From: a virus
Reading direction: 5' to 3' (one strand)
Length of the DNA stretch: 40,008 bases
IMG/VR virus record: IMGVR_UViG_3300024520_000186
Coordinates: 1 to 40,008 of that record
This document shows, piece by piece, positions 1 to 40,008 of the stretch. A program made the position numbers and the translations under genes. The notes under the pieces are model-generated. The model did no database searches and was not told where the DNA came from. It saw only the letters and a program-made list of their open reading frames with translations. How positions within the stretch are numbered: position 1 is the first letter of the stretch; each line of letters opens with the position of its first letter.

Positions 1-162
1 CAGACTCATCAGGCAGCGTGTCTTCTTCCTGCTCTATCGCAATCTCTTCTTGTTCAATATCAACTTGCGTATCCTGACCATCCGGCGTCGTGGGCATGAT
101 GCGCTCCGGTGCGATTAATTGGAGTTGTGGCACCGCATCGACCTGTCCGAAATTATAATGGA
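1..162. repeat. Left terminal repeat, imperfect copy of 39847-40008
   Basis: Bases 1-162 align without gaps to bases 39847-40008. By hand count 133 of 162 positions match, and most differences fall at third codon positions of the portal gene. The two ends therefore code the same portal segment in diverged versions. The overlap implies a circular or permuted unit genome of about 39.85 kb. Confidence 0.85.
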
Positions 163-1258
163 GAAAAAACCGGTTGAATTGGTAGGTAAAGGCAAGCCCC
201 ATAAGCATCGCGTCGGCCTGCTCAAAATCTGATTTCTGTCGAACACTCGTTGACTCTTCCTTCGCATAACTTCCAAACTTGCCCTCAATCAACGCCGTTG
301 CGCTGCCAGTCAAAAGAACCGAAACCGTCTGGACAAAGGTTGTATGTTTGTCCAGGAACGCCCCAGCTTGAAATTCTAACTTTTCGTTTCTGATTTTATT
401 TCGCTCATCAAAAATTCCGGCCTGTCCACTTGCCAACTTTTTGATTTGCGTCAAGAAATTGTCGCGGCCTGTAACGGCGGCAGAGGAATCACCTGCTAAA
501 GATACGCCATATTCACCAAGCCACATCCCATACCCGGCCTTCATAAGTCCCTCGTTCCACGCATCGCAGACAATATCATATCGCTCAGTAAGTTTTGCAA
601 GGGGTCGGAGTGCGCTCTGTCCGTAGGGATTGTTGAAAAGGGGGTCGTAGGAAATATACATAAATTTCCCGGCAGGCATTCTGATTAAATCAGTAGAGAA
701 AGAATTCGAATACAGGTGTTTTTTCTTGTAGAGTCCAGGCGGTCTGTCAGGGGGTGAAAAAATAAATTCTTCGGGATCTCTGCTCCAAATGAAATCAGCA
801 TAAAACTTTCCACCATCGTTTACCCAGGATATTTCGCCGATTGCCCGTCCGTATTGTAATGCGGGTTGATGTAGACTCCTCAGGATGGGCGCAAAACCGC
901 CTTGAAATTGCTCGTCATACTGAAAAGCAAGGGCGTCAAACTGTTCCTGATTTGCGTCTTGTGTGGAGGTATAAATCAACTGAGGGGGGAAGTATGCTTC
1001 ATTTTCATCAGGTTCCAAACCGGCCGCAGACACAAACAGACGTGAAATGTCTCGAAATGTGAGTCCAGCTTTGACCGTGGCGTTGTTGGCGACCTTAAAA
1101 TATCTGTTGCCTGTGGAGTCTTCGTCAATGGGGTCTGGATTCGCATCCATTGACCCGGCTGTGTATGTATCCCTATCAAGGACACGCCCATATTCTGAGA
1201 TGACCTGAGTCCTCGGACGTGCAAGAAGCCTACTGAACGTGTCGAAAAAATACCCCAT
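1..1258 (-). CDS. Portal protein, Mu gp29-like (DUF935), N-terminal part, runs off the left edge
   Basis: This reading frame opens with MGYFFDTFSRLLARP and stays open for 419 codons to the window edge. The protein forms the dodecameric portal ring through which DNA is packaged and to which the neck attaches. Regions typical of the DUF935/Mu gp29 family are visible, such as PAGKFMYISYDPLFNNPYG and the stretch around LIEGKFGSYAKEES. The acidic tail (IEQEEIAIEQEED) continues in the copy at the right end of the window (39773-40008). Position 1258 is the only ATG after an in-frame stop. It has no Shine-Dalgarno sequence, but a sigma70 promoter places the transcription start at or one base before it. 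The gene lies downstream of the cassette array, whereas portal normally follows the large terminase directly. The family assignment rests on sequence resemblance and head-gene context. Confidence 0.85.
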   Translation of the reverse strand, partial: MGYFFDTFSRLLARPRTQVISEYGRVLDRDTYTAGSMDANPDPIDEDSTGNRYFKVANNATVKAGLTFRDISRLFVSAAGLEPDENEAYFPPQLIYTSTQDANQEQFDALAFQYDEQFQGGFAPILRSLHQPALQYGRAIGEISWVNDGGKFYADFIWSRDPEEFIFSPPDRPPGLYKKKHLYSNSFSTDLIRMPAGKFMYISYDPLFNNPYGQSALRPLAKLTERYDIVCDAWNEGLMKAGYGMWLGEYGVSLAGDSSAAVTGRDNFLTQIKKLASGQAGIFDERNKIRNEKLEFQAGAFLDKHTTFVQTVSVLLTGSATALIEGKFGSYAKEESTSVRQKSDFEQADAMLMGLAFTYQFNRFFLHYNFGQVDAVPQLQLIAPERIMPTTPDGQDTQVDIEQEEIAIEQEEDTLPDES

Positions 1259-1289
1259 AAATACTATGATAAGTATTTATGGGGTATTT
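1248..1289. promoter_or_regulatory. 18-bp perfect inverted repeat, probable operator at the portal promoter
   Basis: The arms at 1248-1265 and 1272-1289 are perfect inverted copies separated by the six bases ATGATA. The arm sequence is AAATACCCCATAAATACT. The repeat covers the promoter spacer, the -10 element, the predicted transcription start and the first codons of the portal gene. A dimeric repressor bound here would block transcription. In RNA it could also fold and hide the start codon, but a transcript starting at the predicted site would contain only one arm. An operator is therefore the better reading. Confidence 0.75.
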
Positions 1290-1294
1290 GTCAA
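1266..1294 (-). promoter_or_regulatory. Sigma70-type promoter of the portal/late operon
   Basis: On the minus strand TTGACA (1294-1289) is followed by a 17-base spacer and TATCAT (1271-1266). The predicted start, about 1259, is one base before the portal ATG at 1258, so the message would be leaderless or nearly so. The -10 element is exactly the centre of the 18-bp inverted repeat. Confidence 0.75.
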
Positions 1295-1298
1295 CAGT

Positions 1299-1318
1299 TT
1301 TTATGATATATCATAAAA
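1299..1318. promoter_or_regulatory. 20-bp perfect palindrome upstream of the portal -35 element
   Basis: TTTTATGATATATCATAAAA is a perfect palindrome that begins five bases upstream of the -35 box. It could be a second operator or an activator site. It could also be a simple AT-rich cruciform. Confidence 0.55.
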
Positions 1319-1319
1319 C

Positions 1320-1343
1320 TTCAGGTTTCACTTCAAACCTGAA
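1320..1343 (-). terminator. Hairpin after the last accessory gene, weak terminator candidate
   Basis: The arms TTCAGGTTT and AAACCTGAA form a 9-bp perfect stem with a 6-base loop. On the minus strand the stem is followed by GTTTTATG, a poor U-tract. It lies between the stop of the 1371-1613 gene and the portal promoter, a sensible place to insulate the two transcription units. Confidence 0.4.
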
Positions 1344-1370
1344 TGTCTTATTCTCATCTGAATTGTGTTG

Positions 1371-1613
1371 TTATGGCTGCGCCTTAAATCGCGTATATGG
1401 TGGCATCGCTTGTGTCTGCCTTAGATATTTTTTAGCGGCTGCCAGGGTTAGGAACGAACAACTGTCATAATCCCTTTTACACGGGTTTCCAACGATGATG
1501 ACATACCATACACTATCAAGGATGATTTTAGCCGTTTTTTTAGAGCCAGTAAATGTAGCGCTAATCATACCTTTTGATATGTCAATTTCGTTCCACTCAG
1601 CTTTCCATTCCAT
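1371..1613 (-). CDS. Small hypothetical protein, last gene of the accessory array
   Basis: The 80-residue protein starts MEWKAEWNEIDISKG and was placed at 1613 because GAGG lies five bases upstream. The open frame extends further, but the upstream ATGs lack a ribosome-binding site. I do not recognise the family. There is a Trp-rich N-terminus and a basic C-terminus (PPYTRFKAQP). The stop codon TAA lies within CCATAAC, the same overlap of stop and RYYYAAC-like box seen at the clear attC sites. No convincing matching second box follows. The gene is separated by 168 bases from its upstream neighbour. Confidence 0.55.
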   Translation of the reverse strand: MEWKAEWNEIDISKGMISATFTGSKKTAKIILDSVWYVIIVGNPCKRDYDSCSFLTLAAAKKYLRQTQAMPPYTRFKAQP

Positions 1614-1781
1614 GTCTACCTCACAAGAATCAAAGACTACCAATTCATAGAGCATCCAACACACCCACATTCGCCTCGACAGTCTGGCTTGCAGGATTCA
1701 TCGCAGGTACATGTCCGAATTCTCTCCAATATTCCCGCTCTAAGCAACGGGAAAGAACTTTATAACGGACTGAAACCCGCA

Positions 1782-2048
1782 CTAATCATGAAGACATGAG
1801 CATCTTGTCGAATATCCGCCAGTGGCAAGATGCCACGACAATCCATTGGTGGTAGTAGCTCTGCATGTTTTGCATTGCGCCCCATTTCCATCCGGTACAA
1901 TATCGGAATGATTATCGGGATTTGCTTTTTGTTTCTCGAATGCGGCTGCTATCTTTCTTGCCACCTTTGCCCCTTGAGAGTGCCAAATAACCCCTTTACT
2001 GTCTCTATATTGTCCACCATTTTCTAAAAATTCTTCATACTCATTCAT
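1782..2048 (-). CDS. Hypothetical protein with Cys-rich C-terminus
   Basis: This 88-residue protein (MNEYEEFLENGGQYRDSKG) starts at 2048, eight bases after AAGGAG. The C-terminal half contains CKTC followed by further cysteines (RCSC) and histidines, which suggests a small metal-binding fold, although the exact ligands are unclear. It is the fifth gene of a block that begins at 3376, with one base between it and the previous stop. An 8-bp inverted repeat (GCATCTTG/CAAGATGC) lies inside the 3' end of the coding region, followed by GTTATAA after the stop. That may be the remnant of a recombination site. Confidence 0.6.
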   Translation of the reverse strand: MNEYEEFLENGGQYRDSKGVIWHSQGAKVARKIAAAFEKQKANPDNHSDIVPDGNGAQCKTCRATTTNGLSWHLATGGYSTRCSCLHD

Positions 2049-2049
2049 C

Positions 2050-2289
2050 TTATTTTCTCCTTGCATTGGTTTCTCTTGTGCTATTTGTTAATAATTTCGA
2101 TTCATCGCCCGCGCCCTCAAACAACTCGTAGTAAAATTTTAATTTTGCTACTCGCTCAACACAGTATTCCCAAAATTCACGATCTTTTTTTCCATGGCAC
2201 TGTGCCAGAAATGAGATATAAAGCCGTTCTCTGTCAAGCGCATCATAAAAAATATGAAAATCTTCCTTTGGAATCTGAATATCTGCCAT
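2050..2289 (-). CDS. Hypothetical acidic protein
   Basis: The 79-residue product (MADIQIPKEDFHIFYDALD) has a GAGG ribosome-binding site. It is predicted by eye to be helical, rich in Tyr, Phe and charged residues. No family was recognised. It is closely spaced with the 1782 and 2302 genes and is probably co-transcribed from the promoter near 3450. Confidence 0.6.
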   Translation of the reverse strand: MADIQIPKEDFHIFYDALDRERLYISFLAQCHGKKDREFWEYCVERVAKLKFYYELFEGAGDESKLLTNSTRETNARRK

Positions 2290-2301
2290 GATGACCTCAC
2301 G

Positions 2302-2583
2302 TTATTCTAATCGTTTTACTGCCCAACCACGATCTCGCTCTGTCTTTTTTTCGACAAAGCTGACCTCCCATTGAGTACAGGCATATTCAACTGTAACCAT
2401 AATGGGAAGGTATTGAATACTTTTCTCAGTATATTTCAATTCAATACCACCATCATCAAAGAATTCTGCCATAACATCATGGGCGGCGTCAACTAAATTT
2501 TCTTCAAATACTGGTTCCCAATCTGGCATCGCAACATCAGCACAAAAATTTGCACTATTATAATAAAATAATGGCTCATGCAT
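2302..2583 (-). CDS. Hypothetical protein
   Basis: The 93-residue product begins MHEPLFYYNSANF. It is acidic in the middle (EFFDDGGIELKY) and basic at the end (KKTERDRGWAVKRLE). No family was recognised. The ribosome-binding site is poor, so the start is less certain than for its neighbours. It lies in the five-gene block between 3376 and 1782 that has no internal attC-like site. Confidence 0.55.
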   Translation of the reverse strand: MHEPLFYYNSANFCADVAMPDWEPVFEENLVDAAHDVMAEFFDDGGIELKYTEKSIQYLPIMVTVEYACTQWEVSFVEKKTERDRGWAVKRLE

Positions 2584-2627
2584 GATCTATTTCAGCCCTA
2601 TAAATACGCATTTGAGCTTTCATCGCG

Positions 2628-2849
2628 TTACTTATCAAGAGAGTCCTCCTTATGAAAATAGAGTTTGACGACAACGCAACCTTCTTCCTCTCCTGTCTGA
2701 ATTGCCATCGGTATATCTATTTTAGATTTAATTGTCACGCCACGATGTTCAAGAGCTTGCCGAAAACGCTTCTTGAGTTCAAGACGAATATTAGAACCGG
2801 CTTTTTGAATGCGCCCAAAATAAATGTCAAAGGGTTTAATTTCCATCAT
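2628..2849 (-). CDS. Hypothetical protein, translationally coupled to the 2846-3376 gene
   Basis: The start overlaps the upstream stop as ATGA, and GAGG of the preceding gene's last codons serves as ribosome-binding site. The ATG at 2855 is an alternative. The product begins MMEIKPFDIYFGRIQ, has a basic helical middle (LELKKRFRQALEHRG) and ends in KEDSLDK. No family was recognised. Confidence 0.6.
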   Translation of the reverse strand: MMEIKPFDIYFGRIQKAGSNIRLELKKRFRQALEHRGVTIKSKIDIPMAIQTGEEEGCVVVKLYFHKEDSLDK

Positions 2850-3376
2850 TCCCATCCCTCTTCTTCTAATTCAATTTTTCGGCCATCTTTGGATACTGCC
2901 ATAACTCTGAAACTGCTTCCGCAGTCAAAAAGCACTTCTCCTTCATCGTCTTCTGCATCTGGAAAAAGAGCACTGTATGTGCGTCCTTTACGGCTTTTTA
3001 TTGTGAGGATAACTTCAAACTCATTCATGTAAGAATCATCCTGAGATGATTCATTGACATTAAATTCGTTTGCAAATTCAAAAGACTTTGTGGATGATAA
3101 AAACTCATCATACAAAACCACGCTTCCGACTTCATGCCATTCCGCGAAATTTTCAACCCAACTCTCATCAAACAGCCTTATTTTTCTATAAGTCGTGCCT
3201 ATGAAAACGGGGAGGTTTCCGAGTGCTGCTGATAATCGATCCTTTCTGGCATTATCTTCGTCATTCAATTTTACGCAATTTCTTATTTTCTGATTCATTG
3301 CGCCAGATACTAAATACATGATGTAAGATGCTACTATTTCAGCATCACTCATTTGTTTAATTTCAATTACGCTCAT
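2846..3376 (-). CDS. Hypothetical protein, first gene of a promoter-bearing accessory block
   Basis: The 176-residue protein starts at 3376 (MSVIEIKQMSDAEIVASY), eight bases after GAGGAG. The C-terminal half looks beta-rich (EVILTIKSRKGRTYSALF and FRVMAVSKDGRKIELEEEG). No family was recognised. It has its own promoter within the cassette block, which is unusual because most integron cassettes lack one. Four further genes follow closely downstream. Confidence 0.65.
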   Translation of the reverse strand: MSVIEIKQMSDAEIVASYIMYLVSGAMNQKIRNCVKLNDEDNARKDRLSAALGNLPVFIGTTYRKIRLFDESWVENFAEWHEVGSVVLYDEFLSSTKSFEFANEFNVNESSQDDSYMNEFEVILTIKSRKGRTYSALFPDAEDDEGEVLFDCGSSFRVMAVSKDGRKIELEEEGWE

Positions 3377-3436
3377 GACGTTTTCTCCTCGTTGGTTGTT
3401 TTTGGTTTCTGTCTTCGTTGCCCGACTTACAAATAT

Positions 3437-3466
3437 AACATACAATCAAAGAGTCTATTCTGTCAA
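3437..3466 (-). promoter_or_regulatory. Promoter of the 3376-1782 gene block
   Basis: TTGACA (3466-3461) is followed by an 18-base spacer and TATGTT (3442-3437) on the minus strand. It lies about 60 bases upstream of the first start codon, inside the segment that follows attC-like site F. The untranslated leader is CA-rich and ends in GAGGAGAAAACGTC. Confidence 0.6.
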
Positions 3467-3585
3467 GTGCTATTTAGTATTTTTTAGTATTTAAAGAATA
3501 AAAACGTATTTTATTTGATGGAATACCTGAGAACGCCTACTATCAGTACACCGTATTTTTTAATAAAACTTTTGAGGAGTGCGAC

Positions 3586-3693
3586 GTATAACTGCTGGCA
3601 TAAGCCACTTTGTGCCCTGGCATGAATTCACCAGGACGACAAAGCGGCGCGGGGCACGCGGGTTTAAAGTCTACTCAAACCTGATTGTTCTCA
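3586..3693 (-). other. attC-like recombination site F (degenerate first half)
   Basis: The R' box GTTATAC (3592-3586, minus strand) and the adjoining arm closely match sites E and C. The presumed R'' box is TGAGAAC (3693-3687), a poor match to RYYYAAC. The preceding gene reads through this box and stops within the site at 3675. A central CCTGG/CCAGG hairpin surrounds the sequence TGAATTCATG. The outer arms pair badly, so this may be a hybrid or decayed site. Confidence 0.6.
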
Positions 3694-4034
3694 TAATCAA
3701 AATCTTTATATGTCCCGGTATGCCAACACGTTTGGCATCTTACCTGTTCATGCTTTTTTGATTCTTCATGTATCGCCAATAAAAGGTAATCAAAACTTTG
3801 ACATTCAGGACATTTAAAATTTCCAGGCGTTGTTCGCGCTGCTTCAGTTTGATTTTTTATGATTAAAGCAAACTCATCATTTGTCATTCGTTTAACCTCA
3901 CATGAACCGCCAATATCGAAAGGATTATCAAAAACCCCGATCCCTTCGGCAGATACCCCACCAACCTTTTCATAGGTTGGTGGTTTTCCCGAAACCTTGA
4001 AAAAATCACCGACTTGTAAGTCTTTGAACCTCAT
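3675..4034 (-). CDS. Hypothetical zinc-ribbon protein
   Basis: The 119-residue protein starts MRFKDLQVGDFFKVSG after GGAG. The N-terminal half resembles a small beta-barrel/SH3-like fold (DLQVGDFF) often seen in short phage and mobile-element proteins. The C-terminal third carries a zinc ribbon, CPEC (about residues 75-78) and CQTC (about 100-103), and ends in DYENNQV. The coding sequence runs into attC-like site F. It is the last gene of a three-gene cassette-like unit (4594-3675). Confidence 0.7.
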   Translation of the reverse strand: MRFKDLQVGDFFKVSGKPPTYEKVGGVSAEGIGVFDNPFDIGGSCEVKRMTNDEFALIIKNQTEAARTTPGNFKCPECQSFDYLLLAIHEESKKHEQVRCQTCWHTGTYKDFDYENNQV

Positions 4035-4085
4035 TTTTCAGTCTCCTATTCTCCTGAATCAATTTAATAATACGGGTAACTTTGT

Positions 4086-4358
4086 TTAGCCCTCTGCCCG
4101 TAAATACAGCAATCCGTTACGATCTCCATGTCCCGAAATTGTCATGAATGATTCCCATTTTTTCTGAGACTCTGTGATTACGCCATTAACGACAAGGATG
4201 TTTTTTGAATCTCGATGTGAACACGCAAACTCTTTCGCCGCATTATGAGAGACAAAACATATCAAATATTCTTGTGGGTTCTGGTCTTCTTTCTTCGTGA
4301 CAAAACGGTTGTTTTTGTTGACAAATTTTTGTGTTTTTTTACTCTTTAAATACCACAT
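4086..4358 (-). CDS. Hypothetical protein
   Basis: The 90-residue protein starts at MWYLKSKKTQKF, nine bases after GAGGG. A TTG 15 bases upstream is an alternative start. It is rich in Lys and aromatic residues, with a conserved-looking motif ISGHGDRNGLLYL near the end. No family was recognised. It is the second gene of the unit between sites E and F. Confidence 0.6.
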   Translation of the reverse strand: MWYLKSKKTQKFVNKNNRFVTKKEDQNPQEYLICFVSHNAAKEFACSHRDSKNILVVNGVITESQKKWESFMTISGHGDRNGLLYLRAEG

Positions 4359-4402
4359 AATAACATCCCTCAAATCGAATGGCCTGTTTCCCTGATGTAT
4401 TG

Positions 4403-4594
4403 CTATAATTGATCTTTTCCAGCAAAACCATCAACTTCGGTTTCAATCAATTTCTGTTTCAATCCTTTGGCTTCTTCCAATGTGTCACATTCATCAATGA
4501 TAACGTTGACATACTGTTCGACCATATCGTGCGCTCTTTGTGAATGAATACGAACTTCCCCGTTAGGGAATGAATCTCTAATTACATAAAACAT
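4403..4594 (-). CDS. Small acidic hypothetical protein directly after attC-like site E
   Basis: The 63-residue protein (MFYVIRDSFPNGEVRIHSQ) has a strong AGGAGGAG ribosome-binding site. The start codon is 28 bases beyond the R' box of site E. That is the usual position for the first gene of an integron cassette. No family was recognised. Confidence 0.65.
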   Translation of the reverse strand: MFYVIRDSFPNGEVRIHSQRAHDMVEQYVNVIIDECDTLEEAKGLKQKLIETEVDGFAGKDQL

Positions 4595-4621
4595 CTCTTC
4601 ATCTCCTCCTGTGGGTTTGAC

Positions 4622-4663
4622 GTATAACTGTCCAGCATAAGCCGCTTTGTGCCCTGGTTATAC
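4622..4663 (-). other. attC-like recombination site E (short form)
   Basis: On the minus strand the R'' box GTATAAC (4663-4657) contains the TAA stop of the preceding gene, and the R' box GTTATAC (4628-4622) is its perfect inverse. Only 28 bases lie between them. They closely match the R'-proximal arm of site F, so E looks like an internal deletion of an F-type site. Whether such a short site is active is unclear. Confidence 0.55.
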
Positions 4664-4891
4664 CTCAATATTATTCTTCAATAGTCGTCTGGCAACCTCA
4701 ACAGCAGCGTTCACCACAAACAAGGATTTATTCGTAATCCCTTCCTGTTTCAGTGCTGCCAGCACGTCCGCTAATTCATCCGGGAACCACCGCAAACCCA
4801 ACCATAAGATTTTCTTTCCCGTCTTCTTCTCAGGTTTGCGCCCCGCGCCTTCTCTGGTTCCTCCCCAATTCGATTTCTTTTTCTTTGCCAT
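4658..4891 (-). CDS. Ribbon-helix-helix-like DNA-binding protein
   Basis: The 77-residue product begins MAKKKKSNWGGTREGAGRKP, the Gly/Arg-rich lead typical of small plasmid and phage regulators. It continues with a helical segment (LADVLAALKQEGITNKS) consistent with a CopG/RHH-type fold. The start at 4891 was chosen on this motif. It has no clear Shine-Dalgarno sequence and lies just after a terminator-like hairpin, so the gene may be poorly translated or use another signal. The TAA stop is inside the R'' box of site E. No toxin partner was recognised. Confidence 0.65.
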   Translation of the reverse strand: MAKKKKSNWGGTREGAGRKPEKKTGKKILWLGLRWFPDELADVLAALKQEGITNKSLFVVNAAVEVARRLLKNNIEV

Positions 4892-4893
4892 AG

Positions 4894-4919
4894 TAAAAGA
4901 GGGGATTGCGCCCCTGGTT
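4894..4919 (-). terminator. Terminator-like hairpin between the 4920 and 4658 genes
   Basis: On the minus strand AGGGG-CGCAAT-CCCCT is followed by CTTTTA. The stem is flanked upstream by AAAACC, so it can also act in the plus direction. It begins at the stop of the 65-residue gene and ends three bases before the next ATG. Confidence 0.5.
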
Positions 4920-5117
4920 TTAAGCAGTGAACATTGATTTCTCAATCTTTTTAGCTTTTCCGGTAGAAATTAATAATTCAGCCTCAGATAATTTTATTCT
5001 TGTCCAGCAAGAGTTAAAAGAAATCCATTCATAAGCAATTTTTGTTCCTCTTTTATTTGTTCCCATGTTGATGTATCTTGTATTGTTTAGGACTGTTTTT
5101 CTTTGTGCGTTTGTCAT
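4920..5117 (-). CDS. Small basic hypothetical protein
   Basis: The 65-residue product (MTNAQRKTVLNNTRYINMG) has an AAGGAG ribosome-binding site nine bases upstream. It is basic, with the segments TNKRGTKIAYEWISF and GKAKKIEKSMFTA. No family was recognised. It has its own promoter and starts the cassette unit that ends at site E. Confidence 0.65.
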   Translation of the reverse strand: MTNAQRKTVLNNTRYINMGTNKRGTKIAYEWISFNSCWTRIKLSEAELLISTGKAKKIEKSMFTA

Positions 5118-5172
5118 TTTGTTTTCTCCTTGTGTGTGGTTTATGTTTTCCCTTGTTTCAACTTACATGTCT

Positions 5173-5201
5173 AATATGTGATCTAAACTTGAATTTGTCA
5201 A
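5173..5201 (-). promoter_or_regulatory. Promoter of the 5117-4658 unit
   Basis: TTGACA (5201-5196) and CATATT (5178-5173) are separated by 17 bases on the minus strand, in an AT-rich segment between site D and the 5117 start. The leader ends in a CA-rich stretch and AAGGAGAAAACAAA. Confidence 0.55.
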
Positions 5202-5310
5202 GTGTTTTTTCAAGTTATTTTAAATTATTTTTACATAAAAGCTGAAAACGCCTGTATAGTAGGCAACACAAGAAGAAAGTTTTTTTTAAAGAACGGCTGA
5301 GGAGTTCGAC

Positions 5311-5388
5311 GTATAACACCCGGCGTCAGCCGCCTTGACCCGCCCTAATTAAAGGCAAGGACGCCGAAATGACCACGAAACGTTATGA
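5311..5388 (-). other. attC-like recombination site D
   Basis: On the minus strand the R'' box TCATAAC (5388-5382) contains the TAA stop of the upstream gene, and the R' box is GTTATAC (5317-5311). Inner arms CGGCGTC-CTTG and CAAGG-CGGCT-GACGCCG pair, with a bulge of about five bases on one side. The 78-base length is in the normal attC range. Confidence 0.7.
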
Positions 5389-5637
5389 CATGCAACCAAC
5401 TAAATTAGACACGCGGGTCAATGTCGGTTGCACGCCGATTGTTATCATATAGGCGTCCTTACATTTCTGACAAACCTCACCATCTGACGGTATTTCTTTC
5501 GAGATTTCGTCAAACAGTCCATACGGTTTAAATATTTGACAGAATGTTTCCATTTGATTTGCTTCCGGGAAATTCTCTATATAATGCCATTCCCCGTCAA
5601 TAAACCGCCAGTCATTGAAATATTTATTATTTTTCAT
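5383..5637 (-). CDS. Hypothetical cassette protein with a CxxC pair
   Basis: The 84-residue product begins MKNNKYFNDWRFIDGEWHY after AAGGA. One CxxC (VCQKCKDAY) and a single further Cys lie in the C-terminal half. No family was recognised. The gene fills a one-gene cassette: it starts 18 bases after the R' box of site C, and its TAA stop lies inside the R'' box of site D. Confidence 0.7.
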   Translation of the reverse strand: MKNNKYFNDWRFIDGEWHYIENFPEANQMETFCQIFKPYGLFDEISKEIPSDGEVCQKCKDAYMITIGVQPTLTRVSNLVGCMS

Positions 5638-5654
5638 TCTACTTTTCCTTTGTG

Positions 5655-5753
5655 TGATAACTGCCAGCATCAGCAGCGTTGTGCCCTGTATGAATTCGAC
5701 AGCACCACAAAGCGACGCGGGGCACAACGTCTGCTGGATGCTGATTGTTATGA
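5655..5753 (-). other. attC-like recombination site C (best-formed)
   Basis: On the minus strand the R'' box is TCATAAC (5753-5747), containing the TAA stop of the upstream gene, and the R' box is GTTATCA (5661-5655). The arms CAGCATC-AGCAG-CGTTGTGCCC pair along more than 20 bases, and one arm carries two single extra bases (C and A). Such extrahelical bases are what IntI uses to recognise folded single-stranded attC. Length is 99 bases. Confidence 0.85.
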
Positions 5754-6218
5754 GACGGCTTCCCATCTCAGCTTTAGCTGCCCGTAAATAGGTTGCCAAT
5801 TTCTCTTACAATTATCTTTTTTCCGTCTCCATGCGTCATGAGGCTTTGTTTGACCTACCACCTTCCAACCGGCTCCCCTCAAACTTGCGCCGCTTTCTGT
5901 CTGAAGAGTATAAGTAATTAACTTTGTGCCTCCCATTATTTGCCAAATACGCCAACACCGGGAATAGAGAAATGAATTGGTTCCTTTTGGGGCATAGTCA
6001 CGGACGCAAACACGTAACACTTCCGCTGTAAAACCATTCATCAGCGTGGCCGACAACGGGTTCCCGACAATCGCAACACCGATAAGCTCGTGACCGTTAC
6101 TGACTCCGATAGCCCACTTGCCACCATTCCGAGCGGTACGGCCATTGTGACGGTGAAAATTCGCCACAAAATCATTTGCTTCTCGGAGTGTAATTGGTAT
6201 TGCTTGCAGTTTACTCAA
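5748..6218 (-). CDS. XF1762-family protein (GNAT-like fold), cassette gene
   Basis: The 156-residue protein starts with TTG at 6218, six bases after GAGGA. The R' box of site B contributes an in-frame TGA just upstream, so no earlier start is possible. Motifs of the XF1762 family are visible: LREANDFVANFHRHN, ELIGVAIVGNP, LRVCVRDYAPKGTNSFLYSR, and TYTLQTESGASLRGAGW. The family is common on mobile elements, and a GNAT-like acetyltransferase fold is inferred. The substrate is unknown. It forms a clean single-gene cassette between sites B and C. Confidence 0.8.
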   Translation of the reverse strand: MSKLQAIPITLREANDFVANFHRHNGRTARNGGKWAIGVSNGHELIGVAIVGNPLSATLMNGFTAEVLRVCVRDYAPKGTNSFLYSRCWRIWQIMGGTKLITYTLQTESGASLRGAGWKVVGQTKPHDAWRRKKDNCKRNWQPIYGQLKLRWEAVS

Positions 6219-6227
6219 AGTGTATCC

Positions 6228-6357
6228 TCATAACGCCCGGCTTGTGATGCGGCGGGATAGCGGGCGATGAACCCGACCGAACCACAACACCTCACCGGAA
6301 GTACGAAGCTCGAAGTGGCGACGTTCCCCGCCGTCACCTCAAAGCCGATTGTTATGC
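6228..6357 (-). other. attC-like recombination site B
   Basis: On the minus strand GCATAAC (6357-6351) follows the upstream TAG stop by one base, and GTTATGA (6234-6228) closes the site, 10 bases before the next start codon. The arms ATCGGCTT...CGGCGGG and CCCGCCGC...AAGCC pair with a few extra bases on one side. The 130-base length matches long attC sites. Confidence 0.8.
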
Positions 6358-6358
6358 C

Positions 6359-6535
6359 CTATCTTCCCATGCTCACGTTATAATCAGTTGCTATATTCAA
6401 ATATTTTCTCGCTTCTTTCCCCCACACAGGATCATTCCTTAATTCTTCAATTTTGTCCCATTCTTCAGCAGCAGCAAGATGCTCAATCAAATGTTTTTTG
6501 CCATAATCATCAATTTTATTTTCTTGGTCTTTCAT
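6359..6535 (-). CDS. Small hypothetical cassette protein (58 residues)
   Basis: The frame begins MKDQENKIDDYGKKHLIEHL nine bases after GAGGG and ends MGR before TAG. The product is mostly helical and charged. No family was recognised. Its position between sites A and B, with the stop one base before the R'' box, makes it a single-gene cassette. Confidence 0.7.
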   Translation of the reverse strand: MKDQENKIDDYGKKHLIEHLAAAEEWDKIEELRNDPVWGKEARKYLNIATDYNVSMGR

Positions 6536-6563
6536 AATATTTTTCCCTCGCGTCTAACTCGAC

Positions 6564-6611
6564 GCATAACATGGTTTAGCGGGAGAGTCACCCGCTAAAC
6601 ACAAGTTAATC
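6564..6611 (-). other. attC-like recombination site A (compact)
   Basis: GATTAAC (6611-6605, minus strand) contains the TAA stop of the upstream gene, and GTTATGC (6570-6564) is the matching second box. Between them a perfect 10-bp stem, GTTTAGCGGG with CCCGCTAAAC, encloses a 7-base loop. A second candidate R' box, GTTAGAC, lies at 6558-6552 and would lengthen the site to 60 bases. Confidence 0.65.
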
Positions 6612-6845
6612 TCCGTATGTTTGGGCTGCGCCGCTGCGTTCCCATTCTTCTTTTGTCGTCAATTCGCCCTTACTTATCGAATCGACATCTTGCGTATCTT
6701 GCCATTCCTGACGACTTGCGTTAATACCCTGTCGTACAAAGGTATTGACTAAATAATTAACGCTTCTGTCTCGCAATTGTGCCAACTTTTCCAGAGCCTC
6801 TTTCATCTCTGGTGTAAATCGGCAAGTATGTTGTTTCTTTCCCAT
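6606..6845 (-). CDS. Arc/ribbon-helix-helix-like regulator
   Basis: The 79-residue product starts MGKKQHTCRFTPEMKEAL, seven bases after AAGGTG. An N-terminal strand and two helices (RFTPEMKEALEKLAQLRDRSVNYLVNTF) fit an Arc/CopG-type DNA-binding fold. The C-terminal half is acidic. It is the first gene after terL and the most upstream gene of the array. It could bind one of the operator-like palindromes in the window, but nothing shown here links them. Confidence 0.65.
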   Translation of the reverse strand: MGKKQHTCRFTPEMKEALEKLAQLRDRSVNYLVNTFVRQGINASRQEWQDTQDVDSISKGELTTKEEWERSGAAQTYGD

Positions 6846-6897
6846 GTGAGTCACCTTGACTCATGTTGAATTGTTTGTCAAGAAAATAATATTATTA

Positions 6898-8301
6898 TTA
6901 TTCATTGACTGTGTAATTTCTACTTCCCTGCTCAAAATACATCACCCCGTACCTCGTACAGTCAGGGGCTTCGTCATCTATTTTGTTGACGGCTTCCTTG
7001 ACTTCTGAGCCGTCCCTCACTTGTTTATAATGATATGTCTCAAGCTGACTCTGGGCGATTGGACAACGTGGAGAAACGTACAGCCGCGCCTTGTGCCGTG
7101 CATCTAATTTGAGATGGCGGTTGACGGCCTGTATGCTCAAATCAACGCCCTTGTTCCCGGTTCCGGTTGCGCTCTTTATCGCGGGGATCGTAAATATTGC
7201 CATATCTCCCAGCCCACCTGATTCTAATTCCGCACGGTCTTGCGAGTCATGATCTGCGATTGTTGCCTCAATCGTCAAGAATTTCGGCATGTCTTGTAGG
7301 AGCGTGGATTCGTGGCCTTTCGTCTTGTCGTAAATGATGCGAGCGTGTTCCGCAAGGAGTGTTTCGTTCTGATGGTGTTCATCGTACAACCACAGAACAC
7401 CATCGTCATCCTGAGCCATCCAGAGGCAATAGAAGGGGTGATTGTATCCAAAATCAATGACTCGTATCCGTCGCCACGATGCTGATATAAAAGGCTCCTC
7501 TGTGAGATTATGAACCGATGCATTGAACTCCTTAAAACACGCGCCGGAAAGCGTCGTAAACATGCCATAAAACCGCCTATCAATCTCATCTTTGGTCATC
7601 CTGCCTTTTTGCTTGGCCTTCGCTGAATCGGATATGAACTTATTGTCAAGCAGAGAGACATTCCAACATTCGATGTCGGGGTCTGGTGTGTGGTCTTCCC
7701 GGTTGTCCTTGTTTCTCATGTAGAGCCGTTTATACATCCAATTCTTTCCGAGAATCGGCGTGGCGGAAACAAACACATATCCGTCATTGTCCAGGATGCG
7801 AGAAAGACAGTCGTTAAAAATGCCCTCTGCCTCCGCTGTGATGCGTTGGCCGTCTTCGTCAAGGTGTATCGCCTTGACAGAGTTCGCAGAAAATGAGCCA
7901 GAACCTGACCGCCATGTCTTGTATTCCATCACTGTCCCATCATGCAAGGATACTACCAGGGGGATTCTATTTGACTTTCTCCATTCGATTTTCTTGATTT
8001 CACCAGGGGCAAACAAGAGCTTGTGCCATTCCCAAATAGCTGTCAACTTATCCTCTGTAAGGGCGGCAAACCAAAAGAGGCAACCGGGGAACCTTCGCAT
8101 TAGTGAGAACATCTCAAAGGACACCGTGCCGGTTTTGCCGGATCTGTCCCCTCCGAACAGGGCTTTTATGTGCTTTGTAGACTTGTGGAAGGCTTCAGCT
8201 TGCCAGGATGCTGGCTCGTAGGGGGGGTAAATCAGTTGTGATGGTGGTGGCGTGGAGTGCTCGGAAAGGATGCTTTGAATGCTCATCTTATTCCATATCA
8301 T
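6898..8301 (-). CDS. terL: Terminase large subunit
   Basis: This packaging motor cuts concatemeric DNA and pumps it into the prohead. The ATPase domain shows Walker A GGDRSGKT (residues 50-57), Walker B VKAIHLDED (to about 150) and a coupling motif SATP (about 179-182). The nuclease domain shows VIDFGYNHP (D283), ADHDSQD (350-356) and DDEAPDC near the end, the expected acidic metal ligands. The start at 8301 overlaps the small-subunit stop as ATGA. An ATG 15 bases downstream also has a GGA and is an alternative. It is the last gene of the ParB-glycosyltransferase-terminase operon. The portal gene, expected next, is displaced by the accessory array. Confidence 0.93.
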   Translation of the reverse strand: MIWNKMSIQSILSEHSTPPPSQLIYPPYEPASWQAEAFHKSTKHIKALFGGDRSGKTGTVSFEMFSLMRRFPGCLFWFAALTEDKLTAIWEWHKLLFAPGEIKKIEWRKSNRIPLVVSLHDGTVMEYKTWRSGSGSFSANSVKAIHLDEDGQRITAEAEGIFNDCLSRILDNDGYVFVSATPILGKNWMYKRLYMRNKDNREDHTPDPDIECWNVSLLDNKFISDSAKAKQKGRMTKDEIDRRFYGMFTTLSGACFKEFNASVHNLTEEPFISASWRRIRVIDFGYNHPFYCLWMAQDDDGVLWLYDEHHQNETLLAEHARIIYDKTKGHESTLLQDMPKFLTIEATIADHDSQDRAELESGGLGDMAIFTIPAIKSATGTGNKGVDLSIQAVNRHLKLDARHKARLYVSPRCPIAQSQLETYHYKQVRDGSEVKEAVNKIDDEAPDCTRYGVMYFEQGSRNYTVNE

Positions 8302-8852
8302 TCAGGCTCTTCGGATACTCGCTTTCCCTGCTTTATAAGTTCAATGAGTTCATCACGCCGGAACTCTTGCAAAAACGCAAAGATGACTCGTTTTATCTCA
8401 TCTGTGATTGACTTCTTCCCTGCTAACTTCTTAAACTGCGTGGCGACAATCATGTTGAGAGCCGCCTCTGTTACGCTCTGTCTATTCAGCATAAGCTCCA
8501 CAGCCCACTTTGACGCGCCGGTCTGCGTAACGCTCTTTAATTCAAGCTTCCCGGTCTCTGCGTTGACAAGAGAGAGTTTTTTGAAAGAACCGTGCGTCAA
8601 GTTCTGTTCAACCGCGTCCATTGCTTTCTGAATGAGATCCGCCCGTCGCGTGGGGTCGCTCTGCGTTTTGATGTGTTTCAGTTCGGCATGAAAATCAGGA
8701 TGCTGTTCGAGGTATGCGAAAAAAGAGCTTGCGTGTTTATAGGTTGTGAGTAACCAAGCATCAGTCAACGTGCCGGTCGCCTGTACGAACCCCTTGACAG
8801 CGTGCCGCATCTCTTCGTTATCCAGTGCTGAAGCTTTCTTTTTCCGTGGCAT
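8298..8852 (-). CDS. Probable terminase small subunit
   Basis: The 184-residue protein (MPRKKKASALDNEEMRHAV) lies directly upstream of terL with a 4-base overlap, where the DNA-recognition subunit is expected. It is largely helical, with a basic N-terminus and C-terminal helices (FLQEFRRDELIELIKQGK) suited to oligomerisation. Sequence alone does not identify the family firmly. The ribosome-binding site is TGGAG, eleven bases upstream. Confidence 0.7.
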   Translation of the reverse strand: MPRKKKASALDNEEMRHAVKGFVQATGTLTDAWLLTTYKHASSFFAYLEQHPDFHAELKHIKTQSDPTRRADLIQKAMDAVEQNLTHGSFKKLSLVNAETGKLELKSVTQTGASKWAVELMLNRQSVTEAALNMIVATQFKKLAGKKSITDEIKRVIFAFLQEFRRDELIELIKQGKRVSEEPE

Positions 8853-8893
8853 ACCGTTCTAAACTCCATTTACTACATTAAAAGGCGAAACTA

Positions 8894-9736
8894 TTATTTT
8901 TTATGCTTTTCATGTAGGATAACCGGAACCGCATTTTTCCATGTAATTTGATGGTGTAATCGCCTATGATGGCTAATCATCATTTTGACTTTAACACAAG
9001 AAGGGGCGTACATTACCGTATAAAAACTCTTAATATATGTTCCTGAATTTTTATAAATGTCTGTCATTCCTCCGTCGGAATGCTGTGTCGTTTTTTGTAT
9101 AATGGATACGTTTGGAACAGTAAAAAATTGCCAGCCTTTTGCCCCTAAAGAAATGTATGTGTTGACATCTTCATTTATTCTACCTGTGAAAGTAAACGCT
9201 CTCTCTATACAACAAAAAAATGTATTCATGCATTTCCGGCGGCGATAGCCCTTAACCATGCTACTTTCATGCGCTCCGATAAAGTCGCCATTTTGTGCAA
9301 TTGCAATTGAGTCGGATATAGTCTGTTTGTAATACTTGAATAAAGCAGAGAAAATTAAACCAATATTCTTTATTGGTTTCTCCATGTATTCCATTCTATC
9401 GTTAAATTTATACACAAATGACGTATAATCATCATCTAATTCGATAAAGTATTCAAACCCCAAATCTTTAGCAATTTGAAAACAAGCGTTCCTGGCGTAA
9501 ACAATCGTTCTTCTATCTCCAAAGTTATCACCTTCGTCAAATGTCTTTGCAATAGCCGATTTGTCGAACATGATGACCTCATCACCATAGTTCTCGTAAT
9601 ACTTGTCAGCGGTTTCGTCTTCATTGTCAATGATGACGAATATCTGGCCTGTGTATCCTTGCTTGCGTAGTGTTTTGTACGTTATGACGTTATCAGGACG
9701 GCCATGCGTTAAAATGAAGACACAGAAATCATTCAT
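8894..9736 (-). CDS. GT-A glycosyltransferase, TET/JBP-associated type (TAGT-like)
   Basis: The 280-residue protein opens with a GT-A nucleotide-sugar fold (FVIIDNEDETADKYYENYG) and has the metal-binding ELDDDYTSF (DDD at 101-103). The segment FGDRRTIVYARNACFQIAK and the overall pattern resemble the phage TAGT family, which is thought to glycosylate oxidised pyrimidines in DNA. It overlaps the ParB gene by 8 bases and precedes the terminase genes, the same neighbourhood reported for TAGT. No TET/JBP dioxygenase or pyrimidine hydroxymethylase was recognised in the window. The acceptor, which may be modified DNA made by the host or something else, is therefore unknown. Confidence 0.75.
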   Translation of the reverse strand: MNDFCVFILTHGRPDNVITYKTLRKQGYTGQIFVIIDNEDETADKYYENYGDEVIMFDKSAIAKTFDEGDNFGDRRTIVYARNACFQIAKDLGFEYFIELDDDYTSFVYKFNDRMEYMEKPIKNIGLIFSALFKYYKQTISDSIAIAQNGDFIGAHESSMVKGYRRRKCMNTFFCCIERAFTFTGRINEDVNTYISLGAKGWQFFTVPNVSIIQKTTQHSDGGMTDIYKNSGTYIKSFYTVMYAPSCVKVKMMISHHRRLHHQITWKNAVPVILHEKHKK

Positions 9737-10499
9737 CTGGATACTCCTCTAAATACTGCGCTGCGATTTCTTCTGATAACTTTACATATCCTTGTTCTAT
9801 CGCCTGCTCAAAGTCAATTATAATGAGAGCAGACTTCTCCATTAACGCCTGAACAGGCTTTGGAGAGTTTGAGTAATAATCAGCGATCTTCTGATAATCG
9901 AATACTGTGTGCCTTTTAGCAGCTTCGATAAGAAAAGCCTTTTCCGCCTCTGGAATGTCTGCCTGTTGTATTTCTTCCATGAGTTCAAGACTTTTGGTCA
10001 TGTCGAAAAGTTCTGTGATTCCAGGCTTTTCGTTTTTAGGCTCATAGACAGGAGCCTTTATTTTCTTAGTGTATGTGTCGTCATGGTCACCGTCTTCCTC
10101 TTCTTCCCCCGGCATGGACGTGTCAATGCTTTCCAACCATCCCGGCGTCACACCGGGAATGTCGTCAATATTTGGCAGGCTTGCAAGGAGTTCGTACAGC
10201 TTTGTGGTGTCTGGCAGTGCCATCGCAGGCAGGGAGTTATCGGCTATCAACAACGCTCTCTGCTCATCTTCCGTCAGGCCGTCCATCACAACAGCCTCTA
10301 TGTGTGTCCATCCCTTACGTTTAGCCGCTTCGACTAAACCGTGCCCGGCTAAAATGACACCATTCGACACGACAATATTCTTGAACTGCTCAAACTTTTC
10401 GAGACTCTCGCCCAGTGCGTCAAGCTGTTCATTCAAGTGCTGATTGTAGTTATCAGGATGCGCTCTGAGCGTGCCTATCTCTATTCGTGTCAATTCCAT
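9729..10499 (-). CDS. ParB-like nuclease-domain protein
   Basis: The 256-residue protein begins with a ParB/Srx domain: MELTRIEIGTLRAHPDNYN, LDALGESLEKFEQFKNIVV, GVILAGHGLVEAAKRKGW and a DEQRALLIADN box. An acidic linker (GEEEEDGDHDD) follows, and then a helical C-terminal domain. Such proteins sit next to terminase and DNA-modifying glycosyltransferases in several phages, possibly to recognise or process modified DNA. It is the first gene after a consensus promoter, with a GAGGG ribosome-binding site. Classical chromosome partition is not implied, since there is no ParA. Confidence 0.85.
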   Translation of the reverse strand: MELTRIEIGTLRAHPDNYNQHLNEQLDALGESLEKFEQFKNIVVSNGVILAGHGLVEAAKRKGWTHIEAVVMDGLTEDEQRALLIADNSLPAMALPDTTKLYELLASLPNIDDIPGVTPGWLESIDTSMPGEEEEDGDHDDTYTKKIKAPVYEPKNEKPGITELFDMTKSLELMEEIQQADIPEAEKAFLIEAAKRHTVFDYQKIADYYSNSPKPVQALMEKSALIIIDFEQAIEQGYVKLSEEIAAQYLEEYPDE

Positions 10500-10519
10500 A
10501 AGTTACCCTCTTAAAAGAC

Positions 10520-10548
10520 AATATACGTCCTTGTGTGCGTTCTGTCAA
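10520..10548 (-). promoter_or_regulatory. Consensus promoter of the ParB-glycosyltransferase-terminase operon
   Basis: TTGACA (10548-10543), a 17-base spacer and TATATT (10525-10520) lie on the minus strand, between the stop of the 10552 gene and the ParB start. The predicted transcript starts near 10513, so the leader is very short. Confidence 0.75.
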
Positions 10549-10551
10549 TGT

Positions 10552-10797
10552 TTACAATCCATACTTGCCAGGCTCGAACGCTAAACCCGCATCTTGTGAC
10601 GTTTTTTCAGACTCAGGTTCAATTCTTATGTTTCTTGACTGTCCGACGTTATCCAGCAACCAACGCAGGGCGGCAATTTGTCCACCCTGCTGATACATTA
10701 TCCCCTCAAATATTTTCCATCTGCGAACATCGGCAGGAAGGTTCTTTCGGAGCCCACCCTTGATCATATTGTACGCATGGTATCCTTTTACGCTCAT
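10552..10797 (-). CDS. Small protein coupled to the ParM-like gene, possible adaptor
   Basis: The 81-residue product (MSVKGYHAYNMIKGGLRKN) starts within the stop of the ParM-like gene (ATGA overlap). It has a basic N-terminal half and a helix LPADVRRWKIFEGIMYQQGG. In plasmids the gene after parM usually encodes the DNA-binding adaptor ParR, so that role is possible. I see no clear ribbon-helix-helix signature to prove it. Confidence 0.55.
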   Translation of the reverse strand: MSVKGYHAYNMIKGGLRKNLPADVRRWKIFEGIMYQQGGQIAALRWLLDNVGQSRNIRIEPESEKTSQDAGLAFEPGKYGL

Positions 10798-11879
10798 AAT
10801 TTCGCCTCTTTCAGGAACTGATAAGAATGATATTTTTGCAGGCCATGAAGAACGGAGAACCTCGCTGTGTCCTTCGCGCCCGTCTCGTCTGTCGCTAATT
10901 CAATTCGTTGACAGATACCGTCAAACATATCGAAAATAACCTGATGGTCATGCAACAATACGCCGCCCGCCAATATGACGGAACCCCTGTCATCGGTATC
11001 GAAACCGATTTTTGCCAGATACCTTGAGATCTCAGATCTAAACTTTTCTTGCCCGAAATACATAGCTGTCATCTCGCCCAGGATAGGCATGAAATCGAAG
11101 TGTTTACCCTTGTAAGTATAGTCACCTTCCCGCATGATTTTGAGTAATTGAACCTGGTTTAAATTGCGCCCCGTGCATTCGTAGACCACACGCGCAAGTT
11201 CTTCTTGAATTTCCAGGAAACCGAAGAAGACACTATGCGTTTCAAGCGTGGCAAAACTCCCTTTAAATAGGCAAAACTCCGCGCTGTTAGTGCCAAAACA
11301 TCCGATAAGAACTTGCCCATCCGAACACATGCGATCCGCCCCTGATGCCGTCAGCCTATGCCCTTCCCACCGGAAAAGAGCATGATACGTGACCGCCGCA
11401 CCTTGCTCAATCGCCTCAACTGATGTGAACGTGACCATTCTCGCCTTGTGTCTGTCGATACAAATTGAATCCATCATGAGCCAGTCTCTAATGTCCTTAA
11501 TTTGGCTGATATGTTGCGCCGGTAGAGCCAGAGCCAGGGAGACGTTGACATGTTCTGAACATCCAATTGTATCCAGCACTCTTGCGACCGCGAACAACAG
11601 CCCCAACCGAAACTGGTTTGTCAGGTACGTTTCGGAGTCCCTCGTAATGGGGGATGGGTTGAAATCCTGAACCTGCTCGCCTACTAAACCGGCATACTCT
11701 GCCGGGGATGATATTGACCAGGAATCCAAACCTAAGAAAGGGGATTGTGACGGATAAAATAACGCCGGAAATATGAACTCTTGAATATTGCCAAAACTCG
11801 TAAAAAAGCTTATCTTCCATTCGCTCGTTCCGGGATCGCCTTGCATGTAAATTGTTGGGTTCTCGATACTCGTTGTCAT
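10794..11879 (-). CDS. ParM/StbA-like actin-fold ATPase
   Basis: The 361-residue protein has an actin/Hsp70-type layout. The phosphate-1 region is GDPGTSEWKI, followed by a strand and FPALFYPS. NVSLALALPAQHI resembles the region where ParM relatives read GLP. A late VILAGGVLLHDH stands where ParM has its GGGA adenosine motif. Several of these motifs are divergent, so the assignment is moderate. The start at 11879 was chosen because it follows AGGAGAAACC. A longer frame from 11906 overlaps that signal. It may polymerise to move phage DNA or position replication in the cell. Repeats upstream could be its centromere. Confidence 0.6.
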   Translation of the reverse strand: MTTSIENPTIYMQGDPGTSEWKISFFTSFGNIQEFIFPALFYPSQSPFLGLDSWSISSPAEYAGLVGEQVQDFNPSPITRDSETYLTNQFRLGLLFAVARVLDTIGCSEHVNVSLALALPAQHISQIKDIRDWLMMDSICIDRHKARMVTFTSVEAIEQGAAVTYHALFRWEGHRLTASGADRMCSDGQVLIGCFGTNSAEFCLFKGSFATLETHSVFFGFLEIQEELARVVYECTGRNLNQVQLLKIMREGDYTYKGKHFDFMPILGEMTAMYFGQEKFRSEISRYLAKIGFDTDDRGSVILAGGVLLHDHQVIFDMFDGICQRIELATDETGAKDTARFSVLHGLQKYHSYQFLKEAKL

Positions 11880-11904
11880 TGTGGTTTCTCCTGTTGGTGC
11901 GTTC

Positions 11905-11993
11905 ATGGTGACGTGATAGGGCTAAGATGTCACCATTTATTATGAAAATAAGATGCTGTGGTGTTACGTTGTCCCCACCATGACCCCACCATG
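11905..11993. repeat. Inverted and direct repeats upstream of the ParM-like gene (centromere or operator candidate)
   Basis: ATGGTGAC (11905-11912) and GTCACCAT (11929-11936) form an 8-bp inverted repeat with 16 bases between. A direct repeat CCCCACCATG occurs at 11973-11982 and 11984-11993, an 11-base period. All share the CACCAT/ATGGTG core. ParM systems place their ParR-binding iterons (parC) just upstream of parM. Confidence 0.5.
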
Positions 11994-12031
11994 TCACTAT
12001 GTCAAGTTATTTTATCGGATATTGTGGTTCA

Positions 12032-12058
12032 GCCTGCCGTGATGCGAAGACGGCAGGC
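12032..12058. terminator. Strong GC hairpin between the replication operon and the ParM-like gene
   Basis: GCCTGCCGT and ACGGCAGGC form a perfect 9-bp stem with a 9-base loop. There is no U-tract on either strand, so it may stabilise or process RNA rather than terminate. It lies after the last gene of the 16900-12131 operon. Confidence 0.45.
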
Positions 12059-12130
12059 CATACATCATAACTTTAGCCGGGGATTCCTCTATTGATTAGT
12101 TTAGAATCACCTTGTAAGCACTTCTCTATT

Positions 12131-12538
12131 CTACCTGTGGGCATCACCTCCAAAGTATTTCTTGATCATGTTGTCATGGTGTTCTCTAATACTCCTTTCC
12201 ATTCTGGCTGTCTTCTTCACGGGCTTGACTGCAAACCACCTGCGGAGAAGTCCTTCTTCGTTGGCTTTTCGCTTGATCTCATTCCGAGAACGACCAAAGA
12301 ACTTTTCCATAAATTCTAAAGTGTCAAACGCATACCGAATATGTAATTGACAGAGATGATATTCCGACCAATTCTTTTTATATTCTCGTTTTATGCCCAG
12401 AGATTTTCGGCAGTGTTCGCCGATGGCTCTCCATTCTCTGCCAAGACGTGCTACTATTTTTTCAGGGTCGCCTCTTGGAAATTCGAGTTTAAGATACTCA
12501 TCTTCCCAGGCGGCATACAGGTTTGTTCTATTTGCCAC
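12131..12538 (-). CDS. Hypothetical helix-turn-helix-like protein
   Basis: The 135-residue protein (MANRTNLYAAWEDEYLKLE) has an N-terminal segment with the look of a homeodomain/SANT-type helix-turn-helix (WEDEYLKLEF to RLGREWRAIGEHCRKSLG). A second, similar segment follows (LEFMEKFFGRSRNEIKRKANEEG), so two tandem HTH units are possible. It overlaps the 12528 gene by 11 bases and ends the replication operon. It is a candidate transcription regulator with no recognised target. Confidence 0.6.
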   Translation of the reverse strand: MANRTNLYAAWEDEYLKLEFPRGDPEKIVARLGREWRAIGEHCRKSLGIKREYKKNWSEYHLCQLHIRYAFDTLEFMEKFFGRSRNEIKRKANEEGLLRRWFAVKPVKKTARMERSIREHHDNMIKKYFGGDAHR

Positions 12539-12728
12539 TCTTCCCTCCTATCTTTACTGACATGTGACCCCATGTTTGGGGGTCGTACAACCCAGCAAGT
12601 GCATGTATGTGAGCAGTCAATTCGCTTTTTCCGTCCTGTCGGTTCCTGGTGTACTCTGAAATATACCGTTGTCTTTCGAGCCATTTGAGATAACCAGGTA
12701 TAACTATGTCTGCTGTCTTTTTCGGCAT
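12528..12728 (-). CDS. Small basic hypothetical protein
   Basis: The 66-residue product (MPKKTADIVIPGYLKWLER) follows AGGAGAAAATAACC. It is basic and helical and ends KIGGKSGK. No family was recognised. It lies between the HNH gene and the HTH-like gene in a tightly packed operon. Confidence 0.6.
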   Translation of the reverse strand: MPKKTADIVIPGYLKWLERQRYISEYTRNRQDGKSELTAHIHALAGLYDPQTWGHMSVKIGGKSGK

Positions 12729-12730
12729 GG

Positions 12731-13051
12731 TTATTTTCTCCTATAGCCTCCGCCGGGTTGCTCCACAAAATCACAGAGTTCCGGGCGTGTGTTCGTTTGT
12801 ATTTTAGTGTCTTCGTGGAATCTCGAATGACACCGTTTGCAAAGTGTCACGCAGTCCTTTGTCTCTCTGGCAAATTCTGCCTTGTGCGCGTAGCTTCGAT
12901 GATGTGCTTGTTTGCCTACCCGATTGCATAGGACACACCTCCCACCATCTCGAAGCAGTACAGCAGACCTGACGCGATCCCAGTGTGCTGTTCGGAGATA
13001 TTTGGAATATGATAGTAGAAATAATTCATCTTGTGTTAATTCTTGTTTCAT
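12731..13051 (-). CDS. HNH-domain protein (nuclease)
   Basis: The 106-residue protein carries an HNH fold in residues about 30-80: RDGGRCVLCNRVG, the catalytic AHHRSYAH, then TLCKRCHSRFHED, with the two CxxC pairs that bind structural zinc. Phage HNH proteins often nick DNA near packaging or replication sites. This one is in the replication operon rather than beside terminase, so a role in replication or host DNA degradation is possible. It overlaps the next gene upstream by 4 bases. Confidence 0.85.
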   Translation of the reverse strand: MKQELTQDELFLLSYSKYLRTAHWDRVRSAVLLRDGGRCVLCNRVGKQAHHRSYAHKAEFARETKDCVTLCKRCHSRFHEDTKIQTNTRPELCDFVEQPGGGYRRK

Positions 13052-13254
13052 GATACTTTAACCATGTTGTGAAGATTTATGAAATAACGGGGGAAACTCG
13101 TTCCCATCCACCGCCTTTTTTCATGGCTGAATACGTCTATTAACATATACTCTTCTCCGTTCTCATTTTCCATGCACGGTTCAATTACCTTGATTATTGC
13201 CTTTGATCCGGCAGCGTAATCAATATAGATTTCGTCTTTTTTGAATTTTGTCAT
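13048..13254 (-). CDS. Small hypothetical protein, SH3-like beta content
   Basis: The 68-residue product starts MTKFKKDEIYIDYAAGSKA after CAGGAG. An ATG-rich upstream extension lacks a ribosome-binding site. Alternating strands (KAIIKVIEPCMENENGEEYMLIDVF) suggest a small beta-barrel. No family was recognised. It overlaps both neighbours by 4 bases. Confidence 0.65.
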   Translation of the reverse strand: MTKFKKDEIYIDYAAGSKAIIKVIEPCMENENGEEYMLIDVFSHEKRRWMGTSFPRYFINLHNMVKVS

Positions 13255-13448
13255 AGTTTCTCCTGCCATTTCTCTTTAAGCTTTTTCCGGCCTGTCCTAT
13301 TTTTGAGACTCTTGAGTGTGACGATAACGCTTTTAAGGTATAGCGTCAACGCCCTTGCCTCAACCATCGAAAGGGTAGCGTAAGAAAGTTTATGGAGTTC
13401 TCCAATAAGTCTGTCCCTTGTGAGTTTTGGTGGTCTTTTAGAGTTCAT
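13251..13448 (-). CDS. Small basic helical protein
   Basis: The 65-residue protein (MNSKRPPKLTRDRLIGELH) is strongly basic, ending KNRTGRKKLKEKWQEKL, and is mostly helical. It could bind nucleic acid. It overlaps the replication initiator gene by 4 bases and the 13048 gene by 4 bases. No family was recognised. Confidence 0.6.
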   Translation of the reverse strand: MNSKRPPKLTRDRLIGELHKLSYATLSMVEARALTLYLKSVIVTLKSLKNRTGRKKLKEKWQEKL

Positions 13449-14530
13449 GCAGCAGCCTCCACAAATTCAACGCTCATATTTTCACCGCTGACGAATTCAA
13501 CGGCCATTTCGACTTCGTTCTGGAAATCTTGCAAGGCGACCAGTGAAGCCACAGGCACTCCAATTTTTACGAATCCATTGACTGACACGATATTCGCACC
13601 TGCCAGGAGCTTTCCCACATAGGCGTTTTGCCTCATGACGGCGGCCTGTAAGCTCTCAAAAAACTCAGGTTCTTCTATCCCCGCCCGATGCAAAACAGAC
13701 TCAGGAATCGCCACGCCGCGTCCCTGCTCAGGAAAAGGCGGCGCGTCTGACGTATCAATGCCTGACCTCAACGTTTCAAACACCATGCCTGCCGGGTTGG
13801 TGAGATTGTCCCATGATACGGAGTCTCTAACGTGTCGGAATGCTCCTTCAATTTCTTCTTTGGAATATCCTTCTTTTAGCATAGCGAATAATCCACCTTG
13901 TTCAACATTGGGGAAGCCTGCATCTTTTACGCTTTTTAAAACATTAAAAAACCAATCTTTGTCATCATCATCATTACTCAATGATGATGTAGATGTATTT
14001 ATTAATGTCTTTTTATATGTACTTATAGCGTCCTTTTTTGGGGGGTCGGACGTGCCGTCTTGCCCTACTGAAATAGGCATCTGCGTATTAGCCACAGGTT
14101 TACACGTATTAACCACAGGTTTACACGTATTAACCACAGGTTTACAGGTATTAACCACAGGTTTACAGGTATTAACCACAGGTTTACAGGTATTAACCAC
14201 AGGTTCACACCCTTCCTCACTTTCGGCTATATCAGAGACTTTGGAGGATGTTTTTATGTATATCCTCCGCCTGTGTTTCTTGTCATATTCAAGGCGTATG
14301 TAGCCTTGTTTCCTAAGCTGCCCTACCCATTTCGAGACAGCTTGACGGCTTACTCCGTAAAGTTCCGCAAAATATTCGTTCTCTGCCGTGCAATATCCAA
14401 ATAATTTCGTCAGGGCTGTAATTTCTCCATAGAGCAGTTTCGCGTTCGGATAAATCTTCTTATCATACCGGACATCAGCCGGAATGATGGCGAAATACGC
14501 CGGGTTTTGTTTCTCTTGTTTTTCTTCCAT
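13445..14530 (-). CDS. Replication initiator-like protein with N-terminal winged HTH and internal repeats
   Basis: The first 95 residues match the HTH_36 / phage replication O-type pattern: YFAIIPADVRYDKKIYPNAK, then a recognition region LYGVSRQAVSKWVGQLRKQG and RIYIKT. Residues about 109-150 are six tandem heptads, CKPVVNT with small variations, encoded by 21-bp DNA repeats. A helical C-terminal domain follows (PNVEQGGLFAMLKEGYSKEE and later AVMRQNAYVGKLLAGANIV). Lambda O and many related phages carry iterons of the origin inside the initiator gene, so the repeats are probably the origin. The start codon follows GAGGAAAGAAACGA. Confidence 0.75.
   Translation of the reverse strand: MEEKQEKQNPAYFAIIPADVRYDKKIYPNAKLLYGEITALTKLFGYCTAENEYFAELYGVSRQAVSKWVGQLRKQGYIRLEYDKKHRRRIYIKTSSKVSDIAESEEGCEPVVNTCKPVVNTCKPVVNTCKPVVNTCKPVVNTCKPVANTQMPISVGQDGTSDPPKKDAISTYKKTLINTSTSSLSNDDDDKDWFFNVLKSVKDAGFPNVEQGGLFAMLKEGYSKEEIEGAFRHVRDSVSWDNLTNPAGMVFETLRSGIDTSDAPPFPEQGRGVAIPESVLHRAGIEEPEFFESLQAAVMRQNAYVGKLLAGANIVSVNGFVKIGVPVASLVALQDFQNEVEMAVEFVSGENMSVEFVEAAA
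14085..14210. repeat. Six tandem 21-bp iterons, candidate replication origin
   Basis: Six contiguous 21-base units run from 14085 to 14210. Each has the core TTAACCACAGGTT and they differ at only a few positions. Each unit has an internal inverted element AACC-ACA-GGTT. They lie inside the initiator gene and encode a heptad repeat. The arrangement resembles origin iterons rather than CRISPR, since no spacers occur between units. Confidence 0.8.
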
Positions 14531-14660
14531 TCGTTTCTTTCCTCTGTTCCGTTCTTATCCTCGCACACGTGGCATCAAAATTGACACAACAATCTTCTTC
14601 TTGACATGACTTACACATCTCGATAATTCGCAACTGTTCTGCGTTCATTTCTTCTTTCAT
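14475..14660 (-). CDS. Small Cys-rich protein overlapping the initiator start
   Basis: The 61-residue product (MKEEMNAEQLRIIEMCKSC) has CKSCQEEDCCVNFDATC in its middle, suggesting a zinc-binding fold. AAGGT lies seven bases upstream. It overlaps the initiator gene by 56 bases in another frame, so its C-terminal third is less certain. No family was recognised. Confidence 0.55.
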   Translation of the reverse strand: MKEEMNAEQLRIIEMCKSCQEEDCCVNFDATCARIRTEQRKETNGRKTRETKPGVFRHHSG

Positions 14661-14665
14661 GTTGT

Positions 14666-15409
14666 TTACCTTATTTTCAGTAGCGTCTTATATGTCTCTA
14701 TTACGTCATTCGTACAATCCATCACGACTGTCAAATGATCGCCAGGGTTCCCCCTGGCGATTGCGTGCGGTATTTCCGCACCGGTCAGCGTCTTCTTGTA
14801 CTTAATATTCAACTCGTCGCAGACGGCATGTAGGGAAATCATCAGGCGGTGTGCGTCTTCGCAGTTGTATTTCCTGATAAAATCAACCATCAGATCAACC
14901 TGGTTTTGGCTGTTTTCAGGCTTCAAGATTTCAGGCAACTTGACATCGTTCCGTCTACAGGCAAGCCTCATTTTTGAAAAATCGAACTTAAACGAGTTGA
15001 ACCCGACAATCCTTGAGTATTCAGACGAACACGAGTCAAGAAAATCAGTAACGCCAACCATCATCTCTTTCTCGCCTTCAAACATCCTGGCGTCAACGCC
15101 TTCATCCCTTAATATTGACAAATCATCTCCTGATAAATTGAGTGTTGAAAAGTTTAGAAGATTCCCATCTGCGGCTAATCCGATACATCCAATAGGAGCG
15201 GCGTTCAGACATGCACTCTTTTCCCGTATCTTATCACACTCTTTTTGATATTTATCATTAATTTCCTTCTGATACGCCGCGATCTTTTCAGCGTCCCTGT
15301 AGTTTCTGGGGACGTTCCCCCGTTCTATTTCCGCACATGCGGACAGGACAAACTTTTCAGACGCATGACGAGTCTCGATGTCTGTTACAAAATCACGAAC
15401 ATTCATCAT
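14666..15409 (-). CDS. DEDD-type 3'-5' exonuclease
   Basis: The 247-residue protein shows the three exonuclease motifs of the DnaQ/PolB-like family: FVTDIETRH (D10, E12), IVGFNSFKFDFSKM for motif II, and MDCTNDVIETYKTLL for motif III. It probably removes 3' nucleotides during replication or recombination. The window holds no DNA polymerase, so it may work with host polymerase. The start overlaps the previous gene's stop (ATGATGA). A second ATG follows immediately. Confidence 0.8.
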   Translation of the reverse strand: MMNVRDFVTDIETRHASEKFVLSACAEIERGNVPRNYRDAEKIAAYQKEINDKYQKECDKIREKSACLNAAPIGCIGLAADGNLLNFSTLNLSGDDLSILRDEGVDARMFEGEKEMMVGVTDFLDSCSSEYSRIVGFNSFKFDFSKMRLACRRNDVKLPEILKPENSQNQVDLMVDFIRKYNCEDAHRLMISLHAVCDELNIKYKKTLTGAEIPHAIARGNPGDHLTVVMDCTNDVIETYKTLLKIR

Positions 15410-15687
15410 GATTTCATCCCCCCTTTCTTGTATTCTGGCGGCTGGGATTTGCGAGTGTCAAGGATTCCTTTGAGATACAATTCAGTGAATTTACTGTAAA
15501 TGTCATCGACTGACGTTGCCTCAAAGTCTACAATAGAATCCCAAAGCATTCCTTTGTTCGTGTCGATACGTAGCTTGACATTTCTGACGTGAAACGTGCC
15601 TGACAGCGTTGTCGTAGCGTCTACATCTGGTGTTGACTTCATTCCTTCAGATCTCGTTTCTGTGAGGTCTTCTTTCATTGTGCTCAT
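15406..15687 (-). CDS. Hypothetical protein
   Basis: The 93-residue protein (MSTMKEDLTETRSEGMKST) starts after AGGAGAAGAAACC. The middle looks beta-rich (TFHVRNVKLRIDTNKG), and the end is basic (EYKKGGMKS). The gene order, directly before the exonuclease with a 4-base overlap, suggests a replication accessory. No family was recognised. Confidence 0.6.
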   Translation of the reverse strand: MSTMKEDLTETRSEGMKSTPDVDATTTLSGTFHVRNVKLRIDTNKGMLWDSIVDFEATSVDDIYSKFTELYLKGILDTRKSQPPEYKKGGMKS

Positions 15688-15726
15688 AATGGTTTCTTCT
15701 CCTGTGTTTGTTGGTTTGCGTTATCT

Positions 15727-15822
15727 TCATACAAAATTGATAATAGAGCGGTGTGCCTGGACAAATGACTCCGCCTCCCTCTTTACTTCTGACTCATTCC
15801 CGGTAAATAAAATATATTTCAT
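15727..15822 (-). CDS. Tiny hypothetical protein (31 residues)
   Basis: The frame starts MKYILFTGNESEVKREAESF and ends HRSIINFV. Its ATG overlaps the stop of the upstream tiny gene as TAATG, which favours translational coupling. No ribosome-binding site of its own and no family were recognised. The assignment rests on the overlap only. Confidence 0.4.
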   Translation of the reverse strand: MKYILFTGNESEVKREAESFVQAHRSIINFV

Positions 15823-15917
15823 TAAAAAGGGGTGCATCCTGCTGCTAAAACGCTCAAGACAATAGATGCTACTGCGAACGCTGCTAAACTTACAAAATTA
15901 ATTACTTCGTTTTCCAT
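15822..15917 (-). CDS. Tiny membrane/lipoprotein-like peptide (31 residues)
   Basis: The product has a short acidic N-terminus (MENEVINF) and an uninterrupted hydrophobic stretch ending VLSVLAAGCTPF. LAAGC resembles a lipobox, although the usual aliphatic residue at -3 is Ala. The start overlaps the preceding gene by 20 bases and has no good ribosome-binding site. It could be a membrane peptide such as a lysis or entericidin-like factor, but that is only a guess. Confidence 0.4.
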   Translation of the reverse strand: MENEVINFVSLAAFAVASIVLSVLAAGCTPF

Positions 15918-16113
15918 TGGCATATTTAGCCTGTAATATCGGCAAAGCGATTTTGACCGCTTCACGATACAAGAAGCTAACTCCTGTGTTTTTCCTTCCG
16001 TTATTCTCCTTGACGATGGCAGGTCTGACGCCTGCCATCTTTAAGAGAGTTTCATAATCTTTTTTGATTTCTTGCGTACCATTAAAACTCAAGATTTCTT
16101 TTTTCTCATTCAT
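15898..16113 (-). CDS. Small hypothetical protein
   Basis: The 71-residue product (MNEKKEILSFNGTQEIKKD) starts four bases after the upstream stop. It contains a possible helix-turn-helix-like run, YETLLKMAGVRPAIVKENNG, and ends with a helix and NGKRSN. A longer frame overlaps the upstream gene and has no signals. No family was recognised. Confidence 0.6.
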   Translation of the reverse strand: MNEKKEILSFNGTQEIKKDYETLLKMAGVRPAIVKENNGRKNTGVSFLYREAVKIALPILQAKYANGKRSN

Positions 16114-16117
16114 GATT

Positions 16118-16900
16118 CTATACCAGTTCTTCGAGGTTTTCCGCCATAGAGTAGCGAGCAGACCTGAACTCAGAATTATCATTCTGCGTGATATGATCAA
16201 GCCATGTCAAGAAGTCGTTTGGCAGATTTTCGATTGACGAAAATTGGAACACATCATATAACTGCTCAGGGGACAGGCTTCCACCGGTCTTTATTTCGTC
16301 AATAACTGTTTGAACGTCGCATTCCCCCGCGTCCAGGCGGTCAACTACTGAATCATACACGCTCTGAAGATTTTTGTAGACGATCCCGTCAAACATTTCA
16401 AGATAATCTTTTTTAGCGGGCGAGGTTTGCGCGACTGTATTCCAGTTGTTTTTGGATGCGATCCCCTTCGAAGAGGAGTCAAGGTATGCTCTCAAAAAGT
16501 CGATAGCTTCACTGATGTCATCCAACGCCTCTTTCAATTTTGATTCTGTCAGAGATAATCTGTCTGAAAGGTTCTGGCGGGCGTTCATCTCTTCTTTTGT
16601 GAGGTGTCCCGATTTGTACGCTTCTAAAATGTGGATTCCTGAAAGGATGAAAGGAGACCATGTAGGATCGACGTAAAGAAGAGCCACCACTTCATGATGT
16701 GTTTTTTGCTGCTCGTTCAGGATGATATTTTGACGAGTAAGCAGGATTTCGAGAAGTTGTTTAAGGTCTTCTTTGTGGGCTGAATCGGCTTTGTGACCGG
16801 CTTCTGTGGTTATCATCTGTTCTCCTTTACAGAAAGTCGAAAGGATATTTCGACTTTTGTTGTTGGCTGCTATTACGTTTTTAACTTGTTCTAAATACAT
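16118..16900 (-). CDS. Hypothetical helical protein, first gene of the early operon
   Basis: The 260-residue protein is almost entirely helical, with long charged stretches (LTESKLKEALDDISEAIDFL). Two starts have ribosome-binding sites: 16900 (CAGGAG nine bases upstream) and 16816 (AAGGAG five bases upstream, MITTEAGHKADSAHKED). Two forms of 260 and 232 residues may therefore be made. It is the first gene after the promoter at 17022-17050, so it is probably expressed early. I do not recognise a family. Confidence 0.65.
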   Translation of the reverse strand: MYLEQVKNVIAANNKSRNILSTFCKGEQMITTEAGHKADSAHKEDLKQLLEILLTRQNIILNEQQKTHHEVVALLYVDPTWSPFILSGIHILEAYKSGHLTKEEMNARQNLSDRLSLTESKLKEALDDISEAIDFLRAYLDSSSKGIASKNNWNTVAQTSPAKKDYLEMFDGIVYKNLQSVYDSVVDRLDAGECDVQTVIDEIKTGGSLSPEQLYDVFQFSSIENLPNDFLTWLDHITQNDNSEFRSARYSMAENLEELV

Positions 16901-17021
16901 TGGTTTATCTCCTGTTGTTGGTTTGGTTTATGTTGGTTAATACGTTTACTCTGAACTTGCGTGTAGAGCAGATATGCCATTAAGCATTTACTCCGCTGTT
17001 ACCGTCAAACTCATTATGTCT

Positions 17022-17050
17022 AAAGTAAGCATAAAACCTTTTTTTGTCAA
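17022..17050 (-). promoter_or_regulatory. Promoter of the leftward early operon
   Basis: TTGACA (17050-17045) and TACTTT (17027-17022) are separated by 17 bases on the minus strand, and TG lies near the -10 element. The predicted start is near 17015, leaving a leader of about 115 bases before the first start codon. Confidence 0.65.
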
Positions 17051-17080
17051 GTAAAAACATAAAATATTTATAGTTTTGTG

Positions 17081-17188
17081 TAAAAAACAAGGGGAGGAAA
17101 CCACTCCCCCCCTCATACTAACCAACATAGGAGATCAAGAGAGAGGTTGGGAGCCACGCTCTTGAGAAGAACCACAGGCATTCTCTGT
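17081..17188 (-). ncRNA. Candidate small regulatory RNA in the divergent control region
   Basis: The element has its own promoter (17194-17221) and an intrinsic terminator. On the minus strand the terminator is GGGGAG-loop-CTCCCC (17109-17091) followed by TTGTTTTTTA. The transcript would be about 105 bases. It would start with a CACAG/CTGTG hairpin (17173-17189), followed by a TCAAGAG/CTCTTGA hairpin (17135-17165) and then the terminator. No start codon with a ribosome-binding site is evident on this strand. The likely role is trans regulation of early functions. An untranslated leader that reaches the next operon only on readthrough is the main alternative. Confidence 0.6.
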
Positions 17189-17193
17189 GATAC

Positions 17194-17221
17194 AGTATAA
17201 GCGATTTTGTCGAAAAGTCAA
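17194..17221 (-). promoter_or_regulatory. Promoter of the candidate small RNA
   Basis: TTGACT (17221-17216) and TATACT (17199-17194) are separated by 16 bases on the minus strand. The predicted start is about 17187. It is back-to-back with the rightward promoter, with 28 bases between the two -35 elements. Confidence 0.65.
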
Positions 17222-17249
17222 GGGGAACGGACGTATTTTTATTTTGAGA

Positions 17250-17278
17250 TTGACAGGCGGCCTATTATGCACTATATT
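17250..17278 (+). promoter_or_regulatory. Consensus promoter of the rightward ParB-methyltransferase operon
   Basis: TTGACA (17250-17255), a 17-base spacer and TATATT (17273-17278) match the sigma70 consensus closely. The start is predicted at about 17285. A 10-bp palindrome AAACATGTTT (17292-17301) just downstream could be an operator. Confidence 0.8.
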
Positions 17279-17306
17279 AATTACGCTACCCAAACATGTT
17301 TCATTA

Positions 17307-17379
17307 GGCCAGGAGACTCTTGAAGTGGCAACGCTCAAGACGCGATAAATCGCGGGTAGCAGTCTCCCGGCCTTTTTTT
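17307..17379 (+). promoter_or_regulatory. Three-way-junction leader RNA ending in a U-tract (attenuator candidate)
   Basis: A closing helix pairs GGCCAGGAGACT (17307-17318) with AGTCTCCCGGCC (17361-17372), with one mismatch. Inside it are two hairpins: CTTGA...TCAAG (17319-17339), with a GTG-GCAA-CGC tip that has a GNRA tetraloop, and CGCGA-TAAA-TCGCG (17341-17354). Seven Ts follow at 17373-17379, and the next gene starts 15 bases later. The fold would terminate most transcripts from the strong promoter unless it is rearranged. Confidence 0.7.
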
Positions 17380-17394
17380 GTGGAGAATCGAATC

Positions 17395-18639
17395 ATGGAA
17401 AAAGAATTTCATCCAATCGCCAACATATTCCCTATGATGTCAGAAGAGGAGACAAAGGGACTGACAGAGGATATTTCACAGAATGGATTAAAGGAGTCAA
17501 TCTGGTTACACCCTGACGGACGTATTATTGACGGTAGGAATCGCTATAATGCCTGTCAGCAGGCAGGGGTTGAACCAGTGTTTAACACTTGGAATGGAAA
17601 AGGCTCTCTTGTGGCCTTCGTGATCTCGCTCAACTTGCACCGCCGTCACCTTTCATCTATCCAAAAAGCCGCCGTTGGTTTTGAGTCCCTGCCATTCCTG
17701 GAAGCAGAGGCAAAAGAACGTCAGCTTAGAACATCAGCAAACAGGGAAAAGGCAAAAGAGGAGCAAAATCTTGTGGTGCAAAAAATTGCACAACAAGATT
17801 TTGCTCCAAAGGAAGAAAACAAGTCACGAACACAGGCGGCTAAGATGGTTGGAACGAATAAGCAGTATATTTCTGATATGAAGAAGTATAAAGAGGAGTG
17901 TCCAGATGTGTTTGACGCTGCCAAAGAAGGGAAAGTCAATGGTTCGCAGGCAAAAGCCATTGCTAAACTTGACGAACCAACACGTAAAACCGTCATTACT
18001 CGGATTGCGCAAGAGCCTGAAACACCCGCAAAAAGCATTTTGAGAGATGAACAGCAAAGAAAACGAGTCAATATTGCAAAGGATAGTGAAACGTCAACAC
18101 GCGCCTGTCATCAGTCTATACATGAAATAACAACAAAGTATCGCGTTATTTATGCCGATCCTCCTTGGTTTTATGGGAATGACCAAACCAAAGCCATGCC
18201 AGGAAGTACACGGCCTGAAGATCACTATGTCGCTATGCCCTTGCAAGACATCTGCGATCTGCCTGTTAAACGGATAACCTTAGACGATGCTGTCTTGTTC
18301 TTGTGGGTAACATCCCCTTTGTTGGAAGAAAGTTTTCAGGTCATCAGGGCGTGGGGATTCAAATATAAAACGTCGTTCGTATGGGATAAGGTCAAGCATA
18401 ATTTCGGACACTATAACAGTGTTCGCCATGAATTGCTTTTAATCGCTACTAAGGGAAGTTGTACGCCTGACAAGAAGATATTGCATGATAGTGTCCAGAG
18501 TATAGAGAGAACCGAACACAGCGCAAAACCTGACGTATTCAGAGGATTTATTGACGAACTGTATGACGTTGGAAACCGTATCGAGTTATTTTCACGAACT
18601 AAAAACGAAGGGTGGGATTCATGGGGGAATCAATTATGA
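17395..18639 (+). CDS. ParB-domain / MT-A70 adenine methyltransferase fusion
   Basis: The 414-residue protein begins with a ParB-like domain (LTEDISQNGLKESIWLHPDG, then RIIDGRNRYNACQQAG). A helix-turn-helix-rich middle follows (SRTQAAKMVGTNKQYISDMK). The C-terminal half is an MT-A70-type methyltransferase with the catalytic DPPW (residues 255-258) and an LFLWVTSPLLEES segment. It probably methylates adenine N6 in DNA at sites chosen by the N-terminal part. The start at 17395 follows GGAG by nine bases. An upstream in-frame GTG lies in the terminator and lacks a binding site. The gene heads the plus-strand operon. Confidence 0.85.
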   Translation: MEKEFHPIANIFPMMSEEETKGLTEDISQNGLKESIWLHPDGRIIDGRNRYNACQQAGVEPVFNTWNGKGSLVAFVISLNLHRRHLSSIQKAAVGFESLPFLEAEAKERQLRTSANREKAKEEQNLVVQKIAQQDFAPKEENKSRTQAAKMVGTNKQYISDMKKYKEECPDVFDAAKEGKVNGSQAKAIAKLDEPTRKTVITRIAQEPETPAKSILRDEQQRKRVNIAKDSETSTRACHQSIHEITTKYRVIYADPPWFYGNDQTKAMPGSTRPEDHYVAMPLQDICDLPVKRITLDDAVLFLWVTSPLLEESFQVIRAWGFKYKTSFVWDKVKHNFGHYNSVRHELLLIATKGSCTPDKKILHDSVQSIERTEHSAKPDVFRGFIDELYDVGNRIELFSRTKNEGWDSWGNQL

Positions 18640-19238
18640 ATAGTCAATTATCATTATTAGAACCTGTCAGACAACAAATGAATGACGTAAAAGGGAATAC
18701 GCACCTTGTTAATTATGGTATTCAGACAGAAACGAGTGATTATCATGTTCATATTGCATACCTGAGCCAACACGCTTACATATTCCCAACGAAGGTCGGG
18801 ATCGCCTTAGTCATGCAAAAAGGTCATAATCAGAGCAAGGATGTCTTTATGAATGCCAGTGATGGAAGGAAGCTCAAAACGGCCAAAGGGTTCCCGGTTG
18901 GCGTTGGTGAGTTTAGCGAGATGCAAGAGGTTTTGATTCCTTCTGACGTTCATCAAAAAAACCAAATTCATTTTAAAATGTCCACTACAATGAAAGGGCA
19001 GATTGCTGTCAAGATTACCCTGGAAATGCTGAAACGTCATCTTATCAACTTGCCTCTGGACGTAAACGAGATTAATGATAAAACATTACAGATACAGGGG
19101 TCTGACATTATCGTCAAAATGAATACGAGATTACAGGTAAAGTGTGACTTTCAGGGAGGGTCAAAGAAATATAATAAGTTTTGCACGGGTAACTTATTTT
19201 TACAGACTCACGAGTGTAACCCGTTCAGGAAGTTTTGA
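18636..19238 (+). CDS. Hypothetical protein of the ParB-methyltransferase operon
   Basis: The 200-residue product starts MNSQLSLLEPVRQQMNDVK at an ATGA overlap with the upstream stop. The protein appears beta-rich in the middle (YHVHIAYLSQHAYIFPTKVG). It has helical and basic elements at the end (KKYNKFCTGNLFLQTHECN). No family was recognised. Its position between a DNA methyltransferase and a DNA translocase suggests a role in DNA handling or protection. Confidence 0.65.
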   Translation: MNSQLSLLEPVRQQMNDVKGNTHLVNYGIQTETSDYHVHIAYLSQHAYIFPTKVGIALVMQKGHNQSKDVFMNASDGRKLKTAKGFPVGVGEFSEMQEVLIPSDVHQKNQIHFKMSTTMKGQIAVKITLEMLKRHLINLPLDVNEINDKTLQIQGSDIIVKMNTRLQVKCDFQGGSKKYNKFCTGNLFLQTHECNPFRKF

Positions 19239-19270
19239 TATTAACCAACAAACCAACACAGGAGAAACCA

Positions 19271-20875
19271 ATGAAACTTGACCTTGCCAGAAAACTTATC
19301 GGCGCGTGTATGTTAGCAGGCGTGATTGTCGGCGTCATGATGACGTTATACCTCAGAAATGATAGTAAGCTGCTCCTCTCTTCGCAGGCGTGGAAACACC
19401 AACGCATCAAAACCGAACTCTTGCGAGAAGAACAGGCTCAAGAGAAGATTCGCGCGGCCATCGCGTTTATCCCCTGGAAAACGTCAGCCTATAAATGGGG
19501 ATTCATGCTGATTATCGGTTCCGTCTGTTCCGGCCTGCTCATTGTGGCGGCAACAAAGGGAGCAGGGTATCTCATGAAGGCGAGCGTTGTCTTTGCGGAA
19601 GTCAACGATTCAAAGATTCCCATTCGAACAAAAGACCTGGGCAAAATGACGCCGGCAGTGATGATGCTGACGCAAGCTCAGATGATAGCGGCACACTCGC
19701 AAGAGAAATGTTTTGAGATGGTGGTGGAGGCTCACAAGATGACGCGGGGATTGAGACCAGACACCCGGCCTGCCTTGCAAGGGGCTTTCCCTCAACTACC
19801 CATCACTAAACATAAAACACCATCTTTTCGGCACGTCCTGGACAGTTTGCAGGCGGGGGATGATATGGTTCTGGGCTATGACTACACGTCCGGCCATGCG
19901 ATTTCAGGCACGTTTGACAAAATTTATAGCTGTGGAATCTTTGGGAAGTCTGGCTCAGGCAAAACGACCGGCCTGTATAGTATTATTAGTCAATCTCTGC
20001 TGACATCACCAGGGATTACGTATTATGTGATTGACCCACACAATAAGCGCCCGGAAGGATTGACCGCCGGGCTGCCAAAGACTGATAATTTTCATCATCT
20101 TGACCCGCATGACTGCCGGTCTGGTCTGTACGAATTTGGAGACTTGCTCAACAGGCGACTTGATACCATAACAGATTATCACGACACGCCCCTTGTTATG
20201 CTGATTGACGAACTTCCCGTTTTAATGGATACACCAGAGGGTAAAAGTGTTGAGGCTCTGCTTGGCAGGATAGCGAAGGAAGGGCGCAAGGTGTCTGTCT
20301 TCTGTCTTATCGCTGGACAGGATACACGCATCAAATCGGCAGGTGGAAATCGGGATCTGCTCTGCTCAACGATAGGATACAATATGCTCAAAAAACAGGC
20401 AGGATATCTTTTCGGGGATAAAGACACGGTTGATCTTCATAAAGTTGTCAGGGACGGGAAGGAGGCTGGTCTGTGTGTATTTTCAGCAACGGATGATGAA
20501 CCGCTGCTTGTTCGTCAACCCTTCTGTCAATCGGCAGATGTCGAGTATGTGGAGAAAATCGTCAAGCAAGCGAACGGAAAAGATGTGGTGTATGCAGTGG
20601 AAAACACTGGAAAACAGGCGGAAAAGAGCGTGATTGAATCCGTCAATGCGTATCTGCAAACCGACGGGAACACAGGCGGAAATCTGGCTGAACGTGCTGG
20701 GATAAGCGGGAAAGATTTGAGTCAATATCGCGGGGGAAAGGGGATGTCAATAGAACGGAAAACCCGAATCGAAACCGCCTTAATTGAGTTTTTTAGCGCA
20801 CCTGAAAAAGTGGAAAACACTGGAAAACAGGCGGTCACGACCGGAAAAAATGTTATTCCGTTTGGAAGGAAATGA
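19271..20875 (+). CDS. FtsK/HerA-type membrane DNA translocase with C-terminal HTH
   Basis: The 534-residue protein has two N-terminal membrane segments (about residues 9-27 and 77-95). The motor domain follows, with Walker A FGKSGSGKTT (225-232 core) and Walker B PLVMLIDELPVL (around 310-317). SVFCLIAGQDTRIKSAGG is a typical FtsK/VirD4 family segment. Near the end, GNLAERAGISGKDLSQYRGG resembles a Cro/Xre helix-turn-helix. Such proteins pump DNA in chromosome segregation or conjugation. In a phage it may anchor or move replicated genomes at the membrane. The start follows CAGGAGAAACC, and the longer upstream frame lacks signals. Confidence 0.85.
   Translation: MKLDLARKLIGACMLAGVIVGVMMTLYLRNDSKLLLSSQAWKHQRIKTELLREEQAQEKIRAAIAFIPWKTSAYKWGFMLIIGSVCSGLLIVAATKGAGYLMKASVVFAEVNDSKIPIRTKDLGKMTPAVMMLTQAQMIAAHSQEKCFEMVVEAHKMTRGLRPDTRPALQGAFPQLPITKHKTPSFRHVLDSLQAGDDMVLGYDYTSGHAISGTFDKIYSCGIFGKSGSGKTTGLYSIISQSLLTSPGITYYVIDPHNKRPEGLTAGLPKTDNFHHLDPHDCRSGLYEFGDLLNRRLDTITDYHDTPLVMLIDELPVLMDTPEGKSVEALLGRIAKEGRKVSVFCLIAGQDTRIKSAGGNRDLLCSTIGYNMLKKQAGYLFGDKDTVDLHKVVRDGKEAGLCVFSATDDEPLLVRQPFCQSADVEYVEKIVKQANGKDVVYAVENTGKQAEKSVIESVNAYLQTDGNTGGNLAERAGISGKDLSQYRGGKGMSIERKTRIETALIEFFSAPEKVENTGKQAVTTGKNVIPFGRK
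20596..20834. repeat. 26-bp direct repeat inside the FtsK-like gene
   Basis: Bases 20596-20621 and 20809-20834 are identical. Each encodes VENTGKQA in the linkers on both sides of the HTH segment. A recent duplication or a protein linker repeat are both possible, and a binding site for the protein's own HTH is another option. Confidence 0.6.
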
Positions 20876-20879
20876 CAAG

Positions 20880-20996
20880 GTGAACGCATCCCTTCTCCTT
20901 CTCAATATTCACGTCAATAAGAAGTTTTTTGTGAAAAAATGCCGGGTTTGCCTGCTATCAGGGGAACGTATTTTTGCAGAAAATAAAAGAATTTAG
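20880..20996 (+). CDS. Possible short ORF after the FtsK-like gene
   Basis: A 38-codon frame starts with GTG about ten bases after GGAAGG. It contains KKCRVCLLSGERIF, a CxxC pair, and ends at 20996, overlapping the stop of the convergent gene by four bases. There is no family match and no other evidence, so it may be chance. Confidence 0.25.
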   Translation: MNASLLLLNIHVNKKFFVKKCRVCLLSGERIFAENKRI

Positions 20997-21379
20997 GGGG
21001 TTTCTTCGCGTGTCCAGTCTGTTTTTCTTTTTTTGGCTATCATGAGAGTCTGCTCTATCTTGCCCTCCAAGCCTTCGAGCGACGCCTGAAACCCTCCCAT
21101 GTATTCGTCATAGTGGTTGCGGTCTGTTACGAGTTTCTCATTTATTTTTTCCAGGTTCATCGCTATGGCAGTCAAATTTAATCCTGTCGCTGTCTGTATT
21201 TTAAGCTGTTCTGACTCGTGATCAAGGTAGCGAGTGACAGCATCACGAAGGAAGACAGCCGTGCCGTTGATGAGATATTTTTTGACGATAATTGCGATGA
21301 CTACAAACGTCACAATGTCGCTCACAAAACCGCTTGTTCCGCCTTCAATGAGCTTTTCCAACAGCTTAAACTCTTCCAC
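20993..21379 (-). CDS. Single-pass membrane protein with coiled coil, last gene of the tail operon
   Basis: The 128-residue product starts with GTG (MEEFKLLEKLIEGG), eight bases after AAAGAGG and within the stop of the upstream gene. One membrane segment (about residues 19-33, FVSDIVTFVVIAIIV) is followed by a long charged helical region (LEKINEKLVTDRNHYDEYMG), giving a holin or spanin-like topology. No endolysin lies nearby, so a lysis role is unproven. It could also be a membrane-anchored virion or superinfection-exclusion protein. Confidence 0.55.
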   Translation of the reverse strand: MEEFKLLEKLIEGGTSGFVSDIVTFVVIAIIVKKYLINGTAVFLRDAVTRYLDHESEQLKIQTATGLNLTAIAMNLEKINEKLVTDRNHYDEYMGGFQASLEGLEGKIEQTLMIAKKRKTDWTREETP

Positions 21380-21618
21380 TATTCTACCTCTTTCAGCTTA
21401 TGTAAGACATCTATCGTACAGGCTCTTGCTTTTATGTCGCGGCTGGTTAATTGAGAGTCTGGAAACTCCACCCCTGACAAGGATTCCAGCACGGAGAACA
21501 TGGTTTTTGCGGCCAGATGAACGAGTGGCCTGCGGTCTGGCAGGTTCATCAGATCTGCTGCTGATTCTGTGAGAGTTTCCTCAATTATTAATGCAATTTC
21601 GTGTGGTGTATATTTCAT
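21379..21618 (-). CDS. Hypothetical helical protein
   Basis: The 79-residue product (MKYTPHEIALIIEETLTES) starts seven bases after GGGGA. A longer frame from 21678, MRKRTDGNKTTKTVRN, overlaps the previous stop. The protein is acidic and helical. No family was recognised. It lies between the last tail protein and the membrane protein. Confidence 0.55.
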   Translation of the reverse strand: MKYTPHEIALIIEETLTESAADLMNLPDRRPLVHLAAKTMFSVLESLSGVEFPDSQLTSRDIKARACTIDVLHKLKEVE

Positions 21619-21670
21619 AAGATTCCCCGTGTTCCTTACTGTTTTAGTCGTTTTGTTGCCATCCGTCCGC

Positions 21671-22486
21671 TTACGCATAGAAGTCAGGAGCCTTGTTTTT
21701 TGTCGGTAACTGCGTACTCTGATAATGTACATCTGTGAAATGAAAGAACGGATCTGGTACTGCTCCGCTGGACGTTATCGCATTAGCCGAAAGATACACA
21801 CGAACAAGAATCAACCCGTCAATTTCCAGGTCATCAGTGTCGAGTTGACTGGCTGAAGGAGATGTTGCCGAAATCTGAACCTCTGCAATCATGTGATAAT
21901 ATTGGGTCGTGTTCGCGTTTTGCAATATTGTCGTGTTGACCGTCGCCGGGAATGCTGCCTGTTGATGTCCTTTGGCATACGTAATATCATACCCTACGGT
22001 AATGCTTCCGCCTGTCACAAGGGTACTATCATGCGTCCAGTGGGTATGAAGAAACAAGTCTGTCCCTGGTGCGTAATCATGCGGCATGTGAAAATCAACC
22101 CACACCTCATCGTTGACCGCAAACTCGAACGCTCTGATATTTCCCTGCCAAATATTAAAACCCGGCTGAGTGCCTCCCGTCCCTCTATTGGATACAGTTC
22201 CAATCATGTCATGCCAACCGAAATCAGGAGAAGCGGTATCAATTTTGATCGCCGTGCCGCTTGCCTTGTTCATCGTGATGTTTCCAGAAACATCTAAGGA
22301 AGTCGCTGCTGTGACCCCGCCCAACGCGCCAGGGTTGCCAACGATTCCGGCCTTGACATCACTGTAGTCGGTCTGTTGGGCTGCTCCTGCAATGGACGTG
22401 CCCATCAATGTCATATCGGAAGATTCTAAATCCGTATTGACGACGGTTGTTATTCCCGTCCCACCAGGATAAACTAAGTTTGACAT
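21671..22486 (-). CDS. Putative tail/receptor-binding structural protein
   Basis: The 271-residue protein (MSNLVYPGGTGITTVVNTD) begins at 22486, seven bases after the NHL-protein stop. The body is beta-rich, with the characteristic block DEVWVDFHMPHDYAPGTDLF followed by LHTHWTHDS. I have seen comparable segments in phage tail proteins but cannot name the family. As it follows the large tail protein, a distal fibre or adhesin role is likely. Confidence 0.6.
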   Translation of the reverse strand: MSNLVYPGGTGITTVVNTDLESSDMTLMGTSIAGAAQQTDYSDVKAGIVGNPGALGGVTAATSLDVSGNITMNKASGTAIKIDTASPDFGWHDMIGTVSNRGTGGTQPGFNIWQGNIRAFEFAVNDEVWVDFHMPHDYAPGTDLFLHTHWTHDSTLVTGGSITVGYDITYAKGHQQAAFPATVNTTILQNANTTQYYHMIAEVQISATSPSASQLDTDDLEIDGLILVRVYLSANAITSSGAVPDPFFHFTDVHYQSTQLPTKNKAPDFYA

Positions 22487-22490
22487 AATT

Positions 22491-25400
22491 TTAAGACTCG
22501 ATACACACTTGATCTGAACCGATATACACCAAATCATTTTTGATATATATAGTATGGTCAAGCGTAAGTCCTTCCAATCCTTGTAAGGTTAAGGTAGACG
22601 TGAAATCATCCAAATTGATAGTTTTTTCCCTAAGCTGAAACACTTTTCTCGTTTCTACGTCCCCGTTTTTATCGACAATCAACGATAGTGTCGCCTCTAA
22701 TTGGTCAAGAAGGTCAATAGGCAAATATTTAAAGTCTTGACCCTGGTATGACACCACCCAAGCGGGGGATGTGTAGAGTTTCAGGAGTCTATTTTTGATA
22801 AGGTTGACCGTCGCCGTGTTTCGTGTCCAGTCAAAATTAAAATCCCATGTCTTACCCGTGTAATTTTTATTAGCAGAATATAAATCAGAATCGTCTACCG
22901 TTCTATAATACGAGGTATCCGCGCCCGTTTTGAATCTCCTGTCAATCTCGACAGCAGATACAGCGTAATTTATAATCACCCTGTCAAGCACGTTCTCAAT
23001 GTCTTTTTGCGCGCTGTAGGTGATAGCCTCATATTCAAAGATCTCGTCTTGCACGCTATCCTTGTCAAGGAGAGGCAAAAAAGAAATGACAAGCTTTCCC
23101 TGCTCATTGAAAGCAAACGAACCCGCAAAAGAATTGAGGATATTTCTAATCCAGAAACCGAGTTCTTTATTGACCAGAATCATTCCCGCACACGTGTACG
23201 AATTGAGAATGCAGAAAGTTTCCCCCTCTGCGAAGGATGTCGTGTCTTTCTCCCATGCCAAATTTCCGACAAGATCCGCCACGTAATCGAGCAGATCCTC
23301 TATAATGTCCACAGGATTTGTGAGGAGTATCCCCCCTGACCATTTCCCCTGACACCGGACAGTCACAACGCTATCCCCTTGATCTGCTGAAAAAGTGAGT
23401 TTGGCTATCGCGCCCTGACTCTCATAATCGTCGGATTCGTCAAACGTCCAGCCTGACGGCGTCAATACATCGTCAACCCAGACAGAAACTGTGTTGCCTT
23501 GTGCGACGGAAGCAATAGTCCAGCCTGCCACGCAATACACAAAATTCACGCTATCAATGAGAGGAGCGACCCAAACCCCAGCATCTGAGTTTTCTATACA
23601 ATCCCCATATATGAGAGGGCGGTTGACGTTTTTCTGGTTGTTGCCAGGATTCGTATAAAGGGCTGTGGTAGGGAATACCACCTCTGTCAAGGCGTCTATG
23701 GAATCCTCTCCGTCTACCGTGCTTGTCACTTCGACCGCTGTTCCGTATGCCGTCCATGTGCCATCAACAAGAGCGAGATCCGTGCCTGTGATTTGTTCGG
23801 GAAAATCAATTGGTGTGTTGTCTGACGTGTTGAGCAGTTGATATGTTTCACCAGCAGGGTTGGAAAAGTTCATATTATAAATTTGACCGTTGAATCCATT
23901 TGTACCGTCCCCCCCAACATAAATGTCTTCGTTGGAAGTAGGGGTATCTTCGGTCGTATCGAATGCTGGAGTTCCAAACTTTTGCACTCTATGATTTCCA
24001 TCTGATACAAAAATATCACCCGCCGAATCAATAGCAATACCAAAAGGATTATTGAATTGCCCATCACCAGAGCCAGAACTCCCAAACTGCGAGATGTACG
24101 ATCCAGAAGAATCAAATTTTTGGACTCTGTGATTGCTTTGATCTGTTACGAAAAGATTTCCTTCCGTGTTGATTGCGATCATTGCCGGATGCGTAAATTG
24201 CCCATCACCAGAGCCAATACTCCCAAACTGTGAAAGGTACGATCCGGAAGAATCAAATTTTTGGACTCTGTGATTGCTCACATCTACTACAAAAATATTT
24301 CCTGCCGAATCAAATTTAATCCCGATTGTACCACTTGTAAATTGTCCATTCCCAGAACCAGAACTCCCAAACTGTGAAAGGTACGATCCGGAAGAATCAA
24401 ATTTTTGAACTCTGTTTTGGATGCTATCCGTGACAAAAATATTTCCTGCCGAATCAATATCAATTCCTGACGTTCTTGTAAATTGTCCATTCCCAGAGCC
24501 AGAACTCCCAAACTGTGAAAGGTACGATCCGGAAGAATCAAATTTTTGAACTCTACTATTTCTACTATCCGTGACAAAAATATCACCCGCCGAATCAAAA
24601 ACTATATCTATCGGTTTGTTAAATTGTCCATTCCCAGAGCCAGAACTCCCAAACTGTGAAAGGTACGATCCGGAAGAATCAAATTTTTGAACTCTGTGAT
24701 TATTCTGATCTGCTACAAAAATATTTCCTGCCGAATCAATTGTCACGCCTCGTGGAAAACTAAATTGTCCGTTCCCAGAGCCAGAACTCCCAAATTTTGA
24801 GATATACCCAAAAAGAGACTGTTCGAAACAATCTCCTGTATTACAAATCGACAAAAACCCTGGTGTCGTTCCCCACTGAAATATAGGGAAGTTTGCCCCG
24901 GTTGAGGCTGTTACGTCTGATGTGATTGTGGTGTAAGTAGGAGAGCCTGTCAGTGCGTCCGGCGTGTATTTCACGTAGTAGAAATCATTTGCATCTATCC
25001 CGATTTCCAGACGGGTTGAACCAAAATTATTATTTTCGAGACGGAATAAAACCTCTGCGGTTCCGGTGGTGTCCCTGTTCATTTCCATTGACCATTCCCA
25101 TTCAGACGACACATCCGTAAAGAAGAGAGGCTCAACCGTTGCGTAGATGTATGACTCATACGCTGCCTTTGTCGCCCCGCCTGCGTTGTCCAGTGCGTAG
25201 GTTGTGGTAGTGTCCAGGGTTGGGGCTGGGGGATCTTCCGGTTCGACTGCTTGATCTGCCAGAAATTTAATATTCTGAATCGTCAGGGTATAAGCGGAGA
25301 TGACCCCGTTAAACAGGGGCTGAAAGTCTGCGAAGACAAACCCAGGATACGCAAACCCCTGGTAGAGTGCTAATTGACCGCCGATGAACTCTTCACGTCC

Positions 25401-25700
25401 GCAGATTGTCGTGAAATACCCGTCAGCATTGTCACAAGTGAGGGTGTAAGTAGCCATCTCTTGAGTCGAAAGAGAGGGAAATATCTGGTCACTTTCTTCG
25501 GAGAGAGCCTGCCGGAAATCACCAAACGATAAGACTCTTGCGCTCCATTCTAAGGTGTCGATTGTGCTACCAACATAATCGGATGTGGGGGTTTCTTTGC
25601 CAAAACACCGCGTTCCCCTGTCGGAACCAACAAAGGCCATAATGAACGGCTTTGCGCCTGCCTTGCGAGCCTTATTATAGTTGTCGGTATATCGTCTCAT
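22491..25700 (-). CDS. Large tail/baseplate protein with inserted six-repeat NHL propeller
   Basis: The 1069-residue protein has an N-terminal domain like distal tail or baseplate proteins (YVGSTIDTLEWSARVLSFGD). A LamG/concanavalin-like segment follows (TGTAEVLFRLENNNFGSTRL). Residues about 292-578 are six NHL units of about 47 residues, each with GSGNGQF, DSAGNIFVTD and VQKFDSSG. After them the LamG-like fold seems to resume (IYVGGDGTNGFNGQIYNMNF). The C-terminal 400 residues resemble a tail hub domain. A six-bladed propeller is likely to bind host glycans or proteins. The start overlaps the upstream stop as ATGA. Confidence 0.8.
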   Translation of the reverse strand: MRRYTDNYNKARKAGAKPFIMAFVGSDRGTRCFGKETPTSDYVGSTIDTLEWSARVLSFGDFRQALSEESDQIFPSLSTQEMATYTLTCDNADGYFTTICGREEFIGGQLALYQGFAYPGFVFADFQPLFNGVISAYTLTIQNIKFLADQAVEPEDPPAPTLDTTTTYALDNAGGATKAAYESYIYATVEPLFFTDVSSEWEWSMEMNRDTTGTAEVLFRLENNNFGSTRLEIGIDANDFYYVKYTPDALTGSPTYTTITSDVTASTGANFPIFQWGTTPGFLSICNTGDCFEQSLFGYISKFGSSGSGNGQFSFPRGVTIDSAGNIFVADQNNHRVQKFDSSGSYLSQFGSSGSGNGQFNKPIDIVFDSAGDIFVTDSRNSRVQKFDSSGSYLSQFGSSGSGNGQFTRTSGIDIDSAGNIFVTDSIQNRVQKFDSSGSYLSQFGSSGSGNGQFTSGTIGIKFDSAGNIFVVDVSNHRVQKFDSSGSYLSQFGSIGSGDGQFTHPAMIAINTEGNLFVTDQSNHRVQKFDSSGSYISQFGSSGSGDGQFNNPFGIAIDSAGDIFVSDGNHRVQKFGTPAFDTTEDTPTSNEDIYVGGDGTNGFNGQIYNMNFSNPAGETYQLLNTSDNTPIDFPEQITGTDLALVDGTWTAYGTAVEVTSTVDGEDSIDALTEVVFPTTALYTNPGNNQKNVNRPLIYGDCIENSDAGVWVAPLIDSVNFVYCVAGWTIASVAQGNTVSVWVDDVLTPSGWTFDESDDYESQGAIAKLTFSADQGDSVVTVRCQGKWSGGILLTNPVDIIEDLLDYVADLVGNLAWEKDTTSFAEGETFCILNSYTCAGMILVNKELGFWIRNILNSFAGSFAFNEQGKLVISFLPLLDKDSVQDEIFEYEAITYSAQKDIENVLDRVIINYAVSAVEIDRRFKTGADTSYYRTVDDSDLYSANKNYTGKTWDFNFDWTRNTATVNLIKNRLLKLYTSPAWVVSYQGQDFKYLPIDLLDQLEATLSLIVDKNGDVETRKVFQLREKTINLDDFTSTLTLQGLEGLTLDHTIYIKNDLVYIGSDQVCIES
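23965..24815. repeat. Six imperfect tandem repeats of about 141 bp encoding NHL blades
   Basis: Six units of about 141 bases recur in the tail gene. Blades 2-5 share long identical stretches at the DNA level, which points to recent duplication or gene conversion. The first and last blades have diverged more. Confidence 0.85.
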
Positions 25701-26806
25701 ACCTTAATCACCTCTTCAAGATTCATAGTGACCCCGCTATTGAGAAGATACTGAAAATAAGTGTGTTCCCACTCTCCTAAGTCCGCCCACTCCATCAGTG
25801 TCAAGGTGTCCGCCTCATCCTGGAAAAGATGAACCCACAAGGGGAGAACCCTGTGAGTCGTTGTATTGACCAGAGCCGCTTGAAGAGCGATAAAGCTGTC
25901 AATATCATTATTCGAGACGACATTCCCAAAATCTAGACTTAATTTCTTTTGGCTTCCGTATGCGTACCGCCTGAAAACCCCCGGCTCTGACGTGTTGGCC
26001 TGTATTGTGTATCCGTCAACCTGAGAAGACCCCCACCATGCATTGACTTGTTCAAGTTCGAGATAGGTTCCTAAGAAAATGTTAGCGGCCTCGACATATC
26101 CGTCAGGGTTGGCGGCATCTGTAATCAGTATCCTCCAATATTGATACGTCTCGCTCAGATACAAATAAAGAGGTTCTTGAATCGTGATATTCCCAGAATC
26201 GTAAGAAGGCGATCCCCAGGAATCAGAGGCATTCCCTTGTAAGTTACATGTTGCCCCTGCCGATAGGTTGTGGTCTTGTAGGATAAATGCCGTGACCGCC
26301 TGAGCACTCCCTAAATTGATAATAATAGTTTCAGACGTGTCTGCTGTGGTTCTCCACGTCGTCATCCGATTACGGTCAAGCGGTCGTTCTGTTCCGTATG
26401 TCGCCCTTGCGTCCCATTGCCACGAATCGGCGATGATAAAGTCAGATCCGGTTGCGCCTGTATGTGCGACAGAAAGACCGCCGCCCAACCCGTCAGCACT
26501 CAGGGCATACGCGGGGGTTGTCCTGGTGACGACACCGGTTTCTTCCCACGCACCCGCCGCCGTGTCTGACGTTCTCCATTTAAAGGTTGACTGTCCGACT
26601 TCTGTTCCGCCTGCGATGCTGTCAATTTCCAGCTCATAATTTAAGTCGAACGCCGCAGCGAAGCTGCCTGTAATGGCAAGAGTCGCCACGCCTGAACCGA
26701 CTTTAGAGGAATCGCTATAACGACCGGTTGCCTGTGTTGATAATGTGAGAGCAGAATAATCAGGTATGAGATTATTATAGAGAAATCTTAGGTTTCCGTA
26801 TGCCAT
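25697..26806 (-). CDS. Distal tail-type protein with discoidin-like domain
   Basis: The 369-residue protein (MAYGNLRFLYNNLIPDYSA) is beta-rich. NRMTTWRTTADTSETIIINL with AVTAFILQDHNLSAGATCNL resembles an F5/8 (discoidin) carbohydrate-binding fold. The C-terminal half resembles phage distal tail proteins. It follows the tape measure, as Dit proteins do. The start ATGGCATACGG overlaps the tape-measure stop region. Confidence 0.65.
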   Translation of the reverse strand: MAYGNLRFLYNNLIPDYSALTLSTQATGRYSDSSKVGSGVATLAITGSFAAAFDLNYELEIDSIAGGTEVGQSTFKWRTSDTAAGAWEETGVVTRTTPAYALSADGLGGGLSVAHTGATGSDFIIADSWQWDARATYGTERPLDRNRMTTWRTTADTSETIIINLGSAQAVTAFILQDHNLSAGATCNLQGNASDSWGSPSYDSGNITIQEPLYLYLSETYQYWRILITDAANPDGYVEAANIFLGTYLELEQVNAWWGSSQVDGYTIQANTSEPGVFRRYAYGSQKKLSLDFGNVVSNNDIDSFIALQAALVNTTTHRVLPLWVHLFQDEADTLTLMEWADLGEWEHTYFQYLLNSGVTMNLEEVIKV

Positions 26807-29547
26807 TATGCCGCGATCCTCCGTGTGCTTTTACTTGCCAGCCCTGAAGAGATTTGTCGGATGAAACGCTCTTTTGAACTTTCATCAATGACGTTCGTAC
26901 CCTGGAATATAATAGTCGGGGATGATGCGGGGCGTTGTCCTCCTGTCTGCTGTCCGCCTACTGTGGCAACCGAACTTGTTCGACTCGTAATTGCTTTTGA
27001 TGGGGTTGGGAGCGTGGGCGCGTTTTGTGGTTGTCTCTTTGACAGCCCGCCCTGTATAGATGCAATCATAGAGCTTGACAATCCTGAATTACTGAGTGCT
27101 AACATCTGTTGGTTGACGCCTGTACTCATAGCTTGCGAGGCTTTGCCAAGACTCGCACCCATTGACGAAATGTTGCTGTCAGCCATGAGAGCAGAAGAGG
27201 AAACACTGTTGATTTGGTTCGTTAGTTGTGCTGAATCCATTCCTGATTGAATGGCTTGCGCTCCATATCGTTTAAGCGCAGGGGTTAACGATGCTCCTTC
27301 AAGTTGATATTCTTGTTCCTCCATCGCCCGTGTTCCGTCTTCAATTTCTTCTTTTGCGTGTTTCGAGGTGAATCTTAATTTGTCTTGATTTTGCCATAAA
27401 CTACCTATTGCGTCACCAAGCTTTCCAGCTACCTTTGAGGCTGTATCGAGGGGGTTTACAATATCTTTTATTAATCCGATAAAGTCTTTCAAAAAACCCA
27501 TGCCTGCATCGACCGTCATGAAGAAATCATGCCAATCTAAATCGGCTTTTTTGAGCGCCGCGCCAGCCTCTTTAAAAATATCGACAATATCTTTAAATGA
27601 TTTCCATGTTGACTTGAGTTGTTCCTCAAAGTTCTTGAGTTTTGGGAAGGCTAATAATAGGGATTCCCAAACAGTATTTCCTTCTTGAATGGAAGATATA
27701 AAAACACGAAAGCTACTAATCAATCCGACAAGAGCAAGTTTGGTTGAGGCTATTCCTGAAGGGATTGACTCTTGAAAGAATTTCTGAATGATTCCGCTTT
27801 CTTTGGCAAGGTTCGTAAACTCTTTGATAAAAGGTATAATGTCAAGTTGAACAAGAGCTAATAAGCTTTCTCGGATCTGGTCAATAAAACCTTGTGCTGC
27901 CATCCACTTCTGAAACTCTTGCGCGCCCGTTACGATGTGTTTTAATAGCTCTTTTAGACCCGGTAAAAGTTGATCTGTGACCGTGCCGGACGTATTAGTC
28001 CAGATGACCCCTAACGCGCTCCATAATTGAGAAAATTTTGTAATATTGTTGATGAATTCTGCGGTTACTGAATCCATGCTTTCCAGCCCCTTGTTGGCAG
28101 GATCTAAAAAGTCTGACTGAAGTTTAGCCCCCATGTTTGCCATACCTAAAATCGCTGTTGAAACACCAGACCCGGCGAGGCCTAAGTCTTTGAGGTTTTG
28201 TGAGACGATCTGGATGCCTTCTGGTGTTTCAGTTGCCATTTTCTGAACACTTTGCAAGAACAACTCCATTGCCCCGCCGATGTCCGTCTGGACGAGTCTA
28301 TTAAATTCTGATGTGTTAATTCCGAACGCTTCCGCGAATGCGTCTGTGTCCCTTGCCATTACCTGAAATGACCCTTTTAGAGCAGTCGCGGCTTCTTCTG
28401 AAGAGATGCCCATCGAACTCATTGCACCTGTAAATCCTATCATATCACCCATAGCAATCCTGAAAGGGGCTAAAGCAGGAGCTATCCTCTTTGCCATTTC
28501 TATCATGACAGGAGCCGACGCCCTCGTAGAATCGGCCAATACATTGAATGAGTTGGCCATCTCGCCGACGGTAGTTTTTGAACCCTCAAACGCCCCTTTG
28601 ATAGTTCCCAGGGATTGCGCTGTTTTCCCGAATGACAAGTCAAGGGCTGCTGACGCCATCGCAACGTCTTTCGTAAATTCAAGAGTTGCCTTCAAACTAT
28701 TTTCAAAATCTTGACCTGAAAGGAGTCCCTGTTGTCCAGCCGCTTCAAGGATTTCCCCTAACTTCTCCGCGCTCACTGCCCCTTGTAATTCTTGTGATGA
28801 CAAGTCACGAACTGATTTCGTCAATATCACCATTTGATCGTCTGTCAAATTCGCAGTTCTCCTCGCTCCTGACAAGGCGTCTTCAAGGCTTACCGAACTT
28901 TTGAACGCGGCTTTAAATTCATCAGTAATAATACCAACAACTTTCTTGAGTCCTGATACAAGGCCACTAATCGCAGAGCCGACAGCCCCCAACGCGCCCA
29001 GGGCAAGCTTGCCAAAAACACCAAAAGCCCGGCCTAATCCTTTAAGGTTATTCTCTATACCAACAAACTCCAAAGCGGCCTTCCTGAGTTTTAGCCTAAG
29101 TTCTATCAATTCCTTTGAATAAAACCCTCGAATCCTTGACGCAAGGCTATTTGTTGCCGATTTCGCTTCCTTCTTCGCATCTGCTAATTTCTTCGTTTCC
29201 TTGATAGCTTTTTTGGTTGATTCTTGTTTGTCTAATGTCTTAGAAAATTTACCCGCTGCCACTTGTAATTCCTGGAATACTTTTGAGGCTAATAACGCCT
29301 GTATAGCAAGCTGTTTCAAGTCATCAGCCATAAGAATGACCGCTGGTGTAATTTCTTGAAAAACATCAACAGCAAATCCAAGATTTGTCGTGAATTTTAG
29401 GAAGGCTTTAGATGTCTTCTCTATCCCTTTAGACATGTCAAGGTCCGCAAGCTTAGAAATACTCTTCAATTTCTTCTCAAATGCTCCTAACTTTTTAGAG
29501 CCTTCATCCTTTACGATTAGCCTGAAAATAAGTTCATCGGCTGCCAT
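26806..29547 (-). CDS. Tail tape measure protein (TP901-type)
   Basis: The 913-residue protein sets tail length and moves into the host during ejection. It has long helical regions, a TP901-like core (SAEKLGEILEAAGQQGLLSG, then MGISSEEAATALKGSF) and hydrophobic stretches such as VFGKLALGALGAVGSAISGL. The Gln/Ser-rich C-terminus is typical. At about 0.15 nm per residue it suggests a tail near 135 nm, characteristic of siphoviruses. It starts at the overlapping stop of the tail-completion gene (TAATG). Confidence 0.9.
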   Translation of the reverse strand: MAADELIFRLIVKDEGSKKLGAFEKKLKSISKLADLDMSKGIEKTSKAFLKFTTNLGFAVDVFQEITPAVILMADDLKQLAIQALLASKVFQELQVAAGKFSKTLDKQESTKKAIKETKKLADAKKEAKSATNSLASRIRGFYSKELIELRLKLRKAALEFVGIENNLKGLGRAFGVFGKLALGALGAVGSAISGLVSGLKKVVGIITDEFKAAFKSSVSLEDALSGARRTANLTDDQMVILTKSVRDLSSQELQGAVSAEKLGEILEAAGQQGLLSGQDFENSLKATLEFTKDVAMASAALDLSFGKTAQSLGTIKGAFEGSKTTVGEMANSFNVLADSTRASAPVMIEMAKRIAPALAPFRIAMGDMIGFTGAMSSMGISSEEAATALKGSFQVMARDTDAFAEAFGINTSEFNRLVQTDIGGAMELFLQSVQKMATETPEGIQIVSQNLKDLGLAGSGVSTAILGMANMGAKLQSDFLDPANKGLESMDSVTAEFINNITKFSQLWSALGVIWTNTSGTVTDQLLPGLKELLKHIVTGAQEFQKWMAAQGFIDQIRESLLALVQLDIIPFIKEFTNLAKESGIIQKFFQESIPSGIASTKLALVGLISSFRVFISSIQEGNTVWESLLLAFPKLKNFEEQLKSTWKSFKDIVDIFKEAGAALKKADLDWHDFFMTVDAGMGFLKDFIGLIKDIVNPLDTASKVAGKLGDAIGSLWQNQDKLRFTSKHAKEEIEDGTRAMEEQEYQLEGASLTPALKRYGAQAIQSGMDSAQLTNQINSVSSSALMADSNISSMGASLGKASQAMSTGVNQQMLALSNSGLSSSMIASIQGGLSKRQPQNAPTLPTPSKAITSRTSSVATVGGQQTGGQRPASSPTIIFQGTNVIDESSKERFIRQISSGLASKSTRRIAA

Positions 29548-29966
29548 TAATTGAATACCGCCCGGATTCTCTCTTTCACTGCGTTTTTTTCACTTTGAAC
29601 TAATTGAACAAATTTTCTGATAACGGGTTTTCCTCTTGTCAGCATCCCTTTTAATTGATGGATAGCTCCATAAAAAATGGTCTTAATTTCCATTCGATGT
29701 ATGGTTTTTAGATGTTTCCAGTTCTTCGCTGACAATTCTGCATCGTCCCTCATCTTGCCCGTATGGTCAAGGATCGGATGACTGTATTTCCCGACTCGTT
29801 TTTTCCAGGGGGGGCGACCACCAGCCGCGAAATTTTTACGAATACTCTGCGCCATTATCCGGCTAATATCATCATACATTCCGCCTTGTTTGCCTTCTAA
29901 TTCTTTCTGCATCTTCCCCAGGTGTTTCAATGCGTCGGAAGCATCAAGCTTTGTTTCAATCCTCAT
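29547..29966 (-). CDS. Tail completion protein, phage virion morphogenesis (Phage_tail_S) family
   Basis: The 139-residue protein (MRIETKLDASDALKHLGKM) shows the family block AAGGRPPWKKRVGKYSHP followed by ILDHTGKMRDDAEL, known from Mu gpG and P2 gpS. The position next to the tape measure is unusual, since these proteins usually sit by the neck genes. It overlaps the upstream gene's stop by 11 bases. Confidence 0.8.
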   Translation of the reverse strand: MRIETKLDASDALKHLGKMQKELEGKQGGMYDDISRIMAQSIRKNFAAGGRPPWKKRVGKYSHPILDHTGKMRDDAELSAKNWKHLKTIHRMEIKTIFYGAIHQLKGMLTRGKPVIRKFVQLVQSEKNAVKERIRAVFN

Positions 29967-30273
29967 GCTCTATCCCCTGATATGCGGCGTTGATACGTGT
30001 GAGTCTCTCGAAGGTTTGCAAAAAATCAAGCCCGATCTCATCACAAAAGAGCTTGACTGTATTCGCATCTATTATTCCTATTTGACGCGCTGCTTCGCCT
30101 TCTCCCTGCTGTCTTTGGTGGTTGTACGGAAGTATGATGGAGAATAGGCCAAGCCATAACGCGCCCTGCTCTGTGTGGACTTGGGCGGGGTCTCCATGCT
30201 TCGCGCATGGGAGAGGAACAGCACGTTTTAGCACCGGTGCGCCCGCCCGTGTGAGTTCTGATAGGCATGTCAA
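29956..30273 (-). CDS. Probable second tail assembly chaperone frame (start uncertain)
   Basis: The frame reads on from within the end of the 30318 gene in the -1 register and stays open to 29956. It contains KPAFCLTCLSELTR, ALWLGLFSIILPYNHQR and DEIGLDFLQTFERLTR. The only start in this frame is TTG at 30273, with no ribosome-binding site. Coding-like sequence begins earlier, near 30330. A programmed -1 frameshift from the 30318 gene, as in gpG-gpT of lambda, would fit the genome position, but I see no clear slippery heptamer. The Cys pair may bind metal. Confidence 0.55.
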   Translation of the reverse strand: MTCLSELTRAGAPVLKRAVPLPCAKHGDPAQVHTEQGALWLGLFSIILPYNHQRQQGEGEAARQIGIIDANTVKLFCDEIGLDFLQTFERLTRINAAYQGIEHED

Positions 30274-30317
30274 ACAGAATGCCGGTTTGTCTTTGGCTAT
30301 CCACTTGACATGTTGAG

Positions 30318-30764
30318 TCAGTCCCGGTCTGTTGTGTCGTCTTTATCCTGTTTAAAGGCGGCGGCACTCGTAAACGCCACAGTGACAGCATCCGCAAACC
30401 ATTCCAAAAACTGAGGATAGCGAAGGAGCAATGCCCGAAATCCGTCCTTTGAATGCAAAACAGGTTTCCCGTCTATTGAGAAAAGTCCAGAGCTGCCAGT
30501 CACACACAAATCAGAAAGTTCAGAACAGTATTTTAGACGGTCGCTCCTGACTTCTCCTTCTTTTTGACTGCGTGTTCCGCTGCCGGAATCAACCACAACC
30601 AAACGGTTATATTTCCTGCTCAAATCGCGTTCTTTTTTTCTGATTTTATCGTTTATGCTTACAACGATTTCCGGCACTGATTCCCCATCTTCAACCAATA
30701 AGCAGTCAACAGGAATAACTTTTTCAATAGTGACATCTTGCGTTAATTCAGACAGATCAAACAT
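30318..30764 (-). CDS. Tail assembly chaperone-like protein
   Basis: The 148-residue protein (MFDLSELTQDVTIEKVIPV) lies between the tail tube and the tape measure, where gpG-type chaperones lie. The C-terminus ends FKQDKDDTTDRD. A beta-strand N-terminal domain and helical end (LLRYPQFLEWFADAVTVAF) are visible. The identification rests mainly on position. Confidence 0.6.
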   Translation of the reverse strand: MFDLSELTQDVTIEKVIPVDCLLVEDGESVPEIVVSINDKIRKKERDLSRKYNRLVVVDSGSGTRSQKEGEVRSDRLKYCSELSDLCVTGSSGLFSIDGKPVLHSKDGFRALLLRYPQFLEWFADAVTVAFTSAAAFKQDKDDTTDRD

Positions 30765-30775
30765 TGAATCTCCTT

Positions 30776-32134
30776 TTAGAAGGTAGCGATAGCGATTTCA
30801 TGGTCATTCCCCAACACAGCGTCTTTGACGGCCTGCAATGACGAATCAACAGACATGAGTTCATCCGTCACGAGAGATGACTCGCCGATGATCTGTTTTG
30901 CCACGTTGACCGCAAAAATATTATTAGCGGTATCACCCAGCACAACTTGTAAAGCTGAACCAATAACGTTGTCTCTCATTAGGAATTCAGACCAATCGGT
31001 AAAAAATGGAGAGCGTGAAATATTGACTGTTCGCTCTGTAAAGTCACGCCCCGAAAATCCTGAACTTGACACCATACACTTCTTAGCAACATCCGCCATC
31101 TCAATCGTTATTGTGAGCGTGTCCTTGACGTATCCACACTGATTATGGACAATATAACAGGTTTCTGTTGCAGTTCCTGCACCTGAGAGTGTTGCGTGTG
31201 TCAAGGTCTGGTTTGTCCCTTCAGTCCCCGTAACCGCGCTGATGGCCTTCGTCTCATACACGCCCGAACCGACATCGACAATAATGGAATCACTCGTTGT
31301 GACCTGAAAATTTGGGGCGACCAGAATCGTTTCGGTGGTTGTGGGGCTGCCTGTAATCACTCCTGAAAATATCGTTTTGCTTGTGATTCCTAAACACATA
31401 AGGGGTTGTGTTGTGCTGTCGTAGGTGGGCGTCACTGCCTGCGCTGTCCGGTCGTATGTCGGAGTCAACGCCTTGACCGTGAAAGCCATCGTTGCATTTT
31501 GCCCGACCTCGAAATTCATCTCACAGTTCGTGACCTTACAACCTGCCAACCTGAGCCGAAGAAGGTCTTCAAAGTAAATGTAAGACGTGAAAGAAGGGTG
31601 TGAAGTACTTGAAAGCATCCACGATATTCCGGCTGAGATGGGGTCTGTCGATACGGGCGTCGCTGATAACGGAGGAAATACCGTCAAGGCGTCCGTTGCG
31701 ATCCCGTCAATTCTGATGACCTCATCATTCACGAGGATTAACTGTCCTAAAGTGAAATCCTGTCCAACAGTTGTCGTGAAAAGGTCTGTTGTCGGGCCGG
31801 GAGCTGCTGCGACTGTGTTGTCAGTGTTCGCGTTCTGCTGTCCCATAATGGACTTCATGAACATTGCCCACTCCGGCGCAGACTTTGTGCCTTTACCCTT
31901 AATATTCATGGTGACGGAAAACCCTAAATCCTCTGAATACATGCCGGGTTGTGGTGATGTCTTCGTTAGCGACGCGGTGATCTCGTTGCTGGGTATTAAT
32001 TCCCTATCAATATTTACTTCGATTCCGTCCGCTGTAAAAATGAGAGCACCCAGCGCAATCTCATTGACGGGGGTGTTCTCCGTTACTTCTTCTACTATGC
32101 TAATTTCTGTATTTCTTAGCGCAATCGTGCTCAT
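30776..32134 (-). CDS. Major tail tube protein
   Basis: The 452-residue protein (MSTIALRNTEISIVEEVTE) is beta-rich and larger than usual for tail tubes, with an inserted domain in the middle (about residues 120-330). The first part, GALIFTADGIEVNIDRELIP with GFSVTMNIKGKG, and the C-terminal QVVLGDTANNIFAVNV resemble siphovirus tail proteins. The ribosome-binding site is GGAG. Its position between the tail terminator and chaperone supports the call. Confidence 0.7.
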   Translation of the reverse strand: MSTIALRNTEISIVEEVTENTPVNEIALGALIFTADGIEVNIDRELIPSNEITASLTKTSPQPGMYSEDLGFSVTMNIKGKGTKSAPEWAMFMKSIMGQQNANTDNTVAAAPGPTTDLFTTTVGQDFTLGQLILVNDEVIRIDGIATDALTVFPPLSATPVSTDPISAGISWMLSSTSHPSFTSYIYFEDLLRLRLAGCKVTNCEMNFEVGQNATMAFTVKALTPTYDRTAQAVTPTYDSTTQPLMCLGITSKTIFSGVITGSPTTTETILVAPNFQVTTSDSIIVDVGSGVYETKAISAVTGTEGTNQTLTHATLSGAGTATETCYIVHNQCGYVKDTLTITIEMADVAKKCMVSSSGFSGRDFTERTVNISRSPFFTDWSEFLMRDNVIGSALQVVLGDTANNIFAVNVAKQIIGESSLVTDELMSVDSSLQAVKDAVLGNDHEIAIATF

Positions 32135-32136
32135 AT

Positions 32137-32598
32137 TTAAACGCTCCTCACATCTGTGTTGACGTGTGTCATTATCATTTCACAACTGCCTGACCACTCG
32201 CCCGACTGAGGGGCTATGCTGGCCTGTGAATAGTCCTTACTTGTCACGTCAACCCACTGTGACAAGCTGAATCTTTGTGCAAAAAAAGCGGTCTCGATCA
32301 AGTCCAGAATGTCCGCCGCCGATTTATCCTCTTTATCTCCTGAATCCTCGGTAAAAACAGAGAACCGGACAGGGTATTGTTTGAGCATATACCGCCCACA
32401 ATTCGACACGGTTTCTGACGTGACCTGCCCCATCCTGACAATTATCAGAGGCAACACCGTTCCGTAATCAGGAGGCAGATCCGACGCAGTGAACATCACG
32501 AAAAACGAATTTACGTCTTCCAGCGTTCCGCTTGTGGCGGTTTCTGTGGTCAATTTCGCGTCTATGGCCTCAAGCAGACTAACTGCGATGTCACTCAT
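32137..32598 (-). CDS. Putative tail terminator / neck protein (gp37-like)
   Basis: The 153-residue protein starts MSDIAVSLLEAIDAKLTTE with an ATG overlapping the previous stop by 8 bases. The longer frame that runs through the connector gene is spurious. Sequence is compatible with the DUF1834/Mu gp37 minor-tail family but not decisive. The N-terminal helix and alternating strands (LPLIIVRMGQV) fit a tail terminator. Confidence 0.6.
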   Translation of the reverse strand: MSDIAVSLLEAIDAKLTTETATSGTLEDVNSFFVMFTASDLPPDYGTVLPLIIVRMGQVTSETVSNCGRYMLKQYPVRFSVFTEDSGDKEDKSAADILDLIETAFFAQRFSLSQWVDVTSKDYSQASIAPQSGEWSGSCEMIMTHVNTDVRSV

Positions 32599-33034
32599 TA
32601 TAGTACACAATGTCAGCGTCAAAAGAGGAGTCTGCATCGTCAACCTCTGTTCTTTCCGACAAGTCCTCTGTAACTCCGTATAAATCATCAACGCCGTCTC
32701 GAATACGCTCCAAAGATAAAAGAGCCTCCTGGTAAAGCTGAAGGAGCAAGGGCGACTGTGAATTGTTTGAACTTGAGAACCAATACACACAAAGGTCATC
32801 TGAGATTGAAAGAACCCGCTCCGGGGCTGTCGAAATTGTCCAGGCTGAAATGACCGTCTCTCCGTATCGCCTGGTCAAATAGCTGAAAATCAGACCAGAT
32901 GCGAACTGATACCCCTGTGTCAGCGTTCCGGGGTCTGGGATGGTGTCACTGTTCTTGTCAGTCCACCCCAGAACCCGTTTTGAATTCGCCCTTTGTTGGA
33001 CGGTTGTCAATGTCGAAAATTCTGTCAAAGCCAT
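32591..33034 (-). CDS. Head-tail connector, Mu gp36-like (DUF1320)
   Basis: The 147-residue protein (MALTEFSTLTTVQQRANSK) has the helical pattern of DUF1320 connectors, e.g. GYQFASGLIFSYLTRRYG and CVYWFSSSN. The C-terminus is acidic (DDADSSFDADIVYYNE). It is the first of the neck genes after the capsid block, as in Mu-type head modules. Confidence 0.75.
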   Translation of the reverse strand: MALTEFSTLTTVQQRANSKRVLGWTDKNSDTIPDPGTLTQGYQFASGLIFSYLTRRYGETVISAWTISTAPERVLSISDDLCVYWFSSSNNSQSPLLLQLYQEALLSLERIRDGVDDLYGVTEDLSERTEVDDADSSFDADIVYYNE

Positions 33035-33035
33035 A

Positions 33036-33968
33036 TTAATTCGTACTTCTTGTCAGTTCAATATAATCATTGTCGGCTTGCACATACAGAGTCAAGGTCT
33101 CATCGACGCTCGCCGTCCATGCTGCTGAAAGTGCGAAATTCCCGGCGTCTGCGATTGTGCTGCTATTGGTAGCACTTCCGCCCACAAGAATCACGATGCT
33201 TCCTACAATCGGATTATCAAGGTCTGTAATCGCCGTCGCTCCTGTATTAGCGGATGTCGTCAGAATGTGGCACCCAGCCACGTCTGGAGTCAAGTCACCA
33301 TCAGGAATCGTGCATTGTTCATATTTGATAGCCCCGGCCAAATACACGTCACCATTCAGGTCAATCTGTCCATTAGTGCTGTTCGTGATTGTCTCGTCAT
33401 TCTCCATGATGAGACCACCAGCCCCCACAACATCTAACGAACCCGATACAGTTACATTCCCAGTAACCGCCACTATCGGCTCAGTAATCGTCAACGTGCC
33501 ATTAACAGAGTTGTCAATCGTCGCTGCGTTTACGAGAGTCAAAACGCCTGTACTTCCCAGGTTCATCACAGTGGCGGCAGTTGCTCCTGCCGTCATCAGC
33601 ATCCAGTCAATTTCAAAATCTTCTGAGGCTGCGGTAACATCTGACACCTTGACAACTGTCCTCGCTCCCAATTCTGTATTGGCGGATGTTGTTTCCTGAT
33701 ACCAGTCCAAAGATAAACCAATCCCGTTCGCAGGTGTTCCGCTGGTGGTATGTGTGAATGTAACCAGAGGATGCACTGTCGCTGTTAATGCGGTTTCTTC
33801 TGAAACATCCCAACCGTCAGTGCTGCCAACAAGAGAAATCTGCATTGAATTGGATGACTGATTCCAGATGTCTTTAATCATTGCATCCTGCATATTAAGG
33901 GCTTGCGCCATAGTGGTAAAACCAATCATGAACACGCAAAAAATGACTATCGCTTTAAAGTTTCTCAT
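33036..33968 (-). CDS. Signal-peptide-bearing protein encoded in the head operon
   Basis: The 310-residue protein starts MRNFKAIVIFCVFMIGF, a standard Sec signal with basic n-region, hydrophobic core and an AQA-LN cleavage site at about residue 24. The rest is beta-rich (GTLTITEPIVAVTGNVTVSG, then ITNSTNGQIDLNGDVYLAGA), like trimeric fibre or beta-helix proteins. Virion proteins are normally cytoplasmic, so the exported form is odd: a surface or periplasmic factor is possible, or the signal is a remnant of a host gene. Its start overlaps the upstream stop (ATGA). Confidence 0.6.
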   Translation of the reverse strand: MRNFKAIVIFCVFMIGFTTMAQALNMQDAMIKDIWNQSSNSMQISLVGSTDGWDVSEETALTATVHPLVTFTHTTSGTPANGIGLSLDWYQETTSANTELGARTVVKVSDVTAASEDFEIDWMLMTAGATAATVMNLGSTGVLTLVNAATIDNSVNGTLTITEPIVAVTGNVTVSGSLDVVGAGGLIMENDETITNSTNGQIDLNGDVYLAGAIKYEQCTIPDGDLTPDVAGCHILTTSANTGATAITDLDNPIVGSIVILVGGSATNSSTIADAGNFALSAAWTASVDETLTLYVQADNDYIELTRSTN

Positions 33969-34126
33969 TTCTTTCCCCCCGCAAGTTCCCATACGACGAT
34001 TCCCGTCGGAAACCCGACTCCGTTAGCTTTACAGATTTGACGCCCGGCCTCAACGACCTGAGTCATTTTGTCACCTTCCACAACGCCCTTTTTTCCAGTT
34101 TTGAGTTCATATCTCATTTTGATCAT
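33965..34126 (-). CDS. Small protein between capsid and signal-peptide genes (53 residues)
   Basis: The product begins MIKMRYELKTGKKGVVEGDK and ends VVWELAGGKK. The ATG at 34117 is another possible start. The ribosome-binding site is weak. The next gene overlaps its stop as ATGA, which supports it as real. It may be a neck or decoration component, but no family was recognised. Confidence 0.55.
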   Translation of the reverse strand: MIKMRYELKTGKKGVVEGDKMTQVVEAGRQICKANGVGFPTGIVVWELAGGKK

Positions 34127-34161
34127 AGTAGTTTTAAGGGCGGTTTTACCCGCCCCTCCTT

Positions 34162-35163
34162 CTAATACAGGTTATCTATCCGGTAAGCCAATTTTTTCTC
34201 GTGGCTCAGAAATGTGTAATAATCCCAAATTCCCCACTTGCGAACACCGACGCCGCCAACTTCTCCCTTTTGTGACTCGTTCACAATCCAGCCTTCCGAA
34301 CTGTCGCCTTTTCCGTCTGGTCTCCAAAAGAGATGTTTCAGCCAAGACGGTTGACGTGGACTTTGAATCGCGTTTGCGTTGTAATCGAAAAGGAGCATAG
34401 AATCACCCCAAATTTCCGCGATTGTGCTGTCTGTCGGATCTGAAGAGTCTGTCACCAACGCGCCCGAAGCAATCCACAGGTGGTCTAAATTCCAATAGTT
34501 TTTGAGGAAGTCCACCGTCACAAACGGATTTACAGAGCCATCACGCGCCGATCCCATTACTGTTGTGCTGCTCTGAATACTTGCGTGTTGCTGCAAATAG
34601 TTAAGTGCCGTGTTTGATATGATTCCGGCATTTAAACGGTATCCCCCTGCCTCAACGATTGTGCGGCCTGCCATAATATCGTCAAGAGAATCAGCCGTTG
34701 TCGTTGTGCTCCATGCCGTCCCTGCGTTCGCGTAATACGTCGCCCCTTGAAAGTTCGAGTTATCAGATACGAACGTATAGAGAGCCTTCTCTTTCAATTT
34801 TTTGAGCAGGTACATCGTGACCGCCATCTCTTCCTGAATCATCGCCGCCGCGCTCGGATACCCTCGACTTGTCGCCTGTCCCAGGTCTGCGTTTGAGAAT
34901 TCAAACGCGCTCGAAATGGGGTCAATTTTGAAGTCCAGGAACGCGTCTGTCGTGTTGTGGCTTTCCGGCGTAGTGAACTTACTCGCCATACTGCGTAACT
35001 CTTCAAACCATGTGCGTGCGTCTTTCTTGCGAAATTTACCCAGTTCAGCCCCGGCATTCATAGCTGGAAACACCTGATTGTAAACCAGATTAGCATACGG
35101 ATCTGACAGTTGATACGCCAGAGTTGACATATCTTGCTTGTAATATGTATTAGTTGTTGGCAT
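34162..35163 (-). CDS. Major capsid protein
   Basis: The 333-residue protein (MPTTNTYYKQDMSTLAYQL) lies after the protease/scaffold and decoration genes with a strong AAGGAGG site. The regions ARTWFEELRSMASKFTTPES, GYRLNAGIISNTALNYLQQH and WLKHLFWRPDGKGDSSEGW resemble HK97-fold capsids of Mu-like and related siphoviruses. No cleavable scaffold domain is visible, consistent with a separate scaffold. Confidence 0.8.
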   Translation of the reverse strand: MPTTNTYYKQDMSTLAYQLSDPYANLVYNQVFPAMNAGAELGKFRKKDARTWFEELRSMASKFTTPESHNTTDAFLDFKIDPISSAFEFSNADLGQATSRGYPSAAAMIQEEMAVTMYLLKKLKEKALYTFVSDNSNFQGATYYANAGTAWSTTTTADSLDDIMAGRTIVEAGGYRLNAGIISNTALNYLQQHASIQSSTTVMGSARDGSVNPFVTVDFLKNYWNLDHLWIASGALVTDSSDPTDSTIAEIWGDSMLLFDYNANAIQSPRQPSWLKHLFWRPDGKGDSSEGWIVNESQKGEVGGVGVRKWGIWDYYTFLSHEKKLAYRIDNLY

Positions 35164-35175
35164 GTTTAGCCCTCC

Positions 35176-35574
35176 TTATACACCGTAGAAAGTGCCTAAT
35201 GCTGACAAATCAACCAGAATATAGCCCCCCACCGTGCTCTGAAGTGTTAGAGGATAGCCAACAATAATATCATTGTTAGCAGTGACAGGCGTTACCGTTC
35301 CCGCTGCCGCTGACATGACAGGCAGTGCGATATTAGTCACCGCCGCCGCGATTTTACAGACGGCGATGTCACCGGTTACGAGTTCTGAGCGTGTCCCGTC
35401 TTCAGAAATATCAACATCGCGGGCAAACACGCCGCGAGGAACAGCCCCAGCCCCGCACACATCGGCGGTATCCAGTGCGGTAATCTTTCCGACCTGGCCT
35501 TCTGTCACGTCCGCTGCCAAAGTGACGGGAATCGATTTATCATGATTGATCTTCCAACCCGGTTGAGTTGCCAT
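35176..35574 (-). CDS. Capsid decoration protein
   Basis: The 132-residue protein (MATQPGWKINHDKSIPVTL) is Ala/Val/Thr-rich with strands (DIAVCKIAAAVTNIALPVMS). It resembles DUF2190/head-cement proteins that occur directly before the capsid gene. It is probably a trimeric capsid stabiliser. Confidence 0.7.
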   Translation of the reverse strand: MATQPGWKINHDKSIPVTLAADVTEGQVGKITALDTADVCGAGAVPRGVFARDVDISEDGTRSELVTGDIAVCKIAAAVTNIALPVMSAAAGTVTPVTANNDIIVGYPLTLQSTVGGYILVDLSALGTFYGV

Positions 35575-35576
35575 AA

Positions 35577-36149
35577 TTAGTTCCCCCCTTCATACGTCTT
35601 GAGTTGTTCTTGAGTTTTGACCCATGCCTGGGCGGGGGTCAAGGATTCGTCAGCCGCCATTAATTCGGCCTGAAGTTCTGCGGCTGTCTTTGGAGTGTCG
35701 TCAGGCGGTTCATGTTGCTTGCCTGCCATTTCAGACATTGCCACAAGGAACCCTCCGTCAGTCGCGGCCATCTCGACAATCGAATCAATGGTCTCCATGA
35801 TGACACTTCTTGCCGGTTTCTCGCCTTCTTCCATCTCGAAAACCGCGCTTGTCGAAGTCCTCGAAATGAGAGGCTCAACCACCTTGCAAAAGGCTGTTGA
35901 TACGTTATAAATAACGCCGTCAGCCCCATGGATCGGACGTGTTGACAATGAGCCGATAAATTCCGATACGTCCCTTGAATCACTTTTAGCTTGCAATTCT
36001 GCGATTTTCGTGTTCGCTGCTCCCTGTTCTAACTCGAGAGCTTCGTTTTTGGCCTTCTGAGCGGCCAACTCTGTGGCCTGTTCTACATACTTGCCTTGCA
36101 ATTCCGCCACGTCAGGATTGACGTCCGGTGTTTTTCCATCAATAGGCAT
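35577..36149 (-). CDS. Internal-start scaffold product (gpZ-like)
   Basis: AGGAGG lies six to seven bases upstream of an in-frame ATG (MPIDGKTPDVNPDVAEL), inside the protease gene. The 190-residue product would be the coiled-coil scaffold domain. Mu makes its scaffold gpZ from an internal start in gpI in the same way. Confidence 0.65.
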   Translation of the reverse strand: MPIDGKTPDVNPDVAELQGKYVEQATELAAQKAKNEALELEQGAANTKIAELQAKSDSRDVSEFIGSLSTRPIHGADGVIYNVSTAFCKVVEPLISRTSTSAVFEMEEGEKPARSVIMETIDSIVEMAATDGGFLVAMSEMAGKQHEPPDDTPKTAAELQAELMAADESLTPAQAWVKTQEQLKTYEGGN

Positions 36150-36746
36150 ATCGTTGTCCTCCTCTTGTTCTTGTTTATATTCCGCGCCTTGTGACAACAG
36201 CACGATGACAGGGGTTTCCCCCTCAAACTCGACTAAAAAGTCTTTATTTTGCCCCTTGACTGCCGGTGGTGTGTATTTGTCAAGAAACGCAGTTGACCGA
36301 ACCACCATAGGATATTCTTTACCGGTCTTCGGATTTTTGAGTGGAATCAATTCGACACTCCGAAATGGGAAACTTGACTGAAGTGTGGCTGCAATATCAT
36401 GAGGGACATTATGGAATGATTCTGTCATCCACGTCTCCCCATCGATTTCCTGCTTGCCAAATGACACGTCAACAGCCTTCACACGATCTTTAATGGTATC
36501 GCCAAACAGAGTGTTGTGGTGTAGGTTCAAAAGTCCTGGCATTTTAGGCAGTTTCAGGTCTTCGTTGCCTTCATACACCCCCGTTGAGAGGCTACCCTTA
36601 ACCACTGGCAAGAGTTCTTGAGAGCCTTCTATGATTTCGTCAAGCTCATCCTCTGTAATAGTGACCGCACCCTTATTATGGCTCTGGTGTGTGCCTGCTT
36701 TGAGGATAGGCACGTCAACCAAATCTGCAAATTCAATAAGTTTCAT
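35577..36746 (-). CDS. Head maturation protease with C-terminal scaffold, Mu gpI-like
   Basis: The 389-residue protein starts MKLIEFADLVDVPILKAGT after GGAG. A longer TTG-initiated frame has no advantage. The N-terminal half fits Mu gpI proteases (ILKAGTHQSHNKGAVTITEDE and FPFRSVELIPLKNPKTGKEY). The second half has a charged coiled-coil segment (VEQATELAAQKAKNEALELE) typical of scaffolds. Proteolysis is needed for prohead maturation. An internal start gives the scaffold alone. Confidence 0.75.
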   Translation of the reverse strand: MKLIEFADLVDVPILKAGTHQSHNKGAVTITEDELDEIIEGSQELLPVVKGSLSTGVYEGNEDLKLPKMPGLLNLHHNTLFGDTIKDRVKAVDVSFGKQEIDGETWMTESFHNVPHDIAATLQSSFPFRSVELIPLKNPKTGKEYPMVVRSTAFLDKYTPPAVKGQNKDFLVEFEGETPVIVLLSQGAEYKQEQEEDNDMPIDGKTPDVNPDVAELQGKYVEQATELAAQKAKNEALELEQGAANTKIAELQAKSDSRDVSEFIGSLSTRPIHGADGVIYNVSTAFCKVVEPLISRTSTSAVFEMEEGEKPARSVIMETIDSIVEMAATDGGFLVAMSEMAGKQHEPPDDTPKTAAELQAELMAADESLTPAQAWVKTQEQLKTYEGGN

Positions 36747-36757
36747 GATTTTCTCCA

Positions 36758-37102
36758 TCAAGTTCTATCTCTGAGGTAAATCAACGCCTTGACTACTATT
36801 TTCAAAGCTGCTTTCGCGCTTGCTACGTCGGAGACACTGCTTTCAACCCATTCCTCGCCATCTGCTGTTGTAATAGTTGCCAGCGTTGGTAAGTTGTGCC
36901 CCCAATTTCGCGCCGCAACACGCTTGTCAATTATGGCCTGAACCTCGTCAGTCATAGGTGGGCATGGAACGGGGTCATTCCCCTCTTTCAACCATGTTTG
37001 GTACTCTATCCAATGCCTGTTTTTTGAGTCATCAGGAATCAGGTGTTGAGTCTCTGTATTAAAAATAGAGTCTGAATTTTGTTCTAAATGATATTTTTCC
37101 AT
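36758..37102 (-). CDS. Tail fibre assembly-like protein
   Basis: The 114-residue protein (MEKYHLEQNSDSIFNTETQ) contains NRHWIEYQTWLKEGNDPVP, a pattern of tail-fibre chaperone and fibre-associated proteins. It follows the fibre-like gene with three bases between. This pairing inside the head module is unusual, since fibres are normally encoded after the baseplate. Confidence 0.6.
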   Translation of the reverse strand: MEKYHLEQNSDSIFNTETQHLIPDDSKNRHWIEYQTWLKEGNDPVPCPPMTDEVQAIIDKRVAARNWGHNLPTLATITTADGEEWVESSVSDVASAKAALKIVVKALIYLRDRT

Positions 37103-37105
37103 TTT

Positions 37106-38155
37106 TTACATCTCCGCGTCTGCTGTCCAGTGTCGAGCAGCACGTCCAGTAGTCGCGCCAAGATTCGCTTCATTAAAAGTGAAACCGTTTTCATCCACAC
37201 CTATCCATCCGGACGCCGAATTTACGTTGTCAGTCTGCGCGTTCGCTGAATTAAATATTGTCGTTCTTGTCGCATTACCGGCTAAATCCCAGGTTTGCAT
37301 GGTAGGAGAGACCCTCTTTGAGATTAAAAACCTAAACGCTTGCGCCAAATTTTGACCATCCCCTATAAACCCATAAGCAAACGCCGCCGCGCTATATTCA
37401 TCCCCCGCTGTGCCTGGGGCGTTATCAATATTCCACGATTTTTCAAAATATCTTTGACATAAAACCAGTTCTTGGCCTACGCTGTGACCGATAAAAGGAG
37501 TCGCCTTTGACCCTTTCTCCAGTTTGGCCTGCGAAATCAACAGTGTATCCGTTAAAGTGGTTGTCAGGTCGTCACTCCAGAAAAAAACAGCAATATTCGC
37601 CGCGCTTGCCGTGTCAATAGCGATGTTCTCAATTTTGTATTCAGACCAAGAATTCGTGACGCTCAAATTCGCAGGTGTGTTTTCCGCCGTCCAATTAGTT
37701 GTCCATGTAGGTGTAACGCCATCAGCCCCCCATGTCTGTACGACGTCACTTATTACAGTGTCCGATGTGCTGTCCCATGATAGCACAGCCGCCTTGACGT
37801 TGCCGATTGACGAACCTGTGGTTTTGGCATGAAACGAAAGTGAAACAACATCACCAATGACGCCGATACAGTTTTTCTGCTCAATTATTTGTAATATTCC
37901 AAATTTCTTATTGGCGGTTTCAACATCTAACGATATGCTATTCAATGCACCTGTGGGGGCGTCTGTGGATTGAGTCACATCAATAATATCATTACCTTGG
38001 GACAGCAACACCCACCGGTCAATCAGGTATGTGTCGTTGTTGTTTGTCGGTGTCGTTGTGCTGTCAAACGTTGTTCCTCGTTGGGAGACCATCATTCCCC
38101 CATTAATGAGGATATTGGGTCGAGTGTCTTCGTCAGGTCGATAAAATCCGCTCAT
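37106..38155 (-). CDS. Fibre-like protein, carbohydrate-binding jelly-roll type
   Basis: The 349-residue protein has RPNILINGGMMVSQRGTTFD, then DTYLIDRWVLLSQGND, the start of a jelly-roll fold common in phage tail fibres and head fibres. The C-terminal half (LVLCQRYFEKSWNIDNAPG) matches the same class. Being in the head operon, it may be a head fibre. The start overlaps the upstream stop. Confidence 0.65.
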   Translation of the reverse strand: MSGFYRPDEDTRPNILINGGMMVSQRGTTFDSTTTPTNNNDTYLIDRWVLLSQGNDIIDVTQSTDAPTGALNSISLDVETANKKFGILQIIEQKNCIGVIGDVVSLSFHAKTTGSSIGNVKAAVLSWDSTSDTVISDVVQTWGADGVTPTWTTNWTAENTPANLSVTNSWSEYKIENIAIDTASAANIAVFFWSDDLTTTLTDTLLISQAKLEKGSKATPFIGHSVGQELVLCQRYFEKSWNIDNAPGTAGDEYSAAAFAYGFIGDGQNLAQAFRFLISKRVSPTMQTWDLAGNATRTTIFNSANAQTDNVNSASGWIGVDENGFTFNEANLGATTGRAARHWTADAEM

Positions 38156-38574
38156 ATATACCCCCCTGAAAGAGTCAAGCCAGTTGTCGGATCTCCGTTA
38201 CCGGTTGCGGTTGTCGTACAGGCATATGTTATTGCCGTAGCAAAACTCATTCCTGGCGAAAAGTCTTCTATCACACCTCCCTGTTTAGGCACAAAGATTA
38301 CATAGTTCGGTGTAGTTGTTCCTACTGTCACGCTTCCTGCTGCCACGTTAAAAAGCTGTATGAATGCGTTTTCTGTGTTCGAGTTAATGACGTGTAATTT
38401 ATATAGCTTTGATGCTGACGCTGATAACACCTGGGCAGAGTTATCAGCGTCAGCATCAAAAAAAGACGTAACGCCCGAACCCATCGCAGATGTATTAGTG
38501 TCGATTACAGTCAATCCTAAGTTTGTGCTATCATAGGATAGATTTAGTACTGTTTCACTCGGAATATTCGCCAT
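38152..38574 (-). CDS. Small virion protein, head-fibre-like
   Basis: The 140-residue protein (MANIPSETVLNLSYDSTNL) is rich in Ser, Thr and Val. YKLHVINSNTENAFIQLFNV with FVPKQGGVIEDFSPGMSF resembles a family of small phage structural proteins. It is probably a virion fibre or decoration component. The ribosome-binding site is AGGGG. Confidence 0.55.
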   Translation of the reverse strand: MANIPSETVLNLSYDSTNLGLTVIDTNTSAMGSGVTSFFDADADNSAQVLSASASKLYKLHVINSNTENAFIQLFNVAAGSVTVGTTTPNYVIFVPKQGGVIEDFSPGMSFATAITYACTTTATGNGDPTTGLTLSGGYI

Positions 38575-38604
38575 ATTTTACCCCTTGAATATTATTTTGA
38601 CGGC

Positions 38605-38856
38605 TTACGACGTATCCAGTGAAGCCGTTTTTTGTGATCTTTCTATAATTTCTTGTCGCAAGTACATCACTAAATCAAGTGCTTCCTGATATGCATCAAT
38701 CAGGGCATCGCGCCCGTTGCATGTCTCCAAATAGACACCATATCGTTGTTTGCCCATCTCTGAACGTTGTATAAAATCATTAATCACTATATCAACCACA
38801 CGAGCCACGCCTGATTGTGGATCAGCCTGCAAGACAGTAGCTACTAAATCAGGCAT
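38605..38856 (-). CDS. MazG-like small protein
   Basis: The 83-residue product (MPDLVATVLQADPQSGVAR) was started at 38856 (GGGG site) rather than 38898 (no site). GRDALIDAYQEALDLVMYL is the helical signature of MazG-like NTP pyrophosphohydrolases. Activity is uncertain because only part of the usual metal-binding set is present. It may clear nucleotides in a modified-DNA phage. Confidence 0.6.
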   Translation of the reverse strand: MPDLVATVLQADPQSGVARVVDIVINDFIQRSEMGKQRYGVYLETCNGRDALIDAYQEALDLVMYLRQEIIERSQKTASLDTS

Positions 38857-39157
38857 GTTTCCCCCCGTGCCGATATGATCTGTGACGGTTGTACTCATGT
38901 TTTTTGGCTATCTCTTTTTCAAGATTTACTCCGTATCCTTCCGCAGCGTCAAACAGCCGAATCGCTACGTCCGCCAACTCTTCGGCAAAGTTAGCATCAT
39001 CCCCTTTCCTGAACGCTTCGAGAGCCTCCGAGACTTCGCTATGAATCAGGCATAAAATTTCAGGGACAGGACGCATTGACACCGTATCCCACCACCCGTG
39101 AGCCACCGCGTTCTTGTGAATTTCAACTTGCCATTCTGGTATGGTCATATATTGCAT
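38849..39157 (-). CDS. MazG-like NTP pyrophosphohydrolase
   Basis: The protein starts MQYMTIPEWQVEIHKNAVAH, the usual start of this family. A longer frame begins at 39226 but lacks a binding site and overlaps the MuF gene. The two helices LIHSEVSEALEAFRKGD and EELADVAIRLFDAAEGYG give the paired ExxE and ExxD metal ligands expected. It hydrolyses NTPs or dNTPs to monophosphates. Such enzymes are uncommon between portal and protease genes. Confidence 0.7.
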   Translation of the reverse strand: MQYMTIPEWQVEIHKNAVAHGWWDTVSMRPVPEILCLIHSEVSEALEAFRKGDDANFAEELADVAIRLFDAAEGYGVNLEKEIAKKHEYNRHRSYRHGGKHA

Positions 39158-39188
39158 ATCTTTTTCAAAACTACCTACTGCATCTTGT

Positions 39189-39743
39189 TTACGTGTCAAA
39201 CCCTTCAGGAATCGGCGGAATTTCATTTTCAGGCGTGAATCTAACCCCGCCTGCTCTCATCTCTGCTCGTGTTAGTGCTTTCTTCAGGCACCGGCAGTTA
39301 AAATCCCAGGGTAACTTGACATCCTTCCAGACTTTATGATCCGCTGGTAACGTGACGCCGTGCCATTTTCGATGTGAACTTCTAACCCTCGTGTCTTCCT
39401 GGGTGACAAGCCGAATCGCATAAGTGCTGCTCTTGTTATCTGCAATTTCTTGGTCTATCCCGAAGGAATACGCACTCTGTCTGGCATAGCGAAACGACAC
39501 GAATAATGCTGTTTTGGTTGCACTTGTTTTCTCTTCTTCCCGAAGATACACTTTAGCCTTTTGCCAGTACGCTTCCCAGGCTTTCTCCTCGTCTCGGATG
39601 TCTAACGTTTCTCCGATTAGCTCTTTCAGCCGTTGCACTCTTCCCAGGCTCTTGCTTGTGTTTCGCAGTGCGGTCACTGTGAATGATGCTCTCTTATCGT
39701 CATCAGAAAGCTTGTCAAAATCTTTACGTGTCAAGACGGGCAT
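39189..39743 (-). CDS. Mu gpF-like (MuF) head morphogenesis protein
   Basis: The frame from MPVLTRKDFDKLSDDDK contains the MuF signature TRVRSSHRKWHGVTLPADH and WDFNCRCLKKALTR. This minor head protein works with the portal at the packaging vertex. Coding-like sequence (ETVPIPDGVVEEARQFIQG) extends upstream in the same frame to the A9 run at 39802-39810, in the -1 register of portal. The ATG at 39743 has no spaced Shine-Dalgarno. It is either a frameshift-fused portal-MuF or a separately initiated protein. Confidence 0.75.
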   Translation of the reverse strand: MPVLTRKDFDKLSDDDKRASFTVTALRNTSKSLGRVQRLKELIGETLDIRDEEKAWEAYWQKAKVYLREEEKTSATKTALFVSFRYARQSAYSFGIDQEIADNKSSTYAIRLVTQEDTRVRSSHRKWHGVTLPADHKVWKDVKLPWDFNCRCLKKALTRAEMRAGGVRFTPENEIPPIPEGFDT

Positions 39744-39772
39744 CCCCTGTATAAACTGTCTCGCTTCCTCTA

Positions 39773-40008
39773 CTACACCGTCAGGTATGGGAACAGTTTC
39801 GTTTTTTTTTCCGCGTCCATTTCTTCCGCGAATTCTGCTTGTTCTCCAGGCTCGTCAGAAATCGTGTCTTCTTCCTGCCCAACTATAATTTCTTCCTGCT
39901 CAATATCAACTTGCGTATCCTGACCATCTGGCGTGGTTGGCATGATGCGTTCGGGTGCGATTAGCTGTAGCTGGGGAACCGCGTCGACCTGACCAAAATT
40001 ATAGTGGA
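39773..40008 (-). CDS. Portal protein C-terminal part, partial at the right edge
   Basis: This reads in the same frame as the left-end copy (YNFGQVDAVPQLQLIAPERI) and stops at TAG (39773-39775). The acidic tail EEIIVGQEEDTISDEPGEQ is followed by an A-run. The full portal would be about 445 residues if the ends join. At the protein level the two copies are nearly identical except in the acidic tail. Confidence 0.85.
   Translation of the reverse strand, partial: HYNFGQVDAVPQLQLIAPERIMPTTPDGQDTQVDIEQEEIIVGQEEDTISDEPGEQAEFAEEMDAEKKTKLFPYLTV
39802..39810 (-). other. A9 slippery run at the portal/MuF boundary
   Basis: Nine A's in the portal frame read GAA AAA AAA ACG. A -1 shift at A AAA AAA, or transcriptional slippage, would give AAA AAA AAC GAA and open the MuF frame. 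Without the shift, portal stops nine codons later. Confidence 0.6.
39847..40008. repeat. Right terminal repeat, imperfect copy of 1-162
   Basis: This segment aligns colinearly with the left end, about 82% identical over 162 bases with no gaps. Most differences are synonymous. Direct terminal repeats of phages are normally identical, so this probably reflects mixed strains in the assembly or two related phages in tandem. Confidence 0.85.

Follow-up and report, generated by a model that had tools for sequence, protein, structure and literature searches.

In phages, -1 frameshifts are known for tail chaperones and capsid proteins (PMC7911831; PMC10885494). The tail assembly chaperones G and GT of phage lambda involve such a frameshift (Xu, Hendrix and Duda, 2004, cited in PMC7911831), and another has been described for the major head protein of Lactobacillus phage A2 (cited in PMC10885494). 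Among bacterial genes, E. coli dnaX undergoes ribosomal frameshifting, while the slippage of Thermus thermophilus dnaX is transcriptional and occurs on nine T/A; bacterial RNA polymerase slips efficiently on A or T runs of this length (PMC5009743). Fusions of the portal and MuF genes have also been found, for example in Microbacterium phage clusters EA and EB (PMC7302621). Thus, both fused portal-MuF genes and phage -1 frameshifts are known, and a frameshift between portal and MuF is apparently undescribed: no report of it was found in the open-access literature (papers outside open access were not covered). The portal does not come up in the accessible part of the main review on recoding, and in PRFect MuF appears only as a fusion.

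Organization of the portal-MuF junction

The window analyzed in this work is the whole virus record, 40,008 bases in length, in which both the portal and MuF are encoded on the minus strand. The portal belongs to the Portal_Mu family (PF06074; E 7e-22, 78.6 bits against a gathering cut-off of 23.9), and MuF to the Phage_Mu_F family (PF04233; E 4e-8, 34.5 bits against a cut-off of 29.6).

The reading frames of the two genes meet at a run of nine A (39810-39802; T9 on the plus strand, 39802-39810), which is the longest homopolymer of the window, the runner-up being one T8. The bare presence of the run was dropped as evidence, since about 1.8 A/T runs of at least nine are expected per window under a first-order model. 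What is remarkable is its place and register. At the junction, the portal frame reads ATG GAC GCG GAA AAA AAA ACG AAA CTG TTC CCA TAC CTG ACG GTG TAG, with the stop at 39775-39773. The MuF frame is shifted by -1 relative to the portal and is open from an upstream stop at 39854 to its own stop at 39189, so that both frames are open at 39773-39854, an overlap of 82 nt. No ATG, GTG or TTG is present in the MuF frame from 39854 to the ATG at 39743, located 29 nt past the portal stop.

The run contains the heptamer A_AAA_AAA (39809-39803), which is placed in the zero-frame phase X_XXY_YYZ ahead of the zero-frame stop, at position -37 relative to the first base past the portal stop. A -1 slip on this heptamer gives the stop-free read-through MDAEKKNETVPIPDGVVEEARQFIQGMPVLTRKDFDKL. 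The sequence-only reading of this DNA had claimed that the two frames meet at A9 and can be joined by a -1 slip without a stop, and both points were confirmed. A single uninterrupted portal-MuF frame is not met in the window, the portal ending at 39773 and MuF lying in the -1 frame. The run also satisfies the length criterion for transcriptional slippage (at least nine A or T).

We did not reveal a stimulatory hairpin above chance 3' of the run (z from 0.3 to -1.2 versus shuffles); such a structure is common in -1 frameshift cassettes but is not required. A weak inverted repeat at 39753-39799, composed of AAACTGTT (39799-39792) and its partner at 39760-39753, was no better than in shuffled sequences. 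The match to the anti-Shine-Dalgarno sequence upstream of the run was also weak.

The portal gene lies across the two ends of the contig: the 5' part and body of the gene (1258-2) run off the contig start, and the 3' end, encoding an acidic tail, occupies positions 40008-39773. The contig ends overlap by 162 nt (1-162 and 40008-39847) with 82% identity, without gaps and with the portal frame kept. The contig seems to be closed on a second strain, so that either two related strains or a mosaic would meet at this point. The portal copy from the contig start, considered as a second-strain check of the run, ends 37 nt before it and therefore cannot confirm it.

Several repeats were found elsewhere in the window. 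An 18-bp perfect inverted repeat (1248-1265 and 1272-1289; fold z -9.5) covers the portal ATG (start at 1258, minus strand). The region 1248-1294 of the same strand contains TTGACA (1294-1289) and, after 17 bp, TATCAT (1271-1266), followed by the ATG 7 bp on; it looks like a promoter combined with a palindromic operator, from which the head operon would be transcribed almost without a leader. The 1069-aa tail ORF (22491-25700) contains, at 23975-24807, tandem repeats of about 141 nt, which encode NHL-like protein repeats. A 21-base tandem repeat at 14085-14210 encodes CKPVVNT about five times in the ORF 13445-14530.

The start of the MuF protein

When read from its first ATG, the MuF gene (39743-39189, minus strand) encodes 184 aa. 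The bases before this ATG are CGAGACAGTTTATACAGGGG, and the sole Shine-Dalgarno-like match, AGGGG, touches the ATG with zero spacing, in agreement with the earlier claim that this start has no usable Shine-Dalgarno sequence. Several other head and tail genes of the window have Shine-Dalgarno matches at 6-10 nt. ATA at 39788, a candidate for a non-standard start, has none.

The start-less segment of the MuF frame at 39744-39803 (NETVPIPDGVVEEARQFIQG) holds the conserved N-terminal MuF helix. The start was examined with a MuF profile whose final alignment contained only relatives, the window being excluded. Profile positions 4-15 align to EEARQFIQGMPV, which is mostly encoded ahead of ATG 39743, and the start-less version scored 116.1 bits versus 110.4 bits for the ATG version, a modest gain of 5.7 bits. 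Furthermore, the first MuF helix is common to 13 diverse MuF proteins, and ATG 39743 falls inside it. Because the observed homology, in both the profile and the shared helix, reaches upstream, and AGGGG lacks a spacer, ATG 39743 is probably not the main start of MuF; the evidence is moderate and not decisive.

Putative slip sites at portal-MuF junctions of other phages

MuF loci were gathered from IMG/VR, GTDB genomes and phage records, and their portal and MuF ORFs were found by profiles. Merging of the MuF proteins at 80% identity gave 135 clusters with an adjacent portal. It should be noted that the survey was not random (it relied on MuF motifs, two Bacteroidota genome queries and one Acidobacteriota query), that related loci are still partly dependent after merging, and that several loci are MAG or metagenome contigs. 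We called an overlap start-less if no MuF start occurred between 60 nt upstream and 6 nt downstream of the portal stop. A slippery heptamer was defined as X_XXY_YYZ (Y = A or T) in the correct phase within the overlap.

A -1 slippery heptamer was present in all 40 clusters with start-less -1 overlaps, versus 7 of 77 overlapping loci with a coupled start (Fisher p ~2e-24). The rule was derived from the initial 30 clusters (30/30) and held in 10/10 Chitinophagales that were held out later; the window fits it too. The start-less overlaps were in the -1 register in 30 of 34 cases, a bias not expected from random indel errors. The proposal of a portal-MuF fusion formed by a -1 shift hence has support from the comparison of genomes but none from experiment.

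In Bacteroidota prophages the slip site is T_TTT_TTC or A_AAT_TTY, mostly beginning 13 nt ahead of where the portal stop ends, and the MuF frame across this stop encodes FFRLSPxDYxGLHxR or KFS...LYxxCxxCGG. Such conserved MuF-frame peptides sit between the slip site and the first start (FFRLSPxDYxGLH in Bacteroidota). Most Bacteroidota relatives possess a 3' stimulatory structure, a GC hairpin that begins five or six bases after the slip site. In eight T_TTT_TTC sites, 95% of the hairpin pair cells are standard and three pairs are changed on both sides; the covariation score was reached by no shuffle. Hairpin z-scores of the sites without A-runs differed from those of controls with p = 2.6e-9. 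Other heptamers were observed as well: Bacillus phage Jayan (L005) has A_AAA_AAG, the heptamer of E. coli dnaX, ten bases ahead of where its portal stop ends, and G_GGA_AAG, the lambda heptamer, lies at the junction of L259.

Runs of A9-A11 at the portal-MuF junction recur in unrelated phages, namely in seven other clusters and in L135. The run is A9 in L053 (= L126), L079 and L208, A10 in L019 (= L031), L135, L194 (Winogradskyella phage Peternella_1) and L256, and A11 in L214. L208 also has A_AAT_TTT, like its relatives, and its class is ambiguous. The slip context of L053, GAA AAA AAA AC, is identical to that of the window. The MuF-frame peptide LExGxLRxAAPxYDxI is common to L053, L079, L135 and L019, and no start lies ahead of it. 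As a group, the A-run sites showed no structure above controls (p = 0.44), with L053 and L151 as exceptions. Only 1 of 93 coupled-start loci has an A/T run of at least eight. Judging by these sequence features, the window is a member of the A9-A11 class, which is usually structure-free.

Some loci had further peculiarities. L135 (3440-3700), from an Acidobacteria MAG with A10 at the junction, has its portal frame broken further upstream. Three Hankyphage-type Bacteroides phages (L195, L200 and L201) contain T_TTT_TTC in the -1 phase, 49 nt ahead of where the portal stop ends, despite coupled MuF starts; a relic or a dual mode is possible. In the Phocaeicola prophage L188 (2986-4858), the frameshifted MuF frame has an extra domain between the slip site and the MuF domain, which carries HELAHY, a zinc peptidase-like motif. 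The MuF frames of L076, L095, L098 and L177 reach 1279-1419 aa, probably owing to added domains.

Alternative explanations

The sequence-only reading had left room for a homopolymer sequencing error. In the main rival explanation, which we consider unlikely, while not negligible, portal and MuF form one uninterrupted gene, and the A9 of the contig reflects an A9/A10 error or just one variant of a run that is polymorphic in length. In-frame fusions of Portal_Mu and MuF in one ORF do occur naturally (14 loci), therefore a joined protein is viable, and L025, whose MuF is among the better matches of the window, is fused. Indels arise at homopolymers, and strains are mixed at the contig ends. However, a contig found in the terminase search, IMGVR_UViG_3300024518_003407, is 100% identical over all its 27,335 bases to positions 5907-33241, without a single indel, including 12 runs of at least seven; it may share reads with the window and stops at 33241, short of A9. 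In addition, no run of at least nine was found in the linkers of the 10 fused one-ORF loci tested, whereas A9-A11 recurs in the start-less -1 class. Consequently, an error is made less probable by the relatives and is not excluded, the run length resting on one contig. Conservation, suggested earlier as a check of the run, is strong for the slip site at the level of the class, where the heptamer is universal and A9-A11 recurs. Near relatives are lacking: none were found in IMG/VR with portal, MuF and capsid peptide patterns, and no relative close enough to show conservation of the window's run was found. A scan with the motif VLTRxDFDKL returned only L025, which was already known, and L247, which is not MuF.

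More doubtful is a separate MuF protein, made either by re-initiation at ATG 39743 past the portal stop or by use of ATA 39788 as a non-standard start. The distance of this ATG from the portal stop is within reach of coupled re-initiation, and starts near the portal stop are used by most relatives (82 of 120 clusters at an earlier stage of the survey; they are also the majority among the 135). But MuF in coupled relatives begins where the portal ends, ahead of the MuF domain, whereas a start at ATG 39743 would cut the conserved helix; the Shine-Dalgarno data are likewise unfavorable for both candidates. It is hardly credible that MuF is decaying or dispensable and the overlap accidental. Its length from the ATG is indeed short, yet the domain core is retained (PWDFNCRC and its neighbours; 116 bits with the family profile), and the MuF of L025 ends at the same point.

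Discussion

We regard it as likely that A9 is a real slippage site giving a portal-MuF fusion besides the portal, no product having been observed. Ordinary decoding of the head operon would yield the portal, ending at TAG 39773. If the ribosome slips by -1 on A_AAA_AAA, which is also a ribosomal -1 site, or if RNA polymerase inserts one extra A into the run, decoding would pass into the MuF frame; both kinds of slip would give the same fusion with the joint EKKNETVPIPDG. MuF with a complete N-terminal helix would arise chiefly by slippage, which would also set a low MuF:portal ratio, resulting in one portal ring with some subunits bearing the MuF domain. It can be inferred that a minority fusion places few MuF domains on the portal ring; this virion role is an inference, as is the very occurrence of slippage in this phage.

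The efficiency and mechanism of the slip can likewise only be inferred. Because no structure above chance is present around the run, we lean to slippage of polymerase or to ribosomal slippage without a stimulator, and these were not separated: RNA-polymerase slippage fits the structure-free A9 equally well. More tentatively, and with the odds slightly against it, -1 slippage may be a widespread and repeatedly evolved way of MuF dosing in Mu-type head modules, with a heptamer-plus-hairpin class (ribosomal, in Bacteroidota) and an A9-A11 class (RNA-polymerase slippage, in other phages including that of the window).

To our knowledge, it is poorly explained how few copies of MuF-type proteins are placed beside the twelve-subunit portal. 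A slip site turning a fraction of portals into portal-MuF would be a direct and testable answer, and a head counterpart of lambda G/GT. The N-termini of MuF proteins are probably misannotated in many prophages, because annotation takes the first ATG, GTG or TTG downstream of the slip site as the start, and the linker is lost. Slip sites are present in isolates, among them Winogradskyella phage Peternella_1, Bacillus phage Jayan and the Bacteroides ilei prophage, in which the idea can already be checked.

In lambda G/GT, as proposed here, a -1 slip close to the end of the frame of an abundant protein turns a minority of its copies into a C-terminal fusion, and the lambda heptamer is also found in the relative L259; however, the lambda proteins are tail chaperones, not portal and MuF, and there is no homology. 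Phage A2 likewise produces a virion head protein in two lengths by a -1 slip, but this protein is the capsid rather than the portal, and what is added to it does not correspond to a separate head protein. Thermus thermophilus dnaX resembles the window in its run of nine and in two products with a common N-terminus; unlike the window, it is a cellular gene, and its long product is in frame 0 instead of -1. In E. coli dnaX, tandem Lys codons slip by -1 on the same heptamer as at the junction of phage Jayan, with a strong upstream Shine-Dalgarno sequence and a hairpin, whereas the window has only weak ones. Finally, the EA and EB fusions unite the same two functions in one polypeptide, but in one frame, so that every portal carries MuF.
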